Assembly (NCBI GenBank): GCA_902806175.1
Contig: CADCVQ010000063.1
Location: 1 to 64,000 of the forward strand
Direction of reading: 5' to 3'
Source of the DNA: an uncultured Solirubrobacteraceae bacterium
Lineage (GTDB): Bacteria > Actinomycetota > Thermoleophilia > Solirubrobacterales > Solirubrobacteraceae
DNA length: 64,000 nt
In this document: positions 1 to 64,000 of the stretch, one piece after another
Position numbering within the stretch: the first letter of the stretch is position 1
Layout: the number at the start of each line of letters is the position of its first letter
Notes under the pieces: generated by a model
What the model saw: the letters and a program-made list of their open reading frames with translations, nothing else
What the model was told of the DNA's origin: nothing
Database searches by the model: none
Position numbers and translations under genes: made by a program

Positions 1-354
1 CCCGTCTACGAGCTGCCGCCCGGTCAGGCGCTCTGCCCCTACCACTACGAGTACGGCGAGGAGGAGTGGCTGCTGGTGCTGAGCGGCCGGCCGTCGGTGC
101 GCGATCCCGACGGCAGGCACGAACTCGAGCCCGACGACGTCGTCTTCTTCCCGCGCGGCCCGCAGGGCGCACACCAGATCCGCAACGAGACCGGCGACCC
201 GGTCCGCGTGCTCATGTGGTCGACCGTCATCCACCCCGCGGCGACGGTCTATCCCGACAGCGACAAGATCGCGATCTGGACCGGCAACCATGAGGACGAC
301 GTCATCGTGCAACGCTCGAGCAAGGTCGACTACTGGCACGGCGAGCCGCGTTGA
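1..354 (+). CDS. Cupin-domain protein, C-terminal part (5' end outside window)
   Basis: The reading frame is open from base 1 and ends in TGA at 354, so only the last 117 residues are visible. The fragment reads as a single cupin_2 beta-barrel: PVYELPPGQALCPYHYEYGEE is the start of cupin motif 1, with a His and Glu pair as likely metal ligands. FFPRGPQGAHQI followed by a Val/Leu-rich strand is motif 2, with its His. Such proteins bind small metabolites or metals, and the substrate cannot be told from sequence. The MFS gene starts 55 bp downstream on the same strand, so co-transcription is possible. Confidence 0.8.
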   Translation, partial: PVYELPPGQALCPYHYEYGEEEWLLVLSGRPSVRDPDGRHELEPDDVVFFPRGPQGAHQIRNETGDPVRVLMWSTVIHPAATVYPDSDKIAIWTGNHEDDVIVQRSSKVDYWHGEPR

Positions 355-408
355 GCGGTTCGAATCCGCGCGGCCGCCGGCCCCGCCGGCTGTCACGCTC
401 GGTACGCG

Positions 409-1713
409 ATGCCACGCCCGCGTCAACTCCTGCGCGTCCTGCGCCACCGCGACTTTCGCCTCCTGTGGCTCGCCAACTCGGCGAGCGTCGTCGGCGACCG
501 GATCGTCCTGGTCGCGATCGCGCTGTTCGTCGTCGAGCTGACGGGCAGCGCCTCGGATCTCGGCTTCGTCATGGCCGCCTACAGCCTGCCGCTGATCTTC
601 TTTCTGCTCGTCGGCGGCGTCTTCGCCGATCGCCTGCCGCGCCATCTCGTCGTCGTGGCGACCGATCTCGTGCGCTTCGCGCTGCACGGCCTGCTCGCGC
701 TGCTGATCCTGACCGGCGACGTGCGCGTCTGGCATCTCGTCGTGATCGGCGTCCTGTTCGGCTCGGCCGAGGCGTTCTACCGCCCTGCCGCGACCGGCCT
801 GCTGCCGCAGACCGTGCCCGAGGATGAGATCCAGGAGGCCAACGCCGTCACCACGATGTTCGCGAACCTCGCCGAGTTCGCCGGGCCGGCGCTCGCGACG
901 GTGCTCGTGCTCGGCTTCAGCCCCGCGGCAGCGTTCGGCGTCGACGCGCTGACGTTCCTCGTCAGTGCGGCCCTGCTCGTGCGGGTCTCGCCGCGCGAGC
1001 GCGGTGCGGCGGCCTCCGCGGCCGCCTCAGCAACCGAGCCCGCCTCGCCGGCGTCGCTCTGGGGCGACGTGCGGATCGGCTTTGCCGAGGTGCGCTCGCG
1101 CGCGTGGGTGTGGGCGACGCTCGCGGCCTTCTGCCTCGCGCTGTTCTGCGCGATGGCGCCGCTGTTCGTCGTCGGCCCGATCGTCGCAAAGGAGCAGTAC
1201 GGCGACATCGCCGTCTTCGGCTACGTCTTCGCGGCCTTCGGAGCGGGCACCGTCGCCGGCTCGCTGGCCGCGCTGCGCTGGCGCCCGCGCTACCCGATGC
1301 GGCAGGCGATGACCTGCATCCTGCCGTGGCCCGGGGCGATCGCGCTGTACGCGGTCGGCGCGCCGCTGTCCGTCGTCGTCCCCGCGATGGTCGTGGCCGG
1401 CACCGGCGTGTCGCTGTTCGACGTCTGGTGGCTGACGGCGCTCGCGGAGCGTATCCCGCCCGACAAGCTCTCGCGCGTGACGTCGTATGACTGGACGGTC
1501 TCGCTCGGGCTCGTGCCGCTGGGCTACGTGCTGGCGGGCCCGGCCGCCGAGGTGCTCGGCGCGACGGAGGTGCTGCTCGGCGGCGCCAGCGTCGCGTTCG
1601 TCGTCCTGGCGTTCGGCCTGCTGCCGCGCGAGACGCGGATGCTCGAGCGCCTCGACGATCCACGCGCGCCGTTCGCGCTCGGCGACGCGCACCCGCACGT
1701 GCCGGTGGCGTAG
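409..1713 (+). CDS. MFS transporter, probable multidrug/macrolide-type exporter
   Basis: A 434-residue polytopic membrane protein with about 12 hydrophobic segments, the usual length of the major facilitator superfamily. The N-terminal DFRLLWLANSASVVGDRIV and the motif-A-like loop GGVFADRLPRHLVV after TM2 match the MFS_3/enterobactin-exporter-like group. A basic, Ala-rich cytoplasmic loop lies near residues 195-215, between the two six-helix bundles. The ATG at 409 follows a plausible N-terminus. Proton-driven export of a small molecule is the family role; the cargo is unknown. The next gene is convergent and its stop lies 4 bp away. Confidence 0.85.
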   Translation: MPRPRQLLRVLRHRDFRLLWLANSASVVGDRIVLVAIALFVVELTGSASDLGFVMAAYSLPLIFFLLVGGVFADRLPRHLVVVATDLVRFALHGLLALLILTGDVRVWHLVVIGVLFGSAEAFYRPAATGLLPQTVPEDEIQEANAVTTMFANLAEFAGPALATVLVLGFSPAAAFGVDALTFLVSAALLVRVSPRERGAAASAAASATEPASPASLWGDVRIGFAEVRSRAWVWATLAAFCLALFCAMAPLFVVGPIVAKEQYGDIAVFGYVFAAFGAGTVAGSLAALRWRPRYPMRQAMTCILPWPGAIALYAVGAPLSVVVPAMVVAGTGVSLFDVWWLTALAERIPPDKLSRVTSYDWTVSLGLVPLGYVLAGPAAEVLGATEVLLGGASVAFVVLAFGLLPRETRMLERLDDPRAPFALGDAHPHVPVA

Positions 1714-1717
1714 GCCG

Positions 1718-2512
1718 CTACGCCGTGGCGGCGTGGCGCCGCTCGCTGCGGCGCTGCTCGCGCAGGCGCTGCAGCACGCCCTTGCGGCCGAGCGTCTCCA
1801 GGCCCGAGTACAGGACCTTGATCTCACCGAAGATCTCCTCGGCGACGGCCATCTGCTGGTCGCGCGTGGGCTCCTCGACGGACTCCCAGCGGATCGGGTC
1901 GCCGTACTGGACCGTCACCTTCGGAAACTCGCCCTTGCGCCAGTTGCGCACCTTCGCCGAGCCGTGGATCGCGACCGGCACGATCGCAGCGCCGGTTTCG
2001 AGGGCGAGCCTGCCGATGCCGGGTTTGGGCCGCTCGGAGAGCTTGCCGTCGCGCGAGCGCGTGCCCTCGCAGTACATCGCGACGGTGCCGCCGCGCTCGA
2101 GGATCGCGCGCGCGGTGATGAACGCCTCCTCGTCGCGGTGGCCGCGGCGCAGCGGAAAGACGCCGCCGTGCGAGTAGACGTACTGCAGCGGCGGCTGGAA
2201 GAGCTGCGACTTCGCCATGAACTGCACCTTGCGGCGGATGAACGCGCCGAGGAAGAAGTGGTCCATGAACGAGCCGTGGTTCGGCGCGAGGATCACGGGG
2301 CCGCTCTGCGGGACCTTCTCGCTGGAGATCGTGCGCGTGCGAAAGAACGTCAGCGCCCACAGGCCGGTCAGGACGCGCACGATCTCGTAGGCGAAGTCCG
2401 GCTCCTTGGTGCGGGTGCGCTCGTGGAAGGCGGCGAAGTCCTCGGCCGGGCGCTCGTCGCGTCCGCCCGTGCCCATCGCCGCGAGCTGCTCTGAACGCTT
2501 CAGTCCCGCCAT
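1718..2512 (-). CDS. plsC: 1-acyl-sn-glycerol-3-phosphate acyltransferase (PlsC family)
   Basis: 264 residues with the acyltransferase signature motifs in order: the catalytic HX4D block NHGSFMDH near residue 79, the FPLRRG motif, the EGTRSRDG substrate-binding motif near residue 151, and a hydrophobic IVPVAIHG strand. The family transfers an acyl group from acyl-CoA or acyl-ACP to lysophosphatidic acid at the inner membrane face. The gene starts only 9 bp after the glycerol kinase stop on the same strand, so the two probably form an operon feeding glycerol-3-phosphate into phospholipid synthesis. The exact acyl acceptor within the PlsC superfamily is not certain. Confidence 0.88.
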   Translation of the reverse strand: MAGLKRSEQLAAMGTGGRDERPAEDFAAFHERTRTKEPDFAYEIVRVLTGLWALTFFRTRTISSEKVPQSGPVILAPNHGSFMDHFFLGAFIRRKVQFMAKSQLFQPPLQYVYSHGGVFPLRRGHRDEEAFITARAILERGGTVAMYCEGTRSRDGKLSERPKPGIGRLALETGAAIVPVAIHGSAKVRNWRKGEFPKVTVQYGDPIRWESVEEPTRDQQMAVAEEIFGEIKVLYSGLETLGRKGVLQRLREQRRSERRHAATA

Positions 2513-2521
2513 AGGAGAACC

Positions 2522-4009
2522 TTACCCACGAGCCCAGCCTCCGGCACGTTGCACGGCGCGCTGCCACTGCCCCATGAGCTCGGCGCGCTCGTCATCGCCC
2601 ATCTGCGGCTCGTAGCGCGCGCCGGCCGTGTCGCGCCGCGCGATGTCGTCCTGCGTCCACGCACCGGCCCCGACGCCGGCCAGGAGCGCGGCGCCGAGCG
2701 CCGTCGTCTCGGCCAGCTCGGCGACGGCGACGGGCACCCCGAGCATGTCGGCCTGAAACTGCATGAGCCAGGCGTTTGCGGTCGCACCGCCGTCGGCGCG
2801 CAACTCGGCGAGCGGCTGGCCGGAGGCGGATTCCATCGCCCGCACGGCGTCGACGGCCTGGTAGGCGATCGCCTCGAGCGCCGCGCGCGCGACGTGCGCG
2901 CGGCTGCTGCCGCGTGTCAGCCCGACGATCGTGCCGCGCGCGTACGGATCCCAGTGCGGCGAGCCGAGGCCGGTCAGGGCGGGCACGAAGTAGACGCCGT
3001 CGTTTGAGTCAAGCGACGCGGCGAGCTCGCCGGTCTCGGCCGCGGCCTCGATGATCCCGAGGCCGTCGCGCAGCCACTGCACCGCGGCGCCGGTGACGAA
3101 GATCGCGGCCTCGAGCGCGTAGATCGTCCGTTCGCCGATCCCCCAGGCGACGGTCGCGAGCAGCCCGGGCGGTGCCGTCGGCACGCTCTCCCCCGAGTTC
3201 AGCAGCACGAACGAACCGGTGCCGTAGGTGTTCTTGCCCAGTCCCGGCTCGAGGCAGCCCTGGCCGTAGAGCGCCGCCTGCTGGTCGCCCGCGATGCCGC
3301 TGACGGGCACGCCGTCGTGGCCGGCGCCGAGCACGCCGCCGCGCAGCGTGCCGAACTCGCCGATGCTCGGCAGCACCTCGGGCAGCGCCGCGCGCGGCAC
3401 GTCGCCGAAGAGCGCCATCAACTCGTCGTCCCAATCACCGCGGTGGATGTCGAAGAGCATCGTGCGCGACGCGTTGGTCACGTCGGTGCGGCGCTCGCCC
3501 GTGAGCTTGAAGACCAGCCACGCGTCGATCGTGCCGAAGACGGCGCGGCCGTCCTGCGCCTTGTCGCGCAGCCCGTCGACGTTCGCGAGCATCCACTCGA
3601 TCTTCGTCGCGCTGAAGTAGGGGTCCAGGACGAGCCCGCTGCGCGTGCGCACGAGCGCCTCGTGGCCCGCCGCGCGCAGCTCGTCGCAGCGCTCGGCCGT
3701 GCGCCGGTCCTGCCAGACGAGCGCGTGGTGCAGCGGCTCGCCCGTCTCGGGATCCCACACGCAGACGGTCTCGCGCTGGTTGGTGATGCCGATCGCCTGC
3801 AGCTCGCCGTCGCCGACCCCGCCGTCCGCGAGCGCCTCGCGCGCCACGGCGATCGTCGTGTCCCAGATCTCGCCGGCGTCGTGCTCGACCCAGCCCGGCC
3901 GCGGGAAGTGCTGCTGAAACTCACGGTAGGCGCGGCCGGCCAGCTGCGCGGACTCGTCGAAGACGAGGCAGGTCGTCCCGGTCGTGCCCTGGTCGATCGC
4001 GAGGATCAC
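2522..4009 (-). CDS. glpK: Glycerol kinase
   Basis: 495 residues, full length for the FGGY kinase GlpK. The N-terminal phosphate-binding stretch AIDQGTTGTTCLVFD, the WDxET-type strand and the C-terminal ADGGATANAWLMQFQAD motif are typical. It phosphorylates glycerol to sn-glycerol 3-phosphate with ATP. The start is GTG at 4009, followed directly by ILAIDQGTTG, so no upstream start is possible. It is the first gene of a likely glpK-plsC operon. No glycerol facilitator or GlpD is in the window. Confidence 0.95.
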   Translation of the reverse strand: MILAIDQGTTGTTCLVFDESAQLAGRAYREFQQHFPRPGWVEHDAGEIWDTTIAVAREALADGGVGDGELQAIGITNQRETVCVWDPETGEPLHHALVWQDRRTAERCDELRAAGHEALVRTRSGLVLDPYFSATKIEWMLANVDGLRDKAQDGRAVFGTIDAWLVFKLTGERRTDVTNASRTMLFDIHRGDWDDELMALFGDVPRAALPEVLPSIGEFGTLRGGVLGAGHDGVPVSGIAGDQQAALYGQGCLEPGLGKNTYGTGSFVLLNSGESVPTAPPGLLATVAWGIGERTIYALEAAIFVTGAAVQWLRDGLGIIEAAAETGELAASLDSNDGVYFVPALTGLGSPHWDPYARGTIVGLTRGSSRAHVARAALEAIAYQAVDAVRAMESASGQPLAELRADGGATANAWLMQFQADMLGVPVAVAELAETTALGAALLAGVGAGAWTQDDIARRDTAGARYEPQMGDDERAELMGQWQRAVQRAGGWARG

Positions 4010-4305
4010 ATCCTGGACCTACCCACGTGGCGTCAGGCGATGCGCCGCTGCGAGGACCGGCCGGGACCGGGAGGATGGACGGTCCCGGCCGTTGCCCTCG
4101 GCATTTGCAGCGGGCCGGCGTGGGCGATCATCACGCCTTGTGCCGTGTCGCCGCCGACGACGGGAAAGCTCGCCGGCGGTGATGCATCCAAGCTACGGCC
4201 CGTACCGCGGGCGGCCCATCGACGCTCGTCCAAATTCGGTTGGCCGCCGATCGCCCGCCGGTCGAACGAGCGCTCCCGTCTCAGAGGTCGCCTATCGTCA
4301 GCGGC
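4010..4305. other. Divergent intergenic region between glpK and the dioxygenase-like gene
   Basis: About 296 bp separating two divergent genes. It must hold both promoters, but no convincing -10/-35 pair or operator stands out in this GC-rich sequence. Confidence 0.5.
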
Positions 4306-4866
4306 GTGCGCCGGCCCTGGCTGCTCGGACTCCTCCTCGCGCTCGTGACCGTCGGGATCGTGGCCGCGCTGGTCGACAGCGAGGTGTCCGGCACCGGCGC
4401 CGAGAACGTCGGCGAGTCCGGTCCGGAACGCGTCACGCAGACGCGGCCGCCGGCCGACGAAGCTCCGGACCCGTCCCCCGAGCGCGACTGCAAGGCCACG
4501 CAGAGCAACCCGGGCGGCACGAACAACTACATCCCGGACGCTCCCGAGCGCGCCTCGCTCGGGAGCGGCTTCGTGATCACCGGGCTCGTCCGCTCGGCCG
4601 GCGGCTGCCGGCCGCTCGAGGGCGTGCGCATCCAGGTCTGGCTCGCGACCGAGACCGGCGGCGAGCAGGACAACCGGGCCAGCGTGCGCTCCGGCTCGGA
4701 CGGTCGCTACCGCATCGAGACCGACCCGACCGTCCCGCAGTTCGGCGAGCCCAACATCCACGTCGGCTACGACGACGACGAGTACCGCGAGGTGTTCATC
4801 CGGCGCGTCGTCGACCTCGACGACGAGCGGGCCGTGGTCAACCTCACGCTCGCTCGCGGTGGCTGA
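4306..4866 (+). CDS. Membrane-anchored intradiol-dioxygenase-fold protein, probably not catalytic
   Basis: The GTG at 4306 gives an N-terminus of a short basic patch and one hydrophobic helix (RRPWLLGLLLALVTVGIVAA), then an extracytoplasmic domain. An in-frame ATG at 4240 adds 22 unconserved residues. The domain has the intradiol dioxygenase layout: a GLVRSAGGCRPLEGVRIQVW strand, a TDP turn, then PNIHVGY where active enzymes carry PHIH. One of the usual iron-binding His positions is therefore Asn, which suggests loss of ring-cleavage activity. Its last 8 bases overlap the following ferric-reductase-like gene, implying a shared mRNA and possibly a shared membrane complex. The role is unknown. 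Confidence 0.7.
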   Translation: MRRPWLLGLLLALVTVGIVAALVDSEVSGTGAENVGESGPERVTQTRPPADEAPDPSPERDCKATQSNPGGTNNYIPDAPERASLGSGFVITGLVRSAGGCRPLEGVRIQVWLATETGGEQDNRASVRSGSDGRYRIETDPTVPQFGEPNIHVGYDDDEYREVFIRRVVDLDDERAVVNLTLARGG

Positions 4867-5464
4867 GCCGCGCACGGCGGCGCTGACGGTCGCGGCCGCA
4901 GTGGTCGTCGCGCTGCCGCTCGGCCTGGCGCTGACCGATCGCCACCTCGCCGGTGCGTCCGCGGCGCTCGTGCTGTCGACGACCGCGGGAACGCTCGCCG
5001 CGTCCGCCCTGGCGCTTCAGCCCCTGCTCGCGCGGCGGCGGCGGATCGGCCGCCACCAGATGCTCGGCGCCGCGGTGCTCTGCCTGGTGCTCGTCCACGT
5101 CGGCGCGCTGTTCGCCGAGTCGCCCGGCGACGCGTGGTTCGCGCTCTCGCCCGACGGCCCGACCCGCGCCCGGATGGCGCTGATCGCGACGATCGCCCTG
5201 CTCGGCGTGGTGGCGCTCGGCGCGCTGCGCGCGCGGCTGCCGATCAGCCCGGGAACGTGGCGCCTGCTGCACGCATACCTCGCGGTGGTGGTGATCGCGC
5301 TGGGCATCGGCCACGCGGTCCTCACGGACGGCGCCCTCGACGACGTGGGGACGACGGTCCTGCTCGTCCTCGGTGCGATCGGCCTGCTCGGCGTGCCTGC
5401 CGCCCACGCCGCGCGCGCGCGTCGTGCGCGCTCGAACGCCGGACGGCCGCGGCGCGAGCCGTGA
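4859..5464 (+). CDS. Ferric-reductase-like transmembrane protein
   Basis: 201 residues with about six hydrophobic helices. His residues sit within or next to helices (RHQMLGAAVL, VLVHVGALF, LLHAYLAVVV, LGIGHAVL), the spacing expected for b-type heme ligation in the FRD/YedZ-like family. The GTG start overlaps the stop of the upstream dioxygenase-like gene by 8 bp, so translation is probably coupled. The Arg-rich tail is likely cytoplasmic. The family moves electrons across the membrane; the partner here may be the exported domain encoded upstream. No flavin or NADPH domain is fused. Confidence 0.75.
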   Translation: MAEPRTAALTVAAAVVVALPLGLALTDRHLAGASAALVLSTTAGTLAASALALQPLLARRRRIGRHQMLGAAVLCLVLVHVGALFAESPGDAWFALSPDGPTRARMALIATIALLGVVALGALRARLPISPGTWRLLHAYLAVVVIALGIGHAVLTDGALDDVGTTVLLVLGAIGLLGVPAAHAARARRARSNAGRPRREP

Positions 5465-5840
5465 CGCCTGCGATTGGGAAGAGGTGCGACCGGCGCTGGA
5501 GAACATCGCGTAGCGCCATCATCCGCGCGAAATCCAACGTTGGTATTTGTCGCCACCGCGGACCGCGACCAAGCATGAGCGCCTGGCTTGCCGAACCGTG
5601 TGCCGTATGACGCCCCCTGTCCCGGGTTTCAGTTCGGACGGGTCAAACGGGAGGCGACGACGTCGCGCCACGAGTTCGAGCGCAGCTGCTGACGCGGTCC
5701 CGGTTGCGGACCCTTACGCGGACCCGTTTGCTTCGTTGTCAGAGCGCAGAAGGTCTTCGACAAAGGCAGACCCGCCGCGAGACAGGGGCGCAAACCTACG
5801 GGCCCCGCATCCTGCGAGGCAGCCCGGCTACGGCACCACC
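5465..5840. other. Intergenic region without a recognisable gene
   Basis: About 375 bp downstream of the ferric-reductase-like gene. Reading frames are short and low-complexity (Arg/Ser-rich), with no match to a known family. No clear terminator hairpin was found. Confidence 0.4.
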
Positions 5841-6190
5841 ATGAAGCACCTCACGAAGATGGCGGGCGGCGCCGTCGCCATGCCGTCCTGGGCGCCCCTC
5901 GATGGCGTCCGCGCACTCCAATCCGTCCGTCAACAGCGTCGAGGCGCACGTGCGCAACGCCGACCAGGCGCTCACGATGGTCGCCGACCGCGTCGAGGCT
6001 AACGACAACGCGGCCGCCGGATCGCGGTGAGGTCAGCGACAACGCACAGGCCGCCATGGCCGCCGCACTGAACAACAACCTCCGCAGCCGCGAAACCGCG
6101 ATCGCACGCCTCACCTCGCTGGCCAGGACTCTGCCCGCGCAGGCCCAGGCCGGTATCGCCAGGCAACTGGGCGCCAATGTCCGGCCACCC
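5841..6190 (+). pseudogene. Decayed small exported protein (three reading frames)
   Basis: One coding sequence seems to be spread over three frames. MKHLTKMAGGAVAMPSW (from 5841) looks like the start of a signal peptide. SAHSNPSVNSVEAHVRNAD and the following helix (from about 5905) continue in frame 1. VSDNAQAAMAAALNNNL and LTSLARTLPAQAQAG continue in frame 2 after a TGA near 6030. The assembled product would be a short secreted, Ala-rich helical protein. The family is not recognised. At least two indels separate the pieces, so no intact product is expected. Confidence 0.5.
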
Positions 6191-6453
6191 CACCGGTGTC
6201 GAACCTCGCCGGGGCATGGCACTCCGGCGACATCACGCCCGCCGCCGAGCCGCAGCTCGCGCAGGCGCTGACGCTCGCCAGCGGCGCGATGCGCCTTTCC
6301 GTGTCAGCGGGCACCCACATGAAGGCCACCGTGCCGATGCGCTCCGCGGCGTCGCGCACCGACCGCCCTGCACAGCTCGCGCAGCCGCGGGTTGATCGGC
6401 GCAGGGCGCGATCTCTCGGCGACGTACGGGCCCGCGATACCCGTGAGCGAGCG

Positions 6454-7893
6454 TTAGGGCAGTGCCAGCGCGTCCCCGAGGTTCGCGCCCTGCTCGACGA
6501 GCTTTCGTTGCACGTCGCCGGCCGCGAGCTCGCGCGGCCTGAGGCCGGATTGCGCCGCGAGCGCGGCGGCGACGCCAGCGGCTTGACCGGTCGCGAGCGC
6601 AATTGGCGTGACGCGATAGGAGGAGTGCGCCTCGTGCGTGCCGGAGATGCAGCGTCCGCCTACGAGCAGCCCGTCGACGTTGCGCGGGATCAGGCACCGC
6701 AGCGGGATGTCGTAGGCGCCGCCCGTCGGGAGGCGCTCGAGCAGGGTGCCGCGGCCGCCCTCGGGATCGTGGATGTCAATCGGATATGAGCCACGCGCGA
6801 TGACGTCGGCGAAGCGGCGCGAGCGCAGCACGTCGTCGGCAGTGAGCTGATAGTCGCCAACGATGCGGCGCGTCTCGCGCACGCCGATGTGGGTGCCGCT
6901 CTGCATGACGTACGCGTCGTCGAAACCGGGGACGCGCTTGCGCAGGAAGCGCATGATCTGGTCCATCTGGTGGCGCGCGAGGTGCTCGGCGCGGGTGAGG
7001 TCGAACACGTCGATGCCGAGCGCGCCGGACACACGGGTGCTGTTGACGCTGACCTCCCGCTCATGTGGCGTGGCGAAGAACAGCATGTCCTCACGCGGCA
7101 GATCGAGCTCCCCCGCTGCGCGCGCCTGCTCGATGAGCTTCCAGAGCCCCGACACGCCGCGCCACTGGTCGGGATGCTCACGCACGTAGCCGGCGAAGCG
7201 CTCACGCTCGAAATCCGCGACGCGGAACATGAGCGTCATCGGCTGCACGAGCCCGTCGTCGCGACCGACCTCGTAATCCGCACCCGCGGCCGCGGCGAGA
7301 TCGCCGTCGCCGGTGGCGTCCACGATCACCGCGCCCTGTATGACCAGCGGGCCCGACTTCGTTTCGAGCACCACCCCATCGGGTCGGAGCGGCTCGCCGA
7401 TCACACCGGACGCAAAGGCATGCAGCAGATAGCGCACGCCGGCCGCGTCAAGCAGCTCCAGGGCAGCGGACTTGTATGCCTCAGGGTCGATCGGGACCGT
7501 GTATCCGGTCTCCTCGCTGGGAGCGATCGCACCGCAACGGTGAAGCAGGCGCTCCATGAGCTCCAGCAGCGCTCCGGCCACGACGGGCTCACCGGGCCCG
7601 TGGTCGGCGGGCAGCAGCCGAAGCGGCTCGTCGTCGCCGCGTGCACGCGCGCCGCGGACCTCGTTGTGCCAGGACATGAGCGGCATGACGAGCGCGACGG
7701 TGGCGTTGCCGCCGAGAAACCCGTAGCGCTCGACGAGCAGGACATCGGCGCCCGCGTGTGCGGCTCCGACCGCCGCGCCGATCCCGGCGGGCCCTCCGCC
7801 GACGACCACGACATCCGGCTGCGCCGCGACGGTCGCACGGCGCGCGGGCAGCGTGATCTGCGCCGGGCGTTCAGGACGCTGCAGCGGGGGCAT
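6454..7893 (-). CDS. FAD-dependent oxidoreductase (FAD_oxidored family)
   Basis: 479 residues. Near the N-terminus the dinucleotide-binding motif VVVGGGPAGIGAAVGAAHAG is followed by LLVERYGFLGGNAT, typical of the FAD_oxidored family. A second block, VDATGDGDLAAAAGADYEVG, and the C-terminal LLVGGRCISGTHEAHSSYRV complete the FAD site. Members oxidise varied small substrates, so the substrate here is unknown. The start overlaps the end of the CsaB-type gene by 23 bp on the same strand, so the two are probably translated from one mRNA. Confidence 0.85.
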   Translation of the reverse strand: MPPLQRPERPAQITLPARRATVAAQPDVVVVGGGPAGIGAAVGAAHAGADVLLVERYGFLGGNATVALVMPLMSWHNEVRGARARGDDEPLRLLPADHGPGEPVVAGALLELMERLLHRCGAIAPSEETGYTVPIDPEAYKSAALELLDAAGVRYLLHAFASGVIGEPLRPDGVVLETKSGPLVIQGAVIVDATGDGDLAAAAGADYEVGRDDGLVQPMTLMFRVADFERERFAGYVREHPDQWRGVSGLWKLIEQARAAGELDLPREDMLFFATPHEREVSVNSTRVSGALGIDVFDLTRAEHLARHQMDQIMRFLRKRVPGFDDAYVMQSGTHIGVRETRRIVGDYQLTADDVLRSRRFADVIARGSYPIDIHDPEGGRGTLLERLPTGGAYDIPLRCLIPRNVDGLLVGGRCISGTHEAHSSYRVTPIALATGQAAGVAAALAAQSGLRPRELAAGDVQRKLVEQGANLGDALALP

Positions 7894-8995
7894 GGCGATC
7901 CAGGAGATCGACGATCAGGCGGACGTTCTCGCGAGCCGCGTCCTGCAGGCTCGGCAGACGCTCGCGAACATGCTCGATCTGCTCGTCGCGGCGGTCCCAC
8001 AGGCGATCGATGTGCGACAGCAGCGCCCCGGCATGACCTGTGCGCTGCGGGTCGGGCGAATGCACATCGAGCGAGTCGAGGAAGTCGCGGACCTTCGTCG
8101 CGTATGGCAGCGCGGCGACCGGGGTGCCCGCGCTCACGGCGAACAGCAGGAAGTGCAGGCGCATCCCGACGGCCATGTCGAGATGCTCCATCAGCCCGCG
8201 CAGCTCGCGCGGGCCGTAGCTGCGTCTGAGCACCCAGGCGCGCTCGGGCAACGCCATCCGCCCGATGACCCGATGCGACTCACGGATGTCCTTGTGCTCG
8301 AGCGGCACGAACACGACCTGGGCGTCGAAGCGGTCGGCCATGAAGTCAGCAGCGTTTGCGAGCAACGCGTGGTACTCGCCCGCCTGCAGCTCCGACATCG
8401 CGCTGCCGGGCTCGCGCACGGACATGCCGATGAGCCGCTCGCCGGCCGACAGCGCCTCGTGCTCGAGCATCCGCCGGGTGAACGGCTCGGGCTCGAGCAG
8501 CAGTGCTGGATCTGCCGTCACCCAGATGTCGCGCTTGACCCCGCTCTCCTCAAGCAATCGCTTCGCCGCCTTCTCGCGAACCGTGACGAGCTGCATCTCG
8601 TTCAGCACCGCCGCGACCGACTCGCGATCCGCCGGACGCTCCAGCGGCCCCGCGCCGACGGCATAGGTCGCGGTCGCGACCCCCGCGTCCTGCGCGAAGC
8701 GCACGAGGCGCAGATAGGACTCAACCTCGTGGTCATACAGGATGCCGCCGCCGCCGAGCAGCATGAGGTCCATCCGCCTGATCTCGCCATCGAGATCCTC
8801 GCGCACGGCCTCACGCGCGGCCAGGACGCGATCGACATCGTGATGACGCTCTGTGTGGTCGCAGTCACGCGAGAACACCACGATCTCGACGCCGGCAACC
8901 GCCTTGCGCAACTGCGCGATCGCAACCGTGAGGATCGCCTCATCGCCCGCATTCAGGCCGCCGTACGAACCGACCAGTCCAACCACCGTTGCCAT
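7871..8995 (-). CDS. csaB: Polysaccharide pyruvyl transferase (CsaB-type)
   Basis: 374 residues starting MATVVGLVGSYGGLNAGDEA, the typical opening of CsaB/WcaK-type pyruvyl transferases. A Gly-rich LMLLGGGGILYD loop, an ATYAVGAGPL strand and a VTVREKAAKRLLEE stretch follow. CsaB adds ketal pyruvate from phosphoenolpyruvate to secondary cell-wall polymers that anchor SLH-domain proteins. No SLH protein is visible here, so the acceptor polymer is unknown. It overlaps the FAD oxidoreductase gene and lies upstream of it in the operon. The 200-bp gap before the malate synthase stop suggests a separate promoter. Confidence 0.82.
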   Translation of the reverse strand: MATVVGLVGSYGGLNAGDEAILTVAIAQLRKAVAGVEIVVFSRDCDHTERHHDVDRVLAAREAVREDLDGEIRRMDLMLLGGGGILYDHEVESYLRLVRFAQDAGVATATYAVGAGPLERPADRESVAAVLNEMQLVTVREKAAKRLLEESGVKRDIWVTADPALLLEPEPFTRRMLEHEALSAGERLIGMSVREPGSAMSELQAGEYHALLANAADFMADRFDAQVVFVPLEHKDIRESHRVIGRMALPERAWVLRRSYGPRELRGLMEHLDMAVGMRLHFLLFAVSAGTPVAALPYATKVRDFLDSLDVHSPDPQRTGHAGALLSHIDRLWDRRDEQIEHVRERLPSLQDAARENVRLIVDLLDRHAPAAAS

Positions 8996-9194
8996 CTCGC
9001 AGCCCTACCCGGCGAAGACGCGTGCTTAGCCCCGACCCGGCTTCTCCTTCCACGCGCGTGCAACGTACGCCCGCCTGCCGCAGATCCAGTTCAAGACGCG
9101 TGGGCGCCAAGAGCCGCCGTCTACCGCAACCCGGGGTTCACGATCGCGGTGCGGGTCTCGGCTGCGAGGCGCGCTCCCATTTCGGCGGCTCGTC

Positions 9195-10808
9195 CTAATT
9201 GGCATTCTCCTCCAGACGTTCGCCGGCCGGCAGCGTCAGGAACTCGACGAACTCTTCGGCCAGCGCCACCTCCTCGAAGATCTCTCGCGAGAGGCCCGGG
9301 CGGCCCTCGGTTTCAAACCAGTCGTCGTCGTCGATCTCCGCGCGGATCTTCTCCAGCTCCGAGGTCTCGAGCTCGCGCACGAGCTCGGCCGTGATCGTGC
9401 GTCCATCCTCGAGGTTGGCGCGGTGGCGGACCCACTGCCAGACCTGGGCACGCGCGATCTCGGCCGTGGCAGCGTCCTCCATCATCCCGTAGATAGCGGC
9501 CGCGCCGACGCCCCGCAACCACGAGGAGATGTACTGGATCGCGACGTTGATGTTGCTGCGCAGACCCTCCTCTGTGATATCGCCCGGCGTGGCCGGCACG
9601 TCGAGCAGCCGCTCGACGCTCACCTCGACATCGTCTCGCCGGCGATCGACCTGGTGCGGCTTGTCAGCGAGGACCTCGTCGAACTCCTGCATCGCCGCGG
9701 CCACCGAGTCGGGGTGCGCCACCCAGGTGCCGTCAAAGCCGTCGCCCGCCTCGCGCCGCTTGTCCTCGCGAAGGGCGGCAACGGCCATCTCGTTGGCCTG
9801 CTCATCGGTGCGGCTGGGGATCTGCGCCGCCATGCCCCCAATCGCGTGCGCGCCGCGTCTGTGGCAGGTTTTCACGAGCAGCTCGGTATAGGCGCGCATG
9901 AACGGCACGGTCATCGTGATCTTCGTGCGGTCCGGCGTGACGAACTCCGGGCGCGTGCGGAAGCGCTTGATCGCCGAGAAGATGTAGTCCCAGCGCCCGG
10001 CGTTGAGGCCCGCCGAGTGCTCTCGCAACTCAAAGAGGATCTCATCCATCTCAAATGCGGCCGGAAGCGTCTCGATCAGGACGGTCGCCTTGACCGTGCC
10101 GCGCTGCAGCCCGATGTGGTCCTCGGCCACGTTGAAGACCTCGTTCCACAGGCGCGCCTCACGATGCGACTCGATCTTCGGCAAGTAGAAGTACGGCCCG
10201 CCGCCGCGCTCAAGCAGCTCGCGGGCGTTGTGGAAGATGTACAGGCCGAAGTCCACGACACCGCCGGCCACCGGTTCGCCGTCGACGAGCAGGTGGCGTT
10301 CCTCGAGGTGCCAGCCGCGCGGACGCACCAGCAGCGTTGCGACCTCGTCGTTCAGCCTGTACTGCTTGGCGTTCTCCTCGTGCTCGATCGTGCCGCGAAC
10401 CGCGTCGGCGAGGTTCACCTGGCCGCCGATCATGTTCCTCCAGGTCGGCGAGTTGGAGTCCTCGAAATCCGCCATGAACCCGCACGCCCCCGAGTTCAGC
10501 GCGTTGATGACCATCTTTCGGCTCGTCGGGCCGGTGATCTCGACCCGGCGATTCTGCAGCGCGTCGGGCTCGGGCGCAATCGTCCAATCGCCCTCGCGCA
10601 CCTCCCTCGTGGCCGACAGAAAGTCAAGCGTGCCGCCCGCGTCAAGCTCCTTCTGGCGTTCCATCCGCGCGGCCAGCAGCTCGCGGCGCGTGCTATCGAA
10701 CTGGCGGTGCAACCGCGCCACGAAGTCAAGCGCGCCCGCGGTCAGGATCTCGTCGAAGCGCTCGCCGTGCGACCCATTGACCTCGACTCCCTGCGCCTGC
10801 TCGCTCAC
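9195..10808 (-). CDS. aceB: Malate synthase A
   Basis: 537 residues, the length of malate synthase A. The signature EITGPTSRKMVINALNSGA followed by FMADFEDSNSPTW is clear. YFYLPKIESHREARLWNEVF and IETLPAAFEMDEILFEL supply the catalytic TIM-barrel residues and Mg2+ ligands. The enzyme condenses glyoxylate with acetyl-CoA to malate in the glyoxylate shunt. The start is GTG at 10808. No isocitrate lyase gene is next to it, so the shunt partner is encoded elsewhere or glyoxylate comes from another source. Confidence 0.95.
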   Translation of the reverse strand: MSEQAQGVEVNGSHGERFDEILTAGALDFVARLHRQFDSTRRELLAARMERQKELDAGGTLDFLSATREVREGDWTIAPEPDALQNRRVEITGPTSRKMVINALNSGACGFMADFEDSNSPTWRNMIGGQVNLADAVRGTIEHEENAKQYRLNDEVATLLVRPRGWHLEERHLLVDGEPVAGGVVDFGLYIFHNARELLERGGGPYFYLPKIESHREARLWNEVFNVAEDHIGLQRGTVKATVLIETLPAAFEMDEILFELREHSAGLNAGRWDYIFSAIKRFRTRPEFVTPDRTKITMTVPFMRAYTELLVKTCHRRGAHAIGGMAAQIPSRTDEQANEMAVAALREDKRREAGDGFDGTWVAHPDSVAAAMQEFDEVLADKPHQVDRRRDDVEVSVERLLDVPATPGDITEEGLRSNINVAIQYISSWLRGVGAAAIYGMMEDAATAEIARAQVWQWVRHRANLEDGRTITAELVRELETSELEKIRAEIDDDDWFETEGRPGLSREIFEEVALAEEFVEFLTLPAGERLEENAN

Positions 10809-11360
10809 GACGGCGTCTCCCTAGACCCGAATCCAACAGCACTATGTCACCGCCGCAACCGACCCACGCATCATCCTGGCCGCAGTCTCGCAGCCGATGG
10901 CGGATGGGCGGGGGAGGCGACACGACGAGTAGCCTCGTCTCTCGAGCGGCTGGCCTCCTCCTCAGCCAGAGGCGAATCCGAAAGCCGCGATCGCGTGCCG
11001 GTAGCCCATCGGCAGCGGGACGCGCCGGGCGGCACGGAGACGAGTGTCGGCCGCCCTCGGTCGTCCCGCTCGGGAACCCAATGTTCCCCGGCTTTTTGAA
11101 GACCTCCGCCGGTGCCTCGATCACGGTGCACGCGCTACTCCTCCGAGGCTGAACAGCAGTCGGATCTTGGTGCGCAGGCGCCCCCCATTGTCTGCTGGGT
11201 TGACGACTGCGCTCCAGACGGGGCGATGGTGTTGTCACAGTTCGAGAAGTTCCGGAGGCTCTCCGGGATCTTGTAGAAGTTTGAGCGGCGGTCCCTCCGG
11301 TGTCTGGTCGGCGCGTCGCGGTGCGAGTAGGGCGGCGCTTGTCGGGTTGGCGGCCGCGTC
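10809..11360. other. Long intergenic region upstream of malate synthase
   Basis: About 550 bp. It must contain the aceB promoter (reading left), but no clear -10/-35 pair is visible. The right end merges into the decayed recombinase/transposase zone. No intact gene was found on either strand. Confidence 0.4.
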
Positions 11361-11474
11361 CTTGGATGTCTGTAGCGTCAGACGGGCGAGTTCTGCGCAT
11401 CTGAGTCCCGCGCGCGCGAGCAGCTCGAGGAGCGCGCGGTCGCGGGTGCCGATCGTCGTGCGCAAATCGGGCCT
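11361..11474 (-). pseudogene. Tyrosine recombinase (XerC/D-like) fragment
   Basis: The minus-strand frame contains TRDRALLELLARAGLRCAEL followed by ARLTL. This is the start of the catalytic domain of phage-integrase-type tyrosine recombinases, including the first catalytic Arg in GLR. The rest of the catalytic domain (HxxR and the nucleophilic Tyr) is absent, and the flanking sequence does not continue the family. It is a remnant of an integrating element. Confidence 0.65.
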
Positions 11475-11729
11475 GGCCAGCAGCCAACCCGCTGGTCGCG
11501 CAGGTGCGCTGCACCCAGGTTCAGCACGAGCGCCCCAACGGCGCCGATCGCGGCGGCTAGGCGCCGCACGGCCGAGACGCGCTGCGCCGGCGAGTGCTTC
11601 GATGACATCGAGGAGCTGCGCGTCGACCAGGCCGGGACGGATCTTCGCGGCGCGCGGCGGGGGCCGGCCGCGGCGACGGCGCGTCAGTTCGCCAGGCGCT
11701 TTCGGCGCTGTCACATCCAAGCGATCGGC

Positions 11730-12190
11730 GGGCGATCGCCCGCGTCGGCGGACGCCTGGATCGTGCGCTTGGCCGCGACCCGGGCGAGGACGCGACGATC
11801 GATCTGGACGCTACGCAGCTTGAAGTGGATGGCCACAAGCGCGGCGCAGCGCGCTCGCGTCACGGCTGTCTGGCGTATGCGCCGCACATCGCGTTGTGGG
11901 CGCAACGCGGCCGCGCGCTGACCGCTGAACTCGTCGGCGGTAACCGCGAGAAGCTGACCGCTGCGGCGTCTGCGACGCTCGCGCGCCCGGGCGCTGGGGA
12001 TGCTGCGATCGGCCGGGCACACCGGCAACGTCACGTTCCGTGTCGACTCCGCCTACTACGTCGTCGGGCTGCTGATCGCGCTCAGGAAGGCGGGCGCGCG
12101 GTTCACCGTGTCGGTCCCGAGGACCGTCGCGATGTGGAAACTGGTCGGCGATATCCCCCGAGCGCGCCTCGGCAGATGCTCTGGACGGTG
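11730..12190 (+). pseudogene. IS1380-family transposase remnant, frameshifted
   Basis: Frame 2 reads DATIDLDATQLEVDGHKRG, then HGCLAYAPHIALWAQRGRAL. It matches the DDE-domain core of IS1380-type transposases, where the first catalytic Asp sits in a DxDAT(Q/L)xEVxG motif. Near 11990 the frame shifts to frame 3, which continues with HTGNVTFRVDSAYYVVGLL and ARFTVSVPRTVA, the second Asp block. The N-terminal DNA-binding part and the C-terminal third are missing. No terminal inverted repeats were found. Confidence 0.68.
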
Positions 12191-12451
12191 ACGGCGACCA
12201 GGTGGCCGGCGCCGTCGGCCGACGACGTGCCAGCCGAGCTCCGGCCATGCTCGGGCGACGAGGTCGCGTCCCAGGCGTGCTCGGCCGAGGTGAGTTCGCC
12301 CATCGGCGCGACGGCCGACCGTCGTACGCCGGCGTCGGCGTCATGGCTGCGCGCAGCTCGTGCGGACGCGCATGCGCGCGGCCGAGGAGGTTGGCGCCGG
12401 TGTAGCCGCCCGGCAAGCGGCTGCCGCGACAACGCGCGGCGCCACGCCCGG
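12191..12451. other. Gene-free stretch after the IS1380 remnant
   Basis: About 260 bp with no recognisable coding sequence. It probably derives from further decay of the mobile element to its left. Confidence 0.35.
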
Positions 12452-12479
12452 CGGGAGGCGGCCGACGGGCCGCCTCCCG
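12452..12479 (-). terminator. Strong GC hairpin downstream of the first LVIVD gene
   Basis: A perfect 12-bp stem (left arm CGGGAGGCGGCC) with a GACG loop lies 19 bp past the stop of the minus-strand LVIVD gene. No U-tract follows, so it is a U-less terminator of the kind common in high-GC actinobacteria. Confidence 0.7.
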
Positions 12480-12497
12480 GGGGCTGGTGCTATCTAT

Positions 12498-14405
12498 CTA
12501 CCTCCGCGGCCGCGGCCTGAAGATGTAGAGGCCGTAGTCGCGATCGCTGGCGAGCACGTACTGCCTGCCGCGCATCTTGTGAACCTCCACGCCCCAGAAG
12601 TTGTTGCCGCCCTCGTCGATGAAGGCGCCGACCTCCTGCAGCCCGTTTCTGCCGTAGCGCAGTATCCGGAACCCGCCGGCGTAGTAGCTGACGTAGGCGA
12701 GCCGGCTGCTCTGATCGGGGTCCATGGCCACCTCGTGCACCGAGAGGTCCCCGAAGCGGGTGGAATAGCGCGCGTCCTGGGACTCGGGAATGGCAAACGT
12801 GTCGATCTGCTCGATCGATCCCGTTGTCCCGGGGCGTCCCGGCACGTCGGTCCCGAACAACCGCAGATAGCCCCAGCCATCGAAGACGGCCTCGATCGTC
12901 GCCATCGCAGCCGCTGTGCCCGGGGCAGGCGTGGCCGTCGTGCACGCGGTGGTCTCGTTCACGCCCGCGACCTGCAGCAGGCGCAGGCCTGCGAGCCGGT
13001 CTGTGAACACGAACGGGATGTCGCCCTCCGCCAGCATCGTGATGAGTCCCTGGCAATCCTCGCGCATCGCGTTGAACACGATGCCGCCCGTGTAGCCCGC
13101 GGCCTCGATCGTGTCGAGCTTCTGCTGGAAGGTGCAGACGCCACGCTCGATCAGCGCCACGCCGCTGCCGGCGGGCAGCGGCTCGCAGGCGGTGCCCACG
13201 AAGGTCGGCCTGCCCGTGATGCTCGTCTCCTCGTCGATCGGCGGTGTCGCCGAGGCCGAGGCGGCGTTGAAGGTCGCGCCCTGTGCCGGACCGGACGTGA
13301 TCGTGGCGACGACGCGATAGGGGTTGAAGTCCTCGTCCGTCCCGAGCAGGAAGCGGTTGTCGGGTGAGAACTCGGACTGGTGTGCATTGCCCTCCGGCGA
13401 GATCTCCTGCCCGCGCGCAAGGCGCTGCTCGTCCAGCGCGGGGAAGTCGGACTCCGCGATCAGCGAAACCTCTCCGGGCTGCGGATCGGTGACGTCGAGC
13501 AGCACGTAGCCCCCGTCCCAGTAGGAGGCGTTCATGACGTAGCGGCGGCCGATCTTCTTGACCGTCATGTCGTGTGAGAACACCGACGTCAGGTTCTCCG
13601 GCGTCTCCTGCTGAACGGAGAACGGCGGTTCGTCGAGATCAAGCGAGTCGTTCACGAGCTGCGGGTTGCGCGGGTTGGTGATGTCCATGATGTCGAGGTC
13701 GGTGGTCTCCTCGTCATCGACGAGCACGACATAGGTGCGGCCGGTGAACTCGTTCGTCCAGGCAAACGCGCTGTGCGTCTGGTTGGCCTGGTCGTCGCCG
13801 CCGCCCCCGGGGTTGGTGTAGTCACCGGCATGCATGGCAAGCGGCTTGGGCGCACGTGCGTCGGTGACATCCCAGATGTTGATGCCGCCGCGGGTGCGCG
13901 GCGCCGTCGGCTGCGGCGCACCGGGACACGTCTCGTTGTTATGGATGAACAGGACGCCGTTGAAGTAGCGGTTCTTCATCCGCAACGTCTGTGAGCCCTC
14001 GCCCGCGTAGTTGCCGGGCGTCGTGTCCATGAACGCTTCCTGGACCTCGGACGGTGCTCGCGGCGCCGACATGTCGATCACGTGGGCCCCACCGCGCTCG
14101 CAGGTCGGATCGCGGAACGCCGTCAAGAACGCGTAGTTGCCATAGGCCGAGACGTCCGCGACGCGGCCGTCGTTGCCGGCGCCGGTCGGATTGGTGACCT
14201 CGGCCTTGCCGATCAGGTTGACGCCGTAGCGCACCGGCGGCAGATGGCCCTCGTTGCCGCCGTGCTGATCGCCGTGCACCACACCCTCGCCCTCGAACAT
14301 CTCCTTGCTCCCGGACGCGTGGTCGGGATGGTGCGCATAGGCGGGCGCGGCGAAGGCAGCCAACGCTGCAGTCGCGGCCGCCAGGAATGTATGGCGCTTA
14401 GCCAT
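12498..14405 (-). CDS. Exported LVIVD-repeat protein with PA-domain insertion (paralogue 1)
   Basis: 635 residues with a Sec signal peptide (hydrophobic Ala-rich stretch ending near AYAHH). The body reads as beta-propeller blades of the LVIVD type: VADVSAYGNYAFLTAF, GGAHVIDMSAPRAP, GINIWDVTDARAPKPL, DLDIMDITNPRNPQLV, DGGYVLLDVTDPQPG, RLAYVSYYAGGFRILRYG. Around residues 370-490 a protease-associated (PA) domain is inserted, with VALIERGVCTFQQKLDTIEA. ATG at 14405 is preceded by GGAGGG. It is about as long as the plus-strand paralogue at 29682, with the same domain order. Its ligand is unknown. It ends at a strong hairpin. Confidence 0.85.
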   Translation of the reverse strand: MAKRHTFLAAATAALAAFAAPAYAHHPDHASGSKEMFEGEGVVHGDQHGGNEGHLPPVRYGVNLIGKAEVTNPTGAGNDGRVADVSAYGNYAFLTAFRDPTCERGGAHVIDMSAPRAPSEVQEAFMDTTPGNYAGEGSQTLRMKNRYFNGVLFIHNNETCPGAPQPTAPRTRGGINIWDVTDARAPKPLAMHAGDYTNPGGGGDDQANQTHSAFAWTNEFTGRTYVVLVDDEETTDLDIMDITNPRNPQLVNDSLDLDEPPFSVQQETPENLTSVFSHDMTVKKIGRRYVMNASYWDGGYVLLDVTDPQPGEVSLIAESDFPALDEQRLARGQEISPEGNAHQSEFSPDNRFLLGTDEDFNPYRVVATITSGPAQGATFNAASASATPPIDEETSITGRPTFVGTACEPLPAGSGVALIERGVCTFQQKLDTIEAAGYTGGIVFNAMREDCQGLITMLAEGDIPFVFTDRLAGLRLLQVAGVNETTACTTATPAPGTAAAMATIEAVFDGWGYLRLFGTDVPGRPGTTGSIEQIDTFAIPESQDARYSTRFGDLSVHEVAMDPDQSSRLAYVSYYAGGFRILRYGRNGLQEVGAFIDEGGNNFWGVEVHKMRGRQYVLASDRDYGLYIFRPRPRR

Positions 14406-14489
14406 TGGTCTCCCTCCGGTTCATGAGGCCACCTTGGACGGCGGCGAACTGCCCTGTTGGCCGCAACATACTGCGCCCGGAGTACGCGC

Positions 14490-14761
14490 GCGAGGATTCG
14501 CCGCGACGTGGCACAGTCGCCGAGATCACCAGGCTCAAGGCCGACGACGGCGGCCCCATGGACATCGGCGGTGCCACACTCGCCGCGGCGGCCATGCGGG
14601 CCGGGCTGATCGACGAGTACGCGATCGTCACCCATCCGGTCCTGGTGGGCGGCGGCACGCCGTTCTTCACGGCCCTGGACAACTGGGTGAACCTGAGCCT
14701 GGTGGAGACCCGGACGTTTCCCGACGGCGTGGTGCTGACCAGGTACGAGACCAGGCGCTGA
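14490..14761 (+). pseudogene. DHFR/RibD-C-family reductase, C-terminal fragment
   Basis: The frame ending at 14761 carries the C-terminal half of a RibD-C/dihydrofolate-reductase-like protein: GGPMDIGGATLAAAAMRAGL, IDEYAIVTHPVLVGGGTPFF, then a LVETRTFPDGVVLTRYE tail. The NADPH-binding N-terminal half, which opens such proteins with an SLDGF-type segment, is missing. The 5' part of the open frame is unrelated sequence that overlaps the LVIVD gene's leader. An intact relative lies at 38866. Confidence 0.75.
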
Positions 14762-15331
14762 GTGCCCGACGTCGGATCAGCGCGGGCTTCGGGCCACCAA
14801 GGATCTCGTGGCGCTGTGTTCCGAGGCGATCGTGACGTCCCTGCCGGATCCTGTTCTGCACCGCAGACGATCCGTCCGGATAGGGAGGGATCCGCTTACG
14901 GCGTTCCGCGCCCCGCTCTCTCATGAATGCGGGCGTCCTAAGGCGGGTGCCGACGAGGTGCTCGCTTGGCGACGACCCGCGGAAGCGCCACTTGGCCGCA
15001 CGCGTTGCGTCCCGTGCATAGGCACAATGAGGGCGCGCGTGAGCTGCCGATCGGATGGAGGTCGAGCGCCATCGCTGTCGCCTTGAGGCAGGAGGGGCAC
15101 TCTCGGGTGGCCGACTCGCCCGGTTGAGGTTCGGATGTGGACCCCCTTGCAGACCCTAGGACTGAGCCTGGCCGCAGCTACTCCCTGCCCTGCTGCCCTG
15201 CTGCTGTTCGTCCCGAGAGGCGCTGCGAGGCTGCTGCCGGATCGCCTCGGAAGCGGAGCGAGAGCGAGTGGTCACCCATCTGGCGGTCTTCTGAGCTGGA
15301 AATGGATGTCGTCGAGGCATAGCATCGGCGC
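14762..15331. other. Gene-free stretch
   Basis: About 570 bp. Short frames on both strands show no family resemblance. A GGTTCGGATGTGGACCC segment at 15127-15143 resembles the left end of the dispersed repeat family described elsewhere in the window, but no core follows. Confidence 0.35.
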
Positions 15332-15556
15332 ATGCAGCGAAACGGTGGATGGTTGTTGCTGGTCTCGGGGGTCGCGCTTATCGTGATCGGGCTGCTCGAG
15401 GCGCGCGACGTGGTCGTCGTCTGCGGCACCGTGCTGATGGCATGCACCGTCCTGGTCGGTCGCTTCGCTCCGTCGCCCCCGACTGTCTCCGAGCAGATCA
15501 AGGCGGACGTCCAGGCCCGCATCGTCGAGCGGTACCGCGAGAGGCACCAGAACTAG
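15332..15556 (+). CDS. Small two-helix membrane protein
   Basis: 74 residues. Two hydrophobic segments, WLLLVSGVALIVIGLL and VVVVCGTVLMACTVLVG, are separated by a short charged turn (EARD). A charged amphipathic tail (SEQIKADVQARIVERYRERH) follows. The organisation is convincing for a real small membrane protein, but the ribosome site is weak and no family is recognised. It stands alone between gene-free stretches. Confidence 0.5.
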   Translation: MQRNGGWLLLVSGVALIVIGLLEARDVVVVCGTVLMACTVLVGRFAPSPPTVSEQIKADVQARIVERYRERHQN

Positions 15557-15818
15557 AGCGGCGCAGCTCTCGGCGCGCCAGCCGGCGGGCAGCAAATCCG
15601 GGGTGCGCGCGCTCGGAGGGCCCGCGGCCGGAAGTCATCTGTTCCGGCACTCGGCACCGTCGGCCCTTCGCCGGCACCCGTGCTTTGCAACCCGCCTACT
15701 GCTGCCCGATCAGAGCGCCCCTGCCAGGCGAAAGCAACCGCGCCGCATCGTGCCGGACTTGACCACGACCCGATGCGCTGAGAGGGTCGCCGCGAAGTCA
15801 ACCAGCTAGGAGGTCAAG

Positions 15819-16106
15819 ATGCCGGTCTTGATGGTGCACGACAGCCCAGGCGGGACCCAGGAGCAGTACGACCAGGTCGCGGCGCGTCTCACCGATGGTG
15901 GGAGCCTCAACTCGCTCGACGACTGGCCGGGCGGCGGAATCCTCTTCCACGCTGCAGGTCCGACCGACGACGGTTTTCGTGTCATCGACGTGTGGGAGTC
16001 CGAGGAGGCCTTCCAGCGTTTTGGCGAGGTCATCGGTCCCGTCCTCCAAGAGGTCGGCTTCCCCGGCGAGCCACGGCTCTTCCCACTTCACAACTTCGTC
16101 AGGTAG
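15819..16106 (+). CDS. Small ferredoxin-like (ABM-type) domain protein
   Basis: 95 residues beginning MPVLMVHDSPGGTQEQYDQV, with an FHAAGPTDDGFRVIDVWES strand and an AFQRFGEVIGPVLQEVG helix. This beta-alpha-beta layout resembles dimeric alpha/beta-barrel (ABM) proteins, which often act as small monooxygenases or stress proteins. A perfect AGGAGGT ribosome site sits 7 bp before the ATG, the best in the area. It is intact despite flanking mobile-element debris. The substrate is unknown. Confidence 0.75.
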   Translation: MPVLMVHDSPGGTQEQYDQVAARLTDGGSLNSLDDWPGGGILFHAAGPTDDGFRVIDVWESEEAFQRFGEVIGPVLQEVGFPGEPRLFPLHNFVR

Positions 16107-16411
16107 CACGCGCGCCGCCGCGCCGCCTACTCGAACCGGGCGGGCGTCGGCGATCACTGTCGGCGCTGCTGCGTAGAGGCGGGACCGACACCTCTCGAGG
16201 GGTCGACCACGACCGCCGCGCCCAGTCCCGGCTGTGGTTGCTTGGGCAGTGAGGTGGGCGGCAGCTCGCGGCTCCCGCTGGCGCAGACGTGCAGAGCGCC
16301 ATCCGGGCGCGATCGGGTAGATCGACCAGCGTGATCGCGAAAACCGCCCGCACCGGGCACGGGTTCCGGCAAGACGCCGCGGGCGCCGGCTGCTTGCCGC
16401 AGCCGTAGCAA

Positions 16412-17443
16412 TCAGCATCGTGCTGGCTGATGCCACCGCTGCGTGTCGGTAGAGCCGCGTTGCCATGGGGCGTGCGGGTCACCGAAGAAGACGTCGATGC
16501 CGGCGTCGATGCGGATCTGCTTGCAGTCGCGCATCCCGGGGCCCTGGTCGCACGTCAGCGAGCGGCGCATGGCCTCGGGCAGCGTCTGGATCTTCGCCGC
16601 GAGCGCCGGCGCGACCTGCTCGGGCTTGTAGCCGCCGGGCAGCGCGACGAGCATCGCGTAGCCGGTGCTGCGTTCGACGAGCGTCGCGATCGCGGTCTGG
16701 TTGCGCTTGCCGATCAGCAGATCGCCCTCCCAGCGGCCGGGCACCGCGCGATCGACGGCCTCCGCCGGGCGCTGGCTGATGTTGATCATGTCGCGCCCCA
16801 GCATGCGGTTCTTACGCGTCCCGGAGTGCCGGCCGGGCTGACGCAGCGCGCGACCGGTGCGCAAGCAGGCCGTCAGCTCGCGGCGCAGCGCGCCCCGCGA
16901 TCGCACGTATAACGATTGGTAGATCGTCTCGGTCGACACCCACATCTCCGGGTCGTCGGGGAACTTTCGGCGCAAGCGCCCAGCGATCTGCTGCGGTGAG
17001 AAGCGCTTAAGCAGATCGTCCTGGACACGCTCGCGCAGCGCCACGTTGACCGCCAGCTTGCCGGCTTGGGACCGCTCGCGCGGTCATAGGCCGCGCGTGC
17101 GCGGCCGTCGCGCGGTAACGCCCATCGCGATCGGCGTTGCGCTGCAGCTCGCGCGACACCGTCGACAGCGCGCGCCCCAGGCGTCGCGCGATCGCGCGGA
17201 TCGTCTCGCCGCCCGCGATGCCCCAAGGCGATCTCCTCACGCTCAGCGAACGTCAAACAGCGCCCCTTTGAGATCGCGGCCGCGACGAGGACGAGCACCG
17301 CCGCACGCCCTGACCCATCGCGAGCCCTGCTTGCGATACGTGCCGATCTGCTCGGCCGCGCCGCTGATGAACTCGCCGCGCTGCAACGCAGCCCAGAACA
17401 CCTGAAGCGTTTCGGTGTCCATCCGACTGGTGAACTGACTCAT
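16412..17443 (-). pseudogene. IS30-family transposase, frameshifted and 3'-truncated
   Basis: The product can be rebuilt across several frames. MSQFTSRMDTETLQVFWAAL starts at 17443. GRCLTFAEREEIALG and GGETIRAIARRLGRALSTV (frame change near 17230) form the IS30 N-terminal HTH. From 17044 a long frame gives VALRERVQDDLLKRFSPQQI, then PGRWEGDLLIGK, the DDE Asp block. SLTCDQGPGM is the second Asp. The frame breaks at DPHAPWQRGS, where the family expects the catalytic Glu in GxxExxNGLLR, so the last part is lost. At least two frameshifts plus truncation make it inactive. Confidence 0.85.
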
Positions 17444-17700
17444 CGAGCACCTCTTGACCTCGCCGACGCGACCCGCTGCAAAGACGGGCCCCCGGCGCCG
17501 GCGCGCGCGTCGCTCGCCGCTGCACCTCGCCCTCCGGGCTCGCCTCCGCGGCAACCGACGACCACCCCACCAGCCCCACCGGACGCACCTCAGAAGACCC
17601 CGCTCAACAGGCCACTGTTGCGATCACCGCGAGAACCCAAGGTTCCCCCCCACGGGCGAGGCCGCGGCGCAGGTTTGACGCGCGCAGAGCGCGGCCGTCT

Positions 17701-18090
17701 CTACGCGCGAAAGAAGGCGGCGTGAGCCTCCTGATCGTCGACGTAGAGCCAAGCCTCGGCGACTTTCCCGTCGACGATTCGAAACACGGCGGCCTCCTCG
17801 TATACGAGCGTGCGGCCTACGCGTTCGGCGCGGTTTGTCGTCAGCGCGACCGCGCGCTCGTCATTGGCGAGTACGTCGTGTAGCTCGATGCGAAAGCTCC
17901 CGTCGGTCTCTTCGAACAGCGCGCCAAACAGTCCGAAGACGTCGTCGCGGCCGGTGTAGTCGCGCGAGAAACGGCTGTGACCAAGCGAGTGCCAGACGAT
18001 GCCATCGGCCAAACGCTCCCCAACGGCCTCCAGGTCACCCGAAGCGAACGCCTCATATGTGCTGCGGATCACTCGTTCGTTCGCGTGCAC
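17701..18090 (-). CDS. SnoaL-like (NTF2-fold) protein
   Basis: 129 residues. ANERVIRSTYEAFASGDLEA opens the cone-shaped NTF2/SnoaL fold, followed by LADGIVWHSLGHSRFSRDYTG and a VALTTNRAERVGRTL strand. VVFRIVDGKVAEAWLY-like residues close it. Such proteins are isomerases, hydrolases or ligand-binding proteins with no shared catalytic motif, so the reaction cannot be predicted. The ATG at 18090 fits the family start. Confidence 0.8.
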   Translation of the reverse strand: MHANERVIRSTYEAFASGDLEAVGERLADGIVWHSLGHSRFSRDYTGRDDVFGLFGALFEETDGSFRIELHDVLANDERAVALTTNRAERVGRTLVYEEAAVFRIVDGKVAEAWLYVDDQEAHAAFFRA

Positions 18091-18576
18091 GGCCGCACCC
18101 TATGCCCGCGATTCAAACGCCGTCAAGCACCCGCGGAGAGACGGCGTTGTACCGAGGCGCCGAACAGCGCGAGCAGCCGATGCGGGCGATGTCGCGTGGA
18201 GGTTCGCTGGTGGGACGAGCTCAGTTCGCGTAACGGCCCGGCGTGCCGCCGCCATCGTCGTCCGCTGAGGTTCGGGTCAGGGGCGTCCGGGTCCGTCTCG
18301 TAAACTGGCTTGACATCGAACAGGCCGTCAAGGCGCGCGTCCCAGAAGAGGTTCCGCCGCGGGATGTGCGGCCAGCGCGGCGCTCAGTCCGGTTTGGCGT
18401 CCCGCTCGAGGACATGGGCAACTCAAACAAGCGACAGCGAGCTGAACGGGCAGGCGCATTCGAGGCCGAGCGGCCGTGCATGTCGGCATCCAAGGAGCCG
18501 GTCGGACGCTTGGATGGGGAAGCTGGGGCAGCGTGTGTCGGCGGTAGCCCCGAGGAGGACTGCTTGACGGCCGCGC
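18091..18576. other. Intergenic region with dispersed repeat copies
   Basis: About 485 bp without a supported gene. It holds a GGTTCG-type motif near 18205, repeat family E copy 1 at 18281-18350 and a GTCCCGCT hairpin-type motif near 18398, all listed separately or in findings. Confidence 0.5.
18281..18350. repeat. Dispersed repeat family E, copy 1
   Basis: A segment beginning GTCCGGGTCCGTCTCGTAAA and continuing through GGCTTGACATC and CAGGCCGTCAA to GTCCC. It aligns over about 60 bp with 41550-41621, with scattered substitutions and small indels. Both copies lie in gene-free DNA. Confidence 0.6.
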
Positions 18577-19305
18577 TTAGCCGAGTGTCGTTCGCGTCGA
18601 GGCGCGGGCGCCGGCCATCGTGGCGGTGACGGTGGCGTGCAGCGGGCCGGGTCGCCGCCGGGCGGCCGTCAGGCGCCGGCGATCGCCGCGCGCGACCGGG
18701 ATCAACCGCGCCGTGCTGGTGCCGGGCGCGGCGAAGCGCAGCGTCCGGCGGATGCGCAGCCCCGCCACGCGGGCGATGAGCGTGGCGGTCCCCGCCCGGC
18801 TGGCGGTCACGCGGACGCGCAGATCGCGCGCCCGGACCGCGATCAGGCTCAGCCGAGCCGGTGTGGGTCCGTCGGCGGCCAGCGTTCGCGCGGCGTCTTC
18901 GAGCTCTGCGGGGTCCACGTTGTCGCCGAGGCCTGCCGTCCAGCGGCCTTGTTCGTCGGTGCGCAGCAGCAGCGCCAGGCGGTCGCCCGGCTGGGCCTCC
19001 AGGCCGCACGTCGCGCCGCTGCGCACGGTCATGACATCGACCTCGAACCCCAGATCACCTTTGTACGCATGTTCGACGGTGAAGCCCAGCACGGTGGGAT
19101 CACCGCTCCCGACGAAGCCGCCCGGCCCGGGCGGCGTGTCGCGGCGCGAGATGACGGTGCCGACGAACGCGCCCGCGGCCGCCGCCAATCGTTCGCGCAG
19201 CGGTGGTGGCGGACCGGCGAGCGAGCAGGCCACCGACGTCTGCGCTCCCCACGTGGCCAGGCCGAGGCCGGCAAGCACGAGCGCGAGCGTGAGGCGTCGG
19301 AACAT
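18577..19305 (-). CDS. Exported protein with C-terminal beta-domain
   Basis: Taking the ATG at 19305 (MFRRLTLALVLAGLGLATW) gives a clean signal peptide ending near SVACS. The frame extends upstream to 19359, but those residues are not signal-like. After CSLAGPPPP, an FVGTVISRRD strand and ATCGLEAQPGDRLALLL resemble a TIMP/NTR-like domain often found after such a CS start. The C-terminal 90 residues (ARDLRVRVTASRAGTATLIA, then RIRRTLRFAAPGT) recur in the broken gene at 36320-36960. The function is unknown. Confidence 0.7.
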   Translation of the reverse strand: MFRRLTLALVLAGLGLATWGAQTSVACSLAGPPPPLRERLAAAAGAFVGTVISRRDTPPGPGGFVGSGDPTVLGFTVEHAYKGDLGFEVDVMTVRSGATCGLEAQPGDRLALLLRTDEQGRWTAGLGDNVDPAELEDAARTLAADGPTPARLSLIAVRARDLRVRVTASRAGTATLIARVAGLRIRRTLRFAAPGTSTARLIPVARGDRRRLTAARRRPGPLHATVTATMAGARASTRTTLG

Positions 19306-19879
19306 CGACGTACCATCGCAGCCCTGACCGGCCGGGGCAATGCGAGCAAGCCGCGCCATCGGCGCCCAGCACGGGGCGGCCTGGCGTCAGCGCGGCTGCG
19401 GGGTCCACGAGGTGCTGGCGATCACGCCGCGCCGGACGCTTTGAGTGCGGCTCTGCTGGAACGGACCCGCGACGGCCGCGTCGAGCCGGGCCGCGGGCTC
19501 GTTCGGCTCTTGCAGCGCACCGGTTAAGACGGAAGCCCCTCATCTTCCAGGGAATCCACTTCCAGTTCTCAAACGAGGACGGGCGCCGCGCCGGCCGCGC
19601 GATCGGAACGCGATCGTCAACACCAAGCTGCAACGCGTCGGCGGTGCCTCCCCCGCCAAACGCCTGCCCATGACCGAATAACCGCCGCGCCTGAACACGA
19701 CAGTCCGCCTTCTGCCAACGGGGGCGGGGCGCATCGCGTTGGGGATACGCATCGCGGGAACCGGCAAGGCGCTGCAACCCACGCCGCCGCCGCCTCAAGC
19801 GCGCCTCTAGGCGCGCACGCTGCTGCGAACCACACTCACCGGCGGCACACAAGCATTTGTTCGCTCGCCGCGTCCGTTG

Positions 19880-19994
19880 AAGGTTCGGTGGTGGGACGGC
19901 GCGGATCCGCTCCTCGCGCACACGCGCGAGTTGTTGTGTCGGTAGAGGACCGGAGTTGCGGACGTCGACCGTGAGCTAGAACAAGACTGCCGTC
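19880..19994. repeat. Dispersed intergenic repeat, copy A
   Basis: Left part GGTTCGGTGGTGGGAC and GCGGATCCGCTCCTCGCGCA, then the core TGTCGGTAGAGGACCGG at about 19937-19953, TTGCGGAC and a tail GTGAGCTAGAACAAGACT. The core folds as a short hairpin with an AGAGG-type loop. Compare copies B (31790), C (37020) and D (41022). Confidence 0.75.
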
Positions 19995-20017
19995 TTCATG
20001 TCCGTTGTGGCAGTCTC

Positions 20018-20057
20018 GGCGCACGGCGCACGGCGCACGGCGCACGGCGCGGCGCAC
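20018..20057. repeat. Short tandem repeat of GGCGCAC
   Basis: Four perfect GGCGCAC units in a row, a shortened GGCGC unit, then one more GGCGCAC. The array lies just after repeat copy A and 120 bp before the membrane protein gene. It is probably a slippage product. Confidence 0.8.
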
Positions 20058-20177
20058 GGCGGGCTTCGCCTCGCGCGAAGCGGGCCGCGACGCCCCCGGC
20101 GGCCGCTATCGGCGCGGTGCGGAGCGGCTTTATCAGCCTGACGTCGTTGTCGCTACGAGCACCGTATCGGGTACTTC

Positions 20178-20717
20178 TTGAACGTGCCCCTCGAAGCGAC
20201 GCTCTTGCTTGTAGTTCCCTTCGCTGTGGTCGGCGGCGCGCTTCTGATCGTCTGCGTCGAGCGGTTGGGATGGATTAGGCGCCACGAGTCGCGACTGACG
20301 CGGCTGCTGCGGCGAACCGGATTGATCGTGTCCTGTCTGGTCACAGCGGAGATGGCGACACTGTGGGCCTACTGGGCCGGAGACGTCAATGAGGCTCCGT
20401 TCGCGATGTGGGGCGCGCTTCTGGCAGCGAGCGCTCTTGTACTCGTCGCGCTGAAGCCGAGTCCCTTGCGAGCCGCCATCGGCGTAGTGCTTGCTCTCAT
20501 TCCCCCGGCGTTTTTCTGGCTGATGCTCACGATCGCGTCCGAATGTCACCGCGCTGGGTGCAGCTGGGCTCAGAAGCTTTCGGGTGTCCCCGTAGCCGTC
20601 CTGGTCGTTCTCGCGGCCGTCTTATCGCTGCTCGAGCTCGGCCGCGTTACACGCCAGCTGCTCGCTCAAGATCGACGCGACGGTCAGCGGCCAAATCGAC
20701 GAACGGCCGCGCACTGA
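20178..20717 (+). CDS. Integral membrane protein of unknown family
   Basis: 179 residues with about five hydrophobic helices: ATLLLVVPFAVVGGALLIVC, RTGLIVSCLVTAEMATLWAY, MWGALLAASALVLVAL, RAAIGVVLALIPPAFFWLML and GVPVAVLVVLAAVLSLLE. Basic residues flank the helices and the C-terminus is polar and Arg-rich. It is not recognised as a member of a known family. The in-frame ATG at 20178 lacks a strong ribosome site, so the start is uncertain. Confidence 0.6.
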   Translation: MNVPLEATLLLVVPFAVVGGALLIVCVERLGWIRRHESRLTRLLRRTGLIVSCLVTAEMATLWAYWAGDVNEAPFAMWGALLAASALVLVALKPSPLRAAIGVVLALIPPAFFWLMLTIASECHRAGCSWAQKLSGVPVAVLVVLAAVLSLLELGRVTRQLLAQDRRDGQRPNRRTAAH

Positions 20718-21160
20718 TTCTCGGTGTTCACTCCGTCATGCAACAGCCGCTGCCCTAACAGGCGTCGTTCCAGATCGGCAAGTCGTCGGCGTGGCCTCTG
20801 GAGGCTGAGCACGTCTCCTCGATCTTGGGGACGATTGCTTGATCCACCGGATGCTCAATCGACGCTGGCAGCGGCCGCCGAAGGATCCCGCTGAGGGACC
20901 CGGTTGCGGACGCGGCTAAGGCTTAGTATCTAGTCGCGGCTTGTTGCGAGAGAGCGTGAAATAAGGGAGGTTGTCCTGGTGGAGGCGTCGTGCGGATCTC
21001 GCTAGAGGTAGGGGCTGGCTCCGCCCGACCAGTGGCCGGCTCTCCGCTAACCAGGGGATGGATCCCGCCTTCCGCGGCGGGCCGGGGCTGGCAGGGGCGC
21101 CCGAGGCTCCGCGCGCCCACAACGGCCGTCGCCCACAGAACACACGATCGGAGGTTTGCA
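20718..21160. other. Intergenic region with a hairpin repeat
   Basis: About 440 bp. It contains the hairpin element TCCCGCTGAGGGACCCGG followed by TTGCGGACGCGG at about 20885-20913. It also carries the leader of the PD40 protein gene, ending in a GGAGG site at 21150-21154. Confidence 0.5.
20884..20926. repeat. Hairpin repeat (GTCCC-loop-GGGAC type)
   Basis: ATCCCGCTGAGGGACC is a 4-5 bp stem with a GCTGA loop, followed by CGGTTGCGGAC. It resembles members at 27688, 40375, 42318, 44830 and, more loosely, 18398, 29417 and 43138. Confidence 0.55.
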
Positions 21161-22204
21161 GTGAAAACCGTCTTCCAGCGCCGGCGCTCGCCAACGCTCC
21201 TCCTCACCGTCGGGCTGCTCGCCACGCTCGCTCTGACGAGTCCGGCCGAGGCCGCCTTCCCCGGCGAGAACGGCAAGATCGCGTTCGAAAGCAACCGCAG
21301 CGGCAATTTCGAGATCTACACGGTGAACCCTGACGGCTCGGGTCTCACCAGGCTGACGAACCATCCGGCCATCGACGGCGACGCGACCTTCTCGCCGGAC
21401 GGGCAGCGGATCGCGTTCATAAGCACCCGCGACGGCAACCCCGAGGTCTATCTGATGGCGGCCGACGGCTCGGGGCAGACCCGCCTGACGAACAGCCCGG
21501 GCTTCGAAGGCCATGTCACCTTCTCGCCCGACGGCCAGCGGATCGCCTTTACAAGTGACCGCGACGGCAACTACGAGATCTACGTGATGGCGATCGAGGG
21601 CTCGGGGCAGACCCGCCTGACGAACAACACCGCCCCGGACGTCCAGGCCACGTTCGCGCCCGACGGGCGGATCGTCTTCCGAAGCGACCGGGGCGGCAAC
21701 GCCGACATCTACGTGATGGCGCCCGACGGCTCGGGGCAGACCCGCCTGACGAACAACCCTCTCCCGGACGTCCAGCCGACCGTCTCGCCGGACGGGCAGC
21801 GGATAGCCTTCATAAGTCTCCGTGACCGCAACCCCGAGATCTACGTGATGGCGGCCGACGGCTCGGAGCAGACCCGCCTAACTCACAGTCCGGCCTTCGA
21901 AGGCGCTCCGGCTTTCTCGCCCGACGGCCAGCAGATCGCCTTCCATAGCAACCGCGATGGCGCCTCCGAGGTCTACGTGATGGCGGCTGACGGCTCGGGC
22001 CTCAGAAACCTGACGAATAACCCGGCCACCGACTCGGACCCCGACTGGCAACCCCTGCCTCGCCCGCTGGCTGCTTCCCCGCCGAGCAAAGGGGCGTGCA
22101 AGAACGGGGGCTGGGAGGAACTCGGATTCCGTAACCAGGGCCAGTGCGTCAAGGCGGCAAACGAGGCCGCTGCTCGGCGCGGCCGCGGTCGCGGGGGTGG
22201 TTGA
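21161..22204 (+). CDS. Exported PD40/TolB-like beta-propeller protein
   Basis: The GTG at 21161, with GGAGG seven bases upstream, gives KTVFQRRRSPTLLLTVGLLA as a signal peptide ending at SPAEAA. The open frame runs further upstream but is unsupported there. The mature protein starts FPGENGKIAFESNRSGNFEI, followed by about seven PD40 repeats of the form FSPDGQRIAFxSxRDGNxEIYVMAADGSGQTRLTN. The end is GACKNGGWEELGFRNQGQCV, a short Cys-containing tail often seen on actinobacterial exported proteins. It probably binds a ligand or envelope component outside the membrane; the ligand is unknown. Confidence 0.85.
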   Translation: MKTVFQRRRSPTLLLTVGLLATLALTSPAEAAFPGENGKIAFESNRSGNFEIYTVNPDGSGLTRLTNHPAIDGDATFSPDGQRIAFISTRDGNPEVYLMAADGSGQTRLTNSPGFEGHVTFSPDGQRIAFTSDRDGNYEIYVMAIEGSGQTRLTNNTAPDVQATFAPDGRIVFRSDRGGNADIYVMAPDGSGQTRLTNNPLPDVQPTVSPDGQRIAFISLRDRNPEIYVMAADGSEQTRLTHSPAFEGAPAFSPDGQQIAFHSNRDGASEVYVMAADGSGLRNLTNNPATDSDPDWQPLPRPLAASPPSKGACKNGGWEELGFRNQGQCVKAANEAAARRGRGRGGG

Positions 22205-22560
22205 AATATAGCGTCCGACTAAACGTCCCGCTGCCCCTTCGGGTATGCCTCGAGCTCGCGCGCTACGGGGTGTAGGCGGAAAGAGCAGTTCGACCCGCTT
22301 CTTGCTCGTCTTCCGCCTTCATGCGGCTCTACAGGCTTTTGGGCCGAGCGCGTTTACGGCGTGCGTCGCGCTGGCTGGCAGCGCGAGCCTTTGGCCGGTG
22401 GGGTAGGCGATCAGCTGTCGGGGGCCTGGCGTGCAGTCCGATGTGGTGCCGATGCGCCAGCTGAATGAGCGGGGGTTCAGGACGCTGACTCTCGCTGAAA
22501 TACCGAGGAGCTCGTTCAGCGAGACGGCGAGCTGGACCACTCGTCCGCGCACACCGCTGG
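22205..22560. other. Gene-free stretch
   Basis: About 355 bp between two converging genes. It holds a CGTCCCGCTGCCCCTTCGGG segment near 22225 but no supported gene. A short frame with LNERGFRTLTLAEIPRSS is not supported by context. Confidence 0.35.
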
Positions 22561-22989
22561 TCATCTCGCCGCTGACTGGCTCAGATTCGATAGCTCCGAA
22601 GCCGCGAAGTTTGCGACGTTCTCGTTGGTCCCGTAGGCAAGGCGCGCCAGAGGGCTGTCCGGGTCCAGTCGGGGTCTTGCCGTCGCGAGGTTGAGCCCGA
22701 TGACGCGCTCGCCCGAAGGATCGGCGTCGGCGAACATGGCTGACACGCACAGCATGCCGTTGCCGGTCTTCAGCGATACCCGCCGCAGGTCGAACGCTTG
22801 GGGGTTGGCCGCAACCGCTCGGCGCTTTTCGGCGCTCGCGTCGGAAGGGTTCAGGCCGTCGCGGGCGGGGTCGGCCACCGTCATCGTGCGCGTCGACCCA
22901 CAGCGTTGCATCAGCGAGCTAGTGCTCTCGCGCGAGTCGCCTGGGCCGCATCCGGCGAGAAACAGAGCCACGGCTATTGGCGACGCCAC
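22561..22989 (-). CDS. Lipoprotein of unknown function
   Basis: 142 residues. MASPIAVALFLAGCGPGDS is a short type II signal peptide with lipobox LAGC, so Cys14 should be lipidated. A region with Cys30 and a second conserved-looking Cys (GMLCVSAMFADADPSG) could form one disulfide. The rest is not recognised. It is divergent from the large LuxR-type regulator, whose start lies 46 bp away, so the two may share a promoter region. Confidence 0.65.
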   Translation of the reverse strand: MASPIAVALFLAGCGPGDSRESTSSLMQRCGSTRTMTVADPARDGLNPSDASAEKRRAVAANPQAFDLRRVSLKTGNGMLCVSAMFADADPSGERVIGLNLATARPRLDPDSPLARLAYGTNENVANFAASELSNLSQSAAR

Positions 22990-23035
22990 GGCTGCGGTGG
23001 TGCGCGCCGCTGGCCGGATCTAGACTCGCGCTCGT

Positions 23036-25873
23036 ATGCAGGTGGGGAGAGTGAGAGTGGATCGTGGCCACCCGTCGGGCGCTCTGCTCGAGCGCGATGC
23101 GGAACTCGGCGAACTCACGTCGACGTTCGGGCGCGCGGCAGACGGCTTTGGTGCGGTGGTCCACATCACGGGGCCCGCGGGGATCGGCAAGAGCGCGTTG
23201 CTAGACGCGGCCGGCGAGGCCGCCGTAGACCAAGGGCTTGTCACGCTGCGCGCGAGGGCGGGGGAGCTCGAGCGCCAGTGCTCCTTCGCCGTGGTGAGCC
23301 AGCTCTTTGAGCCGCCACTTCGGCTGCTTTGGCCGGAGCGTGACGCGCTGCTGGCGGGCGCGGCCGGGCCTGCCGCCGGCCTGCTTGGCCTGGAGGGTGC
23401 CGCGGTCGGATCTGAGGAGCCCGCGGCGCTTGAGCATGCGTTGTTCTCGCTTGCCGCGGACCTGGCCGCGCGCACGCCGCTGGCGCTGATCGTCGACGAT
23501 GCTCATTGGTGTGACATCGCATCGCTGCGCGCACTCATTCACCTTGCCTTGCGCATCGAGCACGTGCCGATCGCGCTGGTCATCGCGTTGCGTCCGAGTG
23601 AGCCAGGTGCTGCTCAGCAGCTGCTTGATCGGCTGGCCGGCGCGCGCGGCGCGACTTGTCGGTCGCTGTCCGCTTTGAGTCAGCCGGCAACAGCGCAGCT
23701 GGTGCGAGAGCACCTCACGCAGGTCAGCGACGAGTTCTGCGATGCCATGTTCGCGGCGACTGCCGGCAACCCGTTCTACCTACGCGAACTGACGGCGGCG
23801 GTCCGCGCGGCGAAGATGCAGCCCACGCCCGAGAACGCCGGCCGGCTGCGCTCGATCAGCTCAGACGCCGTAAAGCGAAGCGTCGTCCTGCGTCTGGAGG
23901 CGCTGTCGGCTGAGGCCGCCGAGCTGGCACGTTGGCTGTCGGTGCTGGAGGAGCATGTCACGCTCGCGCAGGTCGCGGCTCTCGCGCGACTGAAGCCGGA
24001 CGAGGCGCTGTTCGCGGTCGATGCTTTGACAAACATCCAGATCCTCAGGACCGACCGTCGGCTGTCGTTCGTGCACGCGATCGTTCGCAGCGCGATCTAT
24101 GAATCAATGCCGACCGCCGACCGCTCCCGCCGACACGCGGCGGCCGCCGGCCTGCTCGAGCAGCACGGCGAGTCGCCGCAGGCGGTGGCGGCGCATCTGC
24201 TGCGCACCGCCCCCAGCGGCAACCCCCTAACGGTTGTGCGGCTGCGACGTGCGGCCGAGTCCGCCGGGTTCGTAGCGGCGTCCGATGCGGCGTGCGCGTA
24301 CCTCGAGCGTGCGCTCGCCGAACCCCCGAGGGCGAAGGAGCGCGCTGAGCTGCTGTTCATGCTCGGCGGCTCCGAAACCGTCGCCGGCCGCTTCGAGGCG
24401 ATCGAGCATCTGCGTGCGGCGCTGGCTGCCGCCACGAGCCCGGCCCTGCGCATGCGGATCGCCCGGCCGCTGGCCGGGCTGCTGTTTCTCCGCTACCACG
24501 CCCCCGAGGCGGTGGCGACGACCGAGCGCGTGATCGCCGAGCTGCGGCCGGCGCATCCCGAACTCGCACGCGAGCTCGAGGTTCACTCCCTCCTTGCTCT
24601 GTGGGTCGACGTGGAGGGCCACGATCGGCGCCTTGAGCGGCTCGCCGAGTTCGAGCCGCCGCTGGCTGACAGCAGCGAGATCGATCGCCGCCTGCTGGCG
24701 CGCAAGGCCTGGGCGACCCTGATGAGCGGCGAGTCGGCAGAGCGCGTCCGCGAGCTAGCGCGGGCTGCGCTGGGCAGCGGCGGGCTGATGGACGAGGATC
24801 CCTACGCACCGGGTTTCGAGATGGCGACCGGGGCGCTCGCCGCGGCCGGCGCCATCAGCGAGGCGCGCGCCCACCTGCACAAGAACATCGCCGAGTGCCG
24901 CCGCCGCGGCTGGATCCGAAGGCTGGCGTTGCTGAGCTGGGTAGACGCCTCCGTGAGCTACCGAGGCGGCGAGCTCGCCCACGCCGAGGAGAGCGTTCGC
25001 CAAGCGCTCGAGCTGCTGGACCCGGCCGAGGCGCTGTGGGCACCCGCACACGATGCGCTCGTGGACGTGCTCATCGAGCGCGGAGATCTGGAGGAGGCGT
25101 GGACGAGGCTGGCCGAGCACGGCTACGACAAGCAACTGCCGACGGGCGGCTTCACTCATCGCCTTGCGCTGGTGCGGGGACGCCTTCGCCTTGCAAGCAA
25201 CGACGTGCACGGCGCTCTGGAGGATCTGCTCGGCTACGGGCACGTCATGCAGCGGCTCGCCTTCACAGGTCCCGCCGCCGGCCCCTGGCGCTCGTTGGCG
25301 GCGGTCGCCCACGCCCAACTCGGCGATGTACGGCAGGCCCGGGCACTCGCCGACGAAGAACTCGACGTGGCGCGCCGCTTCGGTGAGCCGGGCGCCCTCG
25401 GTGTCGCCCTGCGCGGAGCGGGCATCGTGCGCGGCGGCGAGCCCGGAATCGCGCTGCTAGGCGAGGCGGTGGCGGCGCTCGCGTCGAGCGAGGCGCGCCT
25501 CGAGCACGCCCGCGCGCTGACCGATCTCGGCGCAGCGCTGCGACGCTCGGGCGCCCGCGAGCCCGCCCGCGGCTTCCTTCGCGAAGCGCTTGAGGCCGCC
25601 GAGCGACTGGGCGCCGCGGCGCTCGCCCACCGCGCCCACGAGGAACTGCTGGCCAGCGGCGCGCGCCCAAGACGAACCGCGCTGCGTGGCAGCGCCGCGC
25701 TGACGCCGAGCCAGCGGCGCGTCTGCGAACGCGCTGCGCAGGGGCTCACCAACCGCGAGATCGCCCAGACACTGTTCATCACCGTGTCGACCGTCGAGAA
25801 CCACCTGCGCGCCAGCTACCGCAAGCTCGGCATCGCCAGCAAGGACCAGCTCGCCGCAGCACTCACCGAGTAG
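23036..25873 (+). CDS. Large ATP-binding LuxR-family transcriptional regulator (STAND/MalT-like)
   Basis: 945 residues. A Walker A loop, GPAGIGKS at residues 46-53, lies in an AAA_16-type NTPase domain. Walker B (LALIVDDAHWCD) is near residues 149-160. A TPR-like helical middle of about 500 residues follows. The LuxR/GerE helix-turn-helix closes the protein: LTPSQRRVCERAAQGLTNRE, then IAQTLFITVSTVENHLRA. These regulators use NTP binding to couple a signal to DNA binding. The gene faces away from the lipoprotein gene, and two secreted-protein genes with matching promoters follow it. Regulating them is an inference from position. Confidence 0.9.
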   Translation: MQVGRVRVDRGHPSGALLERDAELGELTSTFGRAADGFGAVVHITGPAGIGKSALLDAAGEAAVDQGLVTLRARAGELERQCSFAVVSQLFEPPLRLLWPERDALLAGAAGPAAGLLGLEGAAVGSEEPAALEHALFSLAADLAARTPLALIVDDAHWCDIASLRALIHLALRIEHVPIALVIALRPSEPGAAQQLLDRLAGARGATCRSLSALSQPATAQLVREHLTQVSDEFCDAMFAATAGNPFYLRELTAAVRAAKMQPTPENAGRLRSISSDAVKRSVVLRLEALSAEAAELARWLSVLEEHVTLAQVAALARLKPDEALFAVDALTNIQILRTDRRLSFVHAIVRSAIYESMPTADRSRRHAAAAGLLEQHGESPQAVAAHLLRTAPSGNPLTVVRLRRAAESAGFVAASDAACAYLERALAEPPRAKERAELLFMLGGSETVAGRFEAIEHLRAALAAATSPALRMRIARPLAGLLFLRYHAPEAVATTERVIAELRPAHPELARELEVHSLLALWVDVEGHDRRLERLAEFEPPLADSSEIDRRLLARKAWATLMSGESAERVRELARAALGSGGLMDEDPYAPGFEMATGALAAAGAISEARAHLHKNIAECRRRGWIRRLALLSWVDASVSYRGGELAHAEESVRQALELLDPAEALWAPAHDALVDVLIERGDLEEAWTRLAEHGYDKQLPTGGFTHRLALVRGRLRLASNDVHGALEDLLGYGHVMQRLAFTGPAAGPWRSLAAVAHAQLGDVRQARALADEELDVARRFGEPGALGVALRGAGIVRGGEPGIALLGEAVAALASSEARLEHARALTDLGAALRRSGAREPARGFLREALEAAERLGAAALAHRAHEELLASGARPRRTALRGSAALTPSQRRVCERAAQGLTNREIAQTLFITVSTVENHLRASYRKLGIASKDQLAAALTE

Positions 25874-26084
25874 CCAGTGGCCGCACCAGCCGCGGTGGCT
25901 TGTCAGCGCTGCTCAGCCGGTACGTCGTCTTGGGCGCCGGGCTTCGGCTGCGCAGGCTGGTCGTCGGGTGTCGCAGCGTCTTGGTCGTGGTCAGGGTGTT
26001 CGAGGAACGCGCTCCACCACGGCGGAGGAGGTGTTGGGATGTCGTCCATCGCCAGATCGTCGCGCGGCGAGCCGCGGCTTACCA

Positions 26085-26100
26085 CCGGGTGGGCACCCCT
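26085..26100 (-). promoter_or_regulatory. Upstream inverted operator-like site (site 1)
   Basis: CCGGGTGGGCACCCCT; its reverse complement matches site 3 (26907-26922) at 15 of 16 bases. It lies about 35 bp upstream of site 2 and points the opposite way. Two sites in front of this promoter would suit cooperative binding by a dimeric regulator. Confidence 0.55.
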
Positions 26101-26119
26101 CACTTTCGCTCGGCAAAAC

Positions 26120-26170
26120 TTAGGGGTGGCCACCCCGATGTAAGAGCCCGCTGGGGAGCCTAGGCTCGCG
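26120..26170 (+). promoter_or_regulatory. Promoter with palindromic operator (site 2) for the first secreted gene
   Basis: GGGGTGGCCACCCC (26123-26136) is a perfect 14-bp palindrome. It directly abuts a GATGTAA -35-like box (26137-26143). A 17-bp spacer leads to TAGGCT (26161-26166), followed by CGCG. The start codon is 66 bp after the -10 start. The layout matches site 3 base for base in spacing, which suggests a shared activator or repressor. Confidence 0.6.
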
Positions 26171-26226
26171 CGCGTCAAGTTCCCAGCAGGGGCCTCCCGA
26201 AAGCGGCCCCGACCAAAGGAGACACG

Positions 26227-26694
26227 ATGTTCAGGCCCTATGGACTGGCCGCGGCCTGCGCCACGATCGTGCTCGCGGCACCTTCGGCGGCGCTGGCAGC
26301 GGCGGGTGACTCGGTCACCGGAGGCGGCATCAGCGCGGTGGACACACGGTTCGGATTCAATGCTCACAGCAACGCGAACGGCGGCGAGCCGGGCGGATAC
26401 GCGGTGTTCAAGACCGTCAACGGCACAAGCGCGGCTCGTAAAGGCGAGGTCACGTGCCTGCGGGTGTCTGGCAACATGGCGGTGATCGGAATCCAGGACT
26501 ACACAACGGACGGCACGCTCGTGTACCGGCAGTTCTTCATCCGCGACAACGGCGATCCCGTCGGCGGCGTAGCGGTCGACGAACTGCGCGAGATCGGATC
26601 GGGCTCGGCGACGCCGTTGCCCTGTGCCGATCCCGCGGAGCAAGGCAGCGGGCTCATCCTGCAGCAGGGCAACATCGTCATTCGCGACGCGTAG
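26227..26694 (+). CDS. Small secreted protein, first of the co-promoted pair
   Basis: 155 residues with a Sec signal peptide (GLAAACATIVLAAPSAALAAA). The mature part begins GDSVTGGGISAVDTRFGFNA, then HSNANGGEPGGYAVFKT, GEVTCLRVSGNMAVIG and a FFIRDNGDPVGGVAVDEL strand. Two Cys could form a disulfide. This VTGGG-FGFNAHS pattern recurs in secreted actinobacterial proteins, but I know no assigned function. The ribosome site AAAGGAG is good. It is followed by a strong hairpin terminator, so it is probably its own transcript. Confidence 0.75.
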   Translation: MFRPYGLAAACATIVLAAPSAALAAAGDSVTGGGISAVDTRFGFNAHSNANGGEPGGYAVFKTVNGTSAARKGEVTCLRVSGNMAVIGIQDYTTDGTLVYRQFFIRDNGDPVGGVAVDELREIGSGSATPLPCADPAEQGSGLILQQGNIVIRDA

Positions 26695-26730
26695 CGCATC
26701 GAGCCAGCTGAGCTCTCGGTGAAACGCATC

Positions 26731-26759
26731 CAGCGGCCGCCGATCGCCGGCGGCCGCTG
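26731..26759 (+). terminator. Terminator hairpin after the first secreted gene
   Basis: A 12-bp perfect stem, CAGCGGCCGCCG with its complement, around a 5-base loop. It lies 37 bp past the stop codon and is not followed by a long U-run. Confidence 0.65.
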
Positions 26760-26904
26760 AGTCGTCAATCCCGCAGCCTGAGGACTCGCCGCCCAGCGCG
26801 CTTGGGCTCCCAAGTGGTCGCCGCACCAGGTGGGTGTCGCTGGTGGCCGACGGCGCTCGTCTTTCGGCCGATCAACTGGCTTGGAACGTCGACGAACGCG
26901 AAAC

Positions 26905-26955
26905 ATAGGGGTGCCCACCTGGATGTAATGCGCGGCACGTCACCCTAGGCTCGCG
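26905..26955 (+). promoter_or_regulatory. Promoter with palindromic operator (site 3) for the tail-tube-like gene
   Basis: AGGGGTGCCCACCTGG (26907-26922) overlaps a GATGTAA box (26922-26928). A 17-bp spacer leads to TAGGCT (26946-26951) and CGCGACCG. The operator start lies 39 bp before the -10 box in both promoters, and the start codon is 65 bp after the -10 start. The match to site 2 covers operator, -35, spacer length and -10. Confidence 0.6.
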
Positions 26956-27010
26956 ACCGTTCCCGTCGCCGTCGTCCGGCGACGACTCAGCTCCGGTCTG
27001 GAGGATCCTC

Positions 27011-27541
27011 ATGAAGAGACGCCGCACGCGCCCACTGGCGCTCCTCGTTGTCGCGATCACGCTCGCGGGTGGTGCTCTTACGGCTTCGAGTATGGGCGCG
27101 AATGACCCGGACGTCGCACTTCAGGCGACCCGCTACATGGTCAGCGTCGACGGCTACGAGGTAGGGTCGTTCAACGACCTTAGCGCGATCACCGTTGAGG
27201 TGACGCCCAATGCCAACCGGTCCGTCAGCCTCGATGGATTGATCACCGGGAAGCTCACCGCGAGCGTGAGGCCTCCCATCGTCACGCTCAAGCGGGGGAT
27301 GAGTGGTGGTACCGAGCTTTGGAATTGGTATGAGCTGGTCCAGAGAGGCGACCTGAGGAATGCTCGCAAGACCGTTTTGCTGAGCGTCCGCAACGCGACG
27401 AACGGGACGGTCGCGCAATACAGGCTCGTCAACGCGTGGCCGGTACGACTAAACGTCAGCGGCGTCAACGGCGCGACCGCCGACACGCTCTATGAGACGC
27501 TGACGCTGACCGCGGACACGATCGAGCGCGTGAGGCCCTAG
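27011..27541 (+). CDS. Exported phage tail tube (gp19-like) protein
   Basis: 176 residues. The N-terminus KRRRTRPLALLVVAITLAGG, ending near SSMGA, is a signal peptide with a twin-Arg-like start. The rest follows the T4 gp19/contractile tail tube family: ATRYMVSVDGYEVGSFNDLS, then VTLKRGMSGGTELWNWYELV at residues 91-110, AQYRLVNAWPVRL at 135-147 and a closing ETLTLTADTIERV strand. In phages and contractile injection systems this fold stacks as hexameric rings. A signal peptide is unusual for it. No sheath, baseplate or ATPase gene is nearby. GGAGG seven bases upstream supports the ATG. It shares its promoter type with the preceding secreted gene. Confidence 0.75.
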   Translation: MKRRRTRPLALLVVAITLAGGALTASSMGANDPDVALQATRYMVSVDGYEVGSFNDLSAITVEVTPNANRSVSLDGLITGKLTASVRPPIVTLKRGMSGGTELWNWYELVQRGDLRNARKTVLLSVRNATNGTVAQYRLVNAWPVRLNVSGVNGATADTLYETLTLTADTIERVRP

Positions 27542-27554
27542 CGCTGTGCGGACG

Positions 27555-27585
27555 CTCCCGGCTCGGACGCTCGCCGGGCCGGGAG
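27555..27585 (+). terminator. Probable terminator after the tail-tube-like gene
   Basis: Arms CTCCCGGC and GCCGGGAG, 8 bp each, with a GC-rich 15-base loop, just past the stop codon. No U-run follows. Confidence 0.5.
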
Positions 27586-27635
27586 ACCGCGAACGGATCA
27601 GCGCCGGCGGGCAGATCTAACTCCCGAGCCGATGC

Positions 27636-27720
27636 AGGTTCGGATCTGGGACGCGCCGGCTCGTCCTATAAGGCGGGCTCGACGGGCGTCCCGCTGAGCG
27701 ACCGGCTTCGGGCCAGCCTG
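27636..27720. repeat. Dispersed hairpin repeat with left and right motifs
   Basis: It carries both the GGTTCGG left motif and the GTCCCGCTGAGCGACCGGC hairpin with CTTCGGG. It links the hairpin-only family to the four-copy A-D family, which shares the left motif and the ACCGGCTTGCGG end. Confidence 0.6.
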
Positions 27721-28109
27721 CGCAAGGCGCACTCCACGTTCAGCGTGAAGGCGCGCGGTGGTTGTAGCGGCCAAGCCGCGAGCAGTGCCGCTCCCGCGTA
27801 CAGGCTGCTTCCAGCGCCACCACGTCGGACTGCGATAGCCGCGTCGCGGAAGCCGGCCGCCGACCCACGATCTCGTCCGCGACCGAACCGATCCCGCCGC
27901 CTGTATCGATGCACGCCGCCGGCCGACCACCAATTGCGGCGCGAGCCCCCAAAGCGCCAGCGGAGCTCGCGAGCCGCAAGCTTGTCAGTGGCCGCGCATT
28001 CGTCGGCGGCCCTGCGCTGTCGAGCAGGCATCGATTCCGCAGTTCGACCGACTTTCGCCCGGTGCTCGCGGGGTTCCCTGGCCCGCTACGCCGCTCCAGT
28101 CCGACAGCA

Positions 28110-28724
28110 ATGGGCACGCTGCGGCACCCGAGCACGCCAGCGAACTTTCGATCACCCTTCTTGTTGTGCTGCGGTTTGGAGTTGGCGACTGGATCTGAGG
28201 CCGAAGAAGACGTCCGCCGGCGGCTCAGCGATCTGTTCGACCGCCATTCGCTTGATCGCTGGACCTTCAGCGACCGTGTCGTCGTGGCCGAGGGCGCCAC
28301 GCCGCACAGCCACCCGGTGATCACCCTCGCCACGGAGTACCCGCACGACACCGCCCTGCTGTGCTCCTACCTGCATGAACAGCTGCACTGGTGGTCGACG
28401 AGCTGCCCAGGCGCGGCCGTTGGCCACGCGGACCGCGTCTTCGGCGTTCTGCGCGAGCGCTATGGGATGCTGCCAGCCAGACCACCCGAGGGATGTGGCA
28501 GCCAGCGCAGCAACCTCATCCACCTACATGTCTGCTGGTTGGAGGTCGAGGTACTTGCCGAGCTGTTCGGGTGGCAATGGGCGCGCAGGCGCGCAGAGCA
28601 CGTGCCGTTGTATCGCTCGATCTACCGAGCAGTCATCGAAGACCGAGAGGAACTGCGCAAGCTGTTCGTCCCCGCCGGCATGGAATTGCCTGCAGCGGAA
28701 GAACACCAGGCTGATCATCGCTGA
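28110..28724 (+). CDS. Putative zinc-metallopeptidase-like protein (HEQLHW motif)
   Basis: The frame from ATG 28110 gives 204 residues. YLHEQLHWWSTSCPGAA contains the HExxH metal-binding motif, here HEQLH. Downstream NLIHLHVCWLEVEVLAELFG supplies a candidate third ligand. A HSHPVITLATEYPHDTALLC strand precedes it. Similar proteins with a conserved HEQLHW are known only as hypothetical; activity is unproven. The true start is uncertain, because the N-terminal 40 residues are not conserved and a TTG further in is possible. The repeat at 27636 lies upstream. Confidence 0.6.
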   Translation: MGTLRHPSTPANFRSPFLLCCGLELATGSEAEEDVRRRLSDLFDRHSLDRWTFSDRVVVAEGATPHSHPVITLATEYPHDTALLCSYLHEQLHWWSTSCPGAAVGHADRVFGVLRERYGMLPARPPEGCGSQRSNLIHLHVCWLEVEVLAELFGWQWARRRAEHVPLYRSIYRAVIEDREELRKLFVPAGMELPAAEEHQADHR

Positions 28725-29681
28725 GCTGTTCAGCAAGCGCGGGGCGAGCCGGACCGGCTTGCGGTGCCGGGAGTCGCGGCCTGGGATCCCCTCCGCGAGG
28801 GCATCTCTCTCCCCGGACACCGTCGTGTCGCAAGCGGCCCCGCGCGGAAGTCGCGCTGAAGGCGCTGCCGAGACAAGGCCCGCGACTACGCGGCCCCGCG
28901 GGAGGACGACAGGTCGCGCCGGTAGCCCCGCTTGCCGTTCGTCAGTGGGATACGCCAGCCGCGTCGGCCGGGGCGTGGCGGAGCCGTCCGCGCGCTCCGC
29001 TGAAGGACGGATCAGCAGCACCGGCGCCAGGAACGTTCTGCCGGCCGCCGCTTCTGTCTGTGCCGCATCCAACCAGCGAGACGTCCGCGAGGCTGGCAGA
29101 AGGACGTCGGCGTCCGGATGCGCTTCCGATTCGTCTAGCAGCCGAAGCTGTGCCCAAACGGGAACACCCACCTGAAGAGGTTCAGGCCCGGGCGCTTGCA
29201 CCAGCAGTCGCTCCGACATTCGCAGGTCGTAGAGCCTGAGCGCTCCCGAGCGTGACCGAGCACTGCCAGTGCCAAGTACACGCCCGCGGTCACGATGGCT
29301 ACCCGCTTCACCCGCGGAGCGTAGCGCCAGCTACAGCGTTTGCCACCAGGGCACGCCCCGGATCACCGTTCGCCTGTGGACGCGCCGGCGAACTGCCGGC
29401 CCTCCCCCCGCCGCTCGCGTCCCGCTGGAGGACCCGCGACTGCCCCTTTTCCGTGGCGCCTTCGGCAAGGCGAGGCCGGCAGTGGCTGCGAAGTTTGGCC
29501 GTGCGAGCAGGCAGTGGCGCGTGATCGCGAAGCAGCGCGAGCGCCGTTGTGGTGATCGATGTGTGCGACCGGTCACAGGGGTTTGAGGGTACGCGGCGGA
29601 CTCGCTACGATCGGCACAAGCAGGTTCATTGGCGGGAAGGGGTCGCCGGCGCTGTCGCGCGGCATGAACGTGGAGGGTCTT
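28725..29681. other. Gene-poor region before the second LVIVD gene
   Basis: About 950 bp. A long minus-strand frame here (28524-29219) overlaps the HEQLH gene and looks like a GC-bias artefact. A CGTCCCGCTGGAGGACC hairpin motif occurs at about 29418-29434. The right end holds the leader of the LVIVD gene, ending in GGAGGG. Confidence 0.4.
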
Positions 29682-31595
29682 ATGAGGAGCATGCGTGTAG
29701 CGTGCGCTTGTGCCGTCGTCGCCGCATCTGCGGTGGGTGCGTCGATTGCGGGCGCTCATCCCGGCCAGCAGCATGGGCTGGATACGGGGCATCTGGCGGG
29801 CAACGGGGCGTGGGGTGAGCTCGAGCTCGTCTCGAAGCTTCGCCTGACGGATGAGCCCGAGCAGGTCGCCGATGTCGCGGTCGACCCGAAGGGCGAGTAT
29901 GCCTATCTGGCGCATTGGGGCGAGGAGGATTGCGCCGCCAACGCGGAGACCGGTGGCGTCAACGATCCTGATGCCGGCGCGTGGGTGGTCGACATCCGCG
30001 ACCCGTCGCAGCCCAAGAAGGTTTCGTTCATCGCGCATTCCCAGGACAGCCGTCCGGGTGAGGGTATGCATGTGCTGCACGTCTCGACGAGGTCCTTCAA
30101 CGGCAACATGCTCGCGATGAACAACGAGCAGTGCGGCAAGAACGGCAGGGGCGGCATCTCGCTGTACGACGTCAGCAATCCCGCAAAGCCGACGAAGCTG
30201 TCTGAGCACTTCGGCGATCGCGGTCAAACCGACACCAACGACACCCACAGCGCCTTTGTCTGGGATGCCGGCGAGAAGGCTTACGCGGTGATGACCGACA
30301 ACTTCGAGTCCACCGACGTCGACATCCTCGACATCACCAACCCCAAGCGTCCGCGCCTGATCAGCGAGATGGACGTCAACGCGCTGACTCGCGCGCTCGG
30401 TGACCGCGTCAGCCAGTCAGACATCGGACTGGGCGACTCGTCGCTGCACGACATGATCGTCAAGAACGTGCCGCGCTCCAGCGTCGGACTAGCCGGGCAA
30501 GGCAACGTCTGGGTGCTGCTGCTGTCTTACTGGGACGGCGGCTACGTGCTTTTCAACATCGACAATCCCGCGAACCCCGTCTACATCGACGACACCGATT
30601 ACGACCAGTTCGACCCGCAGATGCTCGCCGAAGGCAAGTCGGTCTTCCCCGAAGGCAATGGCCATCAGGCGGAGTTCACGGCCGACAACCGGTTCTTCAT
30701 CGGCACCGACGAGGACTTCTCGCCGTATGGCGCGCAGTTCCAGATCACTTCAGGACTGAACGCGGGCACCTATCCGGCGGGTCACTTCGGCTGGACGAAG
30801 ATCATCCCGCCAGGAACCGAGGTCACGGGTGAGACGGTGTTCGGTGGCTTTGGCTGCCCCGACGATCGCGCGTCGATCCCCTCGGCCGCGGCGACCGGCA
30901 AGGACGTGATCGTCTTTGAGCGCGGCCCAGTTGAGCACCCAGCCGCGGGCAGCGCCGCGTGCTTTTTCTCTGAGAAGGTCGAGAGCGCGCAGCTCGCGGG
31001 CTATGACCTCGTGCTGATCGCCAACCACCATTCCGGATCAGACGGCGGGTTTGAGGGCGACGCGCAGTTCTGCGGCGGCCAGGGCCACGCGTTTACGAAC
31101 ACGATCCCGGCGATCTGCATCGGCCACCGCGCGATGCACCTGCTGTTCAACAAGGCGGCGTCCTACGACTACAGTGCCACGGGATCGGAGCCCGCGATCG
31201 GCGCCATCGGCGAGAGCATGAAGGTCTCGACGACGTTTGACGGATGGGGTTACGTGCACCTGTTTGACTCCGTCACCCGCGCGAACCTCGGGACGTACGC
31301 GATCCCCGAAGCCCACAAGGAGAGCCACGCCCAGGGCTACGGCGACCTCACCGTCCACGAGGTCGCGACCGATCCGGTCGACTCAGAACGCGCGTACCTG
31401 TCGTACTACTCAGGCGGGATGCGAGTCCTCGACGTCAGCCAAAACGGCCTGGCGGAAGTCGGCGGCTACCTCGCCGAGAACGGCAGCAACTTCTGGGGTG
31501 TAGAGGCCTACCGCAGAGACGGCCACACCTACGTCCTGGGCAGCGACCGCGACTACGGGCTGTTTGTGTTTCGCAACCACAAGGGCGGTCACTGA
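29682..31595 (+). CDS. Exported LVIVD-repeat protein with PA-domain insertion (paralogue 2)
   Basis: The ATG at 29682 has GGAGGG upstream and starts RSMRVACACAVVAASAVGAS, a signal peptide ending at AGAHP. The 637-residue product has propeller blades such as VADVAVDPKGEYAYLAHWG, GAWVVDIRDPSQPKKVSFI, GISLYDVSNPAKPTKL, DVDILDITNPKRPRL, GGYVLFNIDNPANPVYI and AYLSYYSGGMRVLDVSQNG. A PA domain lies in the middle (KDVIVFERGPVEHPAAGSAA through QLAGYDLVLIANHHSG). It shares domain order and ends (NFWGVEAYRRDGHTYVLGSD) with the minus-strand paralogue at 12498. A GC hairpin terminates it. Confidence 0.87.
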   Translation: MRSMRVACACAVVAASAVGASIAGAHPGQQHGLDTGHLAGNGAWGELELVSKLRLTDEPEQVADVAVDPKGEYAYLAHWGEEDCAANAETGGVNDPDAGAWVVDIRDPSQPKKVSFIAHSQDSRPGEGMHVLHVSTRSFNGNMLAMNNEQCGKNGRGGISLYDVSNPAKPTKLSEHFGDRGQTDTNDTHSAFVWDAGEKAYAVMTDNFESTDVDILDITNPKRPRLISEMDVNALTRALGDRVSQSDIGLGDSSLHDMIVKNVPRSSVGLAGQGNVWVLLLSYWDGGYVLFNIDNPANPVYIDDTDYDQFDPQMLAEGKSVFPEGNGHQAEFTADNRFFIGTDEDFSPYGAQFQITSGLNAGTYPAGHFGWTKIIPPGTEVTGETVFGGFGCPDDRASIPSAAATGKDVIVFERGPVEHPAAGSAACFFSEKVESAQLAGYDLVLIANHHSGSDGGFEGDAQFCGGQGHAFTNTIPAICIGHRAMHLLFNKAASYDYSATGSEPAIGAIGESMKVSTTFDGWGYVHLFDSVTRANLGTYAIPEAHKESHAQGYGDLTVHEVATDPVDSERAYLSYYSGGMRVLDVSQNGLAEVGGYLAENGSNFWGVEAYRRDGHTYVLGSDRDYGLFVFRNHKGGH

Positions 31596-31620
31596 CAGCG
31601 CCAGAACAACCCGCTGATGA

Positions 31621-31642
31621 GGGGCCGGCCGACGCCGGCCCC
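31621..31642 (+). terminator. Hairpin terminator after the second LVIVD gene
   Basis: A 9-bp stem, GGGGCCGGC with GCCGGCCCC, and a CGAC loop lie 25 bp past the stop. It is similar in style to the hairpin after paralogue 1. Confidence 0.65.
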
Positions 31643-31789
31643 CACCAGTAGTGACCACGCGACGTCCCACCTCCCGAACTACGCAGCAACCGGGGCGCCA
31701 GGCAGCGCGTGTCGACCTGGCCCCGTCGCACTGAGGCACTCTCCGGGCAGCTTGGATGAGATGAATCGCTTGCGGCGGCGTCGCAGCCA

Positions 31790-31906
31790 AGGTTCGGCAG
31801 TGGACGGTGCGGATCCCCTCCTCGCGCACGCGCTCGAGTGTGTGTGTCGGTAGAGGACCGGCTTGCGGACCCCGGGCGCAAGCTCAACGAGGCTGCCCCC
31901 CTGAGG
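31790..31906. repeat. Dispersed intergenic repeat, copy B (leader of ArdC-like remnant)
   Basis: GGTTCGGCAGTGGACGG and GCGGATCCCCTCCTCGCGCA, then the core TGTCGGTAGAGGACCGGCTT (about 31848-31864), GCGGACC and a tail CAAGCTCAACGAGGCTG. It ends next to the GAGGAG ribosome site of the ArdC-like fragment at 31915. Confidence 0.75.
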
Positions 31907-31914
31907 AGACCCTG

Positions 31915-32060
31915 ATGGCCAAGCGAGAGCGCATGGGACTGACCGACGAAGAGCGCGCCGTCACGCAGCTGCGCTGTAGCGCAGGCTGGCAGCGCTGGCT
32001 TACCGTCGGCGCGCGCGTCGGCCTACGCCGCTACAGCCTCACTATCTCCAGGCCTCTGCG
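31915..32060 (+). pseudogene. ArdC-like antirestriction protein, N-terminal fragment
   Basis: After a GAGGAG site the frame reads MAKRERMGLTDEERAVTQLR, then CSAGWQRWLTVGARVGLRRY and SLTI. This is the recognisable start of the ArdC-like ssDNA-binding domain carried by integrative elements (pattern SxGWQRWxxxRAxxGLxxYSL). Homology stops near 32060, where the family expects a NQLLI segment. The minus-strand methyltransferase lies beyond. The remainder was lost. Confidence 0.6.
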
Positions 32061-32156
32061 GTCAAGAGCGGCTACGGCGCTGAGATCGTGCTTCGACGTC
32101 AAAGTACCCCGCGGACCGCCCGCCAGCGGATCATTGCCGCGACGGGAACCGATGAG

Positions 32157-33011
32157 TCAGCGCCAGATGTCGAGGGCGATCGACCGCATCTGCTCGCTGA
32201 AGCGGCCGTCGCGGGCAACGTCGGTGAGCAGCTGCCGAAGCTCCCCGTCGAACTGGTCGAGGCGGTCCCCGAACAGGTGAGGAGCTGAGCTGGACAGCGA
32301 GTAGACCGACGCCGCGATCTCGTGGGCACTCCGGGCGACCACCCGCCCGGGCACCTCCAGTCGCTGTGGACCTGTGAAGCCCGCGCCGCGGTAGATCGCG
32401 TCCTCGCCCTGGAGTGTGCCCGCAGTCAGCACGCCCTGCCCCGCCCTGCGCTGGGCGCCCAGGTATCGCTGCACGAGTCGACTGATGGCCTCGCGCGGCG
32501 GCTGCGGATGCGGCAGCTCGCGGTCGGTGTCGACGCCTTGGTGGGTGGTGGCGTGCACATGCACGACGGCGCCGCCGCGGACGAGCATGCTGCGAACGGC
32601 GCCGGCGACGCGGCGCCGATCCATCCAGTGAAACGACTGCGCGAACGTCACCACCCGGGCCGGTGGAAGATCGGCCGGCAGCTCCTCGCCGCGCAGCCGC
32701 CGCCACTTCACGTTGCGCACGCCACGCTCCTCGGCCAGCCGGGCGGCCTCGATGAGCATGTCGGCGTCCGCGTCGACGCCGGTGGCCTGCGTGAAGTGCG
32801 GGGCGAGGAGCAAGGTCAACGACCCCGGTCCGCATCCGACATCGAGCAGTCGCCCGGACCCGTCGAGCGCCAGTGCGGCGACCAGCGCGTCGGCGACGTC
32901 GATCGGGTAGCCGACTCTACCGGCGGCATAGAACCGCGCGCTGCCGGCGTAGAGCGACGGATCCCACGTCCACTGCGGCGACGTCGCAGCGCTGACCTCG
33001 TCAGACGACAC
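32157..33011 (-). CDS. Class I SAM-dependent methyltransferase
   Basis: The GTG at 33011 (SSDEVSAATSPQWTWDPSLYAG) is the likely start; the frame continues to 33065 with unconserved residues. The SAM-binding motif I, GRLLDVGCGPGSLTLLLAPH, is followed by an acidic GVDADADMLIEAA loop and a THAQSFHWMD-type motif (VVTFAQSFHWMDRRRVAG). This matches the UbiE/COQ5-like group acting on small molecules. The substrate is unknown. The C-terminus overlaps nothing intact. Confidence 0.85.
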   Translation of the reverse strand: MSSDEVSAATSPQWTWDPSLYAGSARFYAAGRVGYPIDVADALVAALALDGSGRLLDVGCGPGSLTLLLAPHFTQATGVDADADMLIEAARLAEERGVRNVKWRRLRGEELPADLPPARVVTFAQSFHWMDRRRVAGAVRSMLVRGGAVVHVHATTHQGVDTDRELPHPQPPREAISRLVQRYLGAQRRAGQGVLTAGTLQGEDAIYRGAGFTGPQRLEVPGRVVARSAHEIAASVYSLSSSAPHLFGDRLDQFDGELRQLLTDVARDGRFSEQMRSIALDIWR

Positions 33012-33258
33012 CCCCAAAGCATGCCGCGTCACGCGGGCGACGCAGCTCCGGACTCTGCAGATCACCTCGCCGGCGACAGTGCTGCTTGTTGCGCGGAGCA
33101 GAAGCGGCGTCGAACGAGGCCTATGCGTGTGGGCTCGCCTTGTTGTCTACGCATCCGATGGTGAGCGCAGCACGGTTTCGACGAGGGCTCGTTCGCGTGG
33201 GATGCACGCCCAGCGGCCGGAGCGCGGCCGAGCCCGCCGAGCGTGCGGCATGCGTCAC

Positions 33259-33816
33259 CTATGCGGGTACGGGCGCGCGCGCGGCCACCTCGATCGTCGA
33301 GCGCATGAATGCCGGTAGGTCGTCCGGGTTGCGCGACGATATGAGGTGCCCGTCGACGACGACCTCTGCGTCCTGCCACTCGGCTCCGGCGTTGCGCAGA
33401 TCGTCTTGGATGGCGGGATTGCCGGTCACCCGCCGGCCCGCGACGATGCCGGCGGAAGCGAGCACCCAGCCTGCGTGGCAGATGAACGCGATCGGCTTGC
33501 GCTGCTCGTCGAACTCGCGAACGAGCGAGCGCAGGCCGTCGTCGAGACGCAGCTTGTCGGGGCCGTAGCCACCCGCGATCACGAGGATGTCAAGGTCGTC
33601 AGCCGACAGATCGCCGGCGGCGCGGTTGGTTGTGATCTCGTCGCCTCGCTTGCCGGGCAGCGTCGCATTGGCTTCAGCGCCGATGATCTGCACGGTAGCG
33701 CCCGCCTCCCGCAGCCGGTACAACGGATACAACGCCTCGATCTCCTCATACAACGGGCCGACGGCAACCGCCGCGCGCTTGCCCTCGAGCGCCAAGTCGT
33801 GTTCGTGATGGGTCAT
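33259..33816 (-). CDS. DJ-1/PfpI family protein
   Basis: The ATG at 33816, with GGGAG in front, begins MTHHEHDLALEGKRAAVAVG. The open frame is longer, but the upstream part is Arg/Pro-rich junk. The fold is typical: DLDILVIAGGYGPDKLR, AFICHAGWVLASAG with the nucleophile Cys in the elbow, and a VVVDGHLISSRNPDDLP close. The family includes glyoxalase/deglycase-like proteins, chaperones and a few proteases; which of these applies is not determined. It stands alone. Confidence 0.85.
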   Translation of the reverse strand: MTHHEHDLALEGKRAAVAVGPLYEEIEALYPLYRLREAGATVQIIGAEANATLPGKRGDEITTNRAAGDLSADDLDILVIAGGYGPDKLRLDDGLRSLVREFDEQRKPIAFICHAGWVLASAGIVAGRRVTGNPAIQDDLRNAGAEWQDAEVVVDGHLISSRNPDDLPAFMRSTIEVAARAPVPA

Positions 33817-34044
33817 GTGGCTCCCTTCGTGGCTATCACCCGAGATTTCCCGCTCGCCGCGGGCGCCGAACGTCCGCCGGCGACCGGCGACCGGCGCATT
33901 GGCTACCGGCGACCGGCGCCTGGGCGGGCCGGCCGGCCGGCGCATTGGCGTCCTACCGTGCGCTTGGGCCGCCAAGCGCTGTGTAGCTGCGTGGGCCGAG
34001 GCGTTGCGACGCGCCGTACACGATGTCGCTAGAAGTAACCGTGC

Positions 34045-34845
34045 GTGCCCGAGTTTGTTCCTGGTGAGGTGTTTGGCGATCTTCGCGTGGAGGGCCTCGC
34101 CGGGCGCGGCGGGATGGGAATCGTCTATCGCGCGACGCAGCTGGTGTTAGAGCGTACGGTCGCGCTGAAGGTCATCAACCCGGTTTTCGGTTTTAGCAGA
34201 GGACGAGGACTTTCGCCGGCGGTTCGTGGCGGAATCCAAGGCGGCGGCATTGATCGAGCATCCGCACGTCGTGCCGATCTACCACGCTGGGCAGCGCTGT
34301 GGGCGAGGATACGCAATCGCGGAAACGACAAGCACAACGAGTACGTCGTGCGGATCGACCCCGACGGCTATAAGCGCATCGCGATCCTCGTCCCCGGCGG
34401 CGTCCAGGACCTCGCCGTCGCCGGGCGCTCAATATGGTTCACCAACCGGGCCACGCCAACGGTCACGCAGATCGCCGTCGCGACGTCTCAGATCAGAAAC
34501 GTCATCCCGGTCGGCCGCGATCCAAAGGGCCTCGCCGTCGGCGAGGGCGCCGTCTGGGTCGCCGCGTCAGGCGATGACAATATCACGCGGATCAACCCCC
34601 GCAGCCTCGAGCGAAAGTCGATCGCGCTGAAGGCCACCCCTGACCGGGTGGCCGTCGGTGGCGGCTCCGTTTGGGTGACATCGCGAGCTGCGGCACGCCT
34701 GCTGCGCATCAACCCACGCAGTCGCAAGATCCGCGAGACCATCCCGACCGGCTATGACCCATTCGCGCTCGAAGTCGCCAACGACAGCGTTTGGCTGACG
34801 CTCGTCCGCGAGAACGCCGTCCAAGGCGTCCGGTACTTCAGATGA
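34045..34845 (+). pseudogene. PknB-type serine/threonine kinase with the kinase domain mostly deleted
   Basis: The first 50 residues are a kinase N-lobe: FGDLRVEGLAGRGGMGIVYR, a Gly loop, then VALKVIN with the ATP-binding Lys. A frameshift near 34190 moves the next piece (RRRFVAESKAAALIEHPHVV, PIYHAGQRCGRGYAI) to another frame. After that the whole C-lobe, with HRD and DFG motifs, and the TM helix are missing. The frame then runs into a sensor-type propeller: VRIDPDGYKRIAILVPGGVQ, IWFTNRATPTVTQIAV, VWVAASGDDNITRINPRS. Kinase activity is impossible. Confidence 0.75.
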
Positions 34846-35057
34846 TAGTCCGACAACCCGCGCGCAGATCGATGCGCTCGTCACCGACGCCGCTCATACC
34901 GATCAGCGGGCACCCACCGCTGAAGCATCGCGAGGCGCTTGCCCCAGCATCAAGTAGCGTAAACACGCAGGCAGAAAGTGGCGTGTGCGTGCGGCCCGCT
35001 TGGCGGTCTCGCCGTCTAGCACGACTGTTACCACCGCGACACAGGAGGCTCGTAGAG

Positions 35058-35402
35058 ATGTCAGTTCATGTAGGCGGCCTCATCGTCGGGGTCGTCATGC
35101 TCGCGTTCGGTGTCGGGGGGACGTACGCCGCCATCGCGCTGATCCGCAACCGCCATGGCTTGGGCGACAGATTGCTCAAGCACTACGCTGGCTATCCCGG
35201 ACGCGGCGGATGGCGGCGCGCGTCGGCGGGCGATTCCTCGTATCGCTCGTCCGAGGGCACCACCTTGCTGGCGTTCCACTACGTCCCGAAGACGATGCGA
35301 CAGGTCAAGCTCGTCGGTTGGTCGGTGCTGGCGCCCGGGCTGTTCGTGACCGCTTTGGGCCTGCTGTTCACCGTAGGGGCGTTCACGGGCGCCGTCGAAT
35401 GA
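35058..35402 (+). CDS. Small two-helix membrane protein
   Basis: 114 residues from ATG 35058, preceded by an AGGAGG site. Helix 1 is VGGLIVGVVMLAFGVGGTYA and helix 2 is VGWSVLAPGLFVTALGLLFT, separated by a polar, positively charged loop (residues about 35-80). The family is not recognised. The open frame continues upstream to 34791 but without a start context. It may act in the envelope. Confidence 0.6.
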   Translation: MSVHVGGLIVGVVMLAFGVGGTYAAIALIRNRHGLGDRLLKHYAGYPGRGGWRRASAGDSSYRSSEGTTLLAFHYVPKTMRQVKLVGWSVLAPGLFVTALGLLFTVGAFTGAVE

Positions 35403-35766
35403 CGACGGTTCAGCCGCTTGTGGTGTAGTCGGGCTGTAGCCGTCGAGAGGCGAGCGCGATCCGGCGTGACGCCTCAGCCGTGGCTGTGCTCGACGTGGCC
35501 CTCGCTGGGCGCCGACGCCTCGCGACGTGCCTCGGAGCCGCTGGCGCACAGTGCCTTGACGCAGGAGCGCGCGTCAGGATGAGGTCGAGCGTCGCGCCGG
35601 ATCGCAGAGGTAGCGGAAGCGCTGGCGGCCGTTGCGCTTCCTCGCCACAGCCGAGAATGGTGACCTTGAGGCTTCGTGGCGTGAAGAACGCGTGCTCGTG
35701 CTACCGGCCGCGTTTCTCGCCCAGCTGGACCTGGCTCATCTCGTCCGGTGATGCTGAGGCCGCGAA

Positions 35767-36090
35767 CTATGCGTGCTCACCCTTCGCACAGAGATACCTC
35801 GTGGGCACCCATCCACGGGTGGTGTAGTTGCCCTGCCTGGCCACGATGTGCGCGTATCGGCCCGACTTGCTAAAGCGCGTGACCTGGACCCTCTGGCCCT
35901 TGGTAACCGAGCCGACCGGGATCACGCCCGGCCGCTCCTTGACGTAGACGCTCTTCGCGCAAACCTCGCGCATCTGCTTCGCGGAGGAGTCTGCAACGGC
36001 GACCGCGCCGCCGAAGCTCAGTGCCGCCGAGGCGGCGATAGCGGTCACTCCTGCCACTGAAACGATCTTGCGAGTGGGGTTGACGGACAT
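35767..36090 (-). CDS. Exported SH3-domain protein
   Basis: The ATG at 36090 (SVNPTRKIVSVAGVTAIAAS) gives a signal peptide ending at GGAVAVADS. The longer frame to 36174 adds unconserved residues. The 70-residue mature part is a bacterial SH3-like domain: REVCAKSVYVKERPGVIPVG, SVTKGQRVQVTRFSKSGRYA and a GWVPTRYLC end with two Cys, probably a disulfide. Such domains bind cell-wall peptides. An unrelated GC-rich stretch separates it from its neighbours. Confidence 0.78.
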   Translation of the reverse strand: MSVNPTRKIVSVAGVTAIAASAALSFGGAVAVADSSAKQMREVCAKSVYVKERPGVIPVGSVTKGQRVQVTRFSKSGRYAHIVARQGNYTTRGWVPTRYLCAKGEHA

Positions 36091-36319
36091 GCTGCGTCTC
36101 CTGTGTCGGGATTGGTCAAAGAGGCAACGATCGCCTCGATGAGCGCCCCACGGGAGCCACCTGGGTGGCGGCATGACACACCTCGGCGCGTTGTGTGACT
36201 ATCCGCACAGGGCTCGCGCCCTCGTCGGACACCAAGCCGGCTGCTGCGAGACCTCTCCCATGGCGCACACAGCCCTCGTGGGCGACATGACGCAGGACAT
36301 CGGCGACCTGCGGCTGCTG

Positions 36320-36960
36320 GGGCGAGCATCGTCGCGCGCGAGAGCGCCAACGTCCTCGGACGCCAGGGCAACCGCGTGCTGATCGCCGCCCGGGTGCTGA
36401 ACGCCGGCACCACGGTGCGCCACCTACCGCACATCGCCAACACGTCTGAAATCAGCGGCTGGTCGTGCGCTGGATCCGGGATGGCGGGCGGGTGGATCAA
36501 GTGCGCCGGCGCTCCGATCGCGCCCGGCGCCGCGGCGGACGTAAGGAACTGGTCGTACTCGAGCGACGGTCGCGAACCAACCCGAGTGGAGGTCGCCGCC
36601 GAGGGGCCCGATCTGACCCCAGAGGACAACGCCCGGCCCAATCCGCCCCGCGCAAGCGCCCGCCACTACGGCGCGCGTGAGCCTGCGCACGGTGCCCGGC
36701 CGCGAGCTCCGCGTCCGCCTGACCGCGAACCGGCCAGGAACCGCGGTGTGCGGCGCCCGCGTCGCCGGCCTGCGCATCCGCCGCACGCTGCGCTTCACCG
36801 TCGCCGGCACCCGAACAGCGCGGCTGATGCCGACCGCGCGCCGCGATCGCCGGCGCCTCGCCGCCGCGCAACGCCGCCCCGGACGGCTACGTGCCACGGT
36901 GACAGCCACCATGGCCGGCGCCCGGACGACGGCGCACACCACACTCCCTGACGGTCCTGC
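36320..36960 (+). pseudogene. Broken exported protein with CARDB/DUF11-like repeat and shared C-domain
   Basis: Frame 1 reads SIVARESANVLGRQGNRVLI, then AARVLNAGTTVRHLPHIANT and GWSCAGSGMAGGWIKCAGAP, a DUF11-like extracellular repeat with two Cys. Near 36660 the frame shifts; the continuing frame gives VSLRTVPGRELRVRLTANRP and AGLRIRRTLRFTVAGTRTAR. That C-terminal block matches the end of the exported protein at 18577. No clean signal peptide survives at the 5' end. It is probably the decayed relative of a larger exported protein. Confidence 0.6.
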
Positions 36961-37019
36961 GAACGTCGCCCGCAGCTCACGACGACGCCTTCAGTCGCCG
37001 TTCGCGCTCTTGAGAGCTC

Positions 37020-37110
37020 GCAGCCCCTGCTCCACGTGCGTACGCGCGCGAGCTGTATGTGCCGGTAGAGGACCGGCTATCGGCTTCCCGCCGAGCTCGA
37101 TGAGACTTCC
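37020..37110. repeat. Dispersed intergenic repeat, copy C
   Basis: Left part diverged, then CGTACGCGCGCGAGCTGTAT, the core TGCCGGTAGAGGACCGGCTA (about 37059-37078), TCGGCTTCCCGCCGAGCTCG and GATGAGACTT. It sits immediately in front of the methyltransferase fragment at about 37101. Confidence 0.7.
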
Positions 37111-37520
37111 CTTCAGGCGGATGCGGCACTCGAGGCGCATCGACTGGGGCGAGGGCGACCTATCGGCCTGGTCCCCGCGACCGGGCCAATACGACCTTGT
37201 GACCTGCCTGTACGTCCACGTATCCGGATCGGTGGAGGAGATGGTCCGACGACTGGCCACCGGCGTCGCGCACGGCGGGACCCTGTTATTGGTCGGCCAT
37301 CACCCGATCGATCCGGCTACCGGAAACGCAACGGCCGCAGCCGGTCAAGCCCAGGTGTCCGTCGACGTCGCGGTCGCCTCGCTCGATCCCAGCCATTGGG
37401 AAATCACCGTCTCCGAGGACCGCCCCCGCGCCCATGGCCGGTACGGGCGTGGACGCTGGTATCGGCGCCAGGCCGTGGGTGGTACCGGTCATCGGCCGGG
37501 GGGCGAACTACCGTACGTAG
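37101..37520 (+). pseudogene. SAM methyltransferase, 5'-truncated and frameshifted
   Basis: The frame reads DWGEGDLSAWSPRPGQYDLV, TCLYVHVSGSVEEMVRRLAT, then GVAHGGTLLLVGHHPIDPAT and VSVDVAVASLDPSHWEITVS. This is the second half of a class I methyltransferase of the thiopurine-methyltransferase-like group. The SAM-binding motif I is absent, because repeat copy C occupies that place. Near 37435 the frame shifts; MAGTGVDAGIGAR continues in another frame. Confidence 0.65.
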
Positions 37521-37523
37521 CTG

Positions 37524-38501
37524 ATGGTGGCGCGTTCGGCTGAGGGCAGGCACGTAACCGGCAGGCGAGCGGACCTTCAGCGACTGCGAAACCCGTCCCA
37601 GTTGTTGCACCTCCGCGTCGAGGGCCCGGGGATCGCGTCGATTGCGGGCATCGAGCGCTGCACCCGGCTGCAAACCCTGGACCTGGTGCGGCTGCCCGCG
37701 CCCGAGCTTGAGCGGATCGTGGGCCTGACAGAGCTGCGCCAGCTCTACATCGAGATGCCCGATGGAGATGTCGATCTGCGCCCGCTGGAGCGCCTGGCGC
37801 ACCTGGAGTACCTCACCCTCGACGTGCCGGCCGCGCTTGGTCGGCGCGTCGCTGAGCTTGACCTGTCGCGTCTGCGCGATGTAGACCAGTTGCGCCTGAT
37901 GACCCAGCCGGCGTTGCGTGAGCCGATCGACCTTGGCTGGATCTGCGGCCTGCACAAGCTCGGGATGCTGGTCTTGGACGGTTTTGTCATCGCCGACGCC
38001 GACATCGAGCGCCTGCGGGCGCTGCCCGCCCTTCGAAGAGTCTCGTTTACCCCCCGGTCGCCGGCGCAGGCACAGCTCGCCGACAGCTGCCTGCCCGTCT
38101 CGTTCGGCATCGAGTTTCCGCCGCAGGGACACATATTCGAACATCCGCAGAGCCACGGATCGGCCGAGTACAGCGTCGGCATCGATCTGGCGGGGCAGTG
38201 GGACATCGAAACCAACCTAGACGCCGAGGAACGCCTTCGCCGTCTGCTCGCCCGCCGCGACCCGGAGCTTGCTGCGCGGCTGGCCTACGACACCGAAAGC
38301 TCCGCGGTCTGGCTGCTCGCCGCCAACCACGCGGACCTGGAAGCCGTACTCGAGAATCATCGCCCACGAGGGCTGATGCGCTCACACGGCGGGGTGAGGC
38401 GCAGCAGCAGCGCCGACACGAGCAGTAGTCGCAGGCGCCCGCGGCAGTCAGCTTCTACAAACGGCGGCGCCGACCGCCGCTTTCTCCCCGGTACACGGTG
38501 A
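37524..38501 (+). CDS. Leucine-rich-repeat-like protein
   Basis: 325 residues. From about residue 20 to 180 the spacing of Leu/Ile recalls LRR units: LLHLRVEGPGIASIAGIERC, LQTLDLVRLPAPELERIVGL, LRQLYIEMPDGDVDLRPLER, LEYLTLDVPAALG and a LGMLVLDGFVIADADIERLR unit. A second domain (AGQWDIETNLDAEERLRRLL, AVWLLAANHADLEAVLENH) resembles helical domains of unknown function found beside LRRs. The last 40 residues are Ser/Arg-rich and may be a frameshifted tail. It probably recognises a protein; its target is unknown. Confidence 0.55.
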   Translation: MVARSAEGRHVTGRRADLQRLRNPSQLLHLRVEGPGIASIAGIERCTRLQTLDLVRLPAPELERIVGLTELRQLYIEMPDGDVDLRPLERLAHLEYLTLDVPAALGRRVAELDLSRLRDVDQLRLMTQPALREPIDLGWICGLHKLGMLVLDGFVIADADIERLRALPALRRVSFTPRSPAQAQLADSCLPVSFGIEFPPQGHIFEHPQSHGSAEYSVGIDLAGQWDIETNLDAEERLRRLLARRDPELAARLAYDTESSAVWLLAANHADLEAVLENHRPRGLMRSHGGVRRSSSADTSSSRRRPRQSASTNGGADRRFLPGTR

Positions 38502-38518
38502 ACCCGTCCACGCTGAGG

Positions 38519-38865
38519 CAGCGGTCGGCAGCTCTCGATGTCAAGCCAGAGCCACGAGCTGGAGGACTGACAGCGCCCGCCGACGTGGTGTGGACAGAGC
38601 CGGCGGGTCGCGCTGTTCCAAGCTCTTCGTAGCGCTGACGCCGGCGCCGTCCGGCTGACCTTCACATGTGAGGCAGCTCGCGCCGGCGTTCGCCGGCGCC
38701 CTCGGACATGGTCGACGGCCTGGCAGCTACGAGGAGTTGGGTAGCAGCGAGGTAGGCCGCGTTCAGGCGCTCGCGAACGCTCAGTGATCGCGGTGAGATA
38801 CTGCGGCTGCTCGAGGCGTGCGGGCTACTACCTGCAAATCGCAATCACCTTCGAAAGGGTCGCGG
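38519..38865. other. Intergenic region upstream of the DHFR-family gene
   Basis: About 350 bp. A minus-strand frame with SLSVRERLNAAYLAATQLL is too short and isolated to call a gene. GAAAGGG at 38854 is the ribosome site for the next gene. Confidence 0.4.
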
Positions 38866-39471
38866 ATGCCGGACACCACCTGCCACATGTCGATCTCGCT
38901 CGACGGTTTCGTCGCCGGGCCGGACCAGAGTCGCGAGCACCCGCTCGGGAAGCGCGGAAGGGAGCTCCACGGCTGGCACCTCGGCGACGAGCGCGCCAAC
39001 GAGGCCGACCAGACCGCGATCGGCTGGCTCATGCGCCCGCGCGGCGCCTACCTCATGGGCCGCAACATGTTCGGGCCGATCCGCGGCGAGTGGGAGGAGG
39101 ACTGGCGCGGCTGGTGGGGGCCCGAGCCGCCTTACCACGCACCGGTGTTCGTGCTCACCCATCACGCCCGCGAGCCGATCGAGATGGAGGGCGGGACGAC
39201 CTTCCACTTCGTCACCGACGGCTTCGACGCCGCCTACGCACAGGCGCGTGAGACGGCCGGCGACGACGGCGTAGACATCGCGGGCGGCGCCTCCACCGTT
39301 CGCCAGGCGCTCGTCGCCGGGGTCGTCGACGAGCTCACGCTCGACATCGCCCCAGTCCTGCTCGGGTCCGGCGAGCGGATCTTCGACGGCGTCGAATCTC
39401 TCGGGTTGGAGCCCGTCGAGGTCCTGCATTCGCCGCTGGCCACGCACATCCGCTACCACCGGGCGAGCTGA
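38866..39471 (+). CDS. Dihydrofolate reductase family (RibD C-terminal-like) protein
   Basis: 201 residues from ATG 38866, preceded by AAAGGG. MPDTTCHMSISLDGFVAGPD is the typical opening, followed by LMGRNMFGPIRGEW and GVDIAGGASTVRQALVAGVV, the NADPH-binding core. DELTLDIAPVLLGSGERIF closes the fold. These proteins reduce pteridine- or pyrimidine-like substrates in other systems; here the substrate is unknown. The fragment at 14490 belongs to the same superfamily. Confidence 0.88.
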   Translation: MPDTTCHMSISLDGFVAGPDQSREHPLGKRGRELHGWHLGDERANEADQTAIGWLMRPRGAYLMGRNMFGPIRGEWEEDWRGWWGPEPPYHAPVFVLTHHAREPIEMEGGTTFHFVTDGFDAAYAQARETAGDDGVDIAGGASTVRQALVAGVVDELTLDIAPVLLGSGERIFDGVESLGLEPVEVLHSPLATHIRYHRAS

Positions 39472-39655
39472 AGGCCGGCTTCCGATACGTCTACCAAGCA
39501 CGGCTCCGAGTCTCCCAATGCGGACGGCCAGCGACCCACGTCGGGCGTCCCGCAGGGGTTCGAGACCGGGACGCGAAACTCTCTTAGCGAGGTCGAGGCG
39601 GTCGCGGCCCGTCTGGTGGGCGTCGGTCACTTCACAGCGTTGAGCGTCCTTCACT

Positions 39656-40123
39656 TCACGCCCGGGTCGCGCCGGCGACTCGGTCGCGCGCCGAGCGCAC
39701 CATCACGAGGAAGAGCTCGTCGCCGCTGCGCAACTCCGACTCGACGACGAAGCCGTGCGCCGAGGCAACCTTGCGCGAGCGCTCGTTCCACTCCAGGACG
39801 TACAGGCGCAGGCGCTGCGGGTCGTGGCGGCGAAGGGCGAACTCGAGGATGGCGGCCACGAAGCGCAGACCGCGTCCGCGGCCCATCAGCTCGGGCTTCA
39901 TGCCGTAGCCGATGTCCAAGGTGCCGACCGCGGGCTCGGCCGCGGCGACCCGTGCGGCCGCGCCGAAGCAGCAGTACCCGACGAGCTCCCCGCCCTCCGT
40001 CACCGCCCAGTGATCCGTCGCAAGGTCCGAAGGATCGGTCACATCGTAAGTTGAGTACTTCCCCGCGTAGCGCCATGCGGCGATCGTGGCCGCGCCGGCG
40101 CCGGTGAGAGCACGTATCCGCAT
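39656..40123 (-). CDS. GNAT-family N-acetyltransferase
   Basis: 155 residues. The acetyl-CoA-binding segment is GYGMKPELMGRGRGLRFVAA. LRLYVLEWNERSRKVASAHG is motif B and FVVESELRSGDELFLVMV the final strand. It resembles the RimJ/RimL side of the family in layout. The acceptor cannot be predicted. The ATG at 40123 begins MRIRALTGAGAATIAAWRYA, which matches family starts. Confidence 0.85.
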   Translation of the reverse strand: MRIRALTGAGAATIAAWRYAGKYSTYDVTDPSDLATDHWAVTEGGELVGYCCFGAAARVAAAEPAVGTLDIGYGMKPELMGRGRGLRFVAAILEFALRRHDPQRLRLYVLEWNERSRKVASAHGFVVESELRSGDELFLVMVRSARDRVAGATRA

Positions 40124-40503
40124 GAGCTGACTTCAGCAGGCACGGGCCTCGGACGCGAGGTGAACATGTATCGCTGTGCTGCAGCAACCGGCACCTACGA
40201 CGCATCTCCCGCAGCGCGAGCGTGCGGTGTGTCCACCCCCTCCCCGACACGAGCGACCGCGCACGTTGAAGTCCCAGCTGACGTTTCGGCTGCGGGGCGA
40301 GCGCCAGCGTCCCGCTGAGGGTTCCTCGGAGGGACGCGCTGCCGGCGGCGGCGACGGCGTCACGACGCCGTTTCGCGTCCCGCTGATGGACCGGCTCTGC
40401 GATGCCGGCTTGGACCTCGTCGTGGTTCGTCCTGCCAGGCAGCGCCAGGCAGCGCGGCCACGCTTCGATACTCGACCCAAGGTCGCGAATTGCCGCGCGC
40501 TTG
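40124..40503. other. Intergenic region with hairpin repeats
   Basis: About 380 bp without a supported gene. It contains CGTCCCGCTGAGGGTTCCTC near 40309 and the CGTCCCGCTGATGGACCGGC hairpin at 40377-40396, members of the dispersed hairpin family. Confidence 0.5.
40375..40409. repeat. Hairpin repeat (GTCC-loop-GGAC type)
   Basis: GCGTCCCGCTGATGGACCGG followed by CTCTGCGATGCCGGC. The stem is GTCC/GGAC with an intervening CGCTGAT loop. Confidence 0.55.
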
Positions 40504-40972
40504 ATGACATCGGCTGTCTTCAACATCCGTCCCGGCGCGGGCATCGGCCCGTCGACATTGGGATGTCGCGACAGGACGCCAAGCGCGCCATGGAGGCGAC
40601 TGGCCACAGCGTCGATCCTTCGTCCGGTTGGCGGACACCCCGGTTCTCGCGATGCTGGCAAACTCGTTCCAGGCCTACTTCGACCGGTCCGGCCGGGTTG
40701 AGGCGATCGAAGTGATGGGACCCGCGAGGGACGGCCAGATTGAGGGCGTGGAGCCAACGTTCGCTGCCCTGTACCGGGAGGTCGATGTATTTCGGACGCC
40801 AGCGTCGAAGCTCGCGGAGGTCGTGTGTCGCGACGCTGAGCCAGACAGCGCGGCGCGGGATTACGCGGTCGCGTTCGAATTTCCGAGCATCGGGCTGTCC
40901 CTCTGGAGAGAGGCCAGCAAGGACACGCCGTTCTTCGAGACCGTTGCAGTGTCTCGGTCGAACCGGTCGTAA
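40504..40972 (+). pseudogene. Broken small protein across three frames
   Basis: ATG at 40504 reads MTSAVFNIRPGAGIGP. Then the frame shifts and VDIGMSRQDAKRAMEATGHS follows. From about 40628 another frame gives LADTPVLAMLANSFQAYFDR, then SGRVEAIEVMGPARDGQIEG and VEPTFAALYREVDVFRTPAS. The assembled order matches small uncharacterised proteins opening with an IRPGxGIGPxxIGMSR motif. Two frameshifts in under 130 bp rule out an intact product as sequenced. Confidence 0.65.
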
Positions 40973-41021
40973 AAGCTGCTGCCGCCGGGCCACGGAGCAC
41001 GGAGGCGGCGTGCCTACTAGT

Positions 41022-41130
41022 GCGGTTCGCCTAGTGGAAGGCGCCCGGATCCGTCCTCGCGTACGCGCGCGAGTTGCTGTGCCGGTAGAGGACCGGCTTG
41101 CGGTGTCGGCTCCGCTGAGCAAGCGTGGTC
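41022..41130. repeat. Dispersed intergenic repeat, copy D
   Basis: GGTTCGCCTAGTGGAAGG and GCCCGGATCCGTCCTCGCGT, then ACGCGCGCGAGTTGCTG, the core TGCCGGTAGAGGACCGGCTT (41079-41098), GCGG and a CTCCGCTGAGCAAGCGTGG tail. It is closest to copy A in the left part and to copy B around the core. Confidence 0.75.
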
Positions 41131-41549
41131 AATCAGGCGAAAAGTGGCAGTCCGGCACGGTGGAAGTCGCGCGTGCGCTGCCGCATACTCTTGATCTATC
41201 GGCCCACACCTTTGGACTTTTACCGCCGCCTACCGGCCGCTTGTGCGGTGCGCCGCTCTCTGCCTCCTCATATACGTCGCTTTGGGGGAGATTGCCGACG
41301 AGTGGGCCGCCGCGGTCGTCATTTTGGTCCTTGCCCTCTATCTCGGCGCATCCCGGCCGTAGTGTCGCGCTGCCGCACCACGCTGATCAAGGCAGCGCGC
41401 TTCCGCTAGAGCCAGGCCCGGCAGTCTCGAGGGCCGCGAGCGACGCACTCGATCCGCCGCGTAACCCCCGCTACGGCGCTCGCCTGCGGGACCCAATCGC
41501 GGAACGGCTCGCGGCGCCACCGGATTCGCGCCCAATCAAGGCTTGCTCA

Positions 41550-41621
41550 GGAGTGTCCGGATCTGTCCCGTAATCGACAGGCTTGGCATCAGACAGACCG
41601 TCAAAATCCGGGTCCCGCAGG
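41550..41621. repeat. Dispersed repeat family E, copy 2
   Basis: AGGAGTGTCCGGATCTGTCC, then CGTAATCGACAGGCTTGGCA, CAGACAGACCGTCAAAATCC and GGGTCCC. It aligns with copy 1 at 18281-18350. Confidence 0.6.
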
Positions 41622-41687
41622 CGCGGCGGCACTGTCCGCGCCCGGTCGCAGGACCCTCAGGCGGTACGCGGACCTTGCATCAATGAC

Positions 41688-42177
41688 TTAAGACGCGCGG
41701 TGCTGCTGCGGTACTGCGTTCATCTGCGCGATCGGCCCGGTGGCCTCAGCGCTGTTGGGAAACAGGAACCGGTTGGGCTCCTGGATTCCGCAGGTTGTGA
41801 GGACTTCGCCGTTGTGCAGATGCACGCGACCGCTCGCCGACCGCGCGAAGGGCTCGACCGAGAAACCTCGATCGCCTCCCACGCCACACGGCGCGAGCGC
41901 CATCCATTTCGTACCGTGATGCCATCGCGGTGGACCAGCACACCGGAGCGCAGCGCCCCAAACCGACGGCCGCGACGCCAGCGGCCAGAGCCACCAGGAT
42001 CCCGATGCCTAGGAGCCTGTGAGACAGGGAGGGTTGGATTTGATCAACGGTGGCGCCGGCCACGATGGCGCCGACCGTCGCGACGAGGCCGATGGCGGTG
42101 ATGCTGCCAACCAGCCACATCAATCGAGGGCTGTGGTACCGCAGTCCCTCTTGGAGATCGTCGTAGGTTCCAGTCAT
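41688..42177 (-). pseudogene. PH-domain membrane protein, frameshifted
   Basis: The N-terminus from 42177 is MTGTYDDLQEGLRYHSPRLM, then two TM helices (WLVGSITAIGLVATVGAIVA and RLLGIGILVALAAGVAAVGL). The next piece, VLVHRDGITVRNGWRSRRVA, lies in a second frame. The third frame supplies GFSVEPFARSASGRVHLHNG and EPNRFLFPNSAEATGPIAQM. Together these form a bacterial PH-domain protein. Two frameshifts mean the product is not made intact. Confidence 0.7.
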
Positions 42178-42272
42178 CTGCCAACTACGCCGACCCTAGT
42201 ACACCTGATCCCCGCCACGGTGGTCTCTGCCAGGCGCCGCGCTGCGACTCGCCTGACCAACGGCGGCCCGCA

Positions 42273-42355
42273 CAGGTTCGGCAGTGGGACACCCCGCCGA
42301 CGACGCGCGCCGCTTACGGGTCCCGCCAAGGGACCGGCTTCGGGACTCTCAGCTG
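42273..42355. repeat. Dispersed hairpin repeat with left motif
   Basis: CAGGTTCGGCAGTGGGACAC, then GGTCCCGCCAAGGGACC (42319-42335, a perfect 6-bp stem with a GCCAA loop) and GGCTTCGGGACTCTCAGCT. It lies upstream of the DUF998 gene. Confidence 0.65.
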
Positions 42356-42432
42356 CTTGTACGCCGTGACGGCGTTCGCCGGCCCCGGCGAGCTCCGGCC
42401 GAGCGACGGAGTGATGTTGCGATGCTGCCCGT

Positions 42433-43020
42433 ATGAGGCAGCGGCGCACGCTGGCATTGGGTGGACTGGTCGGGCCTTTGGCGTTCGTTGCAGCTTGGGC
42501 GACGGCCGGTGCGTTGGCGGACGAATACTCGCCTGTGGAAGAGGTGATCAGCCAGCTTGCCGCCGTAGATGCGCCGACGCGCTGGCTCATGACGGCGGGG
42601 TTCGGGTGCTTCGGGGCGGCGGTGCTTGCCTACAGCGTGGCGCTGCGCGATGCGCTCGGGGGCAGCGCGTGGGTCGCTGCCGCAGTCTCCGGCGCAGCCA
42701 CGGTCGGGGCCGGCGTGTTTGCACTCGGTGCGTCGTCGGCGACCGACGTCGTCCACGGCGGATTTGCAACGGTCGCGTACGCGTCGCTCGCCCTGACGCC
42801 GGTTCTTGCCGCCCACCGGCTCTCAGCGCGCGGATATGCAGCGGCTGCGATCGCCTCGCACGTCGTCGGGGCGCTGTCGGCCGGCTGCCTCGTCGCTTCG
42901 GCGTTCGTCCCGATCGAGGGCCTGATGCAGCGCGCGGGACTCTCGCTGGCGCACGCTTGGATTGCCGTTTCGGCGAGCGCCATCGTCCGCGGACAGAGGC
43001 GGAGCGGGCCATTTGCCTGA
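42433..43020 (+). CDS. DUF998 membrane protein
   Basis: 195 residues with about five to six helices. Opening: TLALGGLVGPLAFVAAWATA. The DUF998 signature EEVISQLAAVDAPTRWLMT follows helix 1, then TAGFGCFGAAVLAYSVAL, AVSGAATVGAGVFALGA and HGGFATVAYASLALTPVLAA. The family is an uncharacterised membrane family; some members may bind retinal or lipids, but nothing is known here. ATG at 42433; the ribosome site is weak. Dispersed repeat 42273 lies just upstream. Confidence 0.82.
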   Translation: MRQRRTLALGGLVGPLAFVAAWATAGALADEYSPVEEVISQLAAVDAPTRWLMTAGFGCFGAAVLAYSVALRDALGGSAWVAAAVSGAATVGAGVFALGASSATDVVHGGFATVAYASLALTPVLAAHRLSARGYAAAAIASHVVGALSAGCLVASAFVPIEGLMQRAGLSLAHAWIAVSASAIVRGQRRSGPFA

Positions 43021-43327
43021 CGGCGCGACCTGCGTCAGCAGGCGCGCACGTCGAAGACAACGCCTTGGGCGATGTCAGAGGACGTTCGTCAGCGGCCGCC
43101 CCGACGGCTCCGGTCGGCGCGGGCGCGGACCGGTTCGGCGTCCCGCTGCAGGATCGTTTCGGTCATAGGACCTAAACCAGGCGAGCACTCTGTTCCGGCG
43201 AAAGTAGATGCCGTCGCGGAGCGGCGCGGGCATCAGCGGCGGCGGTATGTGAGCCAGCCGTGCGCTGTCCCTTGGGTGGTAGGCGTGTTGCGTGCAACCC
43301 AAGACGTCGTGAGAATGCGCGAGCCGA

Positions 43328-44020
43328 ATGTTGAGCAATTCACAGAGCCGAGCGCGTCAGGTACTTGTGCTCGCCCAGCAAGAGGCGCACACGCTCAAGC
43401 ACAACTACATCGGGACCGAGCACATTCTGCTCGGCCTGCTTGCTGAGGAGGAAGGCCTCGGTGCGCGTGTCCTCGAAAGCCTCGACATCACGGCCGAGCG
43501 CGTGCGCATGGAGGTCGTGCGGCTCGTCGGCTCGGGCGAGCAGCCGGGATCCGGTCAGATGCCACTCACGCCGCGTGCCAAGAAGCTGCTTGAGCTTGCG
43601 CTGCGTGAGGCGTTGAGCCTCGGGCACGACTACATCGGGACTGAGCACCTCCTGCTAGGACTGGCGCGTGAGAACGGGGGCGTCGCCGCCCGGATCCTGC
43701 TGGACTTCGGCGCGGACTCCGACAAGATCCGCAACATGGTCATGCGGATGCTGTCGGGCCCAGGCGGTCGTCGCGAGAGCGCGGTCGCCAGCGGCCCGAC
43801 GCCAACTGGTCCGGGTGCGCTGAAGGTATCAACCGGCGACACGATGTCTCCGGATCTGACTTCTCTGTCGGACGATGAGCTTCACCAGGCGATCGACGAC
43901 GCGATCGACGAACTCATCGCTGAGGAGCGACAGATGTCCTCCAGGCGCCGCATCCAGCACGACGAGATCGACGTGCTGCGCGGAGAACGTAACCGACGTC
44001 GGCGTCACGACCACGAATAG
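43328..44020 (+). CDS. Stand-alone ClpC/ClpA-type N-terminal domain protein
   Basis: 230 residues. Residues 1-140 are two Clp_N repeats: RARQVLVLAQQEAHTLKHNY, IGTEHILLGLLAEEEGLGAR, then LTPRAKKLLELALREALSLG and HDYIGTEHLLLGLARENGG. No AAA+ domain follows; instead there is a disordered linker and a short acidic helix, LSDDELHQAIDDAIDELIAE. Clp_N domains bind adaptors and protein substrates for ClpCP. A separate copy could compete with or deliver to ClpC. The start at 43328 (MLSNSQSRARQ) is plausible, although the ribosome site is weak. Confidence 0.85.
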   Translation: MLSNSQSRARQVLVLAQQEAHTLKHNYIGTEHILLGLLAEEEGLGARVLESLDITAERVRMEVVRLVGSGEQPGSGQMPLTPRAKKLLELALREALSLGHDYIGTEHLLLGLARENGGVAARILLDFGADSDKIRNMVMRMLSGPGGRRESAVASGPTPTGPGALKVSTGDTMSPDLTSLSDDELHQAIDDAIDELIAEERQMSSRRRIQHDEIDVLRGERNRRRRHDHE

Positions 44021-44270
44021 ACACGACCGCTCGGCCTCGATCGCGGTCGCACCGATGCGCCCGTGATCGGCCCGGTGACTGACACTCCCGGCGGCCATGC
44101 GACCGCTCGCCGCGTGGCTTGACGGCTACGGCTACGACCCAACCCAACGACACGGGCGACGCCGACGTAGGCCGCCGAGCGAGGTCCCGATGAGGGTTCC
44201 CAGGCGGTCGATCGCGCTCGTCCCCTCAGAGCGCGCGAAGGAGCTGCGGCGTCGAGCCGGCGAGGCAGGA

Positions 44271-44759
44271 TCAGCCGACCTTGCGCCATTGCTGATCGAT
44301 GAGGGACAGCCCTTGCTCCTCGTTGATCAGGCAGAACTGGACCCATGCCTGGCCGGGCACGAGCGCGCCGCGCCCGATCGTGCCGCCGCCGAACTCCGGC
44401 GGGACGGCCTCCTCCTTGTTGATCTCGAACGTCTGCGTGTGCCACTTGCCGTCGCACCTGAAGTCGGTCGGGTGGCTCTGCAGCCACGTGTCAGCGACGC
44501 CCGCGAAGCCGCTGCCCTCGCCGGCGAGCGCCGGGTTGAAGCTGCCGTTCGCAGTCTGCTTGGCCGAGGCCCACAGGTGCCAGCCCTCGCCCGAGCAGAT
44601 GTAGTGCGCCTTCACGGTGCCGGTGCCGTCCTTGTTGATCTTGACCTTGCCGACCAGCTGCGCGGTCGGCTCGGCCTTCGTCGCGGCCCCGGCGCTGCCG
44701 GCGCCGGCGATCGAGACCGCGGCAACCAGCGCGGCGGTTATGGCGTATCTCAACTTCAT
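44271..44759 (-). CDS. Secreted protein of unknown family
   Basis: 162 residues with a signal peptide (RYAITAALVAAVSIAGAGSA, cleavage near AGAA). The mature part has KVKINKDGTGTVKAHYICSG, a WHLWASAKQ strand, SHPTDFRCDGKWHTQTFEIN and an AWVQFCLINEEQGLSLIDQQ end. Three Cys residues may form one disulfide. Similar secreted proteins exist in actinobacteria, with unknown roles. A short hairpin repeat lies upstream at 44830. The ATG at 44759 is preceded by a GGAGGC site. Confidence 0.78.
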   Translation of the reverse strand: MKLRYAITAALVAAVSIAGAGSAGAATKAEPTAQLVGKVKINKDGTGTVKAHYICSGEGWHLWASAKQTANGSFNPALAGEGSGFAGVADTWLQSHPTDFRCDGKWHTQTFEINKEEAVPPEFGGGTIGRGALVPGQAWVQFCLINEEQGLSLIDQQWRKVG

Positions 44760-44829
44760 CGACGTGCCTCCATGATCAAGGGCACCCCCCGGCCCCGAGA
44801 ACTGAACTGGCGCAGCCTAGTCCCCCGAC

Positions 44830-44862
44830 ACCGTCCCGCTGACGGACCGGCTTGCCGACGTC
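44830..44862. repeat. Hairpin repeat (GTCC-loop-GGAC type)
   Basis: ACCGTCCCGCTGACGGACCG followed by GCTTGCCGACG. The stem is CCGTC/GACGG with a CCGCT loop. It lies upstream of the secreted protein gene. Confidence 0.6.
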
Positions 44863-44923
44863 GACAAGGAGCGCATCAAGAGCGCCCCCTCCAAGACGAA
44901 AGCAGTGTTCGGCCGTAGCCGCA

Positions 44924-45479
44924 CTACTGCACCCATCCCCCATCCCTCCACGCGCGCCACTCGTCCCGGCTGGTCCATCGTGTGTATGCCAGTTCGCGGG
45001 CAAGCCACCGCGGAGCGTCTGGCGACCCCGTGAGCAACGGCTTAGGCGCGCCGGGTGACGCTGCGGCTAGCGCGAAGATCAGCGATGAATACCGGTCGGT
45101 CGGGGTCAGCTCCACGATTTGAGGGGGCACCACCTCGCTGATCGGCTCGGGCACATCCGCGAAGATGGCGGCCAGCTCGGCCTCCGCATCGGGGATATGC
45201 CGCGCGATCCTCGTGCCACTCGTCGATTGCCCTTCTGAGCCCCCACCGGTAGCAGTCGGGTAGCTCGTCGAGGCGATCTCTCCAAGGAAGCGCGCAGGCC
45301 TTGGCGATTGCCAGGCGCCGAGCCGAAGGAGGCAGCTCATCCAGACGCACGAGACACTCCGGTGAAGCCGAGCGAACGCCGCGCTCGCCAATGCTCCGCA
45401 CCCCCTGACCAGTGTTCAGCGCGTCTTCCAACCTCCTGCGCTGCTCATCAAGAGACACGAAGGTGAGGTTCGCAGGCAA
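44924..45479 (-). pseudogene. Unknown cytoplasmic protein, single frameshift
   Basis: The N-terminal 96 residues from 45479 (MPANLTFVSLDEQRRRLEDA, DELPPSARRLAIAKACALPW, DCYRWGLRRAIDEWHEDRAA) are in one frame. Near 45194 the frame changes; the rest continues as DAEAELAAIFADVPEPISEV, DRYSSLIFALAAASPGAPKP and a YTRWTSRDEWRAWRDGGWVQ end. The two parts join without gap if one base is restored. It is not recognised. It may be a recent break, since both halves keep good codon bias. Confidence 0.6.
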
Positions 45480-45866
45480 CCAAACCCTCGGTCAATCGCC
45501 AGGGCACGCGCCGGATCGGATTCCGCAAGACGTCAACCACACGCGGGAACCCTCGTTCGACCGGATTTCGCTGCGAGACAGAAGCGGCGGTTGCCGACGA
45601 AGCAGCGTTCGGCTACCCCACACCAGGGCCACAGGTGCTCGGCGAGCGCCGCGCTCGACACGCGGTGGCCGTGGAGTTGCGCCAGCTGACACTCAACGGC
45701 GTCCCGATCGTTCGTTGAAAGGTGTGTTCGAGTCCGTCCCGCACTAGACGGCGTGGGCCGGGCAGCCGCTCGTCGCCTCCGTCCCGCCTGCCGTCGGATG
45801 CGGACGCTCGTCCGGATCCCTGTCCTCACGTCGCGCTTACGCAGCGAGATCAACCTGACGTTGACG
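45480..45866. other. Gene-free stretch
   Basis: About 390 bp between two minus-strand genes. No supported gene and no repeat were found. Confidence 0.35.
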
Positions 45867-46817
45867 TCATTGCACGCCGGGCTCGATGGTGAGGGTTCTG
45901 GTGTTGGTGTCGAGCGTTGCCGTAGCGCCGAGCGGGATCGTTGGCGGGTGCGCGCCGTGCCCGATCGGCAGCCCTCCGAGTACAGGCACACCAAGCAGAC
46001 CGAGCCGGTCGTAGAGCAAGTCGACGATCGACCATTTGCCGGGGCGCTGGTCGGCAGAGCGGATGAACTGGCCAACGGCCACGCCCCGAACACCGTCGAG
46101 GCATCCGCATTCGAGGAGCTGCGTCAGCGTGCGGTCCATCGCGCCGATGTACTTGTCGACGTCTTCGATCAACAAGATCGCTCCGTCAAAGCTCGGGCAC
46201 GCCCATCCGACTGACCGGCCGATCGTGTCGAGGTTGCCTCCCATCAAGATGCCGCTGGAACGTCCTTCGATGAGAACCTTCGCCGTGAGTTCTCCCGGGT
46301 CCTGGTGAACGGTCACTGGTTCGGGCTGCATGAGTGCCCGGCGTAACGCGTCGGCGGCCTGGCTGCCATACCAGTCCTGCCAGGCGGCATGCGGACCAAG
46401 AAGGCCGATAAGTCGGCATCGCTGCCATAGCACCAGGTGCAAGATCGTGATGTCGCTGAACCCCACCAGCGGCTTGGGATCCCGGCGCGCGGCAGCAAAG
46501 TCAAGGCCACCGGCGATGCGGTACGCGCCCTTGCCTCCCGTGGTTGCCACGATCGCCCGAACGCCCGGATCGCGCAGCGCGTCGTTGAGATCGCCGAGTC
46601 GATCCTCATCTCGCCCGGCGAGGTAATGGCCGAAGCTGTCAAAGGCGTGGCTTGCGATCTCGACATCCAGGCCCCACCCGCTCAGAATCTCGGCCCCACG
46701 CGTAACATGCTCGCGCTCCGGTCGACTGGCGGGCGACACGAATCTCACGCGATCGCCGGCGCGCAGCCGCGGCGAAATCAGTCCTGCTGGGCCGGCTGCG
46801 CCCGTCGGAACGGTCAT
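45867..46817 (-). CDS. ldcA: LD-carboxypeptidase (peptidase family S66)
   Basis: The ATG at 46817 begins MTVPTGAAGPAGLISPRLRA. The S66 layout is clear: RFVSPASRPEREHVTRGAEI, IVATTGGKGAYRIAGGLDFA, then PLVGFSDITILHLVLW with the catalytic Ser in GFSD. GAILLIEDVDKYIGAMDRTL supplies the Glu and GLPIGHGAHPPTIPLG the His. The enzyme cleaves the D-Ala from muropeptide tetrapeptides in cell-wall recycling; relatives include microcin-immunity MccF. The frame extends to 46868, but the extra residues are unconserved. Confidence 0.87.
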   Translation of the reverse strand: MTVPTGAAGPAGLISPRLRAGDRVRFVSPASRPEREHVTRGAEILSGWGLDVEIASHAFDSFGHYLAGRDEDRLGDLNDALRDPGVRAIVATTGGKGAYRIAGGLDFAAARRDPKPLVGFSDITILHLVLWQRCRLIGLLGPHAAWQDWYGSQAADALRRALMQPEPVTVHQDPGELTAKVLIEGRSSGILMGGNLDTIGRSVGWACPSFDGAILLIEDVDKYIGAMDRTLTQLLECGCLDGVRGVAVGQFIRSADQRPGKWSIVDLLYDRLGLLGVPVLGGLPIGHGAHPPTIPLGATATLDTNTRTLTIEPGVQ

Positions 46818-47049
46818 GCGTCGACATCCTGACCAAAGTACGCCGCGCCCGCGACGAAACCGCGTCATGCCGCAGAGACCCGTCTCGACACCATGCGACG
46901 TCGAGAGCGTCCGCGACGGTGCCCTATCGCGCCGTTAGCGGGCGCCTCATCGGTGTGCGGCATCCGTGCGCTGACGCGTCGAGGTTGGGCCGCGCAACCC
47001 GGTCATCGGCGGTCGCGACCGCCCGAGTCAGGCGAGCGATGATGCACGC

Positions 47050-47428
47050 GTGGAGCGCGACCGCCAGCAGCTGAGGACAACGTTCGACTCGGCGGCCGAT
47101 CTGTATCAGCGGGCTCGCCCCGACTACCCGGAGGCGCTGTACGACGCCCTGGTGCAGGCGGCGGGCCTCAGTGTCGGCGATCGGCTGCTGGAGATCGGTT
47201 GCGCCACCGGCAAGGCAACGATTCCGCTTGCCCGCCGCGGCTTTCGCGTCACGCTGCCTCGAGATTGGCCCACCGCTCGCCGCCGCCGCTCGCAGAAACG
47301 CCGGCGACCTTCCTGACATACAGGTCATCGAGACGGCCTTTGAGACCTGGAGGCCACCGGACCCCGAGCAGTTCGACCAGGCCGCCACAACATGGCGTCT
47401 GCTGGCACCGGACACCCTCCGCACATAA
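47050..47428 (+). pseudogene. SAM methyltransferase, frameshifted and truncated
   Basis: From GTG 47050: VERDRQQLRTTFDSAADLYQ, RARPDYPEALYDALVQAAGL, then DRLLEIGCATGKATIPLARR, motif I. Near 47260 the frame shifts; EIGPPLAAAARRNAGDLPDI and TAFETWRPPDPEQFD follow in another frame. The last residues (LLAPDTLRT) end abruptly, where about 150 residues of the family are missing. It is decayed. Confidence 0.72.
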
Positions 47429-47482
47429 GCGGATTGCGCCTCGCCCGGTTTCGTGGAGTCAGGTTGTTGTCGTCGTAGTTGC

Positions 47483-47515
47483 TGTGCACAACCGAAGGTT
47501 GTGCACAGTTTTTCG
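47483..47515. terminator. Hairpin with U-run (terminator)
   Basis: TGTGCACAACC, loop GAA, then GGTTGTGCACA, followed by GTTTTT. An 11-bp perfect stem and a short T-run: the clearest classical rho-independent terminator in the window, reading plus. It may belong to the IS3 remnant's end or to the methyltransferase remnant. Confidence 0.75.
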
Positions 47516-47549
47516 CGCGCGCGTGCGCCCACGAGGCCGTCGGGGTCGC

Positions 47550-48260
47550 CGCGGCGTGATCGGCTTCGAACTCGACCGGGGAGCGCATCCCCCAGCGTCG
47601 AACGCAGCCGAACCGGGTTACAGAACCCTTCGATGTACTCGAAGATCGCCGAGCGCAGCTCGGCGCGGGTTGCCCATCCTCACCTTGGGGCGCCGTGCAG
47701 CAGGCGCTCCTTGGTCAGCGTCGCGAAGAACGTCGCGGCGGCGGCGTTGTCGTAGCAGGTTCCGACGGCGCCCATCGACTGCGCGATCCCCGCGTCATGG
47801 CCGGCCTGGCCCGACGCCAGGCTGATGTACTGCCCGCCGTGATCGGAATGGTGGATCGTCCCCTTCGGCGGCCGGCGCGCCGCGACCGCCATCCGTAGCG
47901 CGTCGACGACGAGCTCGGCGCGCATGTGCACGGCCATGCCCCAGCCGACGATCCGGCGGCTGAACAGATCCTGCACGGCGGCCGGGTACAGCCAGCCCTC
48001 CGCGGTCTTGATCTGCTTGATGTCCGCACACCACGCGCGTCGGGCGCCTCGGGGCGAACGTCGCGGCCGACCAGGTCACTGCACGGCTCCACGCCGTCCA
48101 CGCGCACCGGCGGCCCTTGCGACGGCGCTTGAATGCGCCCTGAAGGCCCGGGGCGCGGGATCGAACGGCCACGTCGCACCAGTCCAGCGCCTCCCACCGG
48201 AACTGCTCCGGGCAGGCAGGCCTCGTCTTCGGCAGCGGTGTCCCATCCTTTCACGGCGCT
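47550..48260 (-). pseudogene. IS3-family transposase (OrfB) remnant
   Basis: Frames on the minus strand give AFKRRRKGRRC and VDGVEPCSDLVGRDVRPEAP, then MQDLFSRRIVGWGMAVHMRA and HHSDHGGQYISLASGQAGHD, the DDE core of IS3 OrfB. CYDNAAAATFFATLTKERLL follows, where the catalytic Glu is replaced (A-T where the family has ExFF). Later RSPVEFEADHA lies in another frame. OrfA is absent. At least two frameshifts make it inactive. Confidence 0.78.
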
Positions 48261-48480
48261 TTCGCCGCAAGAACTCAGGACTCCGCAAAATCAAGGGAAC
48301 TTCCGGATTGGCGACAAACACCACGCATTGGATTTTTCGCGCGGATGATGGCGGGACCCGAACATGGTCGCCGCGGCGCAGCGCCGCCGCGCGGCGGCGC
48401 GCGGCCGGCGTCAACAGGAGGCGCTTTGGGTCGAGCGCCGGCACGTTGCCTGAGCGGCTGTGTGCACGTTCCGTTCTCGG

Positions 48481-48900
48481 TCAGCGCAGATCGTCGAGCA
48501 CAGATGTGATCGCTGCGGCCGCCGGCTCGATCTGGTGGTTGGTCAGGTGCTCCCACTGCAGCGTCCTGCCGTCGGCCAGCGCGACGACGAGCGCGTGCGT
48601 CGCGAACAGCGCCGCGCCACGCGGCCGCTCGGCCGCCGCGAGCACGTCGCGCAGCTCGATCGTGCGCGGCGGCGCGCTCTCGCCCGGGCCGGCCCAGCGC
48701 TGATCGACGATCCGCCGCGTCGTGACCGTCAGCTGCGCGAGCGGGCCCCACTTTTCGCTCATGTCCGACCAGCCGCAGGTGAAGAGGATCGCCTCGCCCG
48801 GCACGAGCAGCGCCAGCAGCTGGGCGACGAGCTCGTCGCTGGGCTCGTTGAGCTGCGTGTGCTCGCGGTAGAGCTCGACGATCGAGGCGGCGCTCTCCAT
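48481..48900 (-). CDS. Conserved protein, PH-like fold
   Basis: 139 residues. MESAASIVELYREHTQLNEP starts a helical part, then LVPGEAILFTCGWSDMSEK, LTVTTRRIVDQRWAGPG and TIELRDVLAAAERPRGAALF with LVVALADGRTLQWEHL strands. The alternating strands with a TTRRI-type step resemble bacterial PH-like domains. The start lies 4 bp after the glycosyltransferase stop, so the two are co-transcribed. The role is unknown. Confidence 0.65.
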   Translation of the reverse strand: MESAASIVELYREHTQLNEPSDELVAQLLALLVPGEAILFTCGWSDMSEKWGPLAQLTVTTRRIVDQRWAGPGESAPPRTIELRDVLAAAERPRGAALFATHALVVALADGRTLQWEHLTNHQIEPAAAAITSVLDDLR

Positions 48901-48904
48901 GGCC

Positions 48905-49588
48905 TCAGCGGCGGCTGACGTAGACGGCGAGGAAGTCGCCGAGCTGGCGGCCGCGGTGCAGAAAGCCGCGCAGCGTGCGACCCGTCGCGCGGTGGGCGAG
49001 GTCCAGCGGGATCTCCTCGATCCGAAAGCCCGCGCGCGCGGCGTCGACCGTCATCCCGATCTCCATGCCGAAGCGCGCGGCGAACGGCACCACGGTCGCG
49101 AAGGCCGGGCCGCTGAGCGCGCGCTGGCCGGAGATCGGCGCCCGCAGGTCAAGCCCGGTGAGCGTGCGGATCGCCTTGTGCGCGAAGCCGATCGCAAAGC
49201 CGAAGCCGCCGCCGACGCGGCTGGCGAAGACAGCCACCGCGAGGTCACAGCGACCGTCGCGGACGGCCTGCGCGAGCGCCGGCAGCTGCCTGGCGCTCTG
49301 CGCGAGGTCGCCGTCGACGAGCACGAAGACGGGCGGGTCGGGCTCCAGCGCACGGCTCAGGACCCGGCGCGCCGCGAGCGTCGCGGCACCGCCCTTGCCG
49401 ATCGAGCGCTCGCTGCGCACGACCTCTGCGCCGCCCTGCGCCGCGACGGCGGCGGTCCCGTCGGTCGATCCGTCGTCGGCGACGACGACGCGCGCGCCGG
49501 GAAATGCCTCGCCGAGTGCGGCAAGCGTCTGGCCGATCCGATCGGCCTCGTCGTGCGCGGTGACGATCACGATCGTGTCGGCGTCCAT
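48905..49588 (-). CDS. Family 2 glycosyltransferase
   Basis: The ATG at 49588 starts MDADTIVIVTAHDEADRIGQ. VVVADDGSTDGTAAVAAQGG is the nucleotide-sugar loop, VFVLVDGDLAQSARQLPALA carries the DxD-like acidic block, and PISGQRALSGPAFATVVPF resembles polyprenyl-sugar-synthase members. The frame opens at 49666, but that part overlaps the divergent carrier-gene region. It likely builds a lipid-linked or wall glycan. It is followed closely by the PH-like gene. Confidence 0.85.
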   Translation of the reverse strand: MDADTIVIVTAHDEADRIGQTLAALGEAFPGARVVVADDGSTDGTAAVAAQGGAEVVRSERSIGKGGAATLAARRVLSRALEPDPPVFVLVDGDLAQSARQLPALAQAVRDGRCDLAVAVFASRVGGGFGFAIGFAHKAIRTLTGLDLRAPISGQRALSGPAFATVVPFAARFGMEIGMTVDAARAGFRIEEIPLDLAHRATGRTLRGFLHRGRQLGDFLAVYVSRR

Positions 49589-49645
49589 CCCGGTGGCTAC
49601 TCTGCCAGACGCTGCCGTGCCCGGATGCGCGAACGAGGAGGAACC

Positions 49646-49858
49646 GTGGTTGAAGTCGAGGCCCACATCACGGGCATCGTGTGGAAGATCGAGTGCAAGG
49701 TCGGCGACCAGATCGAGGAGGGCGACACGGTCATCACGCTCGAGTCGATGAAGATGGAGATGCCCGTCGAGGCCGAGGATCCGGGCGTCGTGAAGGAGAT
49801 CCTCTGCGAGGAGGGCCAGCCTGTCGACGAGGGCGACACGCTCGTCATCCTCGAGTAG
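49646..49858 (+). CDS. Stand-alone biotin/lipoyl carrier protein
   Basis: 70 residues from GTG 49646, preceded by a GAGGAGG site. The product VVEVEAHITGIVWKIECKVG, a VITLESMKMEMPVEAEDPGV block with the biotinyl Lys in ESMKME, and a LVILE end are only a biotinyl carrier domain. The usual AccB or BCCP N-terminal extension is absent. Such mini-carriers serve multi-subunit acyl-CoA carboxylases encoded elsewhere. An enoyl-CoA hydratase gene starts 72 bp downstream on the same strand. Confidence 0.88.
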   Translation: MVEVEAHITGIVWKIECKVGDQIEEGDTVITLESMKMEMPVEAEDPGVVKEILCEEGQPVDEGDTLVILE

Positions 49859-49930
49859 CGAGCCATCTACGGCGAAGAGGCGCCGCGGGTGAAGTCCTGA
49901 CTGCCCCGCCGGGCGCTACGTTTGCGGCGT

Positions 49931-50719
49931 ATGCCGGGCGAACTGCTGATCGATCGACCCGCCGCCGGCGTTCTGCGGCTTGCGATCTCCAACCCCGTCA
50001 AGCGCAACGCGCTGGACCGAGCGATCCTCGCTGCGATCGCCGCACAGCTGACGACGCTGGACGAGAGCACGCGCTGCGTGATCCTGACCGGCACGGACGG
50101 CACGTTCTCGTCGGGCTATGACATCAGCGAGATCACGGCGGAGGACTTCGCCGAGGAGGCCGAGAAGCTCGTCGCGCAGCCGTTCTGCGAGGCGCTCGCC
50201 GCGCTCGACGGCGCCGGCGTCCCGACGCTCGCCGTGCTCACGGGGTCGGCCATCGGCGGCGGCCTCGAGCTCGCGCTGAGCTGCGACCTGCGCCTGGCGA
50301 GCGACCACATCCAGCTCGGCATGCCGCCCGCGAAGCTCGGCCTGATCTACTCGCACACGGGCCTGCGCCGCTTCCTCGACGCGATCGGCGAGCCGCGCAC
50401 GCGCGAGCTGTTTCTGCTCGGCCGCTACGTCGACGCCGGTACCGCCCTGGGCTGGGGGCTGGTCAACTGGGTCGCCGAGCCACACGAGGTCGAGACGCAC
50501 GCGCTCGAGGTCGCGACGCAGCTGGCGGGCAACTCGCCGCTGTCGATGGCCGGCAACAAGCGCGTCCTGCGCGAGTTGCTGCACGCCGAGGGCGCGCTCG
50601 ATCCCGATGTCGAGCGCGAGATGCTGTCCCTGCGCGCCTCGAGCTTTCAGTCCCAGGACCTGTTGGAGGGCGTATCGGCGTTCATGCAGAAGCGCACGCC
50701 GAGCTGGAAGGGGCGCTAG
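49931..50719 (+). CDS. Enoyl-CoA hydratase/isomerase
   Basis: The ATG at 49931 begins MPGELLIDRPAAGVLRLAIS. VILTGTDGTFSSGYDISEIT and GSAIGGGLELALSCDLRLAS are the oxyanion and CoA-binding motifs; GLIYSHTGLRRFLDAIG precedes the catalytic-loop region. About 262 residues, the usual length. It hydrates or isomerises enoyl-CoA in fatty or branched acyl-CoA metabolism. The carrier upstream suggests acyl-CoA carboxylase context. The desaturase gene converges on it, with stops overlapping by 4 bp. Confidence 0.9.
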   Translation: MPGELLIDRPAAGVLRLAISNPVKRNALDRAILAAIAAQLTTLDESTRCVILTGTDGTFSSGYDISEITAEDFAEEAEKLVAQPFCEALAALDGAGVPTLAVLTGSAIGGGLELALSCDLRLASDHIQLGMPPAKLGLIYSHTGLRRFLDAIGEPRTRELFLLGRYVDAGTALGWGLVNWVAEPHEVETHALEVATQLAGNSPLSMAGNKRVLRELLHAEGALDPDVEREMLSLRASSFQSQDLLEGVSAFMQKRTPSWKGR

Positions 50720-51864
50720 ACGGGAACGTCCGCCGGGCGCAGCATCCGCCGCGCCTGCGCGTACGTGACCATCCGCCGCTGCTCCTCGTCGTAGAGCTTC
50801 AGCCGCACGGCGCGGATCCCGTCGGCGAGCGTCAGCGTCGGGACGTCGTGGAAGATCGGGTTGGCGTCGTGTGCGCGCTGCAGGTTGTAGTTCGGGATCC
50901 GCGCGCTGAGGTGGTGGACGTGGTGCAGGCCGATGTTGCCGGTGAAGAACTGCAGCACCTTGGGCAGCTTCAGATACGAGCTTCCGCGCAGCGCCGCGTC
51001 GGCGTAGCTCCACTGCTCGCCGGTCTCCCAGTAGACGTCCTCGAACTGGTGCTGGACGTAGAACAGCCAGATGCCTGTGCCGCCGCCGATCAGCACGAGC
51101 GGAAGCTGGATCTGCAGGTAGGCCAGCGGGCCGATCAGCAGGCACAGCGCACCGACGATCACGGCGAGCGCGACGTTCGTCGCGATGATCGCGCGCCGGA
51201 TGCGCGGGCGCGCGTCGCCGGGGACCAGGCGCGCCTGCACGATCATCCCGAGGATCGGCCCGAGGCCGAACATCACGAACGGGTTGCGATACAGCCGGTA
51301 GCCGAGCCGCGCGCGCGGCGTCATCGCCTCGTATTCGGCGACGCTCTTCGTCGCGACGTCACCGACGCCGCGGCGATCGAGGTCGCCGGCCGTCGCGTGG
51401 TGCACGGCGTGGTTGTGGCGCCAGTGCGCGTAGGTCGCGAACAGCAGCAGCCCGAGGACGGTGCCAAGCCAGGTGTTCGCGCGCTTGGTCGGCATGAAGG
51501 CGCCGTGCGTGCAGTCGTGGAAGACGATGTACGTGCGCACGAGAAACCCGGATGCGGGGATCGAGAGCGCGAGCGTCAGCAGGTAGGACACGTCCAGCGC
51601 GAGGTACATGAGCACCGCCAGCGCGAAGAACGGCACGACGGACGTCGCCAGACCGAGGATGCTGCGGCCGAGGTGCGCGCCTTCGTAGGGCGCCAGCGCC
51701 TCGCGCCAGAACGGGCGCTCAGAAGCCACGACGAACGCCTGATGTGATGCCGGCCACGGCGGGCCTCCAATGTGGTCGGGGCGGCGAGTCCCGGGTGGGT
51801 CCCCGCCTCTCTCCCAGTTGCCGGCGCCAAGCCTAGCGCCAACGCGCGGCGTAGCCTTCGCCAC
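50716..51864 (-). CDS. Fatty acid desaturase
   Basis: 382 residues with four hydrophobic helices and three His boxes: FHDCTH (His 116-120), RHNHAVHH (150-156) and LHHVHHLSARIPNYN near residue 326. This matches the membrane diiron desaturase family (DesA/Ole1-like). It introduces a double bond into acyl chains at the membrane. The first 45 residues from 51864 are unconserved, and an internal start near residue 48 is plausible. The gene overlaps the enoyl-CoA hydratase stop by 4 bp. Confidence 0.9.
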   Translation of the reverse strand: MAKATPRVGARLGAGNWERGGDPPGTRRPDHIGGPPWPASHQAFVVASERPFWREALAPYEGAHLGRSILGLATSVVPFFALAVLMYLALDVSYLLTLALSIPASGFLVRTYIVFHDCTHGAFMPTKRANTWLGTVLGLLLFATYAHWRHNHAVHHATAGDLDRRGVGDVATKSVAEYEAMTPRARLGYRLYRNPFVMFGLGPILGMIVQARLVPGDARPRIRRAIIATNVALAVIVGALCLLIGPLAYLQIQLPLVLIGGGTGIWLFYVQHQFEDVYWETGEQWSYADAALRGSSYLKLPKVLQFFTGNIGLHHVHHLSARIPNYNLQRAHDANPIFHDVPTLTLADGIRAVRLKLYDEEQRRMVTYAQARRMLRPADVPV

Positions 51865-51869
51865 CCGCC

Positions 51870-52687
51870 GTGAAGCTCGTCACCTGGAACCCCGACTCGC
51901 TGAAGGTCCGCCTGGTCCGCCTGCCGCGCGTGCTCGAGTTCTTCGAGCAGCACGCGCCGACGTGGTCTGCATGCAACGGCCGCGCGGGAGGCTCGCCGAC
52001 GTTCGAGGAGAAGCTGGCGTTCCTCGCTGCCACCCCGGCGCGCGCGGCGGCAATGCGCGAGCAGGGACCGCGGCTTGCGGTCGTCGGCGACTTCGACGGC
52101 GCGCCCGCGGATGTCGACGTCCACGACACCGACGCGTTCGCCTGGTGGACGCCTCTCGGGTCCGCTGCATCCCGACGAGGCTACAAGCGTGCGCCCTCAT
52201 CTTCGACCGCTGGGAGCGCACGCGCTGCGGGCCTGCGACCTTTGATAGGCGCCCGACGTTTTGCCCGGCCGCGTTTCGCCCGGCCGCCACAGCCAAGGTC
52301 TGCGCGCCGAAGGGAGCGGGACGATGGCGGACTGTCATCTTCGGATCCATCTACGTGACTCACACGGCGAAGACTGGACCGCTACGCCGGCGAACGGAGC
52401 CGTCGCTACCTCCTTCGCGCAGGGACGGCTCGTCGTCGGCGGCCGAGCCTCTCTGCCTACCATCCTCGGCCGTCTCGCAAGCACCCGCAGACGTCTCGCG
52501 TTCGGGCTCGGACACCGCTTCCGCCGGCTGCCAAGGGAAACGCACTCCTACCCATAGCGCCGGAGCCGGACGATGCATCCCAGCATGCGTACTCGTCGTC
52601 TTGTGATGTCGCTGATCGAGCGCTGCGGAGATCGAGCGCAACTACCGCAAGGGATCCGCGCCGCTCGTGGCGGTGCTGCGGACTAGC
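51870..52687 (+). pseudogene. Exonuclease III (Xth) pseudogene with deleted middle
   Basis: The frame from 51870 begins MKLVTWNPDSLKVRLVRLPR, typical of exonuclease III, then FEEKLAFLAATPARAAAMRE and VVGDFDGAPADVDVHD, where active enzymes have GDFN. A block of the catalytic middle is gone. At 52620-52685 the 3' end reappears as AEIERNYRKGSAPLVAVLRT in another frame. Unrelated sequence lies between. The metal- and DNA-binding residues of the middle are absent, so no activity is expected. A functional copy must exist elsewhere if the organism needs one. Confidence 0.72.
52180..52618. other. Unidentified sequence inside the Xth remnant
   Basis: About 440 bp separate the two recognisable parts of the xth remnant. 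It is not a known insertion sequence: no transposase and no terminal inverted repeats were recognised. Its origin is unclear. Confidence 0.4.
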
Positions 52688-52971
52688 CGGGTTCTGACCG
52701 ATGATCACAACCAAGGACGCGATCCTCACGCCGCGCGGCGCGTTCTCGCTCGCGCAGAGCATCCATTTTCTCCATCGCTTCGAGCCGCTGTCCTACGGCG
52801 GCGATGGCGATGATGCCGGCCAGCCGCTGCGGCTGGCGTTCGCCGTCGAGCGCGACAGCCGTTTCGCAGCTGGATCGGATTCCTGTTTCGCGCCCGGGCG
52901 GGAATGGGCTCGGCCTGATCCTCCGCCACGACCGCGCGAAGAACGGGTGTCCCGCTAGGGTCCCCGGCTCG

Positions 52972-53694
52972 ATGAACCCGACGAGCGCCCGCGACGAGCG
53001 GATCAGGATCCCCGACGGCGAGCTGGCGGCGCACGTCGCGCTGCCGGCCGCGGGCAGCGGCCCGGGAATCCTGCTGCTGCACGAGATCTTCGGCGTCAAC
53101 GTCTACGTGCGCGACGGCGCGCAGCGGCTCGCCGCGCTCGGCTACCTCGTGCTGGCGCCGGACCTGTACTGGCGCACCCAGCCGGGCCTGGAGCTCAATC
53201 ATGACCCCGCGGGGGTCGAGGCCGGCATGGCGGCGGCGCAGAAGCTCGACACCGCCGCCGCGGTCGGCGACGCGGTCGCCGCGCTGGAGCTGCTGCGCTC
53301 GATGCCGGAGGTCGTCGATCGACGCGCCGGCGTGCTCGGCTTCTGCCTCGGCGGAACGCTCGCCTACGAGGTCGCCGTCAACGGCGCTCCCGACGTCGCC
53401 GTGGCCTACTACGGCTCGGGGATCCCGAGCGCGCTCGACGCGGCCGATCAGATCGCCTGCCCGACGATCATGCACTGGGGCGGCAGCGATCCGTTCATCC
53501 CGCGCGACCAGGTCGACGCGGTCGCTGCGATGGCCACGGGCCGCGACGACATCGAGTGCCACGTGTACGAGGCCGCGGGCCACGCGTTCGACAACCGCTA
53601 CGCGCCGCAGTTCCACGTGCCCGACGCCAGCGCCCTGGCGTGGGAGCGCACCGCGGCCTTTCTCGCGCGCGAGTTCCCGGCCGCCGCTACGTAG
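52972..53694 (+). CDS. Dienelactone hydrolase family protein
   Basis: The ATG at 52972 begins MNPTSARDERIRIPDGELAA. GILLLHEIFGVNVYVRDGAQ supplies the Glu, GFCLGGTLAYEVAV the Cys nucleophile, GGSDPFIPRDQVD the Asp and EAAGHAFDNRY the His. About 240 residues, full length. The family hydrolyses dienelactones or similar esters in aromatic catabolism. The long frame to 52804 adds non-homologous residues. bioB follows 39 bp later, so it may be the first gene of the bio operon. Confidence 0.88.
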   Translation: MNPTSARDERIRIPDGELAAHVALPAAGSGPGILLLHEIFGVNVYVRDGAQRLAALGYLVLAPDLYWRTQPGLELNHDPAGVEAGMAAAQKLDTAAAVGDAVAALELLRSMPEVVDRRAGVLGFCLGGTLAYEVAVNGAPDVAVAYYGSGIPSALDAADQIACPTIMHWGGSDPFIPRDQVDAVAAMATGRDDIECHVYEAAGHAFDNRYAPQFHVPDASALAWERTAAFLAREFPAAAT

Positions 53695-53733
53695 CCCGCG
53701 CACCGTCCGGCGCGGCTGCGACTCTGCCGCGCA

Positions 53734-54903
53734 ATGGCACCCCTGATCACGCGCGAGGAGGCCCGGCGCCTCGGTGCGCTGGAGGACCACGCGCAGATCG
53801 AGGCGCTGATCGAGCGCGCCTGGCAGGCCCGCGTCGAGCGTTTCGACGACGCGACCGACATGTGCTCGCTCGTCAATGCGAAGTCCGGCGGCTGCGCGCA
53901 GGACTGCGGCTTCTGCGCCCAGTCGCGCTTCGCCGAGGCCGAGACACCGCTGCACGCGATGATGGAGCCCGAGCAGATCCTCGAGCACGCGCGCGCCGCC
54001 GAGGCCGCGGGCGCACATCGCTTCTGCATGGTCACCCAGGGCCAGGGCCTCTCCAAGCGCGACTTCGAGAAGGTGCTCGAGGGCACGCGGCTGGTCGCCG
54101 AGCACACGAACCTCAAGCGCTGCGCGTCGATCGGCCACATGTCGCCGGCGCGGGCGCGCGCGCTCAAGGAGGCCGGCGTGCAGCGCGTGCACCACAACGT
54201 CGAGACGGCGCAGTCCTACTACCCCGCGGTCTCGCAGACGGTCCGCTACGAGGGCCGGCTGCGGACGATCGACGCCGTCCGCGACGCGGGCCTCGAGACG
54301 TGCGTCGGCGGGATCCTCAACCTCGGCGAGTCGCGCGAGCAGCGCGTCGAGATGGCCTTCGAGCTGGCCGCGATCGACCCGACGTCGGTGCCGATCAACC
54401 TGCTCAACCCGCGCCCGGGGACGAAGTTCGGCGACCGCGAGTACATGGACCCGTGGGAAGCGGTGAAGTGGATCGCGATCTTCCGCCTGATCCTGCCCGA
54501 CGCGCTGTTTCGGCTGTGCGGCGGCCGCGTCGAGAACATCGGCGAGCTGCAGCAGCTCGCGGTGCGGGCCGGCATCAACGGCGTGATGATGGGCAACTTC
54601 CTTACGACGCTCGGCAACACGCCCGACGAGGATCGCGCGATGTTCGAGAACCTCGGCCTGAACGTGGCCCGCCAGCCCGACAACGGCGCCAACCCGCGGC
54701 CCGACAACCGCAGCGGCTTTCTGGATGGCGAGACGCCGGCGCCGGATGCTGCGGCCGACGGGCTCGACGTCGCGTCCGACTTCGCAGGGCTCGAGGTGCG
54801 TCTCTGGGACCCGTCGACGCAGTTGCGCTTTGCGCGCAAGCGCGGCCCGACACCACCTCGGCTCGAAGCGGTCACCGACGCCGCCCCGGCGACCAGAGGC
54901 TGA
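53734..54903 (+). CDS. bioB: Biotin synthase
   Basis: 389 residues. The radical-SAM cluster motif is SGGCAQDCGFCAQS with Cys54, Cys58 and Cys61, followed by GAHRFCMVTQGQGLSKRDFE and VHHNVETAQSYYPAVSQTVR. INLLNPRPGTKFGDREYMD and GVMMGNFLTTLGNTPDEDRA are conserved parts. A tail of about 70 acidic and Ala-rich residues (NGANPRPDNRSGFLDGETPA) extends beyond the usual end. It inserts sulfur into dethiobiotin. bioF starts 8 bp downstream. Confidence 0.95.
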   Translation: MAPLITREEARRLGALEDHAQIEALIERAWQARVERFDDATDMCSLVNAKSGGCAQDCGFCAQSRFAEAETPLHAMMEPEQILEHARAAEAAGAHRFCMVTQGQGLSKRDFEKVLEGTRLVAEHTNLKRCASIGHMSPARARALKEAGVQRVHHNVETAQSYYPAVSQTVRYEGRLRTIDAVRDAGLETCVGGILNLGESREQRVEMAFELAAIDPTSVPINLLNPRPGTKFGDREYMDPWEAVKWIAIFRLILPDALFRLCGGRVENIGELQQLAVRAGINGVMMGNFLTTLGNTPDEDRAMFENLGLNVARQPDNGANPRPDNRSGFLDGETPAPDAAADGLDVASDFAGLEVRLWDPSTQLRFARKRGPTPPRLEAVTDAAPATRG

Positions 54904-54910
54904 GACCACG

Positions 54911-56170
54911 GTGAGCGAGATCGGGGCGCGGCTGGCGGAGCTCAAGGAGCTTGGGCTGTACCGCCGTACCCGCCTCGTCAGCGGCCCGCAGGGACCGAAC
55001 GTCGTGCTCGACGGCCAGCCCGTCCTGCTGCTGTGCTCCAACAACTACCTCGGATTCGCCGATCACGAGAAGGTGCAGCAGGCGGCCGCCGAAGCGGCGC
55101 TGCGCTGGGGCGTCGGCGCCGGCTCATCGCGCCTGGTCAGCGGCACGATGACGATCCACGGGCGCCTCGAGAAGCGGCTTGCCGCCTTCAAGGGAACCCA
55201 GACGGCGCTGCTCTTCGGCTCGGGCTACCTCGCGAACCTCGGCGTCGTCGGCGCGCTGTCGGGCGCAGGCGAGGTCGTCTTCTCCGACGAGCTCAACCAC
55301 GCGTCGATCATCGACGGCTGCCGGCTGTCGCGCGCGGACACGTTCATCTACCGCCACAACGACGTCGAGCACCTCGCGTGGGGCCTGAAGCAGGCCGCGG
55401 GACGCGGGTCGCTGATCGTCACCGAGTCGGTCTTCTCGATGGACGGCGACGTCGCGCCGCTGGAGGAGATCGCCGACCTCGCGCGGCGCTTCGGCGTGCG
55501 CCTCGTCGTCGACGAGGCGCACGGCACGGGCTGCCTGGGGCCGGGCGGCCGCGGCGCGGTTGCCGATGCGAGCCTCGAGGGCGTGATCGGCGCCGTCGTC
55601 GGCACGCTCGGCAAGGCGCTTGGTTCCTATGGCGCGTACGTTGCCTGCGCCGAGGACGTCGCCGCTCTGCTGGTCAACAGCGCGCGCTCGCTGATCTTCT
55701 CGACGGCGCCGCCGCCGCCGGCGGTCGCGGGCGCGCTCGCGGCGCTCGAGCTGCTCGAGGAGCAGCCGCGGCGCGTCGAGCGCCTGCAGGCCAACGCTTC
55801 GGTGCTGCGAGCCGAGCTCGCGCGCGAGGGCTTTGACGTCGCCGGCTCCTCGACGCAGATCGTGCCGATCATCGTCGGCGACGCCTCGACGGCGATGCGC
55901 GTCTGCGAGGCCGCGCTGGAGCGCGGCGTGTTCGCGCAGGCGATCCGGCCGCCGACGGTCCCGCCCGGAACCTCGCGGCTGCGCCTGGCGGTGATGGCGA
56001 CACACACGAAGGAGGAGCTGCGCGAGGCGGCGCGGGTGCTCGGGCACGCGGCACTGCAGGCGGGTTTTCGGCCGGCGACGGCGATGCCGGTCGCGGTCGC
56101 GCAGGAGCACGCGCGGCCCGGAGCGCCGCTGGCGAGCGCGCCGCCGCCGCGCCACGCCGACGCGGCGTAG
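54911..56170 (+). CDS. bioF: 8-amino-7-oxononanoate synthase
   Basis: The GTG at 54911 begins VSEIGARLAELKELGLYRRT; the longer open frame to 54725 lies inside bioB and is not used. 419 residues. SNNYLGFADHEKVQQAAAEA, SSRLVSGTMTIHGRLEKRLA, and VVDEAHGTGCLGPGGRGAVA are the PLP-fold blocks; Lys235 in GTLGKALGSYGAY is the PLP Lys. It condenses pimeloyl-CoA/ACP with alanine. A 45-residue Ala/Pro-rich tail follows the fold. bioD starts 9 bp downstream. Confidence 0.95.
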   Translation: MSEIGARLAELKELGLYRRTRLVSGPQGPNVVLDGQPVLLLCSNNYLGFADHEKVQQAAAEAALRWGVGAGSSRLVSGTMTIHGRLEKRLAAFKGTQTALLFGSGYLANLGVVGALSGAGEVVFSDELNHASIIDGCRLSRADTFIYRHNDVEHLAWGLKQAAGRGSLIVTESVFSMDGDVAPLEEIADLARRFGVRLVVDEAHGTGCLGPGGRGAVADASLEGVIGAVVGTLGKALGSYGAYVACAEDVAALLVNSARSLIFSTAPPPPAVAGALAALELLEEQPRRVERLQANASVLRAELAREGFDVAGSSTQIVPIIVGDASTAMRVCEAALERGVFAQAIRPPTVPPGTSRLRLAVMATHTKEELREAARVLGHAALQAGFRPATAMPVAVAQEHARPGAPLASAPPPRHADAA

Positions 56171-57567
<1,397 letters not shown>

Positions 57568-58065
57568 GGAGTCGCGGGCACGCTTCGCAGGGCCGGCAAG
57601 CCGGGTCGCGCTCGGCCGCCGTCGCCGGTCATGGCGCCTATGCAGCGCCCCGCGCGCCAGGAACCTCGCCCGCGACCACGTTGCGCCGGTGTCGCGGCGT
57701 CTACGCAGCGCTGCGCACAGAACACGTACTCGCCACGACCGTCGTGAGGGCCCGGCGCCCGGCGCCATGTACTCCCACCAGCGGCCGATCGACGCGCACC
57801 CGGCGACCGCCGACCCGGCGCCCCAGGACACGCTCGGCGCGACGCTCGCCGCGCTGACCGGCGTCGAGCTGCCGACGGCATGACGCGCCCGGTCGCCGCG
57901 GGCGCGGGTCGCGCACCCGCCGGCGGCGCAACACGCTGGGCGGGTAAGCGCCCGAGCCGACCCGGACACCGGCGCCCGTACGCGACGATGAGCGTCGAGC
58001 TCTTGCTCGAGCGCAAGCAGCGCGGCTCGTGCGCGGCGGTCACCGCGTCCCGCAGCCCAAGTCGC
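57568..58065. other. Gene-free stretch after the bio operon
   Basis: About 500 bp, GC-rich, with no supported gene on either strand; the right end is the SDR remnant. Confidence 0.4.
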
Positions 58066-58816
58066 TCAGGCGGCCAACGGGTGGAAGTAGTGGCCGTGCT
58101 CGAGGTCGTCGATCAGCCCCGGGTGCGTGGGCTGCCATCCCACGCGCTCGCGGGTCAGCGCGTTCGAGGCGCGGACGTCGAGCGCGACGAAGCCCGCCAG
58201 CCAGCCGAAGTGCTCGCTCGCTTCCGCGGGGGCGATCGACGTCACCGGCACGTCGAGGTGGCGGCCGATGACCTCGGCGATCGCGCGCACCGGTACGCCC
58301 TCGTCGGCGACGCCGTGCAGCACCGATCCTGCCGAGGCCGCCTCCAGCGCCAGGCGAAACAGGCGCGCGGCGTCGCGGCGGTGCACCGCGGGCCAGTGGT
58401 TCTGCCCCTCGCCGACGCCGCCGGAGATCCCCTTGTCGCGCGCGATGGCGACGAGGGTCGCGACGAAGCCGTGGTCGCCGTCGCCGTGGACGGTCGGCGA
58501 CAGCCGCACGCTCGACGAGCGCACGCGAGCGTCTCGATCGCGCGGCGGTCGGCTGCGGTAGCGGCCGGGAAGTCACCGGAGAACGCCTCCTCGTGTTGAA
58601 GGCGAGGTGGATGACGCCATCGGATGCCGCGGCGGCGCGGCGCAGCTCGTCGAGGTCGTCGAGAGAACCGCGAAGCGCCTCGGCGCCGGCGGTGGCGAGG
58701 GCGGTGGCCGAGGCATCGGAGCGGGCGAGCCCGACGACCTCGTGGCTCGCATCGATGAGCTCGGGAACGACGGCGGAGCCGATCCAGCCGGTGGCGCCGG
58801 TGATCAGTACGCGCAT
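58066..58816 (-). pseudogene. NAD-dependent epimerase/SDR, frameshifted with internal deletion
   Basis: The ATG at 58816 has a GGAGGT site and begins [20 protein letters not shown] with the SDR-type GxxGxxG. Near residue 76 a single-base loss shifts frame: HLAFN, then [20 protein letters not shown] in another frame. About 60 residues including the catalytic YxxxK region are missing. From about 58524 the end continues in a third frame: [40 protein letters not shown] and [12 protein letters not shown]. It is a non-functional member of the extended SDR family. Confidence 0.78.
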
Positions 58817-58837
58817 GAGAGACCTCCAGGTGGCGGC

Positions 58838-59229
58838 GGAGACGACTTCAAGCAACTCTTCGTGGACAGCCTCGCCGGCACGCCCGCCTCCGCGGCGCCG
58901 CTGGAGGCGATCGGGCTGACGCTCGAAGCGGTTGGCGCCAGCTTCCGCGATCGCCGCGAGTTCGCCCGGCGCCGCCAGCTCGTCATCGCGGCCAACGCCG
59001 AGCTCCAGGAACGCGAGCTCGTCAAGCTCGCTCGGTCGCCGCCGCCCTCGCCGACACCCTGCGCGAGCGCGGCGTCGCCGAACCCGCGGCGAGCATCGCC
59101 GCCGACACGACCGTCGCAATCTTCCGCAACGCGTTCGAACGCTGGGTCGCCGCGGCGGACCAGCGAGACCTGCCTGACGTCATCCGCGAATCGCTGGGAG
59201 CGCTGCAAGCGGTGACCGCGGGCGGATGA
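58838..59229 (+). pseudogene. TetR-family C-terminal domain remnant
   Basis: [54 protein letters not shown], then after a frameshift near 59035 [40 protein letters not shown] and SLGALQAVTAGG. This is the C-terminal half of a TetR regulator of the MftR-like type. The helix-turn-helix part is gone. In intact relatives such a gene faces the SDR gene, which is the arrangement here. Confidence 0.7.
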
Positions 59230-59300
59230 TCCTCGACCCAGCGACGTGCCCCCGACGCCAGTCAGCCGTGGCCGTCCGCTCCCCACGGCGTCTGGCGTCG

Positions 59301-60812
59301 CTACCCGTCCTCACCCGCCGCAAAAGACACGATCGAGGAGTCGATCAGCCACTCCACCGGCGCGACGTCGTCGGTGTAGACGCGCCCGCCCGGCAGGCGT
59401 GGCTCCACCCGGCCGGCGGCCTCGAGCGCGAGCGGCTGCAGCTCGGCGGGCAGCGTCGCCGCGTTGCGGCGCAGGCGCTGCGCGGACGCGTCGCCCATCG
59501 TCCCCAGCAGCAGCGTGTTGACCGGCTGCGACGGGTCGCGCAGGACCGTCGGGAAGACCGCCGCGAGCGTCGCGCCGAGCACCTGCTCGAGATCCTCGGA
59601 GCCCTCCGGGTGGCCGGCGTTGACGACGACGACGCCGCCCGGGCGCAGGCGGTCGCGCGCGAGCTCGAAGAACTCCTTCGTCGCCAGGTAGAACGGGATG
59701 TAGGGCTGGCGGTAGGCATCGACGAAGATCGCGTCGTAGCGCTGCTTCGTGCGACGCAGATACGGCCGCGCGTCGGCGGTGTGCGTGCGCAGCCCGGGAG
59801 CGCGCATGTCGAAGAAGCGCCGCCCGATGTCGCTCAGCTCGCCGTCGATCTCGACGCCGTCGATCTGCGTCTGCGGGAAGAAATGGCCGTAGGCGCGCGC
59901 GGTCGTCCCGGCCGCGTTGCCGAGGATCGCGATCCGCCGCGGCGGGCGGTCCTGGGCGGCGAAGGGGACGATCATGTATTCGTCCCAGACGTTGTCGCTG
60001 AGGTAGGAGTCCGGCCGCCGCAGCGAGTGCACGGCCTGGCCCTCGTTGAGCTCGAGCGTGCGGGTGCCGTCGGCGTCCTGCACGACACGCGCGTACTGGT
60101 ACTCCGTGTCGGTCTCGTGGATGACGCGCGCGCCCGCCTCCGTCTCCCCCTTGACCGTGCCGAGCGGCAGCACGAGCAGGACGGCCAGCAGCGCGGGCGC
60201 GAGCAGCAGTCGCCGCTTGGCCAGGCCGTAGACCGCGATCAGCACGAGCGCCAGGCCGAAGACGATGAACGTGCGGCGCGTGCCGATCAGCGGGATGAAC
60301 AGCAGCGCCGAGGAGAACGTTCCCAATAGCGACCCGACGGTCGAGATCGCGTACAGGCGCCCCGAGATCGTCCCCGCCTGCGCCACGTCGGCCACGGCCA
60401 GGCGCAGCGCGTACGGGGCGACCGCGCCCGAGACGAGCACCGGCGTCGCGACGAGCACCGTCACGCCGAGCAGCGACCCGACGAACGCGCCCGCCGAGAT
60501 CGAGTCCAGCGCGTCGATGGCGACGCCGAGGAACGGGTCGGCGACGAACGGCACGGCGGCGAGCAGCAGCCCCGACAGCAGCACGATCCTGTACAGGCCG
60601 TCGCGTGTCGGGTTGCGGTCGGCGAGGCGGCCGCCGTACCAGTAGCCGACCGACAGCGCGACGAGCACGATCCCGATCGTGTTGGCCCACACGATCGTCG
60701 ACGCGCCGAAGTACGGCGCGAGCAGCCGCGCGGCGGCGATCTCCGCGCCGAGGATCGCGACGCCGACGACGAAGACGATCAGGCTGAGCGGTGGCTCGGG
60801 CAGGCGGCGCAT
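59301..60812 (-). CDS. Membrane-fused spermidine-synthase-like protein
   Basis: 503 residues. About eight to nine helices in the first 210 residues (LSLIVFVVGVAILGAEIAAA, AFVGSLLGVTVLVATPVLVS) are followed by a Rossmann methyltransferase-like half: RIAILGNAAGTTARAYGHFF, DGVEIDGELSDIGRRFFDMR and IFVDAYRQPYIPFYLATKEF. The NAGHPEGSEDLEQVLGATLA part is typical of spermidine-synthase-like (fused MFS/SpeE) proteins. The amine specificity is unknown. It lies divergent from bioA, with 45 bp between starts. Confidence 0.88.
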   Translation of the reverse strand: MRRLPEPPLSLIVFVVGVAILGAEIAAARLLAPYFGASTIVWANTIGIVLVALSVGYWYGGRLADRNPTRDGLYRIVLLSGLLLAAVPFVADPFLGVAIDALDSISAGAFVGSLLGVTVLVATPVLVSGAVAPYALRLAVADVAQAGTISGRLYAISTVGSLLGTFSSALLFIPLIGTRRTFIVFGLALVLIAVYGLAKRRLLLAPALLAVLLVLPLGTVKGETEAGARVIHETDTEYQYARVVQDADGTRTLELNEGQAVHSLRRPDSYLSDNVWDEYMIVPFAAQDRPPRRIAILGNAAGTTARAYGHFFPQTQIDGVEIDGELSDIGRRFFDMRAPGLRTHTADARPYLRRTKQRYDAIFVDAYRQPYIPFYLATKEFFELARDRLRPGGVVVVNAGHPEGSEDLEQVLGATLAAVFPTVLRDPSQPVNTLLLGTMGDASAQRLRRNAATLPAELQPLALEAAGRVEPRLPGGRVYTDDVAPVEWLIDSSIVSFAAGEDG

Positions 60813-60857
60813 CTCTGCGAGCGTATTCGTCCGGATGGCTGCCTAGGGTCACTTGCC

Positions 60858-62162
60858 ATGACGACGCGCGAGCTCGCAGGACAGGACAAACGGGCGCTCT
60901 GGCACCCGTTCACGCAGCAGCAGGGCTGGTGCGAGGAGGAGCCGCTGATCATCGAGCGCGCCCAGGGATGCACGCTCTACGACACCGGCGGCAACGGCTA
61001 TCTCGACGGCGTCTCGTCGTTGTGGTGCAACGTCCACGGCCACGGCCACCCTGCGATCGACCGCGCCGTGCGCGACCAGCTCGACCGTGTGGCGCACACG
61101 ACGATGCTCGGCCTGTCACACCCCGGCGCGATCGAGCTCGCCGAGCGGCTCGTCGAGCTGGCCCCGGACGGATTGCAGCGCGTCTTCTACTCCGACAACG
61201 GCTCGACGGCCGCCGAGGTCGCCCTGAAGATGGCCTTCCAGTACTGGCGCCATCGCGACATGCCCGAGCGCGACGGCTTCATCTGCCTGCGTGACGCCTA
61301 CCACGGCGACACGATCGGTTCGGTCTCGGTCGGCGGGATCGACCTCTTCCACGCGTGCTTCGGGCCGCTGCTGTTCGACGCGTGGCAGGCCGAGCCCGGC
61401 GACATCGACGCGATCGCCGCGCTGCTGCGCGAGCAAGGCGAGCGCGTGGCGGCGGTCATCGTCGAGCCGCTCGTGCAGGGTGCCGCCGGAATCCTCACGC
61501 ACCCCGACGGCTACCTGCGCGACGTCCGCGCGCTGTGCGACGAGCACGACGTGCTGCTCATCTGCGACGAGGTCGCGACCGGCTTCGGACGCACGGGCAC
61601 GATGTTCGCGTGCGAGCAGGAGGGCGTCGCGCCGGACCTCATGTGCGTCGCCAAGGGGCTCACCGGGGGCTACATGCCGCTCGCCGCGACGCTTGCGACC
61701 GAGCGCATCTACGAGGCGTTTCTCGGCGAGCACGAGGATCTGAAGACGTTCTTTCACGGCCACACGTACACCGGCAACCCGCTGGCGTGCGCCGCCGCGC
61801 TGGCGACGCTCGACGTCTTCGAGCAGGAGCGCACGCTCGAGGCCGTTGCGCCGAAGATCGCGCTGCTGCACGAGTTGCTCGACGAGCTCGTGGCGCCGCT
61901 GGCGGGCGTGCGCGAGATCCGCCGCCGTGGGCTGATGGTCGGCATCGAGCTGCACGAGTTCCCGCTCGAGGCGCGCATGGGCCACCAGGTGACGCTCGCC
62001 GCGCGCCGGCGCGGCGCGGTGATCCGCCCGCTCGGCGACGTCGTCGTGCTCATGCCGCCGCTGGCGATGAGCGCCGACGAGATCTGCCACCTCGTCCAGA
62101 TCACCGCCGCATCGGTGGCGGAGGCGACGGCGCGGCCGGTGCTGCTGGCCGCGGCCGCGTGA
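60858..62162 (+). CDS. bioA: Adenosylmethionine-8-amino-7-oxononanoate aminotransferase
   Basis: 434 residues. GVSSLWCNVHGHGHPAIDRA, RVFYSDNGSTAAEVALKMAF and LLICDEVATGFGRTGTMFAC are class III aminotransferase blocks; Lys266 in VAKGLTGGYMPLAAT is the PLP Lys. DAYHGDTIGSVSVGGIDLFH is characteristic of BioA. It transfers the amino group from SAM to KAPA to give DAPA. It stands apart from bioB-F-D, separated by the decayed SDR/TetR pair and the spermidine-synthase-like gene. Confidence 0.95.
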   Translation: MTTRELAGQDKRALWHPFTQQQGWCEEEPLIIERAQGCTLYDTGGNGYLDGVSSLWCNVHGHGHPAIDRAVRDQLDRVAHTTMLGLSHPGAIELAERLVELAPDGLQRVFYSDNGSTAAEVALKMAFQYWRHRDMPERDGFICLRDAYHGDTIGSVSVGGIDLFHACFGPLLFDAWQAEPGDIDAIAALLREQGERVAAVIVEPLVQGAAGILTHPDGYLRDVRALCDEHDVLLICDEVATGFGRTGTMFACEQEGVAPDLMCVAKGLTGGYMPLAATLATERIYEAFLGEHEDLKTFFHGHTYTGNPLACAAALATLDVFEQERTLEAVAPKIALLHELLDELVAPLAGVREIRRRGLMVGIELHEFPLEARMGHQVTLAARRRGAVIRPLGDVVVLMPPLAMSADEICHLVQITAASVAEATARPVLLAAAA

Positions 62163-62164
62163 CA

Positions 62165-62202
62165 AGTACACGCGTCCGCACGTTCTGCGGGCCGCGTGTA
62201 CT
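62165..62202. terminator. Bidirectional hairpin between bioA and the Sel1 gene
   Basis: AGTACACGCG pairs with CGCGTGTACT, and an inner CCGCA/TGCGG stem sits within the loop. The two convergent genes share it; it reaches the Sel1 stop codon. Confidence 0.75.
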
Positions 62203-62773
62203 ACTGCGCCGACGCGAGACGCTCGCGGGCCTCGGACTGGCCGCCGGCGGCCGCCTGCTCGAGCAGCGCCCGGGCGCGCGCGGGCTCGGTCGCCTCGACG
62301 AGCTTTGCGAGGTTGAACATCGCGTCGGCGTCGCCCGCCTCGACGGCCTGCTCGTACCAGTCGATCGCCGTCGCGCGGTCGGTGGGCTCGTGCATCAAAC
62401 CGAGGTTGAACATCGCGATCGCGCTGCGACGTGCGGCCGCCTGCTCGTAGCGCCGGCGGGCGGCGGCCGGATCGGTCGCCTGGTCGAGCACGCCGAGCTT
62501 GATCATCGCGTCGACGTGCTGGCGGTCGGCCGCGCGCTCCAGCCAGCTGCGCGAGGCGACGCGGTCATGCGGCTCGAGGTAGAGCCCGACGATGTACATC
62601 GCGTGCGGGTTGCCGCCCTCGGCGGCACGCCGGAACCACTCGCGCGAGACGGCTGCGTCGTCGTTGGCGGTGACGGTCCCGAGAAACAGCATCGCGTCGG
62701 CGTCGCCGGCTTCGGCGGCCGCCTCGTAACGGCGGCGCAGGGTCCGGCGACTCGCCTTCTTGATCAGGCCCAC
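62201..62773 (-). CDS. Sel1-like TPR repeat protein
   Basis: 190 residues made of about four to five Sel1-like repeats: RRYEAAAEAGDADAMLFLGT, RAAEGGNPHAMYIVGLYLEP, RAADRQHVDAMIKLGVLDQA, QAAARRSAIAMFNLGLMHEP, QAVEAGDADAMFNLAKLVEA. These alpha-hairpins form a protein-binding scaffold. No signal peptide is evident, so it is probably cytoplasmic. The partner is unknown. Confidence 0.85.
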   Translation of the reverse strand: MGLIKKASRRTLRRRYEAAAEAGDADAMLFLGTVTANDDAAVSREWFRRAAEGGNPHAMYIVGLYLEPHDRVASRSWLERAADRQHVDAMIKLGVLDQATDPAAARRRYEQAAARRSAIAMFNLGLMHEPTDRATAIDWYEQAVEAGDADAMFNLAKLVEATEPARARALLEQAAAGGQSEARERLASAQ

Positions 62774-62783
62774 GCAGGTAAGT

Positions 62784-63158
62784 CTAGGCGCGCTCGATGA
62801 TGACCATCGGCGACTTCACCACGGCCGTCGCCGCCTGCCCCGGCTTGAGGTCGAGGTCATCGGCGGCCTCGCGCGACATGAGCGAGACGATCCGAAACGG
62901 CCCGCAGGCGAGGTCGATCTGCGCCATCACACCATCGCGCTTGACGTCGACGACGACGCCGGCCATCCGGTTGCGCGCGCTCGAGCGCGAGTTCGTGCCG
63001 CGCTCGCGCAGGACGCGGGCGAGCTCCTCCGGGGCGAGCACGCGCGTGTTGCCGCGGCGCTCGAACGTGATCCGGCCGTCGCGCTCCCAGCGGCGCAGGG
63101 TGTCGACGCTCACGCCGAGCGCTTGTGCCGCCACTCCGATCCTCAGGCCCTCGTCCAT
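62784..63158 (-). CDS. MerR-type HTH plus TOBE (molybdate-type) regulator
   Basis: 124 residues. The first 55 (RIGVAAQALGVSVDTLRRWE, RDGRITFERRGNTRVLAPEE) form a MerR-like helix-turn-helix. A TOBE/Mop domain follows: RMAGVVVDVKRDGVMAQIDL, SREAADDLDLKPGQAATAVV, KSPMVIIE. TOBE domains bind molybdate or tungstate, so it may sense an oxyanion and regulate transport or cofactor genes. No molybdate transporter is in the window. Note that the domain order is HTH then a single TOBE. Confidence 0.85.
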   Translation of the reverse strand: MDEGLRIGVAAQALGVSVDTLRRWERDGRITFERRGNTRVLAPEELARVLRERGTNSRSSARNRMAGVVVDVKRDGVMAQIDLACGPFRIVSLMSREAADDLDLKPGQAATAVVKSPMVIIERA

Positions 63159-63210
63159 CGCGGACGAGCCTATCGGCCGGTGCCGCCGCTACCCAGACAT
63201 TCTGGGCTGC

Positions 63211-63837
63211 TCATTCCCGTTGCGCCAGCTCGCCGGCGCTCGGTGCCGGTCCGGTGCGCGAGCGCTTGACGCGCACCTCCAGACCGCCCATCAGCGCGTA
63301 GCCGCGGACGCGGACCATCGGCGTCCCGGGCCGGATCGGCTCGCTGCCGGGGCGGTACTCGTGGCCGCCCATGAATGCGAAGCCGCCGACGTCGACCTCG
63401 ATCCCCTCGGGGACGATGATCTCGATCCCGCCCATCGCCGCGACGGCGGTGATGACGATGTCCTCGTCCTCGATGAGCGCGTCGCGCAGGTCGAGCTCGA
63501 CGCCGCCCATGACGGCGACGGCGACGAGGTCCGGCGCGGGCCGCCAGCGCCCGCGGCGCTGACTGGCGCCCATCACGGCGATATTCCAGCGCCGGCGCTT
63601 GCGCTCCGGGCGCTCGAGCGCGACCTCGGCGGGCGCGACGGGGAGATCCGCGACGAGCCGCTCGAGCTCGGCGCGCGAGATCGCCGTGTAGGCGAGCTCG
63701 GCGCGCTGGGCGAGCTCGTCGAACGTCAGCCGGCCTTCCGCCGCGCCGTCGCGTAGCGCGGCCACCGTGCGCTCGCGATCCTCGTCGGAGACCCGCACCT
63801 GCGGCCTGTGCTCGTGCGGCGGCTCGTGGGCCGGCAC
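63211..63837 (-). CDS. DUF1707 protein with LiaF-like C-terminal domain
   Basis: 208 residues. The N-terminal DUF1707 segment is VRVSDEDRERTVAALRDGAA, then EGRLTFDELAQRAELAYTAI. The C-terminal half has repeated MGG turns (NIAVMGASQRRGRW, VAVMGGVELDLRDALIE, AAMGGIEIIVPEGIEVDVGG, FAFMGGHEYRPGSEPI), typical of LiaF-like cell-wall-stress domains. No TM helix is evident. It probably senses envelope conditions at the membrane face. Confidence 0.82.
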   Translation of the reverse strand: MPAHEPPHEHRPQVRVSDEDRERTVAALRDGAAEGRLTFDELAQRAELAYTAISRAELERLVADLPVAPAEVALERPERKRRRWNIAVMGASQRRGRWRPAPDLVAVAVMGGVELDLRDALIEDEDIVITAVAAMGGIEIIVPEGIEVDVGGFAFMGGHEYRPGSEPIRPGTPMVRVRGYALMGGLEVRVKRSRTGPAPSAGELAQRE

Positions 63838-63840
63838 GGA

Positions 63841-64000
63841 TCAGTCCTCGTAGCGCGTGAAGTCCTTCTTGCGTGCGCCGCAGACGGGACAGAACCACGT
63901 GTCGGGGATGTCCGCGAACGCCGTGCCGGGCGGGATGCCGCCGTCGGGATCGCCCTCTTCAGGGTCGTAGATGAAGCCGCAGGACTCGCAGATCCAGCGG
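63841..64000 (-). CDS. Rubredoxin, C-terminal part (5' end outside window)
   Basis: The minus-strand frame ends at 63841 and runs off the right edge. The visible 53 residues read [40 protein letters not shown] and [12 protein letters not shown]. Both CxxCG knuckles are present, binding one Fe for electron transfer. The start is outside the window. A typical rubredoxin is only slightly longer than this fragment. Confidence 0.92.

What the first reader, a model, noticed from the sequence alone, without database searches (positions are those of the whole stretch)
27011..27541. Secreted tail-tube (gp19-like) protein without any tail gene cluster
The sequence shows a signal peptide followed by the gp19 tail-tube pattern (VTLKRG, ELWNWY, NAWPVRL, ETLTL in order). 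Known gp19-fold proteins belong to contractile tails, injection systems or encapsulated tubes and are cytoplasmic. Here the fold is apparently exported, has its own promoter and terminator, and no sheath, spike, baseplate or ATPase gene occurs in the 64 kb. It could form extracellular tubes or envelope rings, a use I do not know to be described.
Basis: partly seen in the sequence, partly recalled or inferred. Interest (0 to 1): 0.8.

Follow-up and report, generated by a model that had tools for sequence, protein, structure and literature searches.

The report
Exported stand-alone injection-tube protein
This bacterial gene encodes a relative of the inner-tube protein of phage-tail-like injection machines that carries a predicted export signal and stands alone; similar exported versions occur in other bacteria, three of which show no sign of such a machine, so the tube fold seems to have been reused outside the cell membrane for an unknown job.

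Summary
ORF 27011-27541 (176 aa) has a strong ribosome site, a Sec-type N-terminus (KRRR, then LALLVVAITLAGGALTA) and a gp19 domain (Pfam E 7e-18). Its predicted fold matches contractile-injection-system (CIS) tube proteins best (Z 15.4). No other tail gene lies in the window, but the genome encodes a CIS with two ordinary gp19 tubes on other contigs. By tree, the domain descends from the main-tube family of actinobacterial CIS. Of 170 gp19 frames collected, only five have an N-terminal signal: this one and four from one distant actinobacterial genus, all outside CIS clusters. In three of those four genomes the exported protein is the only gp19 match and no sheath gene was found. There it overlaps by 4 bp a gene for an exported collagen-like protein, and two cysteines rare or absent in cytoplasmic relatives are fixed. 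So exported gp19 proteins are a small, recurrent, apparently undescribed set. The likely role is an envelope or extracellular structural protein, perhaps a six-fold ring; assembly and function are untested.

The parts
27000..27004 (+). Shine-Dalgarno GGAGG, 6 nt before the ATG
   Evidence: sequence
27011..27541 (+). Whole CDS, exported gp19-like protein, 176 aa
   Evidence: PF06841 E 6.9e-18
27011..27091 (+). Predicted Sec signal peptide or N-in/C-out signal anchor, aa 1-27 (n-region MKRRRTRP, h-region LALLVVAITLAGGALTA, c-region SS); the exact cleavage site is unsure
   Evidence: sequence; best N-terminal hydropathy of 170 gp19 frames. No dedicated signal-peptide predictor was available
27092..27094 (+). 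Internal ATG (M28) that aligns with the start of ordinary CIS tubes; no SD, so probably not used
27125..27523 (+). gp19 tube-fold domain, aa 39-171
   Evidence: Pfam; AF2 model pLDDT 86, pTM 0.73; Foldseek E 9e-10 and Z 15.4 to an S. coelicolor CIS tube chain
27555..27585 (+). GC-rich stem-loop after the stop, no T run; possible transcript end
   Evidence: strand folding -42.5 kcal/mol for 27539-27610, z -2.9; not called a terminator

Best explanation
The gene is a stand-alone descendant of the main inner-tube gene of an actinobacterial contractile injection system that has gained a Sec export signal. The protein leaves the cytoplasm (inferred from the signal), folds outside into the gp19 beta-barrel (predicted fold), and works there as a structural or binding protein of the envelope or extracellular matrix rather than inside a contractile machine. 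Because gp19 and Hcp subunits readily form six-fold rings but usually need a baseplate or tip to grow into tubes, a ring or short stack is more likely than long tubes; this step is inferred only. Shown: domain, predicted fold, signal-like N-terminus, isolation, ancestry, recurrence. Inferred: secretion, assembly, function.
For: gp19 domain and fold. SD and start codon placed to include the signal. Only 5 of 170 gp19 frames have such an N-terminus, and all five lie outside CIS clusters. The tree puts the window domain in a 99/91 clade with actinobacterial main tubes, whose genes sit in CIS clusters in 16 of 17 named loci. A second set in one genus (L130, L131, L133, L134) has AxA-type signal peptides; three of its four genomes, one a single contig, have this as their only gp19 match and no sheath match, while the fourth has a CIS that the same searches detect. 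There the gene overlaps by 4 bp an exported collagen-like gene. Two cysteines are fixed in 4/4 at columns with 5/38 and 0/38 in relatives. High-confidence fold for L134 (pLDDT 95.5; Z 14.4). The window protein keeps 7 of 10 columns conserved at 90% or more, against 16 of 81 poorly conserved columns, suggesting selection on the fold.
Against: Export rests on sequence; the cleavage-site region (TASSMGAN) is only moderately canonical, so it may be a membrane anchor. No close orthologue of the window gene is known, so its conservation cannot be tested directly. Ring or tube formation is untested. dN/dS in the second set is about 0.6 to 1.2 outside the signal and distorted by GC bias, so strong purifying selection is not shown. 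The window genome has its own CIS, so interplay with it is not excluded.
Confidence: 0.6

Rival explanations
1. It is a cytoplasmic spare tube protein of the genome's CIS: translation starts at M28 (MGANDPDV, like MPANDKEA of other tubes), or the hydrophobic stretch is incidental.
For: M28 aligns with the start of ordinary tubes; the genome has a CIS.
Against: No SD at M28, strong SD at 27011; the CIS has its own two tubes, and its main tube L001 is in a different clade; a second lineage shows the same signal-plus-gp19 layout in genomes without a detected sheath.
Confidence: 0.12
2. It is membrane-anchored (uncleaved signal anchor), displaying the gp19 barrel on the outer face of the membrane, for example as a docking site or cap for CIS or other complexes.
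For: 17-residue hydrophobic stretch and five basic residues before it; weak cleavage motif.
Against: A small-residue c-region (ASS) allows cleavage; relatives in the second set have clear SVA-type cleavage motifs.
Confidence: 0.18
3. It is a decaying remnant of a lost CIS cluster that picked up an upstream hydrophobic stretch by chance.
For: Long branch (1.3 changes per column); lies in a lower-GC3 accessory stretch with transposase-like ORFs; no match of this kind in sister genomes.
Against: Intact frame, good SD, positive codon score, most conserved core residues kept, confident barrel model, and a second case in another genus.
Confidence: 0.1

Closest known systems
Actinobacterial CIS main inner-tube protein (Cis1/Pvc1/Afp1 type, PF06841, TIGR02241), e.g. 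S. coelicolor CIS tube (PDB 9gts, 8bl4)
   Same: Homologous domain, same predicted fold (Z 15.4, 144 residues), nested in this clade by tree.
   Different: Ordinary tubes start at the domain, lack a signal, and lie next to the sheath gene; this one has a signal and stands alone. In S. coelicolor the CIS stays in the cytoplasm (PMC10066040).
Hcp, tube protein of type VI secretion
   Same: Same fold (best Hcp row Z 13.1), and Hcp also ends up outside the cell.
   Different: Hcp leaves through the T6SS, not by a signal peptide (established knowledge; PMC10066040 contrasts this); no Hcp Pfam match.
gp19-domain protein abundant in the Ca. Accumulibacter granule proteome (PMC12019908)
   Same: A gp19-domain protein found in an extracellular or granule proteome study.
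   Different: Discussed by its authors as a subunit of a tubular structure or phage tail; no signal peptide or stand-alone gene is stated for it in the passages read.

Membership tests
gp19/CIS-tube protein family (PF06841) | Sequence match to the family profile | tested here: met
   65.2 bits against cut-off 28.2; TIGR02241 62.8 against 62.4
gp19/CIS-tube protein family (PF06841) | gp19/Hcp beta-barrel fold | tested here: met
   AF2 pLDDT 86; Foldseek E 9e-10, Z 15.4 to a CIS tube
Inner tube component of a CIS or contractile tail | Encoded in a cluster with sheath, spike and baseplate genes | tested here: not met
   No such gene in the window; the genome's CIS lies on contigs C66 and C2 with its own tubes
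Inner tube component of a CIS or contractile tail | Cytoplasmic subunit without export signal | tested here: not met
   Signal-like N-terminus in frame behind a strong SD; 165 of 170 gp19 frames lack one
Inner tube component of a CIS or contractile tail | Hexameric rings stacking into a tube | not testable with these tools
   No multimer prediction or experiment available
Sec-exported protein | n-, h- and c-region of a signal peptide | tested here: met
   MKRRRTRP / LALLVVAITLAGGALTA / SS; hydropathy 2.51; by composition only, no dedicated predictor
Sec-exported protein | Cleavage and presence outside the cell | not testable with these tools
   Needs proteomics or a reporter fusion
Phage tail tube | Relatives in phage genomes | tested here: inconclusive
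   No hit in 50,697 phage records or in viral contigs; PHROG tail-tube match only E 0.02
T6SS Hcp | Match to the Hcp profile | tested here: not met
   No Hcp family among Pfam matches up to E 1

The most novel reading that the evidence does not exclude
Actinobacteria have turned the injection-tube fold into a Sec-exported protein that assembles into rings or short tubes on the cell surface or outside it, independent of any contractile machine, in one genus together with a collagen-like partner: a new class of envelope appendage.
Probability: 0.3. Interest if true: 0.85.

Novelty: new variant of a known kind. Interest (0 to 1): 0.62.

Why it matters
Tube proteins of tails, T6SS and CIS are made in the cytoplasm and known only as parts of injection machines or virions. 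A Sec-exported, machine-free version, recurrent and in three genomes the only gp19 protein found, would show that this widespread fold can be reused outside the membrane, and it names candidate proteins in which ring or tube formation can be tested directly.

Tried and rejected
Prophage or phage origin: no relatives in phage records or viral contigs. Local tail cluster: tblastn of 74 CIS-cluster proteins found only the gp19 gene, apart from one marginal match (E 0.009) of a PASTA/PD40 protein at 21728-22009. Collagen-like partner as in the second set: none in the window. Single origin of the exported forms: neither shown nor rejected (sister by tree only at 93/54; p-AU 0.49 for one clade). A direct single-protein scan of genome contigs found nothing, and alignment A3 had no stretch conserved enough to scan with. 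Literature searches for exported or orphan gp19/tail-tube proteins found none in the open-access library, which does not prove absence. The taxon name of the second genus could not be obtained. Outside Actinomycetota only plasmid, phage and viral records and two genome-contig scans were searched.

Full report
What is there. The ORF at 27011-27541 encodes 176 aa: MKRRRTRPLALLVVAITLAGGALTASSMGANDPDVALQATRYMVSVDGYEV.... A GGAGG at 27000-27004 stands 6 nt before the ATG; no start codon lies further upstream in the open frame, and the next in-frame ATG (M28, 27092), which aligns with the start of ordinary tube proteins, has no SD. Codon usage favours this frame over the antisense frames. Pfam gives Phage_T4_gp19 over aa 39-171 with E 6.9e-18, and NCBIfam TIGR02241 just passes its cut-off. 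By sequence the closest solved structures are CIS-type tube proteins (best E 2e-7).

Fold. AlphaFold2 on residues 28-176, with 53 homologues, gives mean pLDDT 86 and pTM 0.73. Foldseek's best match is a tube chain of the S. coelicolor CIS (9gts_1a, E 9e-10, TM 0.76), followed by PVC, AFP, Algoriphagus and Anabaena CIS chains.

Surroundings. The window holds no other tail gene: 74 proteins from CIS clusters, searched by tblastn, find the gp19 gene and otherwise only one marginal match (E 0.009) of a PASTA/PD40 protein. The gene lies 316 nt after a small exported protein (26227-26694) and about 630 nt before the next called gene, so it is probably transcribed alone. It sits in a stretch (about 11.7-47.3 kb) with lower GC3 than the flanks and transposase-like ORFs. 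No sigma-70-type promoter was matched; a GC-rich hairpin without T run follows the stop. The same genome has a CIS on contigs C66 and C2: sheath, Pvc16-like protein, AAA ATPase, baseplate J, gp25, VgrG-related spike and CIS_tube/LysM protein, with two gp19 proteins of its own.

Relatives. Searches of 232 genomes of the order, 399 of the class, 396 of the phylum and 395 of another class of the phylum found many gp19 proteins; among those fetched from the order and class none besides the window protein has a signal. A sister genome (G070) has a 92% identical copy of the gene at 29682 but no gp19 match, so the gene looks accessory. The closest relative is a stand-alone gp19 protein without signal in a Sporichthyaceae MAG (L086 = L113, 36% identity, E 5e-31). 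Its family is the main tube of actinobacterial CIS: in 16 of 17 named loci (Kutzneria, Actinokineospora, Streptomyces and others) the gene lies in a CIS cluster, as a rule right after the sheath gene. A maximum-likelihood tree puts the window domain inside a 99/91 clade with these tubes, apart from the genome's own CIS tubes.

A second set of exported gp19 proteins. In one other actinobacterial genus (code g373) four genomes carry a gp19 protein with a clear signal peptide (for example MRKRTPVAWAAVAAAAATVLSTSTPSVAHS...): L130, L131, L133, L134 (Pfam E about 1e-14 for the two tested). In all four it is followed, with a 4-bp overlap, by a gene for a collagen-like protein with a hydrophobic N-terminus. 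A same-family search found the gp19 gene in 4 of 22 genomes, 63-77% identical. In three of the four genomes, one of them a single contig at 99% completeness, it is the only gp19 match and no sheath is matched; the fourth genome has a CIS that the same searches do find. The four proteins' domains have exactly two cysteines, at columns where 38 relatives without signal have 5/38 and 0/38 cysteine, consistent with a disulfide outside the cytoplasm. The L134 model is very confident (pLDDT 95.5) and matches CIS tubes (Z 14.4).

Control. Over 170 distinct gp19 frames in all fetched loci, the strongest uncharged 15-mer before the domain has hydropathy 2.51 in the window protein and 1.89-2.23 in the second set; the next is 1.58, and the rest are lower. 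Those five are also outside any CIS cluster. Whether the two exported sets share one origin is open (p-AU 0.49).

How it may work. Shown: domain, predicted fold, signal-like N-terminus, isolation, ancestry, recurrence in genomes without a detected sheath. Inferred: export by Sec, folding outside, and a structural or binding role there. gp19 and Hcp subunits form six-fold rings, and Hcp needs the tip complex to polymerise (review PMC8718954), so a ring or short stack is likelier than long tubes. Nothing here tests assembly.

Known or new. S. coelicolor CIS are cytoplasmic and not released (PMC10066040). A granule proteome reports an abundant gp19-domain protein (PMC12019908), but the passages read give no signal peptide for it. 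I found no paper describing signal-bearing, stand-alone gp19 proteins in the open-access library searched. I therefore file it as a member of the gp19 sequence family, not as a CIS component, and as a new variant of a known kind.

Noticed in passing
L130:3884-4339; L131:3750-4166; L133:3059-3493 (-); L134:2817-3263 (-): Collagen-like protein with hydrophobic N-terminus whose start overlaps the exported gp19 gene by 4 bp in all four genomes; shared motif HACVSRG...SWNRQGP before the collagen-like repeats.
   Followed up: partly
L136:3322-3735 (G1096): Another stand-alone gp19 protein without signal, in a genome with no sheath match and no other gp19 match; its neighbours are a large helicase-like gene and a gene for an exported protein.
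   Followed up: partly
window 11711-47316: Stretch with GC3 mostly about 0.74-0.89 between flanks mostly at 0.92 or more, with transposase-like ORFs near 16412-17044 and 47680-47976; looks like an accessory region.
   Followed up: no
window 12498-14405 and 29682-31595: Two paralogous exported proteins (41% identical) with weak choice-of-anchor/LVIVD matches; further copies elsewhere in the genome and in sister genomes.
   Followed up: no
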